Assembly: GCA_032622095.1 (NCBI GenBank) | Contig: CP136065.1 | Span: 214,872,151-214,936,150 of the forward strand | DNA length: 64,000 nucleotides | Direction of reading: 5' to 3' | DNA from: Siphonodentalium dalli | Lineage: Eukaryota; Mollusca; Scaphopoda; Gadilida; Siphonodentaliidae | In this document: piece after piece, positions 1 to 64,000 of the stretch | How positions within the stretch are numbered: position 1 is the stretch's first letter | Layout: the number at the start of each line of letters is the position of its first letter | The notes under the pieces: generated by a model | Told to the model about the DNA's origin: nothing | The model's input: the letters and a program-made list of their open reading frames with translations, nothing else | Databases searched by the model: none | Translations under genes and position numbers: made by a program

Positions 1-985
1 TTTGATAAATGTATAACATGACGCAAAAGTTCTAACATTTTCCCACAGAGACAAACGAAAGGTGGTGACATGTCAGAAAAATAGCATATTTTCACATTTC
101 GGCGGTCATCTTGGCCGCCATATTGGATTCTGGTGTCGGATTTTTGGCTAATTTGTAAGGGTTGTATATTAGCATAACGAATCGAGCGGAAAACAAGACC
201 GCATGTGCTATCATCTTTACTATAATGGCGATCAAAGAGACCTGGTGCATTTAAAAAAAATGGCCGCCATGATGGACGCCATCTTGTCTGGAGTCTCTGC
301 GGCCACTTTTTTTTCTTGTTAACAAGTGAAACAAATTAGAGTAGACCGTAAGGAAGAAAATTAGTGCGGTGAAGTTAAGTCCTGGGGGAGGGGTGCAAAG
401 GTCGACCAATATCTCCTGGACTATAGGGGTGTTAGGATGGGAATTTCCAACATTTGGAAAGTTTGATGTACCAGTTGAACAGTTCCAAAACAAGGGGTGG
501 GGTGCAAATACAATTTAATTAGTCTCAGAAAATCACGGTCTGCATCAAGGGGTGGAGTTGGAAATTCCAAGATGGACACTCAAAGTTTAGCTAGAACATC
601 TGCTCACGTCCACGTGCTAAAAGGACGTGAACCCTAGCAAAAAACACCGCATAATATTAGTGTCGCCTGAATGCATATAGGATATGTTTCGAAATATTCA
701 AAGCCGCTATATTTTGTAATGGTACACTATAATGTTAGCATTCTCGTATACAGCGTCCTTTTATGTGCGTGTCAGGTTGTTCAATAACGCCGGTGTTGTA
801 TGTAGAATTGCGACTTTCTTGTCGACGGTGAATGCGTCTTCGTTTATTTAGTTCATGCAATGACGATGTTTTGGTTATTTTTGATTACTTTGTCCTTCAT
901 ATCGGATAATTTGGCAGCTCAGCAGATACCTACAAATACATGTGAGTTACATAGTCTGTTAACACTGTTTTATTCAAATTTAAAT
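1..985. repeat. Tandem duplicated 5' block, copy 1 (starts at or before window edge)
   Basis: Nearly the same sequence recurs at 1619-2602, about 1,617 bp downstream, with only scattered substitutions and one-base indels. The block contains a GCCGCCAT-rich segment, a small palindrome around CCACGTGC near 610 and the signal-peptide exon at 860-941. Homology stops abruptly after position 985, about 44 bp past the splice donor. The left end cannot be seen, so further copies may lie upstream. Confidence 0.93.
860..941 (+). CDS. Candidate signal-peptide first exon, copy 1 (secreted F-type lectin-like gene)
   Basis: The exon encodes 27 codons plus one base. The peptide is MTMFWLFLITLSFISDNLAA followed by QQIPTNT: a short N-terminus, a hydrophobic core at residues 4-14 and a plausible cleavage site after Ala-Ala at residue 20. 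The frame ends directly at a strong splice donor, GTGAGT at 942-947, leaving phase 1. A minimal upstream frame (ATG CAA TGA at 855-863) overlaps the chosen ATG, which is a possible translational brake. An in-frame second ATG lies at 866. The exon recurs at 2477-2558 within the duplicated block, so the two may be alternative first exons, or this one may serve a neighbouring paralogue. The link to the lectin exons downstream is inferred from matching splice phase. Confidence 0.6.
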
Positions 986-993
986 GTAGGCGT

Positions 994-1500
994 GTCTTCG
1001 GTCGCCATTTTGGCCGCCATCTTTGATTTGGAAAACCATTGCTTGCACGAGATGTAAGGTAATTACTTCACCTCTGTATTTCCAACTCAACTCTACGCAT
1101 GGATGGAGTTGTCTCGATAATAATGCCCAATGATGTGAATATGAGGGAATTTCGGTGATATTTCAAAATCTGTCCGCCATTGTGGGCGCCATTTTGGATT
1201 TGGGGGACTTTTATTTGGATATGGTACAAGGAAAGTTCTTCGCCTAAGTGTTCCCAACTTACAATAGTAAGCAGGTGTGGAGTTGTCATGACAATAATGC
1301 TCACTGATGTTAAAATCAGCGATTTTCGGCGATTTTTTATTTCTGGTGGCCATTTTGGCCGCCATCTTGGATTTGGGTAAATATTCCTCAACTCAGGTAT
1401 AAGAGGAATCCTATCTGGAGTATCTCCTGCAAATATATATGCATGGCTGTTGTTATAATAGCAATAATATTCATTGATTCGAAACATAACATCGCGTTAT
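994..1500. repeat. Tandem repeat of ~175 bp with GCCGCCATYTTGGAT core, ~3 units
   Basis: The core GGCCGCCAT..TGGATTTGG recurs near 1010, 1185 and 1357. Each is followed by similar sequence containing TGGAGTTGTC and ACAATAATGC, so the unit is about 173-175 bp and diverged. Related GGCCGCCAT words also occur at 100-135 and 260-285 and in the second copy of the flanking block. The small frames here on both strands are repeat translations. Confidence 0.75.
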
Positions 1501-1618
1501 TAACGGAGATTCGGCTTTGACCTATGATACCGGCATTTGGGAAAACGTGATATCGGACAAAAATATCCCGCAATGAATGCATATTATGGTCCCCATGTGT
1601 TCGCCTATGACTCCTCTA

Positions 1619-2602
1619 TTTGATAAATGTATAACATGACGCAAAAGTTCTAACATTTTCCCACAGAGACAAACGAAAGGTGGTGACATGTCAGAAAAAT
1701 AGCATATTTTCACATTTCGGCGGCCATCTTGGCCGCCATATTGGATTCTGGTGTCGGATTTTTGGCTAATTTGTAAGGGTTGTATATTAGCATAACGAAT
1801 CGAGCGGAAAACAAGACCGCATGTGCTATCATCTTTACTATAATGGCGATCAAAGAGACCTGGTGCATTTAAAAAAAATGGCCGCCATGATGGACGCCAT
1901 CTTGTCTGGAGTCTCTGCGGCCACTTTTTTTTCTTGTTAACAAGTGAAAAAAATTAGAGTAGACCGTAAGGAAGAAAATTAGTGGGGTGAAGTTAAGTCC
2001 TGGGGGGGGGTGCAGAGGTCGACCAATATCTCCTGGACTATAGGGGTGTTAGGATGGGACTTTCCAACATTTGGAAAGTTTGATGTACCAGTTGAACAGT
2101 TCCAAAACAAGGGGTAGGGTGCAAATACAATTTAATTAGTCTCAGAAAATCACGGTCTGCATCAAGGGGTGGAGTTGGAAATTCCAAGATGGACACTCAA
2201 AGTATAGCTAGAACATCTGCTCACGTCCACGTGCTAAAAGGACGTGAACCCTAGCAAAAAACACCGCATAATATTAGTGTCGCCTGAATGCATATAGGAT
2301 ATGTTTCGAAATATTCAAAGCCGCTATATTTTGTAATGGTACACTATAATGTTAGCATTCTCGTATACAGCGTCCTTTTATGTGCGTGTCAGGTTGTTCA
2401 ATAACGCCGGTGTTGTATGTAGAATTGCGACTTTCTTGTCGACGGTGAATGCGTCTTCGTTTATTTAGTTCATGCAATGACGATGTTTTGGTTATTTTTG
2501 ATTACTTTGTCCTTCATATCGGATAATTTGGCAGCTCAGCAGATACCTACAAATACATGTGAGTTACATAGTCTGTTAACACTGTTTTATTCAAATTTAA
2601 AT
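1619..2602. repeat. Tandem duplicated 5' block, copy 2
   Basis: This is the second copy of 1-985, differing at a handful of sites, for example in a G-run near 2004. It ends at 2602, after which the sequence is unrelated to copy 1. The only material between the copies is the ~175-bp repeat region and a short unique stretch. Confidence 0.93.
2477..2558 (+). CDS. Candidate signal-peptide first exon, copy 2
   Basis: Identical in coding sequence to 860-941: 27 codons and a phase-1 GTGAGT donor at 2559-2564. It is the copy nearest the downstream candidate microexon at 3530-3538. It is therefore the simpler first exon for the proposed secreted F-type lectin gene. The ATG CAA TGA upstream frame is kept at 2472-2480. 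Conservation of the peptide between duplicates could reflect either recent duplication or selection; the flanks are nearly as similar, so it does not prove function. Confidence 0.6.
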
Positions 2603-3529
2603 ATGCTATAAGTTAAGTTGTTTATGTTATGCGACAGTTACATGTGCCATTGCATTCTGATTGTTTGTGATATTTATGTAGGTAGTCGCCACTATAGTCT
2701 GCGAGATGAACTTTCTGCATGATGTGATCAGGCTGATGATTGGATAAGATATTTATAAGTCATGTACTCGTCACATCTGATACGCTACCCGATGATCGCG
2801 GCCGAATTAGGATCATATCAGTGTTCCGTTTTGACTGTCAGACAGCGACCTATTTTGACACTCGTTTCCAGTTTAGGAGTCCTTTACTCGATTTTACCAT
2901 TTTGTTATATCGTCTTCTCGTAGTGTGGAAGTGAAGACAAAACGCCGATACTATATGCCTATTTTAATTATGTTGCTGAACGATGGGTGACACCATTGTG
3001 AGTATGAATATTACTGTACATCAATCATGTGTTAACTGTTGTGTTAAACTGAGCGGTGTTGACTCCTCTGTTACGCCCGCTAACAACTCGCTAGCTAGCA
3101 GGTAGAATTCTGCCAGGAGAATGTTTTTTTTTATAGTTCCATGTTACACCACAATTTACCTAGCACGCGTGCGAATATAAGTTCTCTCCGGGAGCATCGA
3201 TGGTGCATTGATATTTGATATATGGTATTCGATTGTATTAATAATGGGATGTGTATAGAACATATCCCCGCGAGGATCCGTATCGCAAATAACAGTGATC
3301 TCTGACTGCGCAGACGATAATAAACTGCCATTTGCTCACTCGTATATGTTAACGTGATGATGGAAACACTACATAACGAACCCGGTATTCTGATGAAATG
3401 GTTTAAATATAACAGCATGCAAGCCAATCCTAACTAATTACAGATAATGCCATCTTGTCCATTCAATATACCCAATATATCACATAACCTAGAAAACATT
3501 AGAATTGATTTATAACTTTTTTATTGCAG
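2603..3529. other. Unique sequence, no gene recognised
   Basis: No coding similarity or repeat was recognised. A frame on the minus strand at 3131-3427 lacks any family signature. If the lectin gene model is right, this is the first intron. Confidence 0.5.
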
Positions 3530-3538
3530 TATTTGGAG
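3530..3538 (+). CDS. Candidate 9-nt microexon of the F-type lectin gene
   Basis: The nonamer TATTTGGAG sits between a polypyrimidine acceptor (ACTTTTTTATTGCAG, ending 3529) and a strong donor (GTAAGG, 3539-3544). It accepts phase 1 and leaves phase 1, matching both the signal-peptide exon and the lectin exon at 57893. Inserted, it adds Leu-Phe-Gly and turns the first lectin residue from Tyr into Asp. The domain then begins DNIAYG, closer to the usual F-type lectin start (D/E-N-x-A-x-G). A second GT donor at 3548 (GTAAAA) would give an 18-nt version in the same phase. Chance occurrence of such a small AG..GT pair is possible. Confidence 0.4.
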
Positions 3539-4770
3539 GTAAGGCAAGTAAAATGTGTCGACAAACACTGAATGAAACTATGCATATCAGATATCATTTT
3601 AAAAAGGTAGGACATGACGTCGGTTTAAAATGAGCAGAACTAGTTCAGGTATCTGGACCGATTTGTGCAACGGTTAAAGGTCAAATGGCCAAATGATGTG
3701 TTTTTTTAAATACACTGAATAAATCAAGATCAGTATATGGGATCTTATATGGCAGAAATTCTTATTGCATCCGTGAAAGATTTTGTAGCGCCTTTTTGAC
3801 CTCGCAAAATGTATGTGATGTTCTTGTTTATATAATCTTGAAATATTTGTTGAATTTATAAACAAATGCCAACCAACATGGTTGCGAAATTACTCCAATG
3901 TTAGGCACTTTTCAAAAAAATATGCAATTATATTATTGACATTCTCTGCTCTGCTCACATAATTTAGACAGCTAGGAAGTTAAACGTGAAAGCTATTAAA
4001 TGTGTATTCGGGATTGGAATTCCAAACCATCAATTACAACAACATAGTTGAACATACATACAAAATTCAATTTAACAGCGATATGAGCTTTGTTGTGATA
4101 CAAAATGAGGTATATCAATTAAAATTATTGATGCAAAACATTTAACTTGTGTTAAAGAAAAACAACACAACATAATCGTTTGGTTGGAAGAGCAATGATT
4201 TCGATGACAGAAGTATAATACTATTTTGGCTAGCCGCTTAAAAGCAATCAAATTCCCTTTTCCGGTATATCAATACGCAATTCAAGCAAAATTATAATTC
4301 TTCCAGACAGAAGTATTCTAAACTACAGGATCAACTAAGTTTCAATTGTAAACTATTAATATGATTGTGTTGTTTATATTAATATGTGATATTTTCATAT
4401 TCGGTCGAAAGATCGTCAGTGCTCGAATTTGTATAATGCTTCTACCTCCGACTTTAACTCAACTTTGCCAATCTTACCCAGGTGTCAAATTTCCATTTAT
4501 CTCACGAGCTAGCTAACACGTTTGTCCCTCACAACAATGTGTCTATTATATCTTAATGGAAATGTGGTTTTCATTCATCCTCACGTTGACAATTAAATTA
4601 AATTTATTAGATACTCTCATCGTATAATAATACATATTGAGAAGAAATGTGTTAGTGCATGCAATTCACAATTATGTGTATGCATATATGTATATATTGG
4701 GAATTAAACGGGGTATTTGTGTATTCATAAGAAAGGTTGGCGTAATTTGGCAGTCATGTGCATATATTTC
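3539..4770. other. AT-rich non-coding stretch
   Basis: No gene, LINE or clear repeat was recognised. The minus-strand frame at 3674-3865 looks accidental. Under the gene model this begins the ~54 kb second intron. Confidence 0.5.
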
Positions 4771-4771
4771 G

Positions 4772-5563
4772 TCAGGGGATGGGGTGGACGGGGGGGGGGT
4801 AACACGTTAAGCACCAGGAGTGGTTTATCTCACGCTGGGCCTTTTTGATAAATAGTGATAGTTTTTTCATAGCTTTAAAACCGCTAGAGTTAAATAGTTC
4901 ATAAAGTTTTATTACGTTAGTTCGACTGTAGTAGTACGGTTTGATATATTTCAATCTTAGATCTCTTAACTGCGGGCAGATGGGAATGGTGTGGTATTCG
5001 TCACCTAGCGCTTCCATCATACGGTGCATTTCCTATCGGAATACGGGGTATTTATCCACGAACCAGTTTCCACTGGAAATGTGTGGTTTCTAGTTCTGAA
5101 TCTAAGGAGGGTCAATAAGGCGCTGTTGTCATCTAAGGATATATACTTCAGTCTACCGAAGTTCGGTTTTCTATATCTATAAAACGCAAATTTGTTTGAT
5201 GTATCCAAAGACGAATACCATTCGGTTGTGTATTTGTCCATGAGTTTCTGTTTTACAGCACAATAAAATATTTTGACACTACTCACTGATTGATTCTGCC
5301 ATGTATAAGACATACCTAGATTACTTAGCTCCGTTCGTACAAATTTTTAGGCATGGGATATTTACCGATTCCTTCGTACTTGATGCTGTCATAATGGTGT
5401 AAGGGATATAGGGGAGTCTGGTGCTTTCCATATTTAATATCTTGCTCCAGTATATTAGGGGTTTTGTCTTGATTTTTGTCACGTCGCGTACATTGCCTTT
5501 TTTTGCGATATTACATCTGATGTTTCTTTTGATTGATTGATTGTTTATTTGCAAAGTCAACAT
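4772..5563 (-). pseudogene. Non-LTR retrotransposon, C-terminal remnant of the reverse-transcriptase polyprotein
   Basis: Three frames on the minus strand join into one LINE C-terminus. The middle frame contains ELSNLGMSYTWQNQSVSS, then a TEWYSSLDTSNKF and YRYRKPNF stretch, then LLTLLRFRTRNHTFPVETG. The last frame starts GDEYHTIPICPQLRDLR. This order is typical of the region after the RT domain in many invertebrate LINEs, ending in a GDEYH..x..C motif. Frames change near 5320 and near 5029, so it is broken. The RT core itself is absent. The element is inert and lies antisense in the putative intron. Confidence 0.75.
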
Positions 5564-5714
5564 TTAAGTTGAAACATAGCCAAACATATATACATTTATA
5601 CAAAGAAACAGTTTATACAAACAATTTATACGTTAACAATTATCATATCATATTTTCGTAACAAATCCACCATAATATAATATTATATCTATTATATATT
5701 TTGGAAGATCTGTC

Positions 5715-5757
5715 TGTGTGTGTGTGTGTGTGTGTGTATCTGTGTGTGCGTGTGTAT
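5715..5757. repeat. (TG)n microsatellite
   Basis: An interrupted TG/TGTG run. The frames across it, which read as Cys-Val repeats, are simple-sequence translations. Confidence 0.9.
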
Positions 5758-5764
5758 GGACGCG

Positions 5765-5935
5765 AAAGTGGGGACTTCCTTGTGATACTAGACTTTATAC
5801 TGGGGACCTCAAACAAACTGGGACCTCATTTAGGTCCCCAGTTTTTCTGGCACTTGGAAATACACGAATGGGGACATGGGAACAGAGCACACATAAAAAT
5901 TAACTAGTCCCCAATGTAGGGTTTCAGTCAGAAAT
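5765..5935. repeat. GGGGAC/GTCCCC-word repeat
   Basis: Repeated GGGGACCTC, GGTCCCCAG and GGGGACAT words resemble the satellite at 24786-25370 and its flank to 25540. Like that array, it is adjacent to a TG microsatellite. This suggests a shared repeat family, without clean unit boundaries here. Confidence 0.45.
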
Positions 5936-6006
5936 CCTCACACCCCGTCTTCACGCTGAGAGCGTGTCTCGCCGAAATATCTTTCATTCACACACTTTCA
6001 AGTTTC

Positions 6007-6068
6007 TGCGCATGCGCATTTGAGTCTGTTCACTGCGCATGTGCGTGAAGATCTCGGAATTCTAAAAC
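6007..6068 (+). promoter_or_regulatory. Promoter-like segment: NRF1-type palindrome, second half-perfect site, YY1-like ATG
   Basis: TGCGCATGCGCA at 6007-6018 is the canonical palindromic NRF1 motif. A second, imperfect copy, TGCGCATGTGCG, is at 6034-6045. Then AAAACATGGCGGC at 6064-6076 resembles the YY1 motif that often overlaps the start codon of animal housekeeping genes. Spacing and order fit a TATA-less animal promoter. No convincing gene follows: the frame from the ATG at 6069 is 43 codons (MAASPFEPIEF...) and no donor was identified with confidence. Confidence 0.4.
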
Positions 6069-6200
6069 ATGGCGGCGTCCCCATTTGAGCCGATTGAGTT
6101 TTTTTTTTACAGTACCGTATATAAACATGGACGGAAGACACAAACAAACATCAGGCTCAGACATTTTATGTTGGCCTTGGACTGGGCTTACATCTTGTAG
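6069..6200 (+). CDS. Short open frame after promoter-like motifs, doubtful
   Basis: ATGGCGGCGTCC opens a 43-codon frame (MAASPFEPIEF...) ending at TAG 6198-6200. The context is a plausible animal start. The frame runs through a T10 homopolymer giving FFFY and shows no domain. It could be a true first coding exon whose donor I cannot place, or chance. It is listed mainly because of the NRF1/YY1-like sites just upstream. Confidence 0.2.
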   Translation: MAASPFEPIEFFFYSTVYKHGRKTQTNIRLRHFMLALDWAYIL

Positions 6201-6395
6201 CGTGTGCCAGTTTAGTTACGATGTTCTCTTGGTGAGGTGCTTTTGAGATTAGGGAATTGAACTTTTCTGAAATTCATCAAATTTTATTTCATTTTTGTGT
6301 GTGAAATTGGACCTAACTGGCTTCTCAATAACCTGGAATATTGTTACCACTGTGTGGATTATGTTTGTACATGGACGGGACAAGATGATATATAA

Positions 6396-6690
6396 CCCAT
6401 ATAAAAATGTACCTGGGTAAATCTTGGTGTTTACCTAGGTATACCCCGGTACATATAGGTTTTACCCTGGTTCCACCCAGGTCACACCCAGGTTACACCC
6501 AGGTAAATCAGGGATTTATATAGATTTACCCAGGTGTTTTCTATATATGTTAGGTATAAACCCCAGTTTACCCGGGTTTTTACGGATTTACACCCAGGTA
6601 TTTACACCAGGTATTTACACCCAGGTATTTACACCAGGGTTTCGCCCAGGTATTTACTACAGTGTTCACCCGGATATATACACCTGTGGT
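6396..6690. mobile_element. ACCCAGGT-family element, left terminus and internal repeats
   Basis: The terminal 28 bp starting CCCATATAAAAATGTACC at 6396 is repeated exactly, inverted, at 20985-21012. Inside are many ACCCAGGT/ACCTGGGT words separated by TATTTACACC-type spacers. This could be one MITE-like copy with its right end lost, or one end of a larger element. Flanking target duplications are not clear. The open frames over it are repeat translations. Confidence 0.6.
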
Positions 6691-6713
6691 ATTTTGTTAA
6701 ACTGTATAATCTG

Positions 6714-8510
6714 CATTGAAGTCACCTTATTAACCCTTTCTATATTACAGCACCATTGGCGTGTAGTTACCTTATTAACCATTCTATATTAAATCATTAA
6801 TTGACAGGTAGTTACCTTATTAACCCTTTCTATACTAAGTAACATTGGTGAGTAGTTACATTATTAACCCTTTCTTTATTAAAGCACCATTGATGTGAAG
6901 TTACCTTATTAACCCTTTCTTTATTAAAGCATCATTGACGCGTAGTTACCTTATTAACCCTTTCTATATTAAAATATCATTGATGTGTAGTTACAATGTT
7001 AACCCTTTCTATAGTATAGCATCATTGGCGGGTAGTTGGCTCCTTAACTCTGTATATACCAAAGTATCATTGTCGTATATAGTTACCTTATTAACCCTTT
7101 CTATACTAAGTACCGTTGGCGTGTAGTTGCCTTATTAACCCTTTCTATATTAAAGCATTAATTGACAGGTAGTTACCTTATTAACCCTTTCTATACTAAG
7201 TATCATTGGTCAGTAGTTGCATTATTAACCCTTTCTATATTAAAGCGCAATTGGCGGGTAGTTACCTTATTAACCATTTATGTATTAAAGCATCATTGAC
7301 GTGTAGTTACCTTATTATAACCCTCTCTATATTAAAGCATCATTATTGCTGGGTAGTTATCTTATTAACCCGTTCTATACTAAGTATCATTGGTGAGTAG
7401 TTACAGTATTAACCCTTTCTATATTAAAGCATCATTGACGTGAAGTTACCTTATTAACCATTTCTGTATTAAAGCAGCATTGACATGTAGTTATTAACCC
7501 TTTCTATATTAAAGCATCGTTGACGGGTAGTTGCCTAATTAACCCTCTATATACTAAAGTATCATTGTCGTGTAGTTACCTTACCAACCCTTTCTATACT
7601 AAGTATCATTGGCGTGTAGTTACCTTATTAACCTTTTCTATATTAAAGCATTAATTGACAGGTAGTTACATTAAACAACCCTTTCTATACTAAGTATCAT
7701 TGGTGAGTAGTTACGTTATAAACCATTTCTATATTAAAGCGCCATTGACGGGTAATTACCTTATTAACCATTTTTGTATCAAAGCATCATTGACGTGCAG
7801 TTACCATATTATAACACTTTCTATATTAAAGCATCATTGACTGATAGTTACCATATTAACCCTTTCTATATTAAAGCACCATTGGCGTGTAATTACCTTA
7901 TTAACCCTTTCTACGTTGAAGCAATAATTGACAGGCAGTTACCTTATTAACCCTTTTTATAATGAGTATCATTGGTGATTAGTTACACTATTAACCCTTT
8001 CTACAATAAAGCATCATTGACATGTAGTTATCATAGTAGCCAGTTATATATTAAAGCATCATGGACGGTAGTTACCATATTAACCCTTTCTATATTAAAG
8101 CACCATTGGCGTGTAATTACCATATTAACCCTTTCTATATTAAAACATCATTGACGTGTAGTTACCCTATTAGCCCTTTCTATATTTAAGCATCATTGAC
8201 CTGTAGAACTTTATCTTATTAACCCTTTCTTTATTAAAGCATCATTGACATGTAGTTAGTACCTTAGTAACCATTTCTACACTAAAGCATTATTGACGGG
8301 TAGTTACCTTATTAACCCTTTCTATATTAAAGCATCATTGACAAGAAGTTAAATTATTAACCTTCTATAATAAGTATCATTGCCGTGTAGTTAATTACCT
8401 TATAAAACCTTTCTATATTAAGACGTCGATCATTGACGGGTAGTTGTTACCTTATTAATCATTTATGTATTCAAGCATCATTGACGAGTAGTTACCTTAT
8501 TACTTGAAGT
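6714..8510. repeat. Minisatellite array, ~45-bp unit, roughly 38-40 copies
   Basis: The unit has the form TTACCTTATTAACCC, TTTCTATATTAAAGC, ATCATTGACGTGTAG. It repeats head to tail for ~1.8 kb with substitutions and small indels. Variant words (ACTAAGTATCATTGG, ATTAATTGACAGG) recur in a patterned order, which suggests higher-order units of several monomers. The array abuts the ACCCAGGT element. There is no coding potential: the frames seen are repeat translations. Confidence 0.93.
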
Positions 8511-9200
8511 TTATTATGACAGTATGACAATACACTACCCCGGACAAATGAAGCAATATCATACTTTATCTAACAGCCTAGCTATAATTAGTGAACATTA
8601 AACTGACAAACAGACAATTTTCAGGGCCATTATTTAATATTAAAGGGATACAAAATAAAGAGATTTCTAATGATCAGTAAGAATTATTCTCTAAGTGATA
8701 CTTATTATTTCAAATAAATGATTGCATGTACTATAGTAGACCATATACCAACAGGAAAATATTAGTGAATACAATTATTGTGTTTCAAAATTCGTTTCGT
8801 TTCGTTTCTGCAGCCAAATTACAATCTTAACTTTTAGTTATCGTTCTTCAAAATGAAGCGCGGATAATTCTTTGTGGTATTTTGAGTTAATTTTGTCGCG
8901 AATCAACGCGGATTGACAGAAGGAAATGGTGTATTGGCTACAAACGGATAAACTGTGGACTTATATATAAGATTCGCCGATTTCTCCCCATGGATGTGCG
9001 CAAATATCGAAAAAGACTGAATTTCATGTGACAAAAAATATTTCAATTCCCGGAACAGTAAGAATTAAGCTGCGATAAAGAAACGGATCAACTATAGTAT
9101 TGAACAGTACCTCAGCTACCTGGCCATAACCAGAATATTTTCTCAAAATTGAATTTGTGGTACCGGTACAATCATGATGTAGTGCCAGTGGCCTGCTCAT
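8511..9200. other. AT-rich sequence, nothing recognised
   Basis: No gene or repeat boundary is visible, apart from a short TTCGTTTCGTTTCG run near 8790. Confidence 0.5.
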
Positions 9201-9226
9201 AATGCACCTGTCCAGAAGAAGAAGAA

Positions 9227-9742
9227 TTGAGAAGTTTGAAGATCATGGACTACGCAGACACCATCTGGGACCCCTACCAACAAAATCACATCGACAAGCT
9301 GGAAAGAATCCAGCGTAGAGCAGCCCGTTTCATTAAAAGAGACTATAAGAGCAAAGAAGATGGATATATGACCAAGATCCTCTACGAGCTAGATTTACCA
9401 ACATTGCAGAAACGGCGGAAAATAAATCGGCTGGGATTCATGAGTAAGGTGGTGGGTGGATTGGTCCCGGCTATACCACCTAATCAATACTTTACACCCG
9501 AAACAAGGCGTCTTAGATCGCAGAGCAAAGTTCTGACAGGCTACGTCACCAGCCAAATTCCTCGGCACCTAATTTAAAGGAACAACAGTCAGTGCTACGA
9601 GGCTATACCATACGTGTCAGCTCAGTTCGCTAATTCCACATTTGTTCGAACTATATGCGACTGGAATCAGCTGGAGGAATCCTTAATCCTACAACAACAG
9701 CCTGTGGATTCCTTCAAGAGTGCGCTGAAGGAAAAGATCTGA
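9227..9742 (+). pseudogene. Non-LTR retrotransposon RT C-terminal remnant (jockey/CR1-like style)
   Basis: The frame contains YADTIWDPYQQNHIDKLERI followed by QRRAARFIKRDY, then DLPTLQKRRKINRLGFM, a signature block downstream of the RT catalytic core in many invertebrate LINEs. A TAA at 9575-9577 interrupts it. The same frame continues to a TGA at 9740-9742, including FVRTICDWNQLEESL and VDSFKSALKEKI, the usual C-terminal end of the family. It is thus one stop codon away from an intact C-terminus. No RT catalytic motifs are present, so the copy is strongly 5'-truncated. A GATTCAGATTCAGATT tail near 9800 resembles a LINE 3' end. Confidence 0.88.
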
Positions 9743-10507
9743 GACTCTCTCGCCCGCTGCGAAATTACCATAATTGGGATCTGCAGCGTAACCATTCAGA
9801 TTCAGATTGATCCACGATAGTAAGGGGTCAGTACATGTAGTAAGTACTGATAGTGATAAGCCTGCTGTACAATAATACTACTTTTGCTGTTTTACTGGTC
9901 TTAACTGAGTACTGTGTCAATGTGACATTGTTAATTCAGTTCCACTCTAATGTACATTAACTGGCAATGATGCATCTGACGCTATTAAAGGCACCGGTAA
10001 TCCCTAAATACCAGGAGGACGCGGCGTAGAAACTTGGTACAACAGTTGTTACACGACAAAGAAAATTATCAACAAGCTTAGTGAGCGTCATCATCAAAAT
10101 TGCAAATTAAAACACGGCAATGGTAAATTGGTAATCCCTACATACCAGGAGGACAAGGCATTGAAACTTGGGACAACAGTTGTTACACGGCAAAGAAATT
10201 TAAAACACACTGTGCACAGATGAATGTTTATACATGTACTGTGCAGTCGAGATCACCTGGACTACAAATATTTGAGGATTATACTATTTGATGAGTAGAT
10301 GCGTGACTGATAAAAGAATTAGAGACTCCATATTTACTCGGAAGATAACAGTATACGATGCCATACAGTTGTTCCATAACACCTCAACCTTTGGTGGATA
10401 TTAACAGTAAAACTAATGAAAATGATGAAAGCCAGACTCAACATCAAGACAACATGTGCATGCATAAGTGACGGTTCAATGATTTTGACTCCATCAGATG
10501 ATATTTA
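9743..10507. other. LINE 3' flank and short direct repeat
   Basis: A block containing TAATCCCTAAATACCAGGAGG with ACTTGG(T/G)ACAACAGTTG occurs near 9999-10060 and again near 10133-10190, a two-copy repeat about 130 bp apart. Nothing else was recognised. Confidence 0.5.
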
Positions 10508-10896
10508 AGCGACACCAATTTTTAAGTCTGGTTTACGATGTGGGGAGAAAAAAAGTAGATGCAGGAGGGAAAAAAATAAAAATAAAAAAGATTGTCCCCC
10601 CAATTTATATCAAGTAAATCGTGGAATTTTACATAAATTTTACAAAAATTGTGAAAAAATGTTTTTGAATGAAATTCTGTTCAAACCAAACAAGACATAT
10701 CTTGTCATGAAATACATGAAAATATGGATCTGTAAATGATCATAAGCAGAACCGGATCGCCCGGGATGCGACAGCACATGAAAATCAGTACGCGTGTAAA
10801 ATATTTTGGGACCAAAAAATAAAAAATAAAATTTCATGAAATGGAAACAAAGTTGTAGGAGGTGTTCGTAAACCAGACTTAAAAATTGGTGTCGCC
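10508..10896 (-). mobile_element. Harbinger-like MITE, copy 1 (389 bp)
   Basis: Terminal inverted repeats of ~30 bp (GCGACACCAATTTTTAAG and its inverse at the right end) bound a 389-bp element. It is flanked by TTA on both sides (10505-10507 and 10897-10899). A second copy of 390 bp lies at 18183-18572 in the opposite orientation, flanked by TAA. The TWA target duplication fits the PIF/Harbinger superfamily. The minus-strand frame inside is not a gene. Strand is assigned relative to copy 2. Confidence 0.85.
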
Positions 10897-11082
10897 TTAG
10901 GCTCATGTTAACACAGGATCACATATTCTCAAAATAATTGTCTCCCTCAAGTTTGCCTCAACCATACTAGTATTTATATTTGATAGAACCTCAGTGAGAC
11001 CATGTTGAAAATTACCATCAATGCAGTTCCAGTGTTGACGCAACGCGGTCATGTTACTTCAAACCAGTTGCAATGTTCCTTA

Positions 11083-12109
11083 GGCCAAAGAAAAAAGATA
11101 CTATGTTTCCGTACATCGACCGACCCTAAAAATAACCCGCCGACCCTAAACTTTTTATTGATATTTTGAGAAAAAGTCAAAATTTTCGCAATTTTAATTT
11201 CCTGAGAGTGGATCTCCTGCCTGCTTTATGTCTTGTTTGGGACTTATGGAACACTATCAACAGACATGGTGGGTGTGTATCTGTATATATACATGTAAAG
11301 AGGTTATCACTGCATATATTAGGGGTACCGCTATTCTCAAAGTAATTGACCAGAAAAACGGGGTGATACCCCGGTCATGACCGCGGTGATACCGGTAATA
11401 AACGGTAGCGGTATCGAGACGGTCATGGCGTGGAGTTACGGTATTGGGCGATAATGATACCGTGGTCTTTTAGCGGGCACCGCATTAATTTTGTTGAATA
11501 CCGCGGTGATTTTCATGGAACTCTTTTAGGGGAGGTATTTACTCACACATACTTGTTCGCGTTAACAAGCGGTATCAGTACCGCGGTATTGGAGGATACC
11601 ATGGTATAGTACCGCCATATTAACGGGGTGACACCACGTTATTGGTGGTCAATTACTTTAAGTATAGCGGTATACATGTACTAGTAGCTACTGTTTCCAA
11701 AAACCAGGCATGCTCGGTGGGTGTACTGGCTACCCCCAGACAATGGGATGTAATCGTCACAATACATGTGCGGTATTATTGGTAAAATTCTTATAAAAAG
11801 TTAGTGACATCAATTTTGTACCAAGTTTATAGCCAAATTTATGAAAATGTGGTATTAGATATAATAAAAAACATACGTAAGCATGAAGTAAGTTTGATTT
11901 TTTTATCAATCTTAATGTATATTTCCACTGTGTTGATCAAGTAATACTTTCCCCATGGCACGGGTTGGCATTTTATGTCACTTTGGTCGAGGTAGTTCAA
12001 TATTTCTGCAGCTGGATAAAAAATATCAAAATAAAATAAAATAAAAAATTTCCCTACCTACCTACCCTAAATTTTTTTACCGGAAACATACAATCTTTTT
12101 TCTTTGGCC
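11083..12109. mobile_element. 1.03-kb TIR element with GGCCAAAGAAAAAAGAT termini
   Basis: The inverted termini GGCCAAAGAAAAAAGAT..TATGTTTCCG (11083) and its complement (ending 12109) enclose A/T-rich and CGACCCTAAA-type repeats and a nested element at 11326-11672. Flanks are TTA on the left and TTTA on the right, so the target duplication is uncertain. No transposase is encoded. Confidence 0.7.
11326..11672. mobile_element. Nested ~347-bp TIR element
   Basis: TACCGCTATTCTCAAAGTAA at the left pairs with an inverted copy ending at 11672. The interior is rich in GGTACCGCGGT-type words with many short palindromes. Flanking TA on both sides would fit a Tc1/mariner-type target. It sits inside the 11083-12109 element. 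Confidence 0.65.
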
Positions 12110-12148
12110 TTTAGCATGGTAATTCGTGAAAATAAATGTCAATGCAAC

Positions 12149-13089
12149 TTACTCTCAGGCTCCAAATAAAAGTGCAGGCCCAAATAATAGTGCGGGGGGG
12201 GGGAAATTCCATTGAAAGTTAATAAAAGTACAGACCCAAATAATAGTGCAGGGGGAACTCTGAGCAAAACATCAACTGTGGTTAACCAAATAATTTTTAT
12301 AGCAGGTTCAGGTATACGAGTCAACATGTAGTACAGGTACATGTATGTATCATGTGGTGTTTTTTTGGTTTGCCACATACTTGAATATGTACTACTCTTG
12401 AGTGCCTAATGTACGATTATTAAAATCGAGGTAAAATTCCCACCTGTACGATCGTTATTTGGTCCTGTACGTTTATTAAATTAACCAAAAGAAATAATTC
12501 ACCAATCTTAAATTGTGTTATTCATATAAGAAATGAACGGCGGTTTCAATGCGGTCATGGGGTTTTGACCGCGAGAAAAAATCAGCAAACTTCGGGGTTC
12601 ATGCAGAGTTTGCTGATTTTTTTAACGCGGTCAAAACCCATGACCACGTTGAATCCGCCGTTTATTATTTATATTTATATACTTAAATTCATTATGAACT
12701 AGGATTGTATGTCTTTCCCATTATTTATTCATCTATTTAAACAAACGCATGGAGTTCAGTTCAGACAGTTCGAATCCTTGTTTTTTGGAAAACCAAACAT
12801 TTTGAGAATCCGTTCATGGAGAACGGAAGAAACGCAATTTCACAGTAAAGTATAAACATATGACAAAATGTCTTGTTTAGCTAGTAACTAATGTAGACGT
12901 GTTGATCATTTTTACATCTGAATCATATAGAAATCTTGAATTTGTGCTGATTTAAATTTTCATAGCTTCAAAATATTAATAAACGTGCAGACCCAAATAA
13001 GCACTGTGCAGGGGGGGGGGATTTCCCAAGAAAAATAATAAACGTGGATGCAGCTGGTGCATGCATATTTATTTGGAGCCCAAGAGTAA
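12149..13089. mobile_element. ~940-bp TIR element with G-run subterminal repeats
   Basis: The left end (TTACTCTCAGGCTCCAAATA) and the right end (inverse of CTTGGGCTCCAAATAAA, to 13089) are inverted. Just inside each end is an AATA(A/G)..GTGCAGGGGGGG subterminal block at 12180-12260 and 12985-13020. A separate foldback occupies 12536-12662 within it. No coding region was recognised; the frame at 12139-12378 is incidental. Confidence 0.6.
12536..12662. repeat. Foldback palindrome, 127 bp
   Basis: Arms of about 55 bp starting AACGGCGG(T/A)TTCAA pair with each other with few mismatches and leave a small loop. It would extrude as a hairpin and is probably a tiny foldback element. Confidence 0.85.
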
Positions 13090-14193
13090 AGAGGTGGAGG
13101 TGAATGTTACATGTAAGTTGTTATTAACGAAATGGAACGATGCCTTTAATAGGTTCCACCAGCAATAAGTCGCGACTTCTTTATATTGGCTTGACAGATT
13201 GGTTTTTGTTGGCGTCATGCCTGTCGACCATTATGATGGCCACATATATTGTCATATAACAGCGATTTACGATCTGTCTTGTTGGCTCATAATATAAATT
13301 AAGAAAGTGGCCTTGTGTTCGTTCCTTGCGTAAAAAAATATTTTTTAGTACAAACGTCCTCATTGATTGTGTCCCTCGACTCCTTGTGTAATTGGTCAAG
13401 TAACTTACATGTATGTACATGTACAGACCACTCACAAATTTCTTAGAAAAGCGACCACATGTTCGAATCTACTTTGCGATTTTGGAGCAACGCATTTGTA
13501 AATGCGTTCATATTTTAACACATTTACCTTGATTTATTCACAAACAAATGTCTTGATGCAGGCCTTAAAATCCATCAGATTTTTGGCAATAATCAAAATG
13601 TTAGTGTTTCACTTTCTACAGGGAATCAAGACTTTTTACTAGAATCAAAATGAGAATCATGATTCTCAGATTCTGATTATAAAACAATTAATGTCAACAG
13701 TGTTTATTTATGTTTATTCCATTTTGAATGGAAAACTACATCATGAATGTCCGATTCCGAACATATACATGTACACCAGGAGTGGGAAAATAACACAGAA
13801 TTATTCAGATGTGAATTTAAATTAAACAAAATTATAACTAAAATTGCAAAATACACTATCGTATCGTTATTTGGGTGTTCATACTAGTATACTTTTTCGG
13901 CGCAATGATCGGTAATTTCAATGCGACTGCGATTATTCCCAATGCAGTGCATTTAATTTAAATGCTGTCATTAAGGCATTTACAAAGTGGCGTGACACAA
14001 TGCACCCTCAATGCATTTTAAATGCAACAACCGCATTTCATTGATCCACGTTGTAAAGGACATTTATTTTTAGAATACATGTATGTACGTGTATATAACC
14101 ACAAGAATAAAGAACAAATCAACTGTTTTTATTACTTTGTAAACCTCTGATGTTTCCCATACAGTATACATTTGTATATTATAAACCATGTTA
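13090..14193. other. Low-complexity, AATGCATT-rich region
   Basis: Short words such as AATGCATTT and AATGCGG recur at 13490-13510 and 13910-14050. GAATCATGATTCTC at 13650 is a short palindrome. No gene was seen; the minus frame at 13181-13435 has no family features. Confidence 0.45.
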
Positions 14194-14410
14194 CAGTAAT
14201 TCTAGAGCTAATTAATCGACTCCTTAACTACAGCAGAATTATGGGTAACTTTTCAGGATTTAGTCCGAAATATGGCTTGTTGCCATTCATCGGAAAGCTC
14301 TCACCGAGAGCTTTCCGATGAATGGCATCAACCCATATTTCCGACTAAATCCTGAAAAGTTACCCATAATTCTGCTGTAGTTAAGGAGTCGATTAATTAG
14401 AGCATTACTG
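14194..14410. mobile_element. CAGT-terminated foldback MITE, copy 1 (217 bp, almost entirely palindromic)
   Basis: Arms of over 100 bp beginning CAGTAAT..CTAATTAATCGACT are nearly perfect complements around 14302. TA flanks both ends. CAGT termini with TA targets fit the Tc1/mariner-pogo group. Related copies are at 15907-16071 and 23829-24032. Confidence 0.85.
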
Positions 14411-15906
14411 TATATCCTCTATAACTGTTTATTCAACATCACGTGCTGCAATCCATAAATGCGGTTCAGATTTCGATGTCCGGTTCAACATTATTATCAT
14501 ATGGTTTGATAGCAGAAATACTCAGTTTGGAATGTTATACCATACAAGTTTTACGAGTTGCTCTTGCTCAAGAATGGATAAATTTATAAACCTGATTTTT
14601 GGCGCATTAGTTAGAATTATATTTTTGCACAAGAACACACCACAACTATCGAACTGGACATCAAAAGCAGAACCGGATTGTATCGATTGCATAAACATAA
14701 GAAGTTGGTCACTGACCGACAATTGCTATTCTCTGGTGTGGTTTATAGGACTACCATACGCAATGCCGACTTAAAAATAAAAATTCACATAAACATCGCA
14801 TGAAGCGGTCTATCCACAAACTCAGGTATTCGGTAATTCCAAATGTATGAACTATCACCATGATATCCCGGTATATCATTGTCAGGACTGTTTGTACAAA
14901 AGGTTGTTATTCTACTATGCATAATTTTGCTATATCATTGTACTCGGACTGTATTGCAATGTAATATATCAGTACATGTACCGGTATACTGGGTGCACAT
15001 TATATACATGTAGGCCTACTTTCACTTTAGTACATGTATGTGTCATAAAAGACTCATGTTGTTAAATTGAAAAAAAACATGTGTGAAAACAGAGAGAATA
15101 CATGTACATGTGCCGGTACTATATACCTCTTTGTGTGCTGTACTACCGGTACTATTCATGTACATGTACTACACTACAATAAGAGAAATTTTAATTGATT
15201 CTGCTGCCCTTGTGCCACAGGCCTCAAACACGCCAAACAAGTATCTGTAGCCAGGCCCACCAGTACCAGGCTACTAGTAAATGAAGTACTGAAAGTGTCA
15301 CATCATTAATCGAGCCCAATCTTAGTTATACTAGTCTCTTGTGTAGTTTGGGTTACTATTAATAAGATATTTAATGAATGTTTGGCATGTATGGTAGCAT
15401 TCTTACCTGGATCAACATATGCCATGCACAACGCTGGTCATCATATCATCACCGCTGTTGGCAGTAAACCGCTCATCGGGCTATAACAGTTAGAGTTTTC
15501 CATACCAGGGCTAATCTAATCAGTTAAAATTAGTCATTTTAGAGGGAATACCAACCAGTGGAAGACGTACAAAAAGTCATGTATATTCAGATATCAGTTT
15601 TCGAGAAAAAACCCATCTTAGTCGAGCGGACTTAGAATATCGGGGTAAACTTAAATTTCATTCAGCAACACTTTCACAGCAGAATATAAAAATAGTACAT
15701 TATAATCACTTACAGTACATGTACATGTAGCCCAAGTGCAGTGCTAGCCTATATTATATACTACCAAAACTTTTGGTCAGTTTCTCGATGACTGACACTT
15801 GTAAACGCTTGAACGGGTACTATATAGTACATGTACATGTGTACCGTATGTGAATTAAAGATCTTATTAGTGACACAACAGGAGGCTAGACATACATTTG
15901 TAACTA
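14411..15906. other. ACATGTAC-rich sequence
   Basis: Many ACATGTACATGT, CCGGTAC and ACTAGTA words occur near 14980, 15100-15170, 15716 and 15826. The block AAAATTCACATAAACATCGC at about 14782 recurs inverted near 16990, suggesting another degraded inverted-repeat element between them. No gene was recognised. Confidence 0.45.
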
Positions 15907-16071
15907 CAGTAATGCTCTAATTAATCGACTCCTTAACCACAGCAGAATTACGGGTATTAAACTCGGGGAGAGCTTTCCGATGAATGGCAACAAGCCATAT
16001 ATCCGACTAAATCCTGAAAGTTACACATAATTCTGCTGTGGTTAAGGGGTCGATTTCTTAGGGCACTACTG
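15907..16071. mobile_element. CAGT-terminated MITE, copy 2 (165 bp)
   Basis: CAGTAATGCTCTAATTAATC begins the element and an inverted end (CACTACTG) closes it. TA flanks both sides. It is an internally deleted relative of the 217-bp palindrome at 14194-14410. Confidence 0.85.
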
Positions 16072-16490
16072 TATCTGTTTTAGTGCACATCAAATGTATT
16101 TGTTGTCTTTCCTCTTGTAATTTGTCTTTGGTTGTGTTCGCCATTTCGATGGACAACTACATGTACTGACATCAAATGACTGAAATGAGTCAAAATTTAG
16201 CAGTGCAGCCAATTATATAGATAAACAGAATTAAATAGCATCCAAATTCCAAATGAGCATAAATGATAAAACAAACTTTATTGAGCACTCTTTTAATACT
16301 AGTAATTACAGCTACAATGAAAGCACCTAATAAAAATTCTAAGTTTGGTAAAACTGTCTGTATACAAAGTTTATCTGGCCGTGATGAATAAAACCTATAA
16401 ATGGGATCATATACATGTATGTTAGATATCATTACATGATTATTTGAAAAAACATATCCGTATGGAAAACAAACTATTTTACCACTGGCC

Positions 16491-16612
16491 AAGTGGTCCT
16501 GCTAATATGCTATGATGCTGGTGGTCCTGCTGAATTGCTATGATGCGGGTAGTGCAATTCATAGCAATTAAGCAGGACCCAACCGCATCATAGCACATTA
16601 GCAGGAACACTT
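16491..16612. repeat. Foldback palindrome, 122 bp
   Basis: The left arm, AAGTGGTCCTGCTAATATGC, pairs with an inverted arm ending at 16612. An inner GGTCCTGCT..TTGCTATGATG segment is also mirrored. Likely a hairpin-forming MITE. Confidence 0.8.
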
Positions 16613-17216
16613 GAACAGGGTATATTTACAGTGTCAAATCGAATGGGCATCTTTTAACAATATTTTTGAACAATTTCCTAGAAGTGTTCGAAAATTGAGA
16701 ACTGAATTTAAAAATTTTTTTATGAGGTTTCGATTGAAAAATTTCTAACTTAGCTCATCAGGATTAACATTGTCGCACAGCTATATTCTCTTTCCCAACA
16801 AAGTGTATAGAACATACATGTAAAATTACAGCTATGCTTTAATTAATCAACTCGCCTTATATTACTCGGGTATTACTGCAGTATTCAGGCGTGTTCATGC
16901 GATCAACCGCAGTCAGTTATACCGCCGCAGAATGTGGTCCACCTCACATTTGCAGTTAGGCTGTATTTTTCATGCGATGTTTATGTGAATTTTGTTTTAA
17001 AGTTGACATTGTAATCACACCAGAATTTTTTTTTATTGTTTCAAAATGTCTAGATGGAATTCAGAATTTTTGTGGTAAAAACAATTAACTTGGTTATCAC
17101 AGTTAACACATATTACTGTGGTAAGATTACCAGCGGATACCGCATGTCAACAGGGACTGCATGCTCTAACTAATTATCAGGTTTAACATGTTTATACTGG
17201 ATACAGTTCATTTTAA

Positions 17217-18148
17217 AGGTACTCAATCCGGTTCGATGATACCCATATAATCAGATTCCAACATCATACATTTGTATTTAGAAAGGCTGCTTCAGTTACG
17301 TTATCAGAATTGATTAATTGCCCTAAAATAATGCTAACCACTGTCAACTAAAGTATACAATTGCCTGACATATGTTATTTATCAACATGTTGTTCTACAA
17401 AATTTGGCCTTATTATCAACAGAAAGCCTCTTGATTTTAGAGTTATCCATCTTCATCTGAAATTTGGTCCGAGACCGTGGGCCACTATTAATTCTTGATC
17501 GTGAAAAATAGTATATTTCAAAAATTTATATCTAATAACTCTGAGCTTTGATAGGTGGTGGGTTCCTCGACTCGTACCAAATATCTTTTACCCCCTAAGT
17601 CCAAATAAAGAGTAATGTGCGAGCATTAATTCAGGGGGCCCTTAATCAGATTATGCATCTTTAAATTCAAATACAGTTTAAAGATGCATAATCCGATTAA
17701 GTGCCCCTCATTTGCTATTTACATATACATGTATATGGAATCGGGGGGGGGTAAAAATATTTTAATCAAGTCGAGGGACCCACCTACATGTATCAAAGCT
17801 CAGAGTTATTAGATATCAATTTTTGAAATTTTAATATTTATCACCATCGATACTTAATAGTGGCCCAGAAAAATTTGACGAGCCGACGGTCTCAGACCAA
17901 ATTGCGGATGAAGATGGATAACTCTAACATGAAGAGGCTTTGTGTTGATAATAAGGTCAAACTTCGTCGAACAGCATGTTGATAAATATAACGTATCAGG
18001 CGATTTTATACTATACATGTAGTTGACAGTGGTTAGCATTATTTTTGGGCAATTAATCGATTCTGATATTACTGAAGCAGCATTTCTAAAAAAAATGTTG
18101 TTGTTGGAATCTAATTATATGGGGACCATCGAATCTGATTGAGCACCT
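17217..18148. mobile_element. 932-bp foldback element with TTAA target duplication
   Basis: Two arms of ~450 bp are inverted copies around 17672, diverged but alignable throughout. Examples are GAGTTATCCATCTTCATC on the left against its complement near 17910, and the central TTTAAAGATGCATAATC. The ends AGGT(A/G)CTCAATC are flanked by TTAA at 17213-17216 and 18149-18152. A TTAA target fits a piggyBac-type transposase in trans. Part of the right arm has short insertions. The minus frame at 17854-18039 lies in the arm and is not a gene. Confidence 0.8.
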
Positions 18149-18182
18149 TTAATAGTTAGCTATATGAGTTATATACACATAA

Positions 18183-18572
18183 GGCGACACCAATTTTTAA
18201 GTCCGGTTTACGAACACCTCCTACAACTTTTTTTCCATTTCATGAAATTTTTTTTTAATTTTTTGTCCCAATTTTTTTTTACACGCGTACTGATTTTCAT
18301 GTGCTGTCGCATCCGGTTCTGCTTATGATCATTTGCAGATCCATATTTTCATGTATTTCATGACAAGAAATGTCTTGTTTGGTTCAGAATTTCATTCGAA
18401 AAGTTTTTTTTCACAATTTTTGTAAAATTTATGTAAAATTTCAAGATTTACTTGATATAAATTGGGGGGGACAATTTTTTTTATTTTTATTTTTTTCCCC
18501 TCCTGCATCTACTTTTTTTCTCCCCACATCAGCCCACATGTTCGTAAACCAGACTTAAAAATTGGTGTCGCC
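18183..18572 (+). mobile_element. Harbinger-like MITE, copy 2 (390 bp)
   Basis: It has the same termini and interior as 10508-10896, in reverse orientation, and is flanked by TAA on both sides (18180-18182 and 18573-18575). The start is GGCGACACCAATTTTTAAG; copy 1 has A for the first G. It inserted only ~30 bp from the TTAA foldback. Confidence 0.87.
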
Positions 18573-18599
18573 TAATAGACATTTAAACTTTGAAAATTG

Positions 18600-18830
18600 T
18601 AGGTTTCCGGATGATAACTTCAGTTTGTGTGATCATATCTGAACCAAATGTGGTATGTAAGTTTATCAGACCAAAATACAGGTCAAGTTCGAATATAGGT
18701 GTGCTCCGCTCATTTTTGCGAGAGTTATGGCCCTTTTTCGACTTAGAATCGTGTTAATTTCTGGTTTCCGCATCATAATTTTAGTTTGTGTGATCAAATC
18801 TGAATCAAATTTGGTATGATAGTTTATTAT
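18600..18830. repeat. Two-unit ~160-bp repeat
   Basis: GGTTTCCG(G/C)AT(G/C)ATAA followed by CAGTTTGTGTGATCA(T/A)ATCTG occurs at about 18602 and again at about 18761. Typical dispersed invertebrate repeat; no coding potential. Confidence 0.6.
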
Positions 18831-20159
18831 CCACCATTTCATGGGACACTGGTTGGATTGTTCTGAAATGTAGTATCGGATTTAGGGGACCTTGATATAT
18901 TTTTCAGACAAGCTGATGCCCCAAAGAAGCCACTTTTTCTCACATTTGCTGAAATAGTATCCAAAACATCAACATATCAAGAGCCATTAGACTGAATTAG
19001 ATAAAAATATATCACTTGGGTCTGTTTAAGCTGGAAAATACTCAAATTTTTTATAATTTTCTGCTATTATATCTGCATACTAGCCTTTTTGCTGAATCGT
19101 GAATGCCGGTTATATTGCCGTGTGAAATCCTAGTACCAGATAACATTGGGTATGTACATGTATATAGCATACCACCTGAAAATGGCTTGAATATCACATA
19201 CCAAAGCGGGGTGGGGGTGTGTGTGACACCCTCCTTGATCATAGTCTGTATTCTACAGGGTATGTTAACTGTTTCGAGTTGGTGCAATTAATGTGATTGT
19301 TTAATCTCTACCATCTGAAATCTATTTATAGCATATTTTGCTATCTGATCAATATTGCTACTTAGTACTGATATAAAACAGGATAAAGATGGTGTGTCTC
19401 TTTCCCGAATGTTCTGTTTACATGTACATTTGGGGGTTTATGAGTCAAATAATATCAGACAACATGTCCTTCTAACACTAAGAAATAATATGTTCTTATG
19501 AACCAGGACAAAATATGACTATTTCTGGAGCATTACAGCACATTATTACAAATCTATATTTGTAAGCAGTAAGATAATGACAGGAAACATGTCCTCAGAC
19601 TAAGAAATAATTTTTTGGTGTGTATTTCACACCACAGCTCATGTGTATACTCACATTAGTTTATGTCATTCAAAGGGAGAAACCCATTTAGAAAGTTTAA
19701 ATGAGACAAAACTACCTCACTGTAGATGTAGTTGCAAGGTACAACATGTACATGTATTCTGGTAAATGACATTGGAACTAAAATAATGATTTTTGTGTCC
19801 ACCGGTATGTCATGTACCGGTACTAGTATACATTGCAACTACATGTACATGTAACTTGCCTAACATACCATATACATGTATGAAGAGGGACTTTGCAAGT
19901 GTTTTTTAATCAAAATTTTAACCCAACTCTTGTTGTCAGTAAGTTTTAACCCATGCAGTTTAATGAGTTTATATATTTATATATTACATGTGTTTCTATA
20001 CATGTATTTTATCTTTAGTTAGTTTGTTGTCCTTGAATAAACTTGTATTGCTGCACAATCAGTTTCCTTAATGTTCTATTATACTAAAACAACTCCATTG
20101 ATAACAATACCCCTGCATCCCATCAAAATCTACTTCATTGCCATCCTCATCATTTCACT
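18831..20159. other. Non-coding, ACATGTAC/ACCGGTA-rich
   Basis: No genes were recognised. Palindromic words such as GTACATGTA and CCGGTACTAGTA recur at 19150, 19745 and 19815-19850. The frames at 19051-19291 overlap on both strands and are not supported. Confidence 0.45.
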
Positions 20160-20169
20160 TTGGTATCCC

Positions 20170-20860
20170 CACCCAGCTGTACCTTGGTGTTATTCACCCA
20201 GGTGTTCCTTGGTGTTTCCTACCCATGTGTACCTTGGTGTTTTCTTACCCAGGTGTACCTTGGTGTTTTCTTACCCAGGTGTACCTTGGTGTTTTCTTAC
20301 CCAGGTGTACCTTGGTGTTTTCCTGCCCAGGTGTACCTTGGTGTTTCCTTACCTGGGTGTACCTTGGGGTTTTCTAACCCAGGTGCATCTCAATGGGAAA
20401 TCCACCTGGGTAAGAAAACACCAAGGTACACCGGCGTAAAAAAAAACACCAAGGTATACCTGGGTTGGAAACATCAAGGTACACCTGGGTGGGGAACACC
20501 CAGGTAGGAAACACCAGGGTACACCTGGGTGAATAACACCAAGGTACACCTGGGTGGGAAACACCCAGGTAGGAAACACCAGGGTACACCTGGGTGAATA
20601 ACACCAAGGTACACCTGGGTGGGAAACACCCAGGTAGGAAACACCAGGGTACACCTGGGTGAATAACACCAAGGTAACCTGGATGGGAAACACCCAGGTA
20701 GGAAACACCAGGGTACACCTGGGTAAATAACACCATGGTACACCTGGGTGGGGAAACACCCAGGTAGGAAACACCAGGGTAGACCTGGGTGGGAAACACC
20801 CAGGTAGGGTACACCTGGGTGTGGTCACCTGGGTAATTACACCCAGGTTTACCCATACCA
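20170..20860. repeat. Inverted minisatellite: 27-bp units, then 65-bp higher-order units in reverse
   Basis: About eight head-to-tail copies of a 27-bp unit (ACCCAGGTGTACCTTGGTG plus spacer) run to ~20390. The sequence then flips and the inverse unit continues to ~20860. In the right half, four larger units of 65 bp are visible, since GAATAACACC recurs at 20531, 20596 and 20661. The whole region can fold back on itself. Frames of up to 160 codons on both strands (VYLGVF/PGVPWCF repeats) are pure repeat translation. Confidence 0.93.
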
Positions 20861-20869
20861 GGGTTTTTA

Positions 20870-21012
20870 TCCAGTTTCAGGTGGGTAAATCATGGTAAAA
20901 CCCAGGTTTCGCGGGGTCTTGATGGTTGGTGGATGTCTTGGTAGATAGATTTTTACCTGGGTTTCGGCCCAAAAAACCTGGGTGGATTTACCCAGGTACA
21001 TTTTTATATGGG
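20870..21012. mobile_element. ACCCAGGT-family element, right terminus
   Basis: It ends with the exact inverse of the 28 bp at 6396-6423, closing ..TTTTTATATGGG at 21012. The interior shows ACCTGGGT words as at 6400-6690. It probably forms the right end of an element containing the adjacent minisatellite. Confidence 0.6.
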
Positions 21013-21600
21013 AACCTCCGAATATTAACTGGCGCTAATATTGACATTCTCCTCTGAAGAAACTGAGAAAGCAATTTCGGTGAACTGAGACAGATTCAAA
21101 TGTCGTTGAGTGCAGCGGGGTTACATTTTACCTGCATGACAGTATTGACTATTGTGAATTACAAAAGACAGATACTTCAATTTCACAAATTTATAAACTG
21201 CCCAATTTTACTCACTTAAGAGTCAACCACTGGTGACAAGGATTACGAGACATACATGTACTAGTACCGGTACAATTCTTTAGAAATTAGTCGGAGTTAT
21301 GACGTCAAAGATCAGTGATGACATGAGTTGTCACTGTTGGCTACAACGTACAAGTACAGGTCTGTGCAGAGGACGTTGGATCATATTCTTCAATTGTCAT
21401 CGAAACGTCATTTGAGAACCATGTCGCCATGTTACGGAGTCTGCTATTCTTTAAATTTGATCGAAACGCCTGTGACGCTGTGATATTGTTCTGATACCGT
21501 ATATTTATGGAATGGCGGATAATATCGGAGATACGGATCCAATTCTGGGAAACACGTTATCACTTAATCAAGCGCAAGCTTTTGGTACTATATGTACATG
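21013..21600. other. No feature recognised
   Basis: Sequence between two elements. Only scattered palindromic words were seen (ACTAGTACCGGTAC near 21258). Confidence 0.4.
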
Positions 21601-22130
21601 TACTACGGTTAAGCTCTAATTAATCACCCCCTTTAACAAGGTTGTAGGGCGTTAATGACACCGGTTATACCATATGTCCCACCGTACAACCAGTCAAGTG
21701 GGTGATACGGTATGTGGCAACCGCAGGTTATCTTTCTACAGTACTATTAATATTTTGCGACCAATGTCGCGTTAATTTTTCACATGGCCAACTTCAACCT
21801 TGTAAACACCCAATCCAGCATTTCATCAGTGTCATGCACCATGTCAACTATACACAAAACCTTATTTCAATTAATAATTTGTTTACTGTTCAATGGAACA
21901 TTCAATAATGGTCACTGACCGACATTCGCAACTAATAGTACTAGTACCAATGCGGCGTCAAGCCATGCCAGAAATATACACTATGCACATGGTGGTTATA
22001 ATGCTGACTTTAAAACGGTTCGAAGGTACCGTAGGCCATGGTAGGATTAATCAATGTTAATAGCATCAACAATGTGGTAATATCGGTGACCAATATGGTT
22101 GGGGGGGGGGTCAATTAGAGCTTAGTAGTA
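21601..22130. mobile_element. ~530-bp TIR element related to the CTCTAATTAATC family
   Basis: The left end TACTACGG(TT)AAGCTCTAAT and the right end, inverse of TACTACTAAGCTCTAATTG, are paired. Both are followed by C/G runs. The terminal word CTCTAATTAATC is shared with the CAGT MITEs. The frame at 21702-21908 lies inside and has no recognisable domain. Confidence 0.65.
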
Positions 22131-22339
22131 TAAATACATGTACATGTAGAACATTCCAATGTCTACAAAACTTCTACATTATATGGCTCTGGTGATCAGG
22201 CAATGACATTGACAATTTGACATGTTGACACACAGATGTGAATGGAGAATAATTTTTTAACTCCATGGTTGTACCAAACTTTATCATGCCGGTATATTAA
22301 ATACATTAAACTCTCTTTGTGTTATCTTAGCTTTTGTTC

Positions 22340-23577
22340 ATATACCGATACAGTACATTGGAAGTGTACGATAAGCAAAACACTGAACACCGTGGCAATT
22401 TTTTTGGGAGAGTGATAAAATTTTGGTATTCCATTCAACATCACTGTGTAGCGAGGACTAGTTAGTGCTATTTTGCATACAACATGATGTCAGTTTTAAT
22501 TTAATAACCAAAGTTAATGGTCTCCTCATTGTTGAGTATTTTGCTTATCGCACGCTATTTACAAAGGTTTTGGAGTTATCGCAAAGGTGTTTGTGATTTT
22601 TTGCAAAGTTTTGCTCCCCTTATCACTCATGCATCTGGCTGTGAATGACTGATCGGTCTATTTTAGCCCGACCAGGCAATTCTAGGTTGTTCACTCAGAC
22701 CTGTCTAAGACCTGCGATTTATCATAATGGTTTGTGATTTATCGTAAAGGTTTGTGATTTATTGTAAATGTTTGCGAGTTATCGCAAAGGTGTTCGTGAT
22801 TTTTCGCAAAGTTGTTTTGTGATTCATCGCAAACATTTGCTTCTCTTATCCTACCGGTACATGCATGGTGGATGCCAAAGAACGATTGGTCTATTTTAGC
22901 CCAACCATGCTATTACAGATCGATTGGTGGTTTATCCAGACCTGTTGGAAGATGTCTGATTCATATTTCTATTTATACGGTTCAAGTCCATTAGTGCCAA
23001 TGAATAAAAATATATCTGCGATAAATCACAAACCATTGCGATTAATCGCAACCCTTTGTGATCAATCGCAAACCTTTGTGATCAATCGAAATTCGAAAAC
23101 TATTACACTAAAACGCATATGTTTATTGCAAAGTAGTTTGCGATTTGCAAAAGGTTTGCGATTTACGCAAGGTAGTTTTTTATTTATCAGGCTATTCTAG
23201 ATCGATTCGGTGTTTCATCCAGACCTGTTTAATCTGAGATTTAGCTGTACCGGTAAACGCGGTATATTGTAAATAACAGTGGCATTTCTAATAATAGTTC
23301 ATAATTTCATATACATGTACATGTAGTGCGGCTCTACACGGTGTTGAGTGTTTTGCGTATTGCATACTCTACATACCGGTACATGTTTGTTATACTGTTT
23401 GTTTACATAAGATGGCGTTTGCTTGCATACAATGTAACACAGAGTAAAAACATAGCAACATGCTGAAATTAACGTGATACATGTATTTATGATTGGAATA
23501 AGAACATATTATTTATGTTTATGGCGGTTTTAATGGACGTGACTATTTTAACAGCAGTACCCATTGCCAACACTTAG
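22340..23577. mobile_element. Composite foldback element (TTTGCGATTT arrays), copy 1 of a three-site family
   Basis: The outer parts (22343-22460 and 23491-23576) match 58593-58708 and 58913-59006, and partly 45555-45680. Shared words include AGCGATAAGCA-type, GGAGAGTGATAAA, and at the right end GTGACTATTTTAACAGCA. The interior has ~24-bp TTTGTGATTTATCGCAAAGG repeats at 22560-22840. The inverse follows at 23010-23170, making a large hairpin. A TTTTAGCCC..CCAGACCTGT block recurs at 22660, 22890 and 23190. The frames across it are repeat translations. Confidence 0.7.
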
Positions 23578-23828
23578 CCGATCTTTAACAATATCCTCAT
23601 GGGCATACATTACAATTTTCTTCAATGTATGGTGTGACGACCCACAAATATCTAGACAACAGTATCATAACGAACGGCATGTAATCGCCATATATCGTAA
23701 CTCCACCGCAGTGACCATTTACATACAGCTGACTTTGCCATTTCATTAAAAGCGACACATCATATATTCATTGTACAGGTACTAGTACATGTAATTACAT
23801 TTCAGTCAATTCACTTTTCAGCTGCATA

Positions 23829-24032
23829 CAGTAATGCCCTAATTAAACGACTCCATAACCACAGCAGAATTATGGGTCATTTTCAGGATTTAGTCGAAAA
23901 TATGACTTGTTGCCATTCATCAGAAAGTATGGAGAGCTTTCCGATGAATGAAACAAGCCATTTTTCTCGAGCAGAGCTTTCCGATGAATGGCAACAAGAC
24001 ATATTTCCGATAGAGTCGATTAATTAGGCATT
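23829..24032. mobile_element. CAGT-terminated MITE, copy 3 (degraded)
   Basis: The left end CAGTAATGCCCTAATTAA is preceded by TA. The interior has AGAGCTTTCCGATGAATG twice, so it has an internal duplication. The right end stops at GATTAATTAGGCA without the terminal CTG. Confidence 0.75.
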
Positions 24033-24785
24033 TATATGTAAATCAATTTCGTCAATGTTTTGTTTTCATTAAAGGAAATTGAAAATTCATTGATGATTTC
24101 ATCATCTCAACATTTCATTAAAGCGATGCTTTATGTTCACACACATCGTTTCATTCGGGCAACAGTTTTCCATTTCTACACTGCCCATTGCATTGATCGT
24201 CTTCAACGGGGATAATCTAGGGCGGTTTTGGGGGTGGGGGTGTCTCGTCCCCCACAACTTAGGTCAAAATTTTCAAATTCATACCTGCCAAAACATAAGT
24301 TGGAGATTTCACACCAACAGTAGGTTGAAAATGTTCCTGTATTCTGATTTTCAAACAATTTATTGGGGGGGGGGGGGGGGTTACCGGTTATTGTTTTTGG
24401 ACCAATATATGTATATTTTCCTATTTTTGTCAAAATTTTCGACTGAAATGGTCATCAGTTGGAAATTTTCATACGGTACCTTAGGGGTGGCTGACAGGTT
24501 AGCAATTTCCAACACTTGGGAAAAGTTGTCTCCTGGTCCCTCCCCCGTAGCCAGTCAAAAACTGCTAGTTAATTTAAGAAAACAATAATGACTTAATTTT
24601 GTTCTGACGTGCGGGGGGGGGGGGGGTAGATTGTGTGAGAACCCACCACAGTTTAATTCACAGCAGGTTCTCAGCTATTATTATATGATGTTCAAACTTT
24701 AGTCATATGTTTGGACTGATCATAATCATGATTTTATGCTTGAATAGTTCACAAGGTGTGCAATGTCAGGTAGTTTTCAACTTTA
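24033..24785. other. G-run-rich non-coding stretch
   Basis: Poly-G runs lie at about 24364-24380 and 24612-24627. The 151-codon frame at 24133-24588 has no domain and reads through a poly-Gly G-run. I do not call it a gene. Confidence 0.5.
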
Positions 24786-25370
24786 AAACGCAGTCCCCAG
24801 TTACATTCACACACATTTAACTTACAAAGGTCTCCACATGGATGCTTGTATGTGATACATCAAAACCATCGACGCACGTCCCCAGTTACATGTACATTCA
24901 CACACAGGATTTACAAAGGTTTCCAAATGGATGCTTGTGTGTGACATATCCAAACCATCAACACATGTGACACGTCCCCAGTTACATTCACACACATAAC
25001 ATGTACAAAGGTCCACACATGGATGCTTGTGTGTGATATATCAAAACCGTCAACGCACGTCCCCAGTTACCTTCACACATATATAGGATTTACAAAAGTC
25101 CCCAATTGGGTGCTTGTGTGTGATATATCAAAACCTTCAACGAACGTCCCCAGTTACTTCCACACACATAGGATTGACACAGGTCCCCAATTGGATGCTT
25201 GTATGTGATATATCAAAACCTTCAACGCACGTCCCCAGTTACCTTCACACACATAGGATTAACACAGGTCCCCAATTGGATGCTTGCGTGTGATATATCG
25301 AAACCACGAACGCACGTCCCCAGTTATCTTCACGCGCACTTCCGGTCTACAAGGTCCCCATTTCGATGTC
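24786..25370. repeat. Satellite array, ~85-86-bp unit, 7 copies
   Basis: CGTCCCCAGTTAC begins each unit near 24791, 24877, 24973, 25058, 25145, 25229 and 25315. The unit continues with CACACACATAGGATT, TCCCCAATTGGATGCTTG and GTGATATATCAAAACC. Copy 2 carries an inserted CATGTA. GTCCCCA words continue to 25540, next to a TG microsatellite. Confidence 0.92.
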
Positions 25371-25552
25371 CCCATTTTAGGGCATTATGTTAAAACTGTC
25401 GCCATGGTCAATGCATCAACTTTCCGACAGCGGCATAAGGACATACAACAATGTGTCGAATGGACAACGGACTAGAATGACCATAACAGTCGTATCTCGA
25501 AGTCCCCATTTGTGATGATTTTGTCAGAGTCCCCAGATACCCCCCCCATATA

Positions 25553-25585
25553 CACGTATGTGTGTGTGTGTGTGTGTGTGTGTGT
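25553..25585. repeat. (TG)n microsatellite
   Basis: A pure TG run of about 26 bp follows CGTATG. Confidence 0.9.
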
Positions 25586-26290
25586 TCGCGATGAACTCGA
25601 AAACGGCCGACCCGATTTCGATGAAACTTCGTATGTGAGGGTACTATCGGTCGGGAAGTGGCATAGGCATATTAATTTTCAGATCCGAGGTCAACTTTTC
25701 ACGTGCCGAGGTCAAATCTGTTTTTACGCTGTGTTACGGGACTTTCATTTGAGTTCGGTGCTTACAAATCGATTCGAAACAGCGCGAATAATAAAATGCC
25801 AGTCATAATAATGACACTGTGAGAATCTTTCGTGTTTCCTCTTTCCAACGATATATAATGCGTATGTATCCGTTTTAGTTATCTGCCTCAATTATCAAGA
25901 AGAAGTGGTACTATCTTCCATCAGGATAAAAAACAATGCGAAACTTCTATGACGTCATTAGAGGTCATAACGTTAGATCACGTTAACGCTTAACCGGCCG
26001 ATGCATTTGACTGTTTCAGACGTCTTGGCGATATCTCGGGCACCGATGGTAATTTATCTTTACGTTGAAACTTGATAATTAATGAGCGTGTGTATATGAG
26101 GCGCGTTTACATACTTGAGTGGAAATCAAATCGGGTTAAACTGGCGGATTTTTACGGACGAAATTTGATGCATAGGGTATCTCGGTATCCGCTTGGCCGA
26201 TATCCCGGTATCCGCTGGGCCGATTTCCACCATTTTTGGGGTGTTGGTGTTTGACCCCACCTGACCTTGACCTTCAAACTGGTCAATTCA
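25586..26290. repeat. Dispersed repeat ending in GACCTTGACCTTCAA words
   Basis: Phrases such as GACCCGATTTCGATGAAAC, GATATCCCGGTATCCGC (twice) and GACCTTGACCTTCAA resemble the array at 30030-30690. Both end with GACGAAGTCGGG. Likely two members of one dispersed repeat family; no gene. Confidence 0.5.
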
Positions 26291-26293
26291 AGG

Positions 26294-27716
26294 TCAAAGC
26301 CCGGACGAAGTCGGGTCACCTTCTAGTATATATATTGATATATATATTCTGTCCCTGGTGAATCTACCTGATTTGTTGAACTCCGATCCGAGGTATTTAT
26401 AGTTGTTTACAACTCCTATTTTTTCCGAGTTTAAACTAAATTGTGCCTCCTTAATTTTCTTGCGACTTCTTCCGAATATTACGATATTTGTTTTCGAGAG
26501 GTTTATTTTCATCTTCCAGATATCGCAATATTCTGTGAATTTATTTAATGAATGTTGGAGACCTTCCTTTGTATTCGATATAAGTATGGTAGTGTCCGCA
26601 TATAACAGAAGGAGAAGTTTAAGGTAAAAGCCGGTGTCCGAATTTCTAATTTTGTCCAAGTTGAAACCGTCACATCCACAACTCATAAGGTATTCATGTA
26701 AGTTATTTAGATATATGGAAAAAAGAATCGGGGAAAGGCTGCCTCCATGTTTCAAGCCTACGTAACGACGTTGACGTCGATTCGCGATCTTTTAGGCATA
26801 ATCTCATATTGTGATACAAGCCGTTGATAACTCGCAAGATTTTGCCTGAAACATTGCAACTGTGTAGCTTTGTCCAAAGGTCTTCTCTGTGAATTAGATC
26901 GAAAGCTTTGGACAAATCAACAAACGCACAGAAAAGATTCTCCCTGTTGATATTTGCTAAGTTGGTCAGGGTATAAAGATTGAACATATGATCTATTGTG
27001 AGCACCCTTTGCGAAAGCCAGCATTAAATTCTGATTGGATGCGATTTCGTTCGATGTAAGCAGATGTACGTTTGCTTAAGATACTGGTGAAAACTTTTGA
27101 CATACAACTCAATAGTGTTATCCTGCGGTAGTTGTCTGGATTTGAAGTGTCATTCTTAATGACTCCAATATCCCAGTCAGTTTGAATAACACATGTATCG
27201 AATATAACATTAAAGTAAGGTGTATAAAAGTCACATAGAAATGGTCAGCTATGTTTAATAAATGAGTTATTAACATTGTCACATCTCGGGGCGATGCCTG
27301 ATTTCAACGATTTAACGACGTTCTCTATTTCGGTTTTAGAAATTGGCCCGTTCAAAGAATTGTCATGCAGTCGTGATTCCGGGTTGGACTCTGGTTGGGT
27401 ATTGGTTTGGCTGACGCCTGTATCTGCCATAGCCGATAACGCGAGTTCTTCGTTTTCGTAGTGCGATCTGAAGCTCTCTACTGTGGGGCGTGGTAGTTCA
27501 CGTGTTTTTTTAAAGAAGTTTCCGGACATCTTTGCTGGAATTAGTGCGAAAGTTATGTAACTTTGTTCTTATACCCGCATTATATTTCATTTTACTTCTG
27601 GTTAATGCCATTTTGTATTGTTGTCTTCTTTTAATAATTAACGCCCATCGGGTGTATACTTGTGGGCATATTTTAGATAGCTGGTTGTGTGTGGAGGTTT
27701 TGTAAATAGATAATTG
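26294..27716 (-). pseudogene. Non-LTR retrotransposon reverse transcriptase, frameshifted and mutated
   Basis: Reading the minus strand from 27716: TRWALIIKRRQQYKMA and NAGIRTKLHNFRT precede the RT. After a frameshift at an A-run (~27510) comes SKTEIENVVKSLKSG, a normal RT N-terminal segment. The next frame (27005-26703) has motif A as FCAFVDLSKAFDLIHREDL. The following frame (26755-26294) has motif B as GGSLSPILFSIYLNNL and motif C as LLYADTTIL, where the catalytic YADD has become YADT. SKTNIVIFGRS and NNYKYLG follow as expected. The element stops at a TATATA run near 26330 without its C-terminus. At least three frame changes and the lost aspartate mean it is dead. Confidence 0.9.
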
Positions 27717-28780
27717 TTTTTTCCGGTTGTGACAATTCGCAGTGGGTCCCTATTTGCGGAGATCTTTTTGCGGAGGTCCCCGAATTCGCAGAGGTCCCCT
27801 AAAATGGTCGAAATATGTTGATTTTAATGAGTGAAAGGGAGCGTATATGAACTGTGCTTTATACTGATTTGCTATGAACGTTTTGTCATACAAATTGTAT
27901 TTTTATATTCAACAATAGACTAATTTTTCCTTACGTCTTGCTGTCTTGTTGTTTTAGGATATTTTAAGGAAGGCTATAATCTGGCCGTGTCAATCTGAGC
28001 TATAGCGATCGGATATCTCACAGGACAACACTTTTCGGGGTTTCGCGGGGTGTGTATTCGCCGGATTGATAGTTGCAGTATGTAACTATTATGACCGCAT
28101 TAATTGCTTTCAATGTTTATATATCAACAATGGCTGGACCACTGTTGCAGATTTTATGGCGGGAACACAATGACTCCGATTTTTGATCCGCATTTAGAGA
28201 CTTCTGGTGTGGTGAATTAGAAACCTACAGTAATTAGCCGTAGTTTTTTGTAATAATTTGAAGGATTAGTTGTTTTAACGGAATTCTGAGGCGGTACATT
28301 CATGTAACCAATATATTCTACATTTGTTTTTATAATTTATATTTATGGCTAATAATATAATCTTGAGGGCGTTACCATTTCTGATTATGGTTTTCTTGTA
28401 TTTAATTTGCTGGAGACAGTTGGTTTTGTGCGGTATCGCTTACGTTCTCTTCTATACGCCGTTCGCGTGCGCGCGCAGTTATAAGCGAACCACTGGCGGC
28501 TATTTTTTCTTTTGTGTGTTATGACACTCTTACGCGTTTGTTTAACCTTTGCCGCTGACAAAAGTAAGTTTTTCAGTTTTCCGGTAATTCTGTTTATTAC
28601 GCCACAAGGTGGTGTAAGCTGTTTTACAGTGTTTCATGTTCGAGTGGACGATCGATAACCCACTGGGCGAATGTATTATGGTTAGGTATTTTTTCGTACT
28701 TGAGTATAAACCGTACCGATAGAGTCACGATAGTCCGACAAAGATTAGCACATGTGTTTACGTCACCGGTGTAATTGTGG
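27717..28780. other. Non-coding; contains a 62-bp block repeated at 30858
   Basis: GCGGAGGTCCCC-type words occur at 27755-27800. The block at 28337-28398 (ending GCGTTACCATTTCTGATTAT) recurs with few changes at 30858-30921, immediately beside the LINE at 30909. No gene was recognised. Confidence 0.5.
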
Positions 28781-28794
28781 GGACATGTTTCTAT

Positions 28795-29100
28795 TATGAA
28801 GGTTCGCTATCCCGAAGGTCCACTATTCCGAAGGTTCGCTATTCCGAATGTTTTCTATTCCGAAGGTTTTTGTTATTTTTAGGTTAATTCTATATTCTAA
28901 AATATTGAGAGGGTTCATTATCACGAAGATTCTTTTTATGGAGTGTGCGCTCACATCCGAACGGATCCTGCGCGCATACCGATACATATACATGTACATG
29001 AGGAAATAACGTAGAACATTAAATGTGATTTTGTTTTGTTTTCGCGGGTTTTCTTGAGATTTAATGTCATTACGTGGGCCCATACCTTTGAATTCTTGGC
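28795..29100. repeat. TATTCCGAAGGT minisatellite plus flank, copy 1
   Basis: Short units CTATTCCGAAGGTTCG (16-17 bp) repeat about five times. They are followed by GGTTAATTCTATATTCTAAA and TTCATTATCACGAAGATTC. The same order occurs at 29284-29560, so a ~500-bp unit is duplicated. Confidence 0.8.
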
Positions 29101-29283
29101 ATATAATATGAATGTTGTGGTATATATGGACCCTCCTGTATTGGGACATGACACAGGTACAGTTGACTTAAGTGCTGTTCTGTGCGGGTATCCAATTTGG
29201 GGTTCAATATTTTAAGGGCCAAATTTAGAATTTTATGGACCCATACCTTTGAACTCTGGGCATATAATATGAATATTGGGGGG

Positions 29284-29560
29284 GGGCATGTCTCTATTCC
29301 GAAGGTTCACTATCCCGAAGGTCCACTATTCCGAAATTTCTCTGAATGTTCACTAGTCCGAAGGTTCACCAATCCGAAGGTTCGTTATTCCGAAGGTTCT
29401 CTATTCCGAAGGTATTTGTTATTTTAAGGTTAATTCTATATTCTAAAGTATTGAGAGGGTTCATTATCACGAAGATTCTTTTTATGAAGGAAATAACTTA
29501 AAACATTAAATGTGATTTTGTTTTGTTTTCGCTGGTTTTCTTGAGTTTAATGTCATTACG
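29284..29560. repeat. TATTCCGAAGGT minisatellite plus flank, copy 2
   Basis: About eight CTATTCCGAAGGTTC units, then the same flank as copy 1. The + frame at 29182-29427 is a translation of this repeat. Confidence 0.8.
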
Positions 29561-30029
29561 TATTACCTTATTTCTCATTACATATTCACGCCAAGCAGAC
29601 CACACAATTGCTATGTTTCCATGCGATTTAATGTCATTACGTGTGACCTAATATCTCAATAATCTGAGGCAAGAGTACGCCTGCTAAAGGCGAATTATAA
29701 CAGTTGGGCTATAACGCTTGATGAATACTGGAGGCTATAACAAACTGCGCAGCAGAATATCGCTAAATAGACGAGTATGAGATGAGCCTATCTGCAATTG
29801 TGACTTTGTTTAAAGGCCCACTTAATTTTCGAGTCATTGATTTTGTTTATAGTATATACGGTTTTAATAACAATTTATGCCATAAAATTTGAATAAAATA
29901 CTATAATTCATCACCATTTGAAACGCAGAATACTTCTATCTCCTAGTTTGAAACACCTTTAAAAAACCGCGACAAGTCGTGCGTCGTATATCTAGCAATT
30001 AGCAACTAACATTTCCTCTTTGGCTTTCC

Positions 30030-30690
30030 ATAGATTTCAACGTAATTTGATACTTAGGGATATTTGTGTCCGGGAAGTGTTTTGGACCGGTCAAATCGTG
30101 ACCCCGAACAGACCTTGACATTTAAAACTGTCAATGCAAGGTAAATTTGGGTAAAACGGGCGAATTTCGGCGAAATTTGATACCTACGGATACTTTTGTC
30201 CGGCGAGTGTTTTGAACGGGTCAAATCATGACCTCGGCGTGACCTTGACCTTCAATGTGGTCAATCAAAGGTCAAATCGGGTAAAACGGATGGATTTCGA
30301 CGAAATTTGATACCTATGGGTGCTTTTGTCGGGGGAGTGTTTTGGACGGGTCAAATCATGACTCCGACCTTACATTGACCTTCCCAATTGTTAATTAAAG
30401 GTCAAGTGGGGTAAAACGGATGGATTTCGACGAAATTTGATACCTATGGGTGCTTTTGTCGGGGGAGTGTTTTGGACGGGTCAAATCATGACTCCGACCT
30501 TACATTGACCTTCCCAATTGTTAATTAAAGGTCAAGTGGGGTAAAACGGACGGATTTCGACGAAATTTGATACCTAAGGGTACTTTTCTCCGGGGTGGGG
30601 GTGTTTTGGACGGGTCAAATCATGACCCTGACCTGACCTTAACTTTCGAAATAGTCAATTCAAGGTCAAATCGCGCCTTTCGCCGGAAAT
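30030..30690. repeat. Satellite array, 130-bp unit, ~5 copies
   Basis: GTAAAACGG starts at 30151, 30281, 30411 and 30541, exactly 130 bp apart. Each is followed by GATTTCGACGAAATTTGATA and later GACCTTCCCAATTG or GACCTTGACCTTC words. The 30281 and 30411 units are almost identical over their full length, pointing to recent unit amplification. Confidence 0.92.
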
Positions 30691-30908
30691 CAGATGGGCA
30701 ACAGCCCAGACGAAGTCGGGCCCATCAGCTTGTGTAATAAAGAAGACAGTTTGAAGAATGTAATGTATAACACGAGAAACGGGAAAACTTGAAATATGGA
30801 AGTATGCAAATTTCCCACATAAAATTTGAAAGCTAGTTTATAGTATAATTATATTATAATTTATATTTATGGCTAATAATATGATATTGGTGGCGTTACC
30901 ATTTCTGA

Positions 30909-32709
30909 CTATGGTTTTCTTGTCTCAGCTTGTGCGTCTGTGTTGTTTTGATCTGCTAAATGTGTAATATTGTTGTGAAGGTCGGTCAATTCACCAGCCT
31001 TTGTTCGGAGATATTCGGTGAACGATTGTGCATTGAAGCGAGATCTTGACTGGTTGGCCCTGTTGTGTTGTGACTGGGGTGTAGCAGGCGTGACCGGCTT
31101 ACTACCGGTACACGCGATGCGTTCAAATTTACAACTGATATCGAGTCCACGATGAACATCTGACCTAGTGCCTTCATATTTTAGGCGGGCAACTACTTCA
31201 TAAGTGTTTGGAGAACATAACACATAATCAACAGTACTCACGTCTTTACATGTGCTTAGTCCCTAATTAACACCTTTGCGTCCATTCAGGATCACCATGT
31301 CTGCCTGACCACATACATGCATTAGCTTACCGCCTGAGTTGTTTGACCGGGGATCAGTGTTTACTCTATCGATAAACTATGTCACTAATGTCCAAATGTC
31401 CAAATTTTGTTGCTATTTTTATCGCGTGTTTGGTGTCACTAAGTGTTCCGATTTGGGCGTTAAAATCTCGGGCGTTTATTATGTGGTCATAATTTATGAT
31501 TTTTTCCATAATTGATATCGTTAGGTTTTCGAACATGTTATCTTTACAATAGTTGGAATTTTCCGGAGGAACATATATGTACTGTCTCACACTCGTCGTC
31601 AATAATCATGACGAGCTCTCGGTATTGATCTTTAATTACAATACATAAACCACCTGATCTTAACCGAGAGATCTTTTTACGATTTTTAACCCCGTGCGTG
31701 TGAAAGTTCTCTATTTCTATCGTGTCGATATTGTCAGTTTTTGTTTCCTGCATGAAAACAATATAAAATTCATTTAGGAATGCTGTGAATTCTGGGTCGT
31801 CCAGTTTTGATCGTAACCCACATTCATTTATTGATAATAATTTCAGGTCACTGATGGTAACTCCCGGGCATCCATATGTAATACCCCCCCCCTGCATCAG
31901 AATTGGGCTGGGTGTGGAATTGGGTGCGCTCTTTTGCAAAACTGGGGTGGGTGTATTTGGTCCACATTTACGAAAGTTTATAAGTTTGTCACTGTGGCCT
32001 GATGTGGCCTGATGTGCCATGCAGGTGTGGACACACGGTCCTTATCCATGATTGTTCTATTGCTAATCGAACTGACTTGAGGTTTTCTTATACCACCACG
32101 ACCACGTCCTCTGAATTTACATGTATATGTTGGGGGGGGGATGAACAACACTCCCTTCGGCACAGTGTTTGTTGACTTCTGTAAGTTTTTTGTTTCACTA
32201 GCTTTGCTGGCAGCGCTTCCTTTTTGTAATTTACGTGGCTGTTGTCCCTGTTGTTGGCGCACTTGCTAATATTTACTTTGTTGTTTCGTGTTTTGATTTT
32301 GTTGTAACTGACGGTGTGGCCCTTTCACTGGTGGGACATCTTGTATAGACTCCGGTCTGTAGTGGTGGGTTCCCTGTGGTTTAACAATTTTATTGTCAAC
32401 ATACAACCTGTCAACTACGACCCTCGCTTCCATTCCTCGGTCGCGCTCTTCTTTGGCCATTGGATTAAGCACCTCTTTCCTGTGTGTATTGACAATTTTC
32501 GGGAGACGTGTGTAGTAATCCGATCCCTTTAGTAGTCCACCTTTCCTTCGGATAAACTCCCTGTCCTTACAATTTACGAATTTTACCGATATCGGGCGGC
32601 TTCTCCCCTCCGCGTACTGTCCCATTCGATAAGCTTTGCCTACTTCAATCCTATTGTTTATATTGAGCATTTGTCGAAAGATATCTGCCGTTTCTTTCAG
32701 TGTTGACAT
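30909..32709 (-). pseudogene. LINE ORF1 (L1-type RRM) and AP-endonuclease remnant, copy A
   Basis: From 32709 the minus strand encodes an L1-type ORF1 RRM: KAYRMGQYAEGRSRPISVKF then KDREFIRRKGGLLKGSDYY and RVVVDRLYVDNKIV. A TAG at 32266-32268 interrupts it and the frame continues Q-rich to 31978. An overlapping frame (32020-31544) holds the endonuclease start: LKLLSINECGLRSKL with the catalytic-type E in FMQETKTD. A frameshift and apparent loss of ~30 residues lead to YIYVPPENSNYCKDN and ARDFNAQIG, where GDFNA has become RDFNA. The last frame has STVDYVLCSPNTYEVV and SDVH in place of SDH. No RT follows directly. A nearly identical partial copy is at 37695-39332. Confidence 0.88.
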
Positions 32710-34224
32710 ATACTGCCGTCAGAATCGTGTTCTAACAGACACATATACAAAGAATCCTTTGAATCCGGGCGTAATACACGGTGGCCTATATAGCAATATG
32801 ACTACACCGCAGACAATGGTTGCTGGGTCATGGTGATTTTAACGTACCGTTGCGGCAACTCAGATTGCTCGTTACAACATGCTGTGTGGACAACATGATA
32901 CACATAAAAAGCAATGTCTTTTGAAATAAACCTCAACTAAGGAGATAAATGTACTTTGTTGAGTTGTATATTCGGTGATTTTAAAGCAGTTTGTGATCAA
33001 GCCGGCCTGTCGAATGTCCAACTCAACAAGATACGTTTTTTCCATTGAAATTCGATTCGCCCAAAAATAAATGGAAATAAACTGCACGAAATACATTTTT
33101 GTCGGCATTTAATCCGACGTCCTTTTTTCGGTCATCAAATCTCTGGGTACACTCGATCGGCTGAATTCTGGCCTCTTGTCCACACCATCCTAATAACCAC
33201 GGTGTTCCAAGTCAGAACTTGGTCTCGCGAAACCACCTGGCCCCAAGCTGTGCTCGGCGGATTATTGTACAATCAATGACAATCAATGACAATCTATGAA
33301 CAAAAGCATGATGCGCGCTCCATCGAGATTGTCGTGTCGTGTTGGTGTCGCCAAACATGAGCACGTAAAAGCGGCTTATCTCCGTATTGTATAGAACTAC
33401 CTGTATGCCGTGCCGTTAGACAGGGATCACGGGGCAGGGGTGGTGCAGATTTCTCACTATTTATGCGAATGTCACGACGTTATCAGTTTTACGGGTGGAT
33501 GAAAGTCTACACAGACAATAAATGTCACCGATGAATCACTCCTCTGTGTGTAGAAACCTCCAACCCCGGAAAGCAACCGACAAACTTGCCCAGATAAACG
33601 ATTCAGATTATCCTGACTTAGCGAGGATCGCGAATGCACGCTTGTCTGTATTCGAACCAACTTCGTCAGCGCTAGACGGCACATGCATGGCGGCATAATG
33701 CACTGTTCATTCTTCCGACAGGACCACCGGGGTCCTTTCCAATCAATGTAGTGTAAACTATTGTGTGTTCAGATCAAGAACCAACTATATATTGTTCAAC
33801 TTTGAGTCAAAATATTACAGTGCTATTATACAATAAGTTCAAGACATTCCAACCACCACCTGGGTTATTGCGTTAGGTTCGTAATTTCTAACTGTTTCTG
33901 AAAATGAGGTATACACTGTATCAATTAGAATATTGCAAACTTAAAGATGAGATATTCAGTTGTCTCTGGCATTATTAATTTAGTGGGGTGCAAATGGAAA
34001 TGATAAGTTTAACAAAACCCCAAACAAAACCCAATTAGTCACGTTCCTGTATGTTTCGCTCATGTCGCCACTCCCTTGTTCGGGACTATTATGACTGTTC
34101 GGTAACGGCTGAAATTGTCAAATCCAAGTCTTATATTTAAGTCATGCTGTGAACGTGGTGTTTTAAAGTTGGAACTTCGAGTTTCCTAAAAATACTCATT
34201 GCTGTTTGTCGCAACCAAACTATT

Positions 34225-34798
34225 TGGTGTATGATTGCCACGGGTGTATGAATGTATGAATGACCGAGTGTGTGGGGTATTGGTATATATAGAAGGGCCG
34301 TATGGTCATTGGTGGGGTGTATACATGTATCTTTTTCTTGGACTGACTATGGTTATGGGTGTGGTATATATGTATATCTTCAGTGGCTATATGGCCCTGT
34401 GTGTGGCGACTAGGTATACAGGTAGTGACTGTATGGCCAATGGTGAAGTGCATAGGTATGCAAGGAGTGGCTGTATGGTCAGGGGGTGACCTCTACCCAT
34501 GCTTGGAGTGACTATATTATTATGGGTGTGGTGTACATGCATATATTGAGTGGCTATATATGCCCATGGGTGTGGCGAATATGTATACATGGGTGATCTT
34601 TGACAAAAGGTTGTGTGAATAGGTATACAGGGGGTGACTGTAATATATTTGGTGTGATTGTCATGGGTGTGGTGTATATAGAACTTAGAAGGGATGTATG
34701 GCCGTTAGTGGGATGTATATCTATATACTTGGAATGACTATGTTTATGGGTGTGGTGTATATGTATATCTTAAGTGGATATATGGCCATGGGTGTGGC

Positions 34799-34840
<42 letters not shown>

Positions 34841-35600
34841 GTGGAGTGACTATATGAGTATGGGTGTGGTTTATATGACGAGTGGCTATATGGCCATGTG
34901 TGTGGCGAATATGTATACAGGGGTGACCTTTGGCAACAGGTGGTGTGCATATGTATACAAGGAGTGACTGTGTGGTAATAAATTTGCTATGTGATTGTCA
35001 TGGGTGAGGTGTATATAAAACTTAGAAGGGATGTGTGGTCGTTGGTGGGGTGTATATCTATATACTTGGAATGACTATGGTTATGGGTGCGGTGTATATG
35101 TATATCTTGAGTGGCTATATGGCCATGGGTGTGGCGACTATATATATATATACTTGGAGTGACTCTGTGGTTATGGGTGTGGTGTATATGTATATAATGA
35201 GTGGTTATATGGTCATGTGTGTGGCGAATATGTATACAGGCGTGACCTTTGGCAAAATGTGGTGTGAATAGGTATACAAGGAGTGACTGTATGGTAATAC
35301 ATTTCTATGTGATTGTCATGGGTGAGAAATATTTTCAAGCCTGAGGTGTGTGAATGGCGAGTGTGCGGGGTATTGGTTTAAAAAGAAGGACTTTATGGCC
35401 ATTGCTGGGGTGTATATGCATACGTGGAGTGAATCGATGGTTATGTGTGAGGTGGATATGTTGATCTTGAGTGGCTATATGGCCATGGGTGTGACGACAA
35501 AGTATACATAAGGCCAATGGTGGAGTGAATAGGTATGCAAGGAGTGAATGTGTGGTCATCAATGTGGTGCATGATTAGCATGGGTGAGGTGTATCATTCA
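34225..35600. repeat. Satellite-like GTGTGGTGTATATGTATAT repeats, ~340-400-bp higher-order unit (copy A)
   Basis: The block GAAGGG..TATGG..GTGGGGTGTAT starts near 34283, 34688, 35027 and 35385. Inside each are GGAATGACTATG, GTGGCTATATGGCCATG and GGGTGTGGCGA modules. An AT microsatellite of ~38 bp is at 34802-34839. All frames here (MYIYI.. and HTHTHN-rich) are repeat translations. Confidence 0.85.
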
Positions 35601-35914
35601 AGCCCGGAGATGCCCGGAGATGTATATTATAGAGTTAGATAATTATAGTGTGATCCCTTAAGGGACTTTAGTGACTAAATATATGATGCTTAATTATAGG
35701 GAGAACTTCTTGGAAGGGGTGCCCTGGTGGGGGTCACGTGTCATGATAAAATCAGGTTTCCATGGCAACGGCATTAAATATTTGAAGAAAAATGTAATGA
35801 AAGTGTCAGTGACAATGCAGCTCAACTTGTAGCGGTGATAATTTCATGTGACAGTCATTGGAACGATTAGGAATGCGGAAAATTCAAATATCTAAGTATT
35901 AGATATCAACATGA

Positions 35915-36400
35915 AGAGATATATCCAATATGGCCGTTGGCGGCCATATTTTTCCAATGACATTCAAAACATTTATATCTCCCATCTGTTAGATCAACAT
36001 CAAGATGAATATGAAGTTTCGGATTAGGGAAGTGGACTCTAGGGTGTGCTAAAGGATTTAGTCATGCAAAGAGTAAAATCCAAAATGGTGCCGGTGGCAT
36101 GTTTATAAAAGGAAATTCGGAAAAAACTAGATTACTCCAATCTTGTAGTCATATCGAAGATCCATGTGAAGTTTATTGACGATCGGACAACTAGGGTGTC
36201 GTCAGTATGGTGTACCGAAATGATTTAGTCATACAAAGAGCAAAATCCAAGATGGCTGCTTTTGGCCATGTTTTTAAACAAATTCGGAAATATTGAAACT
36301 CTCATCTAGATGTCAGCCGAAGATGCATATGAAGATTGGTGACGATCGGATGAGAGATGTGACCTGTTTGGTTTGCTAAAGGAATTTGTTGACGAAACAC
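35915..36400. repeat. ~150-bp repeats with AAAATCCAAGATGGCNGC core (copy A)
   Basis: Three related units near 35930, 36065 and 36240 share ATGGC(C/T)G..GGCCATGTTTTTA, ATTCGGAAA, ATATGAAG and GACGATCGGA. The GGCGGCCAT core recalls the repeat at 994-1500. Confidence 0.65.
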
Positions 36401-37279
36401 TCGCACGGAGGTCTGTGCAACCCATGGCAATATTATATTTCAAACTTGACTTTGTCAAGTTGAGGTACAAATTTATTGGAAATGAATAACTACCATAAAA
36501 AGTACATGATCCGAACTGGTAAAAGACTGGAATGACTATTCAATACTGCTTCAGGAATGTTAACATAATCTGAGTTGTGTGCTGGAACATTGTAAGCATT
36601 ACTTTTGCAACAACTTATACAAACATGTAGGCTTATATGGTTTTAGGTCATATTTCCGTCGCAAATTCCTCAGCTGAACAGCTATCTCCAATAATGTGGC
36701 CTATTAACAGTTGATTGCTCCCTGCTTGAGTAAATGGCCTGAATACCAACACTATTCATTTGGGCTGGCTATTGAATGTAACTGTTGTTGCAAATGGCTA
36801 CTCTAAATGTTCCAGCACACAACTGATATTCTGTTAAAATTATTGAAGCATTGTTGCGCTCTATTAAGTAGTCCCTCGAGCCTTTTACTAGTTTAGATCA
36901 TATTCTGTTTATGGCTTTTATTCATTTCCAATAATTTGTTTATACTTGTGGAGAACACTCCTCGAACAATTTCCTTTATAAAAATATTATTAAAGTCATA
37001 TTTTTGACATTTTTGTTGTTATATAATATGCTTGAGTTGATCTCATGTAGCATAAATTCCTTGAGGTGATTTAACCCTTTGAACCCGGAAGCTTCACAGC
37101 GATCGACACCCTGACCCTGGGCTCCCCGTAGTATTTTTCATTAAATTAGACAGTGTCTTGTCGCATGATGGTTATGTTTAAATTGTGACATGGATCTGAA
37201 ATTTACAGGTTTGTCCCCCATGGATCACTGATCGGTATAATATCGGGAGACTTTGCCACGCGGCAACTCCTTTGTAACG

Positions 37280-37292
37280 GTTGCTAGGCAAC
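37280..37292. promoter_or_regulatory. Canonical X-box (RFX site), copy A
   Basis: GTTGCTAGGCAAC is a full palindromic X-box, the RFX-factor site of ciliary gene promoters. It lies 38 bp upstream of an ATG opening a short candidate coding exon. Confidence 0.5.
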
Positions 37293-37330
37293 TACGCGGA
37301 ATTGACTGGGAAATGCAAGTATAGCTTAAT

Positions 37331-37373
37331 ATGGCGTCGAAATTCTACGACAGTGATTGCGTTTTCGATGCAG
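37331..37373 (+). CDS. Candidate first coding exon behind an X-box (copy A)
   Basis: The frame encodes MASKFYDSDCVFDA and then one base before GTAATA at 37374, a plausible donor leaving phase 1. The ATG context (AATATGG) is acceptable. Together with the X-box 38 bp upstream it looks like the 5' end of an RFX-controlled gene, but I could not identify a second exon or the protein family. Both the X-box and the exon are unchanged in the duplicate at 43948. If the exon is real, the duplication has given two promoters and first exons, and only the distal copy B is contiguous with whatever lies beyond 44308. Confidence 0.35.
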
Positions 37374-37664
37374 GTAATACCCTGATGTAAAATTTGAGAT
37401 ATACCCGATCTTAAGACTGAACCAAATGTCTTATTTAAGGGTATAGCGACAGTTGCTAGGAAAATACCACAAATGATCGAATAAAACCATAGCACTAACC
37501 ATTCAGATGTATTGTTGCCTTAATTTAGTCTAGTATCTAGTCCCTTGTTGTTGGTTGTGTTCGAAGGAGGCACATGTCTGGTATTATATACAAGCATGTT
37601 ATGCATGGACCACTGGGCATTATAAGATAGAAAGACTTTGCCACCCGATCTCTCCTTAGTAATT

Positions 37665-37677
37665 GTTACTAGGCAAC
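37665..37677. promoter_or_regulatory. X-box-like site in a repeated ~65-bp block, copy A
   Basis: GTTACTAGGCAAC differs from the canonical site by one base. The surrounding block (GACTTTGCCAC.., then CAACTAC(C/G)CGGAATTG) is a diverged repeat of 37250-37310, about 385 bp upstream. Confidence 0.4.
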
Positions 37678-37694
37678 TACCCGGAATTGGCTAT

Positions 37695-39332
37695 ACTGGG
37701 GTGTAGCAGGCGTGACCGGCTTACTACCGGTACACGCGATGCGTTCAAATTTACAACTGATATCGAGTCCACGATGAACATCTGACCTAGTGCCTTCATA
37801 TTTTAGGCGGGCAACTACTTCATAAGTGTTTGGAGAACATAACACATAATCAACAGTACTCACGTCTTTACATGTGCTTAGTCCCTAATTAACACCTTTG
37901 CGTCCATTCAGGATCACCATGTCTGCCTGACCACATACATGCATTAGCTTACCGCCTGAGTTGTTTGACCGGGGATCAGTGTTTACTCTATCGATAAACT
38001 ATGTCACTAATGTCCAAATGTCAAAATTTTGTTGCTATTTTTATCGCGTGTTTGGTGTCACTAAGTGTTCCGATTTGGGCGTTAAAATCTCGGGCGTTTA
38101 TTATGTGGTCATAATTTATGATTTTTTCCATAATTGATATCGTTAGGTTTTCGAACATGTTATCTTTACAATAGTTGGAATTTTCCGGAGGAACATATAT
38201 GTACTGTCTCACACTCGTCGTCAATAATCATGACGAGCTCTCGGTATTGATCTTTAATTACAATACATAAACCACCTGATCTTAACCGAGAGATCTTTTT
38301 ACGATTTTTAACCCCGTGCGTGTGAAAGTTCTCTATTTCTATCGTGTCGATATTGTCAGTTTTTGTTTCCTGCATGAAAACAATATAAAATTCATTTAGG
38401 AATGCTGTGAATTCTGGGTCGTCCAGTTTTGATCGTAACCCACATTCATTTATTGATAATAATTTCAGGTCACTGATGGTAACTCCCGGGCATCCATATG
38501 TAATACCCCCCCCCCTGCATCAGAATTGGGCTGGGTGTGGAATTGGGTGCGCTCTTTTGCAAAACTGGGGTGGGTGTATTTGGTCCACATTTACGAAAGT
38601 TTATAAGTTTGTCACTGTGGCCTGATGTGGCCTGATGTGCCATGCAGGTGTGGACACACGGTCCTTATCCATGATTGTTCTATTGCTAATCGAACTGACT
38701 TGAGGTTTTCTTATACCACCACGACCACGTCCTCTGAATTTACATGTATATGTTGGGGGGGGGATGAACAACACTCCCTTCGGCACAGTGTTTGTTGACT
38801 TCTGTAAGTTTTTTGTTTCACTAGCTTTGCTGGCAGCGCTTCCTTTTTGTAATTTACGTGGCTGTTGTCCCTGTTGTTGGCGCACTTGCTAATGTTTACT
38901 TTGTTGTTTCGTGTTTTGATTTTGTTGTAACTGACGGTGTGGCCCTTTCACTGGTGGGACATCTTGTATAGACTCCGGTCTGTAGTGGTGGGTTCCCTGT
39001 GGTTTAACAATTTTATTGTCAACATACAACCTGTCAACTACGACCCTCGCTTCCATTCCTCGGTCGCGCTCTTCTTTGGCCATTGGATTAAGCACCTCTT
39101 TCCTGTGTGTATTGACAATTTTCGGGAGACGTGTGTAGTAATCCGATCCCTTTAGTAGTCCACCTTTCCTTCGGATAAACTCCCTGTCCTTACAATTTAC
39201 GAATTTTACCGATATCGGGCGGCTTCTCCCCTCCGCGTACTGTCCCATTCGATAAGCTTTGCCTATTTCAATCCTATTGTTTATATTGAGCATTTGTCGA
39301 AAGATATCTGCCGTTTCTTTCAGTGTTGACAT
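37695..39332 (-). pseudogene. LINE ORF1/endonuclease remnant, copy B
   Basis: The duplicate of the 31073-32709 part of the LINE. It carries the same interrupting TAG after QQSK(Y/H), the same ARDFNA change and the same endonuclease frameshift. These lesions therefore predate the duplication. One replacement is visible in ORF1 (RIEV to RIEI). The frame at 37669-37863 runs across the duplication junction and is artificial. Confidence 0.9.
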
Positions 39333-40847
39333 ATACTGCCGTCAGAATCGTGTTCTAACTGACACATATACAAAGAATCCTTTGAATCCGGGCGTAATAC
39401 ACGGTGGCCTATATAGCAATATGACTACACCGCAGACAATGGTTGCTGGGTCATGGTGATTTTAACGTACCGTTGCGGCAACTCAGATTGCTCGTTACAA
39501 CATGCTGTGTGGACAACATGCTACACATAAAAAGCAATGTCTTTTGAAATAAACCTCAACTAAGGAGATAAATGTACTTTGTTGAGTTGTATATTCGGTG
39601 ATTTTAAAGCAGTTTGTGATCAAGCCGGCCTGTCGAATGTCCAACTCAACAAGATACGTTTTTTCCATTGAAATTCGATTCGCCCAAAAATAAATGGAAA
39701 TAAACTGCACGAAATACATTTTTGTCGGCATTTAATCCGACGTCCTTTTTTCGGTCATCAAATCTCTGGGTACACTCGATCGGCTGAATTCTGGCCTCTT
39801 GTCCACACCATCCTAATAACCACGGTGTTCCAAGTCAGAACTTGGTCTCGCGAAACCACCTGGCCCCAAGCTGTGCTCGGCGGATTATTGTACAATCAAT
39901 GACAATCAATGACAATCTATGAACAAAAGCATGATGCGCGCTCCATCGAGATTGTCGTGTCGTGTTGGTGTCGCCAAACATGAGCACGTAAAAGCGGCTT
40001 ATCTCCGTATTGTATAGAACTACCTGTATGCCGTGCCGTTAGACAGGGATCACGGGGCAGGGGTGGTGCAGATTTCTCACTATTTATGCGAATGTCACGA
40101 CGTTATCAGTTTTACGGGTGGATGAAAGTCTACACAGACAATAAATGTCACCGATGAATCACTCCTCTGTGTGTAGAAACCTCCAACCCCGGAAAGCAAC
40201 CGACAAACTTGCCCAGATAAACGATTCAGATTATCCTGACTTAGCGAGGATCGCGAATGCACGCTTGTCTGTATTCGAACCAACTTCGTCAGCGCTAGAC
40301 GGCACATGCATGGCGGCATAATGCACTGTTCATTCTTCCGACAGGACCACCGGGGTCCTTTCCAATCAATGTAGTGTAAACTATTGTGTGTTCAGATCAA
40401 GAACCAACTATATATTGTTCAACTTTGAGTCAAAATATTACAGTGCTATTATACAATAAGTTCAAGACATTCCAACCACCTCCTGGGTTATTGCGTTAGG
40501 TTCGTAATTTCTAACTGTTTCTGAAAATGAGGTATACACTGTATCAATTAGAATATTGCAAACTTAAAGATGAGATATTCAGTTGTCTCTGGCATTATTA
40601 ATTTAGTGGGGTGCAAATGGAAATGATAAGTTTAACAAAACCCCAAACAAAACCCAATTAGTCACGTTCCTGTATGTTTCGCTCATGTCGCCACTCCCTT
40701 GTTCGGGACTATTATGACTGTTCGGTAACGGCTGAAATTGTCAAATCCAAGTCTTATATTTAAGTCATGCTGTGAACGTGGTGTTTTAAAGTTGGAACTT
40801 CGAGTTTCCTAAAAATACTCATTGCTGTTTGTCGCAACCAAACTATT

Positions 40848-41421
40848 TGGTGTATGATTGCCACGGGTGTATGAATGTATGAATGACCGAGTGTGTGGGG
40901 TATTGGTATATATAGAAGGGCCGTATGGTCATTGGTGGGGTGTATACATGTATCTTTTTCTTGGACTGACTATGGTTATGGGTGTGGTATATATGTATAT
41001 CTTCAGTGGCTATATGGCCCTGTGTGTGGCGACTAGGTATACAGGTAGTGACTGTATGGCCAATGGTGAAGTGCATAGGTATGCAAGGAGTGGCTGTATG
41101 GTCAGGGGGTGACCTCTACCCATGCTTGGAGTGACTATATTATTATGGGTGTGGTGTACATGCATATATTGAGTGGCTATATATGCCCATGGGTGTGGCG
41201 AATATGTATACATGGGTGATCTTTGACAAAAGGTTGTGTGAATAGGTATACAGGGGGTGACTGTAATATATTTGGTGTGATTGTCATGGGTGTGGTGTAT
41301 ATAGAACTTAGAAGGGATGTATGGCCGTTAGTGGGATGTATATCTATATACTTGGAATGACTATGTTTATGGGTGTGGTGTATATGTATATCTTAAGTGG
41401 ATATATGGCCATGGGTGTGGC

Positions 41422-41457
<36 letters not shown>

Positions 41458-42220
41458 GTGGAGTGACTATATGAGTATGGGTGTGGTTTATATGACGAGT
41501 GGCTATATGGCCATGTGTGTGGCGAATATGTATACAGGGGTGACCTTTGGCAACAGGTGGTGTGCATATGTATACAAGGAGTGACTGTGTGGTAATAAAT
41601 TTGCTATGTGATTGTCATGGGTGAGGTGTATATAAAACTTAGAAGGGATGTGTGGTCGTTGGTGGGGTGTATGTCTATATACTTGGAATGACTATGGTTA
41701 TGGGTGCGGTGTATATGTATATCTTGAGTGGCTATATGGCCATGGGTGTGGCGACTATATATATATATACTTGGAGTGACTCTGTGGTTATGGGTGTGGT
41801 GTATATGTATATAATGAGTGGTTATATGGTCATGTGTGTGGCGAATATGTATACAGGCGTGACCTTTGGCAAAATGTGGTGTGAATAGGTATACAAGGAG
41901 TGACTGTATGGTAATACATTTCTATGTGATTGTCATGGGTGAGAAATATTTTCAAGCCTGATGTGTGTGAATGGCGAGTGTGCGGGGTATTGGTTTAAAA
42001 AGAAGGACTTTATGGCCATTGCTGGGGTGTATATGCATACGTGGAGTGAATCGATGGTTATGTGTGAGGTGGATATGTTGATCTTGAGTGGCTATATGGC
42101 CATGGGTGTGACGACAAAGTATACATAAGGCCAATGGTGGAGTGAATAGGTATGCAAGGAGTGAATGTGTGGTCATCAATGTGGTGCATGATTAGCATGG
42201 GTGAGGTGTATCATTCAAGC
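40848..42220. repeat. GTGTGGTGTATATGTATAT satellite-like repeats (copy B)
   Basis: The duplicate of 34225-35600. The AT tract at 41425-41456 is 6 bp shorter than in copy A, the main length difference between the duplicates. Confidence 0.85.
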
Positions 42221-43896
42221 CCGGAGATGCCCGGAGATGTATATTATAGAGTTAGATAATTATAGTGTGATCCCTTAAGGGACTTTAGTGACTAAATATA
42301 TGATGCTTAATTATAGGGAGAACTTCTTGGAAGGGGTGCCCTGGTGGGGGTCACGTGTCATGATAAAATCAGGTTTCCATGGCAACGGCATTAAATATTT
42401 GAAGAAAAATGTAATGAAAGTGTCAGTGACAATGCAGCTCAACTTGTAGCGGTGATAATTTCATGTGACAGTCATTGGAACGATTAGGAATGCGGAAAAT
42501 TCAAATATCTAAGTATTAGATATCAACATGAAGAGATATATCCAATATGGCCGTTGGCGGCCATATTTTTCCAATGACATTCAAAACATTTATATCTCCC
42601 ATCTGTTAGATCAACATCAAGATGAATATGAAGTTTCGGATTAGGGAAGTGGACTCTAGGGTGTGCTAAAGGATTTAGTCATGCAAAGAGTAAAATCCAA
42701 AATGGTGCCGGTGGCATGTTTATAAAAGGAAATTCGGAAAAAACTAGATTACTCCAATCTTGTAGTCATATCGAAGATCCATGTGAAGTTTATTGACGAT
42801 CGGACAACTAGGGTGTCGTCAGTATGGTGTACCGAAATGATTTAGTCATACAAAGAGCAAAATCCAAGATGGCTGCTTTTGGCCATGTTTTTAAACAAAT
42901 TCGGAAATATTGAAACTCTCATCTAGATGTCAGCCGAAGATGCATATGAAGATTGGTGACGATCGGATGAGAGATGTGACCTGTTTGGTTTGCTAAAGGA
43001 ATTTGTTGACGAAACACTCGCACGGAGGTCTGTGCAACCCATGGCAATATTATATTTCAAACTTGACTTTGTCAAGTTGAGGTACAAATTTATTGGAAAT
43101 GAATAACTACCATAAAAAGTACATGATCCGAACTGGTAAAAGACTGGAATGACTATTCAATACTGCTTCAGGAATGTTAACATAATCTGAGTTGTGTGCT
43201 GGAACATTGTAAGCATTACTTTTGCAACAACTTATACAAACATGTAGGCTTATATGGTTTTAGGTCATATTTCCGTCGCAAATTCCTCAGCTGAACAGCT
43301 ATCTCCAATAATGTGGCCTATTAACAGTTGATTGCTCCCTGCTTGAGTAAATGGCCTGAATACCAACACTATTCATTTGGGCTGGCTATTGAATGTAACT
43401 GTTGTTGCAAATGGCTACTCTAAATGTTCCAGCACACAACTGATATTCTGTTAAAATTATTGAAGCATTGTTGCGCTCTATTAAGTAGTCCCTCGAGCCT
43501 TTTACTAGTTTAGATCATATTCTGTTTATGGCTTTTATTCATTTCCAATAATTTGTTTATACTTGTGGAGAACACTCCTCGAACAATTTCCTTTATAAAA
43601 ATATTATTAAAGTCATATTTTTGACATTTTTGTTGTTATATAATATGCTTGAGTTGATCTCATGTAGCATAAATTCCTTGAGGTGATTTAACCCTTTGAA
43701 CCCGGAAGCTTCACAGCGATCGACACCCTGACCCTGGGCTCCCCGTAGTATTTTTCATTAAATTAGACAGTGTCTTGTCGCATGATGGTTATGTTTAAAT
43801 TGTGACATGGATCTGAAATTTACAGGTTTGTCCCCCATGGATCACTGATCGGTATAATATCGGGAGACTTTGCCACGCGGCAACTCCTTTGTAACG

Positions 43897-43909
43897 GTTG
43901 CTAGGCAAC
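43897..43909. promoter_or_regulatory. Canonical X-box (RFX site), copy B
   Basis: GTTGCTAGGCAAC, identical to 37280-37292 and again 38 bp before the candidate start codon. Confidence 0.5.
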
Positions 43910-43947
43910 TACGCGGAATTGACTGGGAAATGCAAGTATAGCTTAAT

Positions 43948-43990
43948 ATGGCGTCGAAATTCTACGACAGTGATTGCGTTTTCGATGCAG
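43948..43990 (+). CDS. Candidate first coding exon behind an X-box (copy B)
   Basis: Same 14 codons and GTAATA donor as 37331-37373. This copy faces unique sequence to the right, so it is the better candidate to splice to a downstream exon. None was recognised between 44 and 57 kb. A non-coding or very distant partner, or no gene at all, are the alternatives. Confidence 0.33.
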
Positions 43991-44281
43991 GTAATACCCT
44001 GATGTAAAATTTGAGATATACCCGATCTTAAGACTGAACCAAATGTCTTATTTAAGGGTATAGCGACAGTTGCTAGGAAAATACCACAAATGATCGAATA
44101 AAACCATAGCACTAACCATTCAGATGTATTGTTGCCTTAATTTAGTCTAGTATCTAGTCCCTTGTTGTTGGTTGTGTTCGAAGGAGGCACATGTCTGATA
44201 TTATATACAAGCATGTTATGCATGGACCACTGGGCATTATAAGATAGAAAGACTTTGCCACCCGATCTCTCCTTAGTAATT

Positions 44282-44294
44282 GTTACTAGGCAAC
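44282..44294. promoter_or_regulatory. X-box-like site, copy B
   Basis: GTTACTAGGCAAC, duplicate of 37665-37677, 14 bp before the end of the duplicated unit. Confidence 0.4.
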
Positions 44295-44308
44295 TACCCG
44301 GAATTGGC

Positions 44309-46300
44309 AAGACAAATTTAAAAAACGTATGGAACATGCAATTATATATGTCCTATATATATAGCGGCATATGTCACTTAAAAATGCATGTTTTTATGAA
44401 TTATAGCCTATGTAATGCGCATGCACATATATTCCTACCCGATAATAGCGGCCAACAATTCCATATACACAAACTGGCCACCTCTGATGGGTATGGGGCC
44501 ATTTAAATAGAGAGTAGTGGGTATGTCGTGTATAAGTACGCCATATATAAACGGTTTATTTGCCATTGAGTTGCTCTGCGCATGCACGAATATAAACGTG
44601 ACATGTGATAGACACTTCCCCATATCGTCGCTCGATAATCACAATATGCCAACTCTGTTTTTTCCGAGAAAATGGCGATTGAAGGTTTTGGTCATTTCAA
44701 AATATCATGATCTCCGATTTTGTGCTCTTTAAAAGCTGGAGATATCTCTGTTGAGCTTTATATGATGACTAATTTGTAGAGTAAACAAAATATCGAGTAA
44801 AATCGCAAGAAATGTGATTTAGGGACGCGTGGATATAGAACTACTGTTTAAAAAAAAATTCTATTTGGATTTCAGTTGTCGGAGATTAAATTGTATAGCC
44901 CTAACTACTCCTCGATTATTTAAATTTATCTCATGTCTTATCTGTAGATACAACAGTGTATATTATAAGCATACCGAGCAAGAGTCACTACTTGTATTAA
45001 CCATGCACTGTTATGGGAGTGAAAGCATGGCGGCCAGGGATGGCGCCACCAGCTGTTATACGAACACATGATGATACAGACCCAGGTTGATACGGACACT
45101 GTATACTGGTTTATACGGACCCCGGCTGGTATGGGCATCGGCATATGACTGAAATATGTTTTTCTTGTGTTTGACAAAATTGAATATGTAGTTCAATTAA
45201 ATAAATAGTTTAAATAAACGTTGTAACTCATACTACTTGTAAAAGGCAGCTTAATTGTCATTGGTGATCTCCATAAGTTCTAGAGTATATATATATACAG
45301 TGTACCAGGTTACTTCCTGAATGGCGCTGTCCACATGTTTTCCTAAATATTTGTTGAAATTTTGTATGAGCATTGACCAAATTCGAAACCCCATTCAAAC
45401 TATCATGTGAACTTTGGGACATATGTAATCAATATACATATATATTAATATAATTTCATCAATGGATAATAGTTGACATATAATGTTGACACTGAAAGTT
45501 CGTATCAACTTGAGCGCAGCAAACACAGTCGGTAAATACATCTTTAGTTATTGTACTCAGTGGCGATAATGCTTTGGGAGAGTGATTCACTGTGACCCAC
45601 TCAACCCCGAAATCGACATACGACATATTACATATACGTGTGTTGCTTATCGCACACTCTTTACATATTCTATTCCGACCATTGTGAATTGAAATTAAAT
45701 CAAATTATTGCTCAATTATTAACGTTACTGACTTCTTTTGTTGAATTCAATGCAATTTTTAGACATGCTATGGGCACAGCACTTGTGTGCTGCTACGTCA
45801 ATATCAGGTATTGATGAGTGGTCCCTCAATGAGATCACATGTCGATCCATGTATGGTGTAAATGTAAAACGTATTATGTCTTTTAAATGCCTGATAGCGA
45901 TGTATACACTGTGTCACGACGTGTATATTTTGTGGTAACCGACGTAGAATATTTCTTTTATTAATTTTTGTAAAGAGCTCCGAACCCCATCCGCGCTATC
46001 AAGATATATACACATTTGGTGGTTCTATAACCCACACCGTTACATTCCTGGTAAATATTACCCCTATTATAGTTATATAGATGGCCTCGTTATTTTCTAT
46101 ATATATAGTGGACATGCCGACAGACAAATATTCGAACATATACAGATACTAGATCACAGGCCTAAAATGTTATGTTAATATGTTTAAATAAAGTAAAATA
46201 TAAATAAAATTGCATTTCTTAATTGAGGTCCACACTGTTAAAAACATTTTTTTCTCATACGATACAATGATACGGAAAATTGATGCCGGCACAATGTAAC
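44309..46300. other. Mostly unique AT-rich sequence; one dispersed-repeat fragment
   Basis: The segment 45555-45680 (GGCGATAATGC, GGGAGAGTGATTCACTG, TTGCTTATCGCACACTC) is a fragment of the family at 22340-23577 and 58590-59006. No gene was recognised elsewhere; several ~80-codon frames lack family features. Confidence 0.5.
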
Positions 46301-46308
46301 GTGAGGGC

Positions 46309-46420
46309 ACGGAACAATGTACCGTAAGGGTTACGGAACAATGTACCGTAAGGGTTACGGAACAATGTACCGTAATGGTTACGGAACAATGCACCGTAAT
46401 GGTTACGGAACATTGTACCA
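46309..46420. repeat. Minisatellite, 24-bp unit, ~4.7 copies
   Basis: ACGGAACAATGTACCGTAAG plus GGTT repeats head to tail with T/G variation. It contains GTACC/GGTAC-like partial palindromes. The minus frame (TVHCSVT repeats) is its translation. Confidence 0.93.
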
Positions 46421-48009
46421 TTTCATAACGGCCCTATGCTATGTACTGCTATAGAACTGGTACCGTATGGGAATGGTATTTTGTTAACATTGCATTTCAG
46501 TTTAAATTTATTGCTTAGAATGATTGTTTCCCCCAAAATAAGCATTCATTATATATCATCCTTAACTTGGTCCTGAACTCCATGCCATTAATAACCCTTT
46601 CATCACTGGTACTTTCTGAAATTGTAGCAAAAACCCTGTGCCTCATTTGCCTAAAAGTATTTACCTTGACCTTGTTAGCCAGTGGATTTTCTTATATATG
46701 TGAGGCTTCCTATGTGAGACTTACATATATAAGTTAATGCATTGTCAACGGGTCTTTAATGCTGCACCAGCGTGGCTCCCGCCATGAAAGGGTTAAGGCT
46801 GAATTCCGGATTTAAGCCGAGAGGTGGTGGTACATACCATATCAGGGTTTCAGTGTCTTTGTCTGAAAATTAACTATTCAAATATATTCCAAAGTTCACT
46901 ATTGACTAACAAGAGTAATTCATAGCATCAAAGACCCCAACTATGGTAGAGTTGCACTCTTTGAAGCTATAAATGAAATGTGATTAATAGTTTGGCTCTT
47001 TAGGGCTACATGTAGAAATCAATTTCAATGTACACATTACTCACATATTATCAGCATATATTATAGGGAAGACTGAACGCCAGAGAATTTGGCATAAAAT
47101 TAAATTTTATATTACTGTATAATAAAATATTGTGCACTACATACATATATGGCAATGCACACACCGGTAGTAATGACGTGATGCGTGATATACAATGTAA
47201 AGTTCCGTGTACTGGAGAACAAATTACTCGCAAATACCATACCAATAAAAAATTAATCATTTCAGCAGTTGTCACAGTTCTGACACCCTGTACCATTATG
47301 TTCAATGTTTTAGTGATATGTACATGCACACATTCTTTGTATGAAGTAGAAGTAATGTCAATCGGTACATCCACTGTTCCTAGAGTACTGCATCTGTATA
47401 TTTGATTAATATAATGACTTCATATACTAGTAGCTGCACAATTAACAGAGAACATGTTATTCTAATTTCTATAGTTGAATACACAATTATGGTTCATCCT
47501 CACCTCCATTCACAATAATCCAGAAAGCAATGTTATTCCACAAGTGTCACACTTCTCATATACCAGGATAGATATACGGTTAGTCATCTACCTTGAAACA
47601 AAAGTCATCTTGGAATGTTGGAGCTACATGTATGTCAGGCACATAAATACCATCATACATGTACATGTATATGTCCAGAATCACAACTTTCCTGCATTAT
47701 TGTCCAATTGTTTATGCTATGATACATCTCTTCATATGATATCAGATTTCCACTGCACTCCTGAAAATATAGACATATGTCATAAATATACAATTACAAA
47801 AACAACATCACTATTTTTAGTCTTTACACCAGTATCGGTACACGCATGGTGTCAGGGTTTGAAATTGCATCCCCACTTTCAAAGCACACATGAGCTAAAC
47901 ATAATTCTTCTGATACATGTATTATTTGTATATTCGGATATTGTTCTTGAACTCAAGGAAAGAATTTTGGACATTTAAAATTGTAGGTCATTCTACAGAT
48001 ATGGTTACC
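46421..48009. other. AT-rich sequence with an unassigned 167-codon frame
   Basis: The longest frame, 47475-47978 (+), begins at a TTG codon, is rich in His, Ile and Tyr, and has no domain I recognise. ACATGTACATGTAT occurs inside it near 47658. I treat it as chance. No other feature was seen. Confidence 0.4.
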
Positions 48010-48350
48010 TTGTATCTTTTAAGTTGAAAATAAACGCTCTTTATTGCTAATCAGTATTGCCTCTTTAAGTCATATGCACCTATGTTTTAAGCCCATGACA
48101 CCCCTGTGTCAAATTACCTTACTGTTCAAATTTGCCGACATATCTTCTGAGCTGATAATAAACGCTCTTCATTGAACATCCAATTTATGTTAATATAATT
48201 TAGTAGTCCCCGCTTAGGGTCAAATGTGCCTATGTCGTGATATTTGCCTGGTCGGGTGACCTCTGTACCAATTTTCCTACATATCGTCTAAGCTGTTATG
48301 GAACGCTCTTTATAGCGCGCGCATGATAAATATAATTGTTAAGTCCCTCT
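48010..48350. repeat. Tandem repeat, ~125-140-bp unit, ~2.5-3 copies
   Basis: A-AACGCTCTT(T/C)ATTG at 48032, 48159 and 48301 is each followed by AAGTC../AGTCCC(C/T) and AT(G/A)(T)GCACCTATG-like phrases. The TAAACGCTCTTTATTGC word also appears singly elsewhere in 49-54 kb. Confidence 0.7.
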
Positions 48351-48829
48351 TTAGGGTCAACGGCACACACACACCCGAGTCACTTTTCCACTGCATATCA
48401 ATTTCCATTCCATTCACACATACATTATTGGCGGTCTCGTGCCACTAACAATTATTATTATAGTCTAATATGCCCACAGGCTGTTAATCATCCATGTTGG
48501 CAATTACTAAAACACGACACATTCAAAACTCATATTGTTGGTATATTACATGTATATTGGTATATAAATAAGTCTACCCAGACTTGTTGATGATATGCAT
48601 ACGTTCGTCTGTATCATATATATACCCACCGACTCCGGCTGTACATGTTCCTATTCACACATTCAAGGATGTCGGGGAACTTCCACTGGTGGTAATTATC
48701 TGTCTTTTACTTGAGTTGGCCTCACACATCATTCACACATTATGACACTAGCAGATTAGCTCGCCACTGGCGGGATTCGTCCCATGGCTTTGGTTGATCC
48801 ATTAATTGTTGTTTTTCAAGCTTTTTAAA

Positions 48830-49160
48830 GGGTGGACAAACTGACCCGACGAAAATAATCCCCGTCCCGAGTTGATACACAACAAATTTAATGTCGCTGC
48901 CACGGCTGATGCCCAAAATATCGTCCAAGGTCATTTGCGGGTACCCGTTTCAATGTCAAGGTCAAGTTGGGTGGATAAAATAACCCAACAAAATATTCCC
49001 CATCCCGAGTTGATCATGCAAAACAAATTTCACGTCGATGTCACAACTGACGACCGAGATATCGCCCAAGGTAATTTGTGGGTACACGTTTTAAGGTTAA
49101 GGTCACATCGGGCAGACAAACTGACCCGACGAAAATCTCCCCCGTCCTTTGGAACCCCTA
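48830..49160. repeat. Tandem repeat, ~150-bp unit, ~2.3 copies
   Basis: ACCCGACGAAAAT..CCCCGTCCCGAGTTGAT recurs at about 48842, 48986 and 49124, with CAAGGTCATTTGCGGGTACC-like middles. The + frame at 48872-49216 is repeat translation. Confidence 0.75.
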
Positions 49161-52081
49161 AGTACGAAATTCCGTCTCGATATCCCCAGTTTCCGAGATG
49201 GTCAAATGCCGTATAAGTAGAAAGATAAACGCTCTTTAGTAGCGATACCGCATATACAAACGCTCATTAATTATAACGACGGCGGCAGGGCGAAGGGTGA
49301 AGGAGTGATCGGACGTTCTCAGAAGCGGTGCGATCACATTTATCGTGGTGTTTTACCCTTAATGTACCTTCAGACGACCACGATACATTCGTACGTGGAG
49401 GAATCGGACCCGATGAGATCGTGGATAGTTTGTTCAGATGATTGCGATTGACTACCCTACGGTAATTTCCAGCTACGATTTGTACGTACAAACGACTGCG
49501 ATTACGTCGCAAGTGGAGGTAACCAAGAATACGCCACGATTTCGCATCTAAAATCAAACAGCGCTTGATATTATTATATGACCTACGATTTTGACGTGGG
49601 CATGCGCAGTCCATACTCCGGTTACTTCCTACACATGGGGCTGTAACGCGCTCCGCTGTCCGCCCCCTTTTGCACTGCCCATATAGGCCGCCTCTATATA
49701 CGCGCATTCTTCACGTTAATGAAACATTAACATTATATAGACAAGGGGTACTGTAGAAATTCAACGTTTCACCATCGCTCGGGAGTCGCACAAATTTAGC
49801 CCATTCACCCCAGTAATGATAACGATATATACACGGATGGATCGGCAAAGAATTCATCTTTCCTCAAACTCCCACCAGAAACACTCATACGCGTTGCATT
49901 TGATAAAATATTAACCACAGAATATTGTCTCCGGAGAGCGTATATTTTAGGATTGATCTGGCTCAGAAGCAATGGCCGACATGTGTCTCTAAATTCACCA
50001 CCCATACTATCATTAAAAATCGTTCAAACGATCAACTAAATATCTGGAACTTAGTGATTTCTTGTCGGCTAATAATTTATTTACTCATACAAATCAACAG
50101 ATTGTCAGTAAACAATTTCTATAGAGGAGAAATCTGTCGATAATTCCAACTTAAAAAAAAAATTTGTCAAGTCACACAGTTCCTAATTTTAATATTCATT
50201 GTGACCTGACCTTTCCATGACTGACATAGTAGAAACAGCCAATCACCGCTCAGTGTTAGAATCGAGGTCCTCATTTTAATATTCATTTCAGCCAAACCTT
50301 GGCTGTTTATTTCACACCGGTTTCTGGGATAACCTGTGTGTCGACTGAGAACCTGCGTGTCAATTGAGGAGAACACACGGAGGATTTGTGTAAATATTAG
50401 CCCAAACGACATTTCGAAATAACGACGGCTTTGTTGTTTATTTCGAGGAATAATACCGCATCATATGAATTCAGCCCAAATATATTGACAGGTGTCAAGG
50501 GTCTAACTCTATACTGAGCAATAAAAAACTAATATTAATAAATACCGAGTATATTTAATTTAACGCCAATGGGTCGTTTATGTGCGTTTAAGGGTGTATT
50601 TATGCCTAAAGCAAAGTGAAATAACGATCTTAAAATGAATTGGCCGGTATATTTTATTAGTTATCAGGGTTACCAGGGTCGTAGTTGCATAAATTACAAT
50701 ATATTTTATGTTTATGCTAAGATAACTTGATCGGTATTGAGGTTAACACAAATCCCATATATGGAAATTCCAAATATGGAAAGTGACGTGCGCAAAACAG
50801 CTGCATCTAGGTTATCTGGGTCAGATATATTTATAGCGTCGAAGCGAAGAAATGTTGTCATATTCCACGTCTGAATACGCGTCTTATTCTCACTTATACC
50901 GTGTTTATATAAGTTTTATTCTATGTGTTGTTGTGTATTGTATTACTTTGATCAAGGTTGCGCTTTTGTTATTCTCACAAAAGGTAAATTTGATGCGCGT
51001 TTGATGCGTGTTTACATTTCAAAATTGCGTCGGCCATGTACACTATACAGTACAGTAACACTATTAAACAGTGCGACGGAATTCCACATTCCTTAATTAC
51101 GAGACTAATTTATCGAATGAGGTCAAATTTTCGCATATAACAAGACTCGTATGTTATTCTGCACCATTCTGACGAGTGCCGAATTTCATTTCGCATTATT
51201 TTCGTTTTTATCGAAAAATAATCGTTCTCTATGCCTATCGACTGGAGATTCCCATGTAAATTTTTTCAACCAAAAAAAATTCATTGTTTTGCCAATTTCA
51301 AGCTAGTTTATAGCATGGTCATGGCATAGTTTGGCCTAGCGAGTGTCGGTAGACGTTTCTTGAGTGTGCACAACAAATTTTGGTCCCAACGAAGCAGGCT
51401 AAAATCCTGAAATTTGTCAGTTTTACTTTGCGTGTGAAGAAAATATTCATTTAAACTTCCAAAATTGGTTGAAATATGCTCAACAACATTCAGTTGAATG
51501 GTGACATTATTTATAGTCACCGACTAACTTCCACGATGAATCAAATTTGTTTTTATTGGTGACAATTATGTCGCGAGAGATAAAAATGTAAAAATTTTAA
51601 ATAAAATGTTAAATTTTAGCTCATTTTAAGACTTTAATTGCTTGTAGATCGGTGTTAATTATCTTCGTCAATGATGTCATGTCACGCTTGTTAATAATTC
51701 ATTTGTTCGGAAATACTTATTGGGGGTCGAAATGTATAAAATTTAACTACCACCACTTCCAAAAACAACACCGATAAACAATAACGCTCTTTGTTCCATG
51801 CAATGGAAATGGCTATTTATTGTCCTGATATCAGTGATATAAATGAATGCCTAAAATTAGTATTATCGTGAAATAAATTTATGCCACTTTGGCGAACATG
51901 GGAACCACGGTACAATTTATGCCATTTAGGCACACTTCAGAGTGAAATCAGGGCTTATATTTCGGCGAGAATCCAAATCTAGATTCTCGTAAATATTCTC
52001 GCAAATTACCCTGGATTCTCGTGAAAAAGTATATATGGATTCTCGCAAAATCAGATGAAATATATGCCCTGGAAATATAGC
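49161..52081. other. Unassigned sequence; no supported gene
   Basis: The minus frame at 49267-49707 (146 codons, Arg-rich) has repeated CGTAC/GTACG words on its DNA and no recognisable domain. Runs of TTCTCGTAAATATTCTCG at 51985-52040 form a short local repeat. Otherwise I see nothing. Confidence 0.4.
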
Positions 52082-53051
52082 AAATCGTTTAATGCTTTAG
52101 AATTTTTGTTTTCGGAGATTTATATATATGCTTAAAGACATATTATGGACTTGTTATGGACTTTTTCGGGTGCGAGAAATTGATAAGTTAGTGCTCAGGC
52201 ACTTTGCCAACCTGGGGAATGTTATCATTCTACTAACATCACTGAAAATTTCCAAAAAAATCTGCCACACCACTTCATAGAGAACATCGTCTGAACTACT
52301 CCAAATTGTAAATATTTACATCTCGATTCGGGGCGCAACTATCGGCTATAATTAAACAAAAATGATTTCGCCATCGAGAGTCATTGCATTTAACTAATAT
52401 ATAAGAATGACATTGTGTATCATCCATTTGGATTAATATTCGTAACGAATAACTACTTTGAGAAAGATTATTCTTAATTTCTATTTGATCACTCTGCCCG
52501 GTGTCTGCCGGAGTGTTTCACATCACTTTAATCAAGGAAGACTGTTCAGAAAAACTGCATTTCAAGAAATCGTTTAATGCTTTAGAATTTTGGTTTTCGG
52601 AGATTTATATATATGCTTAAAGACATATTATGGACTTGTTATGGACTTTTTCGGGTGCGAGAAATTGATAAGTTAGTGCTCAGGCACTTTGCCAACCTGG
52701 GGAATCTTATCATTCTACTAACATCACTGAAAATTTCCAAAAAAATCTACCACCCCACTTCATAGAGAACATCGTCTGAACTACTCCAAATTGTAAATAT
52801 TTACATCTCGATTCGGGGCGCAACTATCGGCTATAATTAAACAAAAATGATTTCGCCATCGAGAGTCATTGCATTTAACTAATATATAAGAATGACGTTG
52901 TGTATCATCCATTTGGATTAATATTCGTAACAAATAACTACTTTGAGAAAGATTATTCTTAATTTCTATTTGATCACTCTGCCCGTTGTCTGCCGGAGTG
53001 TTTCACATCACTTTAATCAAGGAAGACTGTTCAGAAAAACTGCATTTCAAG
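52082..53051. repeat. 485-bp perfect-register tandem duplication (two copies)
   Basis: Copy 1 is 52082-52566 and copy 2 is 52567-53051, directly abutting with a constant 485-bp offset from the first base (AAATCGTTTAATGC) to the last (TGCATTTCAAG). Only about eight or nine single-base differences were noticed. The overlapping frames at 52943-53192 have no domain. Confidence 0.95.
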
Positions 53052-53104
53052 ATCACCAAACAACTTTCCTTTTTCGGGCCACCACATCTTTCCAAAGATG
53101 TACT

Positions 53105-53400
53105 TCTTCCATTTTGCTATCAAAGACCGAAAAATGTCGTTAAACTAGAGATCCAAATACCCACTAAGGGCCCCTATATCTTGAAATATTAAAGACCGAG
53201 AATGTCGTTAAACTATAAAGACCGAAAAATGTCGTTAAACTAGAGATCCAAATACCCCCTATATCTTGAGATATTATAAAGACCGAAAAATGTCATTAAA
53301 CTATTAAAGACCGAAAAATGTCGTTAAACTAGAGATCCAAACATCCCCATCCCCTATTTTTTTAGACAATTAAGAACGAAATATGTCGTTACACCATTAA
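53105..53400. repeat. Short repeat TAAAGACCGAAAAATGTCG, ~7 copies
   Basis: AAAGACCGA(A)AAATGTCGTTAAACTA recurs about seven times, alternating with GAGATCCAAATACCCC and CTATATCTTGA(A/G)ATAT blocks. Confidence 0.88.
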
Positions 53401-54944
53401 TACATAATTTGTGTTTATGAAAGTCTGGCACCCATTAGCAGTTTGTTTTCAGTACATTTTAATATTCATTGGAACGTAAACAATTATTCGCTGACAGAAA
53501 TCATGTTAATATCGCCTTTCGTTACTGGTTTCCTCGACTCAAATATTTCTCACTGCTCAATACTTATAATTAAAAAAAATGTTCTGTGTTTTGTGTCACT
53601 TCTTAATAGCATTATGTATTCTGCTATTGACAAGAAACAAAGTTGCAGTATACCTTAAAGGTACGGAAGGCCTTGGTGGGTATCCTGTGAACATATTTCC
53701 ACCTGTCAAAAACCGCTACAAACGAAAATAATATTCAAATATAGACATACTTTGTTAATATACAAATGAGAAATATCTCATAAACAGTATGTTATTGTCG
53801 TAAATTTGACGATTGTTATGTAAACAAAGCATAAAAAGTTACTTTCTTGGTGTTTCTTTATATTATGATGGTAAACATAAAGAGCGTTCTTTGTTGCTCA
53901 ATTCCTTATTTGGAAATAATAAAGAGCGTTTATACCATTTGTGTGTGATTAGCCAGTAGCATTGTGCTGCCTTATATAACACAATCAGACTCTTGTTTAG
54001 GTAAAATTTAGTAGGTCTTTATGTGAGCATGATGTTTACGCGATAGTGATCGTATATTTGAACCAAAATGTATGCGTTTTAATATTTTTCTGTTTACGGT
54101 GTTTGGAACAAATATGAATATTTTCGACAACTAAGCCCCCTCGTCACTTTAATATAATTAATATAACATCCCTCATCGAATAATCTCCAAATTGCATATC
54201 TAATTTCAATCCTAGTTACACGTCACGCCGCCCCTCATCATTTGCCAATTGTACACCCTTTTTTTTGCTGCTGCTGCAACTGTTCAATTTCTTAAAAAAT
54301 TATTGAAAAAATGGCCCTCCCGCCCGCCGACATTTACCTCTGATTTTTTTTTATCATCGGTCCGCACCAAAATTGAGCACACGTCCCTATATAATATACC
54401 TATTTAAACCGAGTATACACGGTGGTGTAATAGATCAACCGTTAATTTAACCGTTTAGGTAGCATATTTCCACGTATACGTTATCACGACAAATCCCTGC
54501 TGATCTGTTATTAATGAACCAAACACTTAACATGTCAACACACTCTGGCCCGCCAATGCTACAGTGTATAAACGTAACGGGGCAAATATGCACATTATAT
54601 TGGCAGCTAACGAGAGCATTCATCATCAGCAATCTGCTCACCCCTTTTAGCCGATACGATAGAAACTAAACGATTTGTTACTTCTAATTACCCGTACTTA
54701 ATTACACTACTTGCGTGTTAATAAAGTACGACCCCATTACCACTAAAGGTGAAACATGGGTTTTAGAACATTAATATTCACTCTTACATAGTTCCACATT
54801 CAAGGTGTAATCGTATGTCAGTTGTAACGTTGTGAAACTGCAACCGAACTGAATTATTCTATGCTAAATAGTTCATGGCTGACCTGATGCATGCATCTTA
54901 GTTTTCTTGTTATAACCTGACCTGAAAAGTGCAGGGGTGTCATG
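53401..54944. other. No gene recognised
   Basis: AAAGAGCGTT words at 53879 and 53930 are inverse copies of the AACGCTCTTT word at 48-52 kb. Nothing else was seen. Confidence 0.4.
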
Positions 54945-55750
54945 AAAACCCACTCACGCACGGACCGGGGTCGCGATCACACAGAAGTGTCGCTATTTAC
55001 CCTCAAAATGCCGGCATCGGCGAATATGTTCGCCGCGAATGAAGCTAACAGCCCGGCCCATCCCTTTTGCGTCTACGGATGATATTTTAGTGTCCATATC
55101 TGTGCGAGGGTATCAATGAAATCCAAATACGCACGGAGGGTGGCCACGGTCAAACAGAAGTACCAATATTAACCCCTAAACTTGCCATATTCAGCCAGAA
55201 TTACAAATGTGTTCCCCCAATAAAAAACAATCACAGCCCGGACCCCCTTAACACCCTCATACGGCTAAGAACTCCTGGCATATATGTTACAGAACTACCC
55301 TCGACTACATTCACGAAGAAACAAGGGCGAATCGCTCACGAAAGCCTGGAAACTAACCCCCAAAATGCCCCATCCCCGAATATGTTTACCGATAACGAAG
55401 CTAACAGCCCGGACCTGTCCGGACCGCCCATGTTGCGTTTAGGGGTGATTTTAATGTAAATATCTGTGCGCGGGCGTCAATGATACCCATATACGCACAG
55501 GTGGTGGTCACGGCCAAACGGCAGTGCCGATATTAACCACAAACTTGCCAGATTCAGCCAGAATTACAAAATTGTGCCGCCGATAAAAACAACTCACAGC
55601 CCGGACCCCCTTAACGCCCTTGAACGGCTAAGAACTCCTGACATATATGTTGCGGAACTACCCTCGACTATATTCACGAAGAAACAAGGGCGAATCGACC
55701 ACGAAAGCCGGGCAATTAACCCTCAAAATACCGCCATCGCCGAATATTGC
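54945..55750. repeat. Tandem repeat, ~360-bp unit, ~2.2 copies
   Basis: ACAGCCCGG, ATATCTGTGCG, ATTCAGCCAGAATTACAAA and ACCCTCGACTA(C/T)ATTCACG recur ~360 bp apart. The unit is GC-richer than its surroundings. The frames at 55574-55756 are translations of the repeat. Confidence 0.88.
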
Positions 55751-56640
55751 ACTTAGAATCAAGCCTATACTCCACAGGGGCGGTCCGGGCTGGTCCGGGT
55801 CGGTCGGGCGGTGTTTAGTCACGCCCCATATACGTATCTGCATATATCTATGTCAGTTATGTTTTTCAGCGATTGAGCCTTTCTATTGTGCTTGTACTGG
55901 TCTGTGTGCTATGTTCAATCTATCCTCATCGGCTGTTTCATGAATCGGACTGTGGAATACAAATTGATTCAAAACTTTAATATTAATAGGAATACACATC
56001 ATGTAGGCCACATCATCTCGGCGACTTGGGTTCGGGACACACTGACATCATCTAACTTGTATTTAGATATAAACATAAATTTTAAAATACAAGAAAAAGA
56101 GTCACACATACATAATTATACAAACATTACCCGTGTGCATCATGTGACGTCGGGCATCCAAATACGGGATCAAAGCCCCTTTAATCGAAACTATATAACA
56201 CGATGTTAAACTTAAACACGTCTTCATACCACAACGTCACCAAAGAGACACCCTGACAGACCGAATCAGGGAATACATACCGAACTGATGTAAGACATGC
56301 GCATTGTTCACAACAATATCTATGGTATAACGAATGCGTAATCATCGAAAGATATCAGAAATAATTTTCTTTAAGTATTGGTTGGAAGATAATTATAGAA
56401 CAGTTTACAATGACTCACCTCTTCACAGATCTATGATGGCTGTGAAAGACCAATCGGTATATTTTACTCTTTAAAACTGGCCAATCGGGCTACTATAGTA
56501 ATATAGATCGATCGGTGATTCACTCATGCAGTCCCAGACCGATACGTGTACATGTAGCTGATTTTGTGTTTATATAGGGGCCCATACTAGTAATCACATG
56601 ATATGGATAAAATGTGTGTGTTTGTGTCAGAACTTTTGTA
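55751..56640. other. No gene recognised; dispersed-repeat fragment near 56446-56546
   Basis: The stretch with ATCGATCGGTGATTCA and CCAGACCGAT resembles the interior blocks of the 22340-23577 element. The frames here are unsupported. Confidence 0.4.
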
Positions 56641-56659
56641 CAAAATTACAAATATATGA

Positions 56660-57060
56660 TATCCTCATACTTTTTTCGCTTCTTCGTTTGTCTCGGTTCC
56701 TTCGCGGCAAAGCAAGCAAAATTATCCAAATTATTTTTTTCAATTTCTTCGGTTCCTTCGTGCGACATTTTGTTGTATTTTTCTGCTTTCGGTGGTTCCT
56801 TCACTTGCTTCTCAAAGTTTTTCTTAGTTCTTGTTGGGTTTAGGCAGTTTCTTCGCTTGTTTCGGATACTTCGGGAAGCATGCGAAGAAACCGCCGAAAG
56901 CGAAAAACCAATTGAAGCAAGCGAAGTAACAATTTACAATGATGTTTTTTCGCTTTCGCTGTTTTATTTTTTCGCTTGCATCGTTTTATTTTTTTCGCTT
57001 CCTTTCCCGCGAAGGAATCGCAGCAAGCGAAAAAACCAAACGAAGGAAGCAAAAACAAAG
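56660..57060. repeat. TTCGCTT / AAGCGAA words on both strands
   Basis: TTCGCTT, CGGTTCCTTCG and GGAAGCGAA-type words alternate in direct and inverse orientation, so the block can form many small hairpins. The 164-codon frame (FFRFF.. and ending KKTKRRKQ-like) is a by-product. Confidence 0.7.
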
Positions 57061-57892
57061 TATGTGGCAGAAACAGGATACCATTATAAATACAACAAAT
57101 TTATATAATTGGAACTGCCACTGGTGACACTGAAAATTTAATTTAGAAAGTTAAAAACAAATCAACAGATCCAGGGGGGAGTCGGAAAAAATTGCAGGCA
57201 CGTATGCTGATTTTTTTTACTTTTGACCCTTGTTGGGACCCACCCACCCCCGCGTCCACATTGTTTTCCATTTTCGGCAGTTTTTTTCCCGACCATTTTT
57301 GGACACCCACCCCCTTTGGTCGCAAGTGAAATGTCAAACGAAGAGAGGAATTAGTAATATCTATCGACCATCAACCTCCAACGTGTGTGGGGCAACGATT
57401 GTGCGATACCTGCATCATCGATTTCCCACAAAATTGGCCAATTAGAGATAGACACTTTTTTGTTTTGCACACGACGATATATCGGATACATATCAAGATA
57501 CATCTGTTTTGATGATAAGAATAATAATTTGAATTGAATTTCCTGACAGATTTTGCTGATACATGTATTTTGTTAATTTATAAATTTCACTCACATGCAT
57601 ATGTGAGCGCATTCCGGAATCTATTTGAAATTGCATCGTATGTGAGGTATAATGTATAGCATATGATACATTTTCGTAGCAAGCATACTTGGATAATCTG
57701 TCAGATTCGATTGGATTGCCTTAAAGCTATTTTGCAATGTAAAGACAGAATAGGTGACTTCATGTGCCGAAACATCCTGACAACCATGTGTCGAAACGTC
57801 CTGGTCACGATGCATCCTGCACCTCTTCCGATACAGCACAATATGTATTAGAGAATTTACCTGTCTGATATTAGATTTTGTTTTTATTTCAG
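57061..57892. other. Intron-like sequence before the lectin exon
   Basis: No coding segment was recognised. It ends in a TTTTGTTTTTATTTCAG acceptor at 57892. Confidence 0.5.
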
Positions 57893-58105
57893 ATAACATA
57901 GCTTACGGGAGAAGTGGTGAAAATCAGACTGGCATCTCGTCTAAGTATGGGTCAGGAGTATGGGAGAAGGAAAACGGGGTCGATGGTGCCAAACAGGAGC
58001 CTCCATCGGGTGTTCATACGGTTAATGGGGGTGAAGATAACCCATACTGGTGGGTCGATATTGGTGCCACACTCCCTATACGCCGGATAATATTTTACAA
58101 TCGAG
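57893..58105 (+). CDS. F-type lectin (F5/8 type C, fucolectin-like) domain, N-terminal half exon
   Basis: The acceptor (TTTATTTCAG) and donor (GTCAGT at 58106) bound a 213-nt exon, phase 1 in and phase 1 out. The 70 full codons start NIAYGRSGENQTG and continue VWEKENGVDG (canonical NGVDG), GVHTVNGGEDNPYWWVDIGA and RRIIFYNR. The WWVDIG and FYNR motifs are hallmarks of the F-type lectin fold, a calcium-associated sugar-binding beta-barrel. NQT is a possible N-glycosylation site. Joined to 62745-62966 it completes a ~145-residue domain, the normal family length. With the proposed signal-peptide exons upstream the product would be secreted or the outside part of a receptor. The sugar is unknown. 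Confidence 0.92.
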
Positions 58106-59820
58106 GTCAGTTCTTATTTTATATATAATATATATATAATATGTGTGTGTGTGTGCGTGTGTAACTAAATAGGACACACAAAGATAAGACCATGATGGGA
58201 TAGTCACTACTCCACACGTCGGCTTCCCAACTGTAGTATTGAACGGCGGATGCAGAAGGTATTTCCGTGTTTTACCAAGTTCGTGGACTCCGACAGAACT
58301 GAGCGTTAAAACTACTAACATTTTGGTGCCCATTCAACTACTCTCAATAATCAACTTAGATTTCGCACCGACTCTCAGTCACTGTGTCGAGAAATAGAAC
58401 TCAAAACAAGAAATTAAATTAATTGAGGAAAAACACACACTGTCCTGAGTGGTATTGATAGGCTATCGGAGGGTCATCAGGAATGGCAGTATAAATGTCA
58501 ATTCAACTGAAGAATTAGTATATTTACCCCAGATGTATACTATAATGATAGTATGAATGCGATACCATCCACAACACACAGTGTGAGCTGAACATTTGTT
58601 TACATAGAGCACGTAAATAGTAAGCGATAAGCAATTTTACACCGTGGCGATTTTTTAAGAGCGTGATTCACGGTTATCCATTCAACACCGAAATTTTGAG
58701 AGGCGAGGATGAGCAAATGATAAAAACATTTATGTCGTAAACAGCTTGGTGGCGTTTTTAATCAAAGTTTAGTTAGCGGGGGGGGGGGTTCCTCGGTTCT
58801 TATTGCATAGTATTTCCGTAATGTTTTGTTTGCATAACACAAATTACTAGTATTAACATCACAGTAACATGACAATAACATGTAATTTGTGCGATATTAA
58901 TGATTGGAATAAGATCAGAATTTGTCTATAAATTTATATTATTTATGTTTATGGCAGTTTTGACGGATGTGACTATTTTAACAGCAATACCCACTGCCAA
59001 CACTTACTAGTACCGTATAATTAATATCAGAAGGTGGTACCATGCATATCTTAATGATATTAAATTATTATTAATAGTAGCTAAAATATTTATAGTGTTA
59101 GAATTATAAGTGGTTCACTGGGTCCCTGTTATGTTGATATATGCCCTTTATCGTTTACGTAGCTTATTTCGCTGAGTAGCTAACATATTTCCCTGAAAGT
59201 GAATTAATTTTATATTTATATCATCACAAACGATCTTCGTCGGGTTTTTAAAGTCTTTAATTTAAGCTACCTGTATCTTGTCCTCACACACTACTAGTAC
59301 GGTATTACAGTAAGAAATGATGTGTCATCAATCATAACTTATATGAAAAATAATGTGTTTTACTAAATTGTCAAAGTTTAGATTCAAAAAGTTGAATGCC
59401 TGGAGTGAATGTATCCACCACGAGGTCTTAAGCAGTCTACCTCTTCGCATGCAAAATAGCAAAACCACATTGAGGATGGGAACGACCCACCATATGGTAG
59501 ATATTCAACCAGGCTCTGCTTAAGTTAATTTGTTAAGTTTGAACTAAATTCAACACATTATAACAATATCAGTGTTTTAATTGATGACTGATGTACATGT
59601 ACAGTACAGTCCACATCAAATAGTAATAACAATTAACATTATGATTTTAAAACTAAACATGTTAGAATATCAAACTTTGACAGTAGTGTGGTATTACCTA
59701 CCACGAGTACTAATAGTACTAGTCTATCATAACATATGTGCACATGAAATACATGATGTATGGGGAATAAGGACAATAACAATAGTTACAATACAATTAT
59801 AACACTTTTGTTTAATTGAG
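58106..59820. other. Lectin-gene intron, first part; contains dispersed repeat copy 58590-59006
   Basis: A TG microsatellite lies at 58141-58162. The region 58590-59006 matches the outer parts of the 22340-23577 element (GTGACTATTTTAACAGCA, CACCGTGGCGATTTTTT) but lacks its TTTGCGATTT arrays. A G-run is at 58779. Confidence 0.6.
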
Positions 59821-60365
59821 CACAATAAGAGCTAATTGCGCTTAAGCACAATAAGGAATATTCCCTATTGCGCTTACGCACAATAAGGGAATATCTATTG
59901 TGCTTAAGCGCAATAAGGCCTTATTTAATTGCGCTTAAGTGCAATAAGAAATATTCTAACTGCACTTATAAAGCACAATAAGGAATCTCTTAATAAGGAA
60001 AATATATAATTGTGCGCTAAAGCGCAATAAGGAATATTCTTATTGCGCTTTAGCACAATAAGGTATATTCCTTATTGACAATATTGCGCTTAAGCACATG
60101 AACTACCTATAATTCAAGTGGTGTAGTCCATGGTACAATGGGTGGAACAAATATAGGATAATTCTATTATTTTCAGAGGGGTGATCTCATGAGGGAGATA
60201 TTAATTAAGTGCAATAGGGATGTAATTGTGCTTAAACGTAATAAGGAATGTCTTATTGCACTTAAGCATAATTTTAATAAGAATATTCCTTATTGCGCAG
60301 GAATATCTCATTGTGCTTAAGTGCAATAAAGGTATTTCTAATTGTGCTTAAGTTATTGCACCTAA
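59821..60365. repeat. Hairpin-rich array of GCGCTTAAGCACAATAAGGA words
   Basis: Units of ~30 bp combine GCGCTTAAGC (self-complementary), CACAATAAGG and GGAATATTCC (self-complementary). Both orientations of TTATTG(C/T)GC alternate throughout, so almost any stretch can pair with its neighbour. Confidence 0.88.
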
Positions 60366-60439
60366 TCGAAATTGTATATTAAATGTCAATTTGGCTTCCC
60401 ATAGAGATCATCAACGATGTCTATGGCCAACAGCTTTGA

Positions 60440-60890
60440 ATACCGGTACTCAATCATGGGCAATTTATCAAGACACGATTTAAGAGGGAGGTCAAGTGAC
60501 CAATTTTGAATGGGGATTTCCAAGCAAATCTGCGGAGCAAAAGTTACAAAGTTGCACATACCTCTGAGGGTGACTTGTTGTGGTGTTGGAAAGAACATTT
60601 ATCTATCTGGCGGGTCCGCTTGGAACTTGTTGGTGTATTTATTTTTTAATTTTATATTGATTTTTCAAATGTAGGTCAACTGGTGTTAACTTAATCCAAA
60701 AAATATTTATCAAAAATATATTTATAGCAAAATTGTATAATTTACCAAGCGGACCGGCCAGATAGGCCTGTTGTTTTCAAATTCACATCAGGTCACACTC
60801 ATACGTATGTGCAACTATGTAACTTTTGCTCTGCAGATTTGCATGGAAATCCCTATTCAACATTATTCACTTGACTCATGAGTATCGGCT
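60440..60890. mobile_element. Foldback element, ~450 bp
   Basis: The left arm (GGGGATTTCCAAGCAAATCTG, then GAGCAAAAGTTAC and TCTGGCGGGTCCGCTTGG) is mirrored to the right of 60743 (CCAAGCGGACC, GTAACTTTTGCTC, GATTTGCATGGAAATCCC). The left arm carries a short insertion. The minus frame at 60386-60598 lies in it. Confidence 0.75.
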
Positions 60891-62350
60891 TTACGTCACA
60901 TGACAGAAATTCACAGCGCAATATTCATAAATGGTTTAATTTTCAGGTGACTCAAAATGTGATCATGTAAATAAACATGCCCGTGATGTAACATGGGGCA
61001 TGATGGGCATGGCTGGGTGCAGACCCGCTAAAATCATACCCACAAATCCAACCGCGTGCTAAAATATTTTGAGGAACTGTATAAGATTAATAGTAAATAC
61101 ATACCACATAAATAATCCGCATTAGTCTATTGTTGTCATGTTGACCGATTCGAGTCAGCATCCGCTCCACTGTCCACCGGCACTGAGTGTGAGTGTGACT
61201 GTCTCCAGTCCAGTGAAAAGAAAATGAAATCAAATTATAACCAGTTATCTACACTTCCAGTCACACATTCTCGAGAAATGTGCAGATCATAACAATTGAA
61301 TAAACACTGATGTGTGTAATGACCCACTAGAACCAAACATGTTTTTGAGGAGGCGGTCTAATCCGATTCCATTCGAATTTCGAGTCGATAATTTGGAGAC
61401 TGGCTGTCAGTCTTCACTCCAGAACATTCGAGAATTCATGCAAGTCGTCATAGAACGTAGAAGCTCGCGTGTAAACACAGCAATATATGCATACATGTAA
61501 CTAAGAATATTCAAATTTAAATCCCACCACAAAGTTAAACGCTTCCGAGCCGAATTTACCTTCAAGCGATGCATGAACGATTTGAACTTGAAGAGGCGCC
61601 TTGTTTACGATGACGTCATTTCGCGCGTGCGTTGCTTCCCAACTTAACCCTTTCAAGTTTCAACGGCATTTCAATTGGTTGAAATGGAACATTTCTCAAG
61701 TTTCAGCTCCACTTGAATCTAGTTACCCAATTGGCAGAAATACTTTAGCAGTACCTCTTAGTTTTATCAATTAGAACTCTAATTTTATTGACGGTATGAG
61801 ATCAACATCATACTATGAAACTGCGTATGACGGTGTTATCCAAGCGTGTGATTTGATCATGATTATAATTTTATTTTGCGATCAAACGTCAGTGCAGCTC
61901 AGCAGAAACGCATGGGCACTAGCTCAGTTCAGCAGAAACGCATGAGTCCTACGATCATAGTACAACCACTGGACGAGCTTCGCCGCGTCGGTCTGTGGGT
62001 GAACAAATTTGGATAATGGAAATGTGACGACAAGTTTCTTAAAAATAAGCATTTCACCAACTTGATAATTCATTCAATGATAGGTCATTGTCATGATAAC
62101 GTTACGGGGTTGTTGTTTTAAAATTCAAGAAGGCATCTAAAACTGTTGATCAAATGGCCAGAGTAGTTAATATATAGTAGGTTAAATACATACATGTTGA
62201 ACCTGCACAGTATCGGTCGACGATAAGTATCTAATCTGGCTAATAGCTCATCACATGTGCGTGATACAAGTGTAATTGTATATATCGATTGTGAGTGGCG
62301 ATTTAGACCAAATGCCGCAACGTTTTGCTGAATGGTTCGATCTCGTCGGT
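60891..62350. other. Lectin-gene intron, no further gene recognised
   Basis: CAGCTCAGCAGAAACGCATG occurs twice in close variants near 61896 and 61925. Otherwise nothing was identified; the frame at 61312-61500 is unsupported. Confidence 0.45.
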
Positions 62351-62365
62351 TTGTTATGTTAAGCA

Positions 62366-62636
62366 GGTCCCCGAAATTGTGATAAAGTTACCCAGGTTAA
62401 TAACATTTCATGTATAGCAACCGAATGTTATATTTTTTGTTTGCGATAAAAATGACAACATACAGTACTAAACTTTCTTAATGTATAGTCAACGAGTTCT
62501 GTCACTTGTCAAAACTGAACAGATTACGTTCATATTGTGAGATTTGCTTAACCTGTGTAACTTTATCATAATTCTCCCCAACCTGGGTAATTTTATCTCA
62601 ATTTCGATAACCTGGGTAACTGTATCACACACACTG
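62366..62636. repeat. Inverted GTTACCCAGGTTA repeats
   Basis: AAAGTTACCCAGGTTA at about 62384 is answered by three inverse copies (AACCTGGGTAA(C/T)T(T/G)TATC) at 62551-62630. They lie ~100 bp before the acceptor of the second lectin exon. Confidence 0.6.
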
Positions 62637-62744
62637 ATGAGAGTGTCTAATGCAGCCAGAGTATTGCCCGAGCTAATGTAGCACCATATTCATTACGCTG
62701 TAACAACAGTTACTGTTACATGTATATGTTCTTTGTTCCTCCAG

Positions 62745-62966
62745 TTGGCGCAGTTGGCGAACGGGCGATTGGTTTCCAGATATATGTGTCCAATTCGTCT
62801 TCTTTATCAAGTTGGAATTCAATTACGCTGTGTTACCAAGACAGAAGCAGCAGCTACGAGATTATATATAACATCGACTGCACGAACATGATGGCGGGAA
62901 GATACGTCATTATTATGATACCTGGGAGCAAAAAGTATCTCGGCTTCTACGAAATGGAAGCATACG
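62745..62966 (+). CDS. F-type lectin domain, C-terminal half exon
   Basis: The acceptor TTCTTTGTTCCTCCAG ends at 62744 and the donor GTATGT starts at 62967; the exon is 222 nt, phase 1 in and out. After the split Val it reads GAVGERAIGFQIYVSNSSS, SWNSITLCYQD, NIDCTNMMAGRYVII and YLGFYEMEAYG, a typical domain end. In the joined protein the binding-motif spacing R-x-x-x4-R is kept (R101, R108) but the usual Asp at the third position is Gly. The two Cys (131 and 147) match the conserved disulfide pair. Phase-1 symmetry means the domain could be followed by further modules beyond the window. It could also be one of several tandem lectin domains. Confidence 0.92.
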
Positions 62967-63409
62967 GTATGTTCACAGTGATCCAACGATGCAATTATTT
63001 ATACACAATTTATATAGATTTATACAAGGTAAACTACATGTTATATATTATAATACTTCTGTAAGTGCTTTCTTGTGATATTCGGAGTTCAAAATTCAAG
63101 TCCATGCATTAAATACATGTTGCACGCAAAATAACATTTTATGATGCCCGGTCCCTACCGCTGACACAGACGGCTTCCATTGGGAATATTTAATCTGTGT
63201 CGTTATATATCAGATTCATGGCGGCACAGAATCAGTTTGAGTTTTCGTTGCTTGAAATGTGCTTGCCTCAGTGAACGTGAATCAATTGTAATATATTATC
63301 GAAATGTCCATGTATCGATCGGAATGGCACATTTGAGATGTCCCTCAAATCAGATAAAGGTTGAACATCGGTCCAGATTTTCGCCCATGTCTGTGTTCAA
63401 ACCCGCACC
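62967..63409. other. Intron-like sequence, nothing recognised
   Basis: No convincing third exon with a phase-1 acceptor was found. Confidence 0.45.
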
Positions 63410-63550
63410 AACCTCGTTCAGCCCAGACTGCAATGATCTTATACAAGACCTAACTATCTCGGCTAGCCCAGACTGCAATGATCTTACACAAGAACTAACC
63501 ATCTCGGCTAGCCCAGACTGCAAATATCTTTTACAAGACATAACCATCTC
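63410..63550. repeat. 45-bp repeat, 3 copies, open on both strands
   Basis: AGCCCAGACTGCAATGATCT plus TACAAGACC-TAACTATCTCGGCT repeats three times with about ten changes. It is open in + (SPDCNDLIQDLTISA) and in - (SLQSGLAEIVRSC). It sits in a 141-codon + frame (63180-63605) without a known domain. Confidence 0.8.
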
Positions 63551-63610
63551 AGCTACGGGAACACCATTAATAAGGAAGCCCTTTTGGCGAGCTTATGTCA
63601 CATAATTAAT

Positions 63611-64000
63611 GAGAAATGGTCTTTATTACATAATGTGTCTAAGTGAGCTGGTTATACCAAAACAATGTAGATTATCTTGGAATGCTGGTGTCAAATTATG
63701 AATATCATGCTGCCTGCTATTATAGCCAACGCATTCGCACCCATACCATAAAGTCTGGTAGACCCAAGGGTGTCGTGGCACTAATGTGGCACACCAGGCC
63801 GTCACACTGTATATGTTCACTTGACGTTGCATATGTACGCATCATCGGGATACAATTAAAGCTACCAGGTGGGAGCTATTTGTACATCATCCAAGTTTAT
63901 CTACCATCTACGAATTATCCTGCTGAAGAATATATTGCATAATATACATACACTTAGAGATATATGCGAGTTATATAAAATACACGATAACTTCATCATT
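63611..64000 (+). pseudogene. Non-LTR retrotransposon AP-endonuclease fragment, frameshifted, runs off the window
   Basis: The + strand reads YYIMCLSE, then, after loss of two bases, WLYQNNVDYLGMLVSNYEYH, then SGRPKGVVALMW and IGIQLKLPGGSYLYIIQVYL with PSTNYPAEEY. This is the order of a LINE endonuclease: the CLSEHW-type catalytic Glu motif, the SGRGKGG-type loop, then the IQVYLPSTN strand. A further shift near 63940 continues as LRDICELYKIHDNFII. It is a separate element from the minus-strand LINEs. The rest lies beyond the window. Confidence 0.85.

Follow-up and report, generated by a model that had tools for sequence, protein, structure and literature searches.

A possible nine-nucleotide exon in the first-intron region of an F-type-lectin-like gene

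The window, by which we mean the whole stretch of 64,000 nucleotides that was analysed, contains on its plus strand two exons that together would encode an F-type-lectin-like domain. The first half of the domain lies at 57893–58105 (213 nt, phase 1-1) and the second half at 62745–62966 (222 nt, phase 1-1), the latter with the acceptor TTGTTCCTCCAG and the donor ACG|GTATGT. The protein obtained by joining the two exons matches Pfam PF22633 (4.7e-10, 40.4 bits against a cut-off of 27.8) and PF00754 (1.5e-6). Its closest solved chains are FBP32 (3cqo, 4.8e-16) and, next, the lectin 1k12 (2e-6), which we take to be eel agglutinin. The split of this domain by an intron, together with a reverse-transcriptase fragment described below, suggests that the window is eukaryotic. 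The domain shares the profile match of F-type lectins such as fish FBP32, eel agglutinin and oyster bindin, but lacks their fucose motif. This motif is given as HX24RXDX4(R/K) in PMC5712786, and it has no match in the domain at any H-to-R spacing from 20 to 33; the segment NRVGAVGER retains both arginines without the aspartate, and the sole histidine is found 28 residues ahead of the NR arginine. “F-type-lectin-like” is a safer name than “fucose lectin”. The intron splitting the domain falls right after NR, whereas the domain-splitting introns of FBP32 are placed near residues 123–124 of the eel protein (PMC5712786). Searches for relatives of the lectin domain returned 32 stretches fitting the pattern in genome contigs and 11 in viral contigs, with none confirmed in either of these collections, which are not of animals. 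The intron between the lectin exons also carries an imperfect inverted repeat (60491–60875), in which about 385 nt match their own reverse complement at 74%. Past the second lectin exon, 63420–63555 holds a 45-bp tandem repeat in three copies with one frame open, made of SPDCNDLIQDLTISA-like units, and the surrounding frame has no Pfam match.

At the other end of the window lies a putative signal-peptide exon, the coding part of which (MTMFWLFLITLSFISDNLAAQQIPTNT, 2477–2558, plus strand) ends in phase 1 at the donor CAT|GTGAGT. A second, protein-identical copy with the same donor, absent from the first-pass annotation, occupies 860–941 on the same strand. Both are contained in a tandem duplication in which 1–985 and 1619–2602 are 99.2% identical by BLAST, the copies being 1618 bp apart and showing eight differences, none of them in the exon. 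Both copies of the exon could feed the same downstream exons. The first copy of the duplication starts at the window edge and may reach further upstream. A minimal upstream frame, ATG-CAA-TGA, is present at 2472–2480 (855–863 in the first copy), and its stop codon overlaps the ATG of the signal-peptide exon.

Between the signal-peptide exon and the lectin exons lies the candidate 9-nt microexon, TATTTGGAG, at 3530–3538 on the plus strand. The AG of its acceptor ends at 3529 and its donor, GTAAGG, occupies 3539–3544, so that the letters and positions are as originally described. The acceptor-like tract AACTTTTTTATTGCAG (3514–3529) is T-rich, with the previous AG at −29, a branch-point-like match (TTGAT) at −22 and TGC at −5, and the local anatomy is orthodox. 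In themselves the nine letters are nothing unusual, since the window has three occurrences of them, two on the plus strand (3530 and 13070) and one on the minus strand (12160). With phase 1 at both ends, the nonamer links the phase-1 end at 2558 to the phase-1 lectin exon 57893–58105 in frame, again as first proposed. The direct join of 2558 to 57893 reads ...QQIPTNT-Y-NIAYG, and the join with the nonamer, in which Leu-Phe-Gly is added and the junction codon becomes GAT, reads ...QQIPTNT-LFGD-NIAYG; the frame is open in both. An 18-nt form ending at a GT 9 bp further downstream (CAA|GTAAAA) also has an open frame, giving ...LFGGKANNIAYG (...LFGGKAN-NIAYG). The first-pass annotation had stated that the lectin junction gains Asp with the nonamer and shows Tyr without it; this holds for the 9-nt form, whereas the 18-nt form places Asn before NIAYG.

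Splice sites were scored with two position matrices, neither of them trained on this organism, the second being T-rich; ranks refer to matrix 1 and the plus strand. Matrix 1 performs sensibly on the gene's own sites: the lectin exon acceptors rank 9 and 1 of 2809 AGs, and the signal-peptide donor and the two lectin donors rank 19, 33 and 45 of 4228 GTs, with scores of 4.73, 4.14 and 3.68. The nonamer had been credited with a good acceptor and a strong donor. Its donor is indeed the top GT of 4228 (7.27), but its acceptor is only 68th of 2809 AGs (2.77), against ranks 9 and 1 for the lectin acceptors. The in-phase 18-nt version, which had been suggested as an alternative, is poorly supported: its GT is present, but it scores just −0.38 on matrix 1 (0.66 on matrix 2), against 3.68–4.73 on matrix 1 for the other three donors of the gene model.

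Some other interpretations of these sites fail on the letters. A zero-length recursive splice site is ruled out by reading, as the acceptor is followed by TATTTG and not by GT. A longer coding exon running from an upstream AG to the same donor was also rejected: the AGs at 3314, 3416 and 3503, which lie at a distance divisible by three, have stops in phase 1 and acceptor scores of 1.44, −4.74 and −9.90. Of the eight AGs in 3300–3539, the other three upstream of 3530 (3424, 3444 and 3493) were translated in one frame only, so that the check is a partial one.

Two arguments put forward for the nonamer carry little weight. Phase symmetry was rejected as evidence, since it merely says that 9 divides by 3. 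The Asp at the junction was likewise rejected as support. Any phase-1 exon ending in G yields GAT at the lectin junction, and G is found at −1 in 41 of the 46 donors scoring at least 3.5 between 2600 and 57880 (77 of 86 at a cut-off of 2.5; 14 of 17 at 4.5). Asp is therefore expected from almost any upstream exon, and is nearly uninformative about this one. Thus the proposal that a microexon joins a signal peptide to an F-type lectin keeps its anatomy, which fits and which nothing in the sequence excludes, but phase symmetry and Asp tell us little and the 18-nt variant is weak.

We tentatively favour TATTTGGAG as a real exon of 9 nt and phase 1-1, located in the first-intron region of an animal gene whose secreted or membrane protein would start with an F-type-lectin-like domain; we regard this as possible and place it first among four readings, while holding it to be short of probable. 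The order given here and below is a matter of our own judgement. If the nonamer is such an exon, the spliceosome would join the end of the signal-peptide exon at 2558 to 3530 across an intron of 971 nt, and would then join 3538 to 57893 across 54 kb, the two ends belonging to one transcript into which the nonamer would be spliced. Its strong donor and T-rich tract may be the features by which it is recognised. With inclusion, the short linker that separates signal peptide and domain would gain Leu-Phe-Gly and carry Asp in place of Tyr; it would thereby become three residues longer, and the domain core would be untouched. Skipping would leave the frame intact. A more elaborate version, which we consider unlikely, is that of a regulated 9-nt cassette, fed by the tandem pair of signal-peptide exons with identical protein and preceding the 54-kb intron, that would switch the N-terminal linker between PTNT-Y-N and PTNT-LFGD-N.

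The reading that we place second, and take to be nearly as likely as the first, is that of a chance (cryptic) pair of sites in a long intron that is never, or almost never, spliced, so that the signal-peptide exon would meet the lectin exon directly (with Tyr) or via something else. Against chance, the nonamer is the top acceptor–donor pair spaced 3–30 nt apart on either strand of the 55-kb interval with both matrices. With matrix 1 its margin over the next pair is tiny (10.03, against 9.92 for a 21-nt antisense pair and 9.67 for a repeat-borne 22-nt sense pair), and with matrix 2 it is wide (11.70, the same antisense pair following at 8.66 and the next sense pair at 6.77). This antisense pseudo-microexon (56419–56439, minus strand, donor GTGAGT) is a useful control, and its near equality on matrix 1 speaks for chance. 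So do simulations: an equal or better pair of this spacing at a distance divisible by three arose in 89/500 third-order simulated intervals with matrix 1 and in 29/500 with matrix 2. An earlier, smaller simulation gave an equal pair in 21/100 and 8/100, respectively, and a first-order simulation of 60 sequences averaged 0.18 pairs (matrix 1). When the donor positions were shifted circularly across the whole window, the probability that the best donor has an acceptor this good 3–30 nt upstream at a distance divisible by three was 0.012; with any distance of 3–30 nt allowed, the mean was 0.041. At looser cut-offs, short pairs with spacing divisible by three are not clearly in excess on the plus strand (1 seen against 0.67 expected, 2 against 1.19 and 3 against 1.55), which again favours chance, as do the open frame of the direct join and the scant information in the junction Asp. 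Apart from the nonamer, 2600–57800 has no open internal exon of 3–447 nt and phase 1-1 with an acceptor of at least 2.5 and a donor of at least 3.5, the acceptor cut-off having been placed just under the nonamer's own 2.77. Among internal exons of any phase, 22 combinations of exon and phase pass these thresholds; tandem repeats or a duplicated segment account for most of them, and none but the nonamer is 1-1. Its position adjoining the signal-peptide exon, within 971 nt of the donor and hence in the first 1.8% of the 55,334-nt interval, also argues against a chance pair, although this was noticed post hoc. Taken together, the statistics on the nonamer are borderline, suggestive and no more than that, and we set a low prior because microexons are rare, which is again our judgement.

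The partnership of 2477–2558 with a lectin exon 55 kb away, for which phase and position are the sole basis, is likewise not secure. That distance speaks for a third reading, in which the signal-peptide exon would belong to another transcript, the lectin gene would begin elsewhere (nearer 57893 or outside the window) and the nonamer would have nothing to do with the lectin; we think this rather unlikely. The plus strand contains five signal-peptide-like first exons ending in phase 1 with a donor of at least 3, two of which are the duplicated copies, and the minus strand none. The three rivals, at 53579–53660, 24707–24755 and 19103–19259, all end in G and would likewise give Asp at the lectin junction, and simulation yields 2.2 such exons on average (30 runs). 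With a donor of at least 4.5, three are present on the plus strand, again including the two copies, against a simulated mean of 0.8 (30 runs). By itself, therefore, the signal-peptide exon is not significant as a first exon. On our own reading, the rivals resemble cleavable signal peptides less than 2477–2558 does. Moreover, a partial look, consisting of a search with pieces of the gene's own domain, the scan for 1-1 exons and Pfam on seven chosen frames, revealed no other domain exons in between. Least likely of the four, in our estimate, is that the acceptor at 3530 is real but opens a longer exon of a non-coding, truncated or different transcript, for example the 77 nt at 3530–3606 on the plus strand. 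These are open in phase 1, and their donor (AAG|GTAGGA at 3607), with a score of 4.76, is on a par with that of the signal-peptide exon and surpasses those of the two lectin exons. However, such an exon exits in phase 0, making an in-frame join to the lectin exon impossible, and the donor at 3539 is far stronger.

The size range of animal microexons is put at 3–27 nt in PMC7935315. At 9 nt the nonamer falls within this range, its sites being usable by score alone. The features listed for eMIC microexons in PMC8797185 are a UGC near the acceptor, a long AG-free zone, a UCUC tract and a CUAAY branch point, together with weak 5′ sites in fly. Set against animal microexons (SRRM3/4, eMIC), the nonamer is alike in its length of 9 nt, a multiple of three, and in its T-rich tract. 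It also resembles the eMIC exons described there in having TGC at −5 and no AG from −29 to the junction, a single TGC being weak evidence. It differs in that its tract, CTTTTTTATTGCAG, has no UCUC, and in that TTGAT and TTTAT are the only branch-point-like matches in the 60 nt upstream, with no CUAAY. Its strong donor also contrasts with the weak 5′ sites reported there for fly. eMIC microexons are neural, whereas the candidate gene encodes an extracellular lectin-like protein and its sequence bears no neuronal sign.

Schistosome micro-exon genes (MEG) have very short exons alternating with long introns, according to PMC10526429. As described there, they are similar to the present case in encoding a secreted protein and in having a very short exon between long introns; they differ in that here one short candidate only is present within the window, beside domain exons of 213 and 222 nt, the rest of the gene lying outside the window. 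Phase-1 introns, such as those of the present model, are a usual layout in secreted modular proteins (PMC1626468, PMC7259759). Judged by these, it is ordinary for a signal-peptide exon to be followed by a long first intron of phase 1 and by domain exons of phase 1-1; what would stand out is just the additional 9-nt unit of phase 1-1. Among the literature matches listed, whose titles and abstract openings give partial coverage, none names a microexon in an F-type lectin.

If the nonamer is real, it would add one more to the phase-symmetric microexons already known, and would show microexon splicing in a probable invertebrate at a gene that is extracellular and possibly immune. Automatic annotation could then easily overlook it and put the mature protein's start in the wrong place. 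If it is not real, the locus would be an instructive case of one strong donor mimicking an exon in an intron of 55 kb.

Rfam at gathering thresholds returned no matches, and Pfam on seven other open frames gave one match, the remaining six having none. This match is a reverse-transcriptase fragment at 26297–26791 on the minus strand (PF00078, 7.3e-14), retroelement debris within the long intron. Minisatellites of ACCCAGGT-like units, densely arrayed and in both orientations, fill 20171–20820; they are rich in splice-like AG and GT and so give rise to false exon candidates. Finally, a duplication of several kb relates about 31.5–37.1 kb to 38.2–43.7 kb at an offset of ~6.62 kb, as seen from open frames and tandem arrays that correspond between the two and from weak hits.
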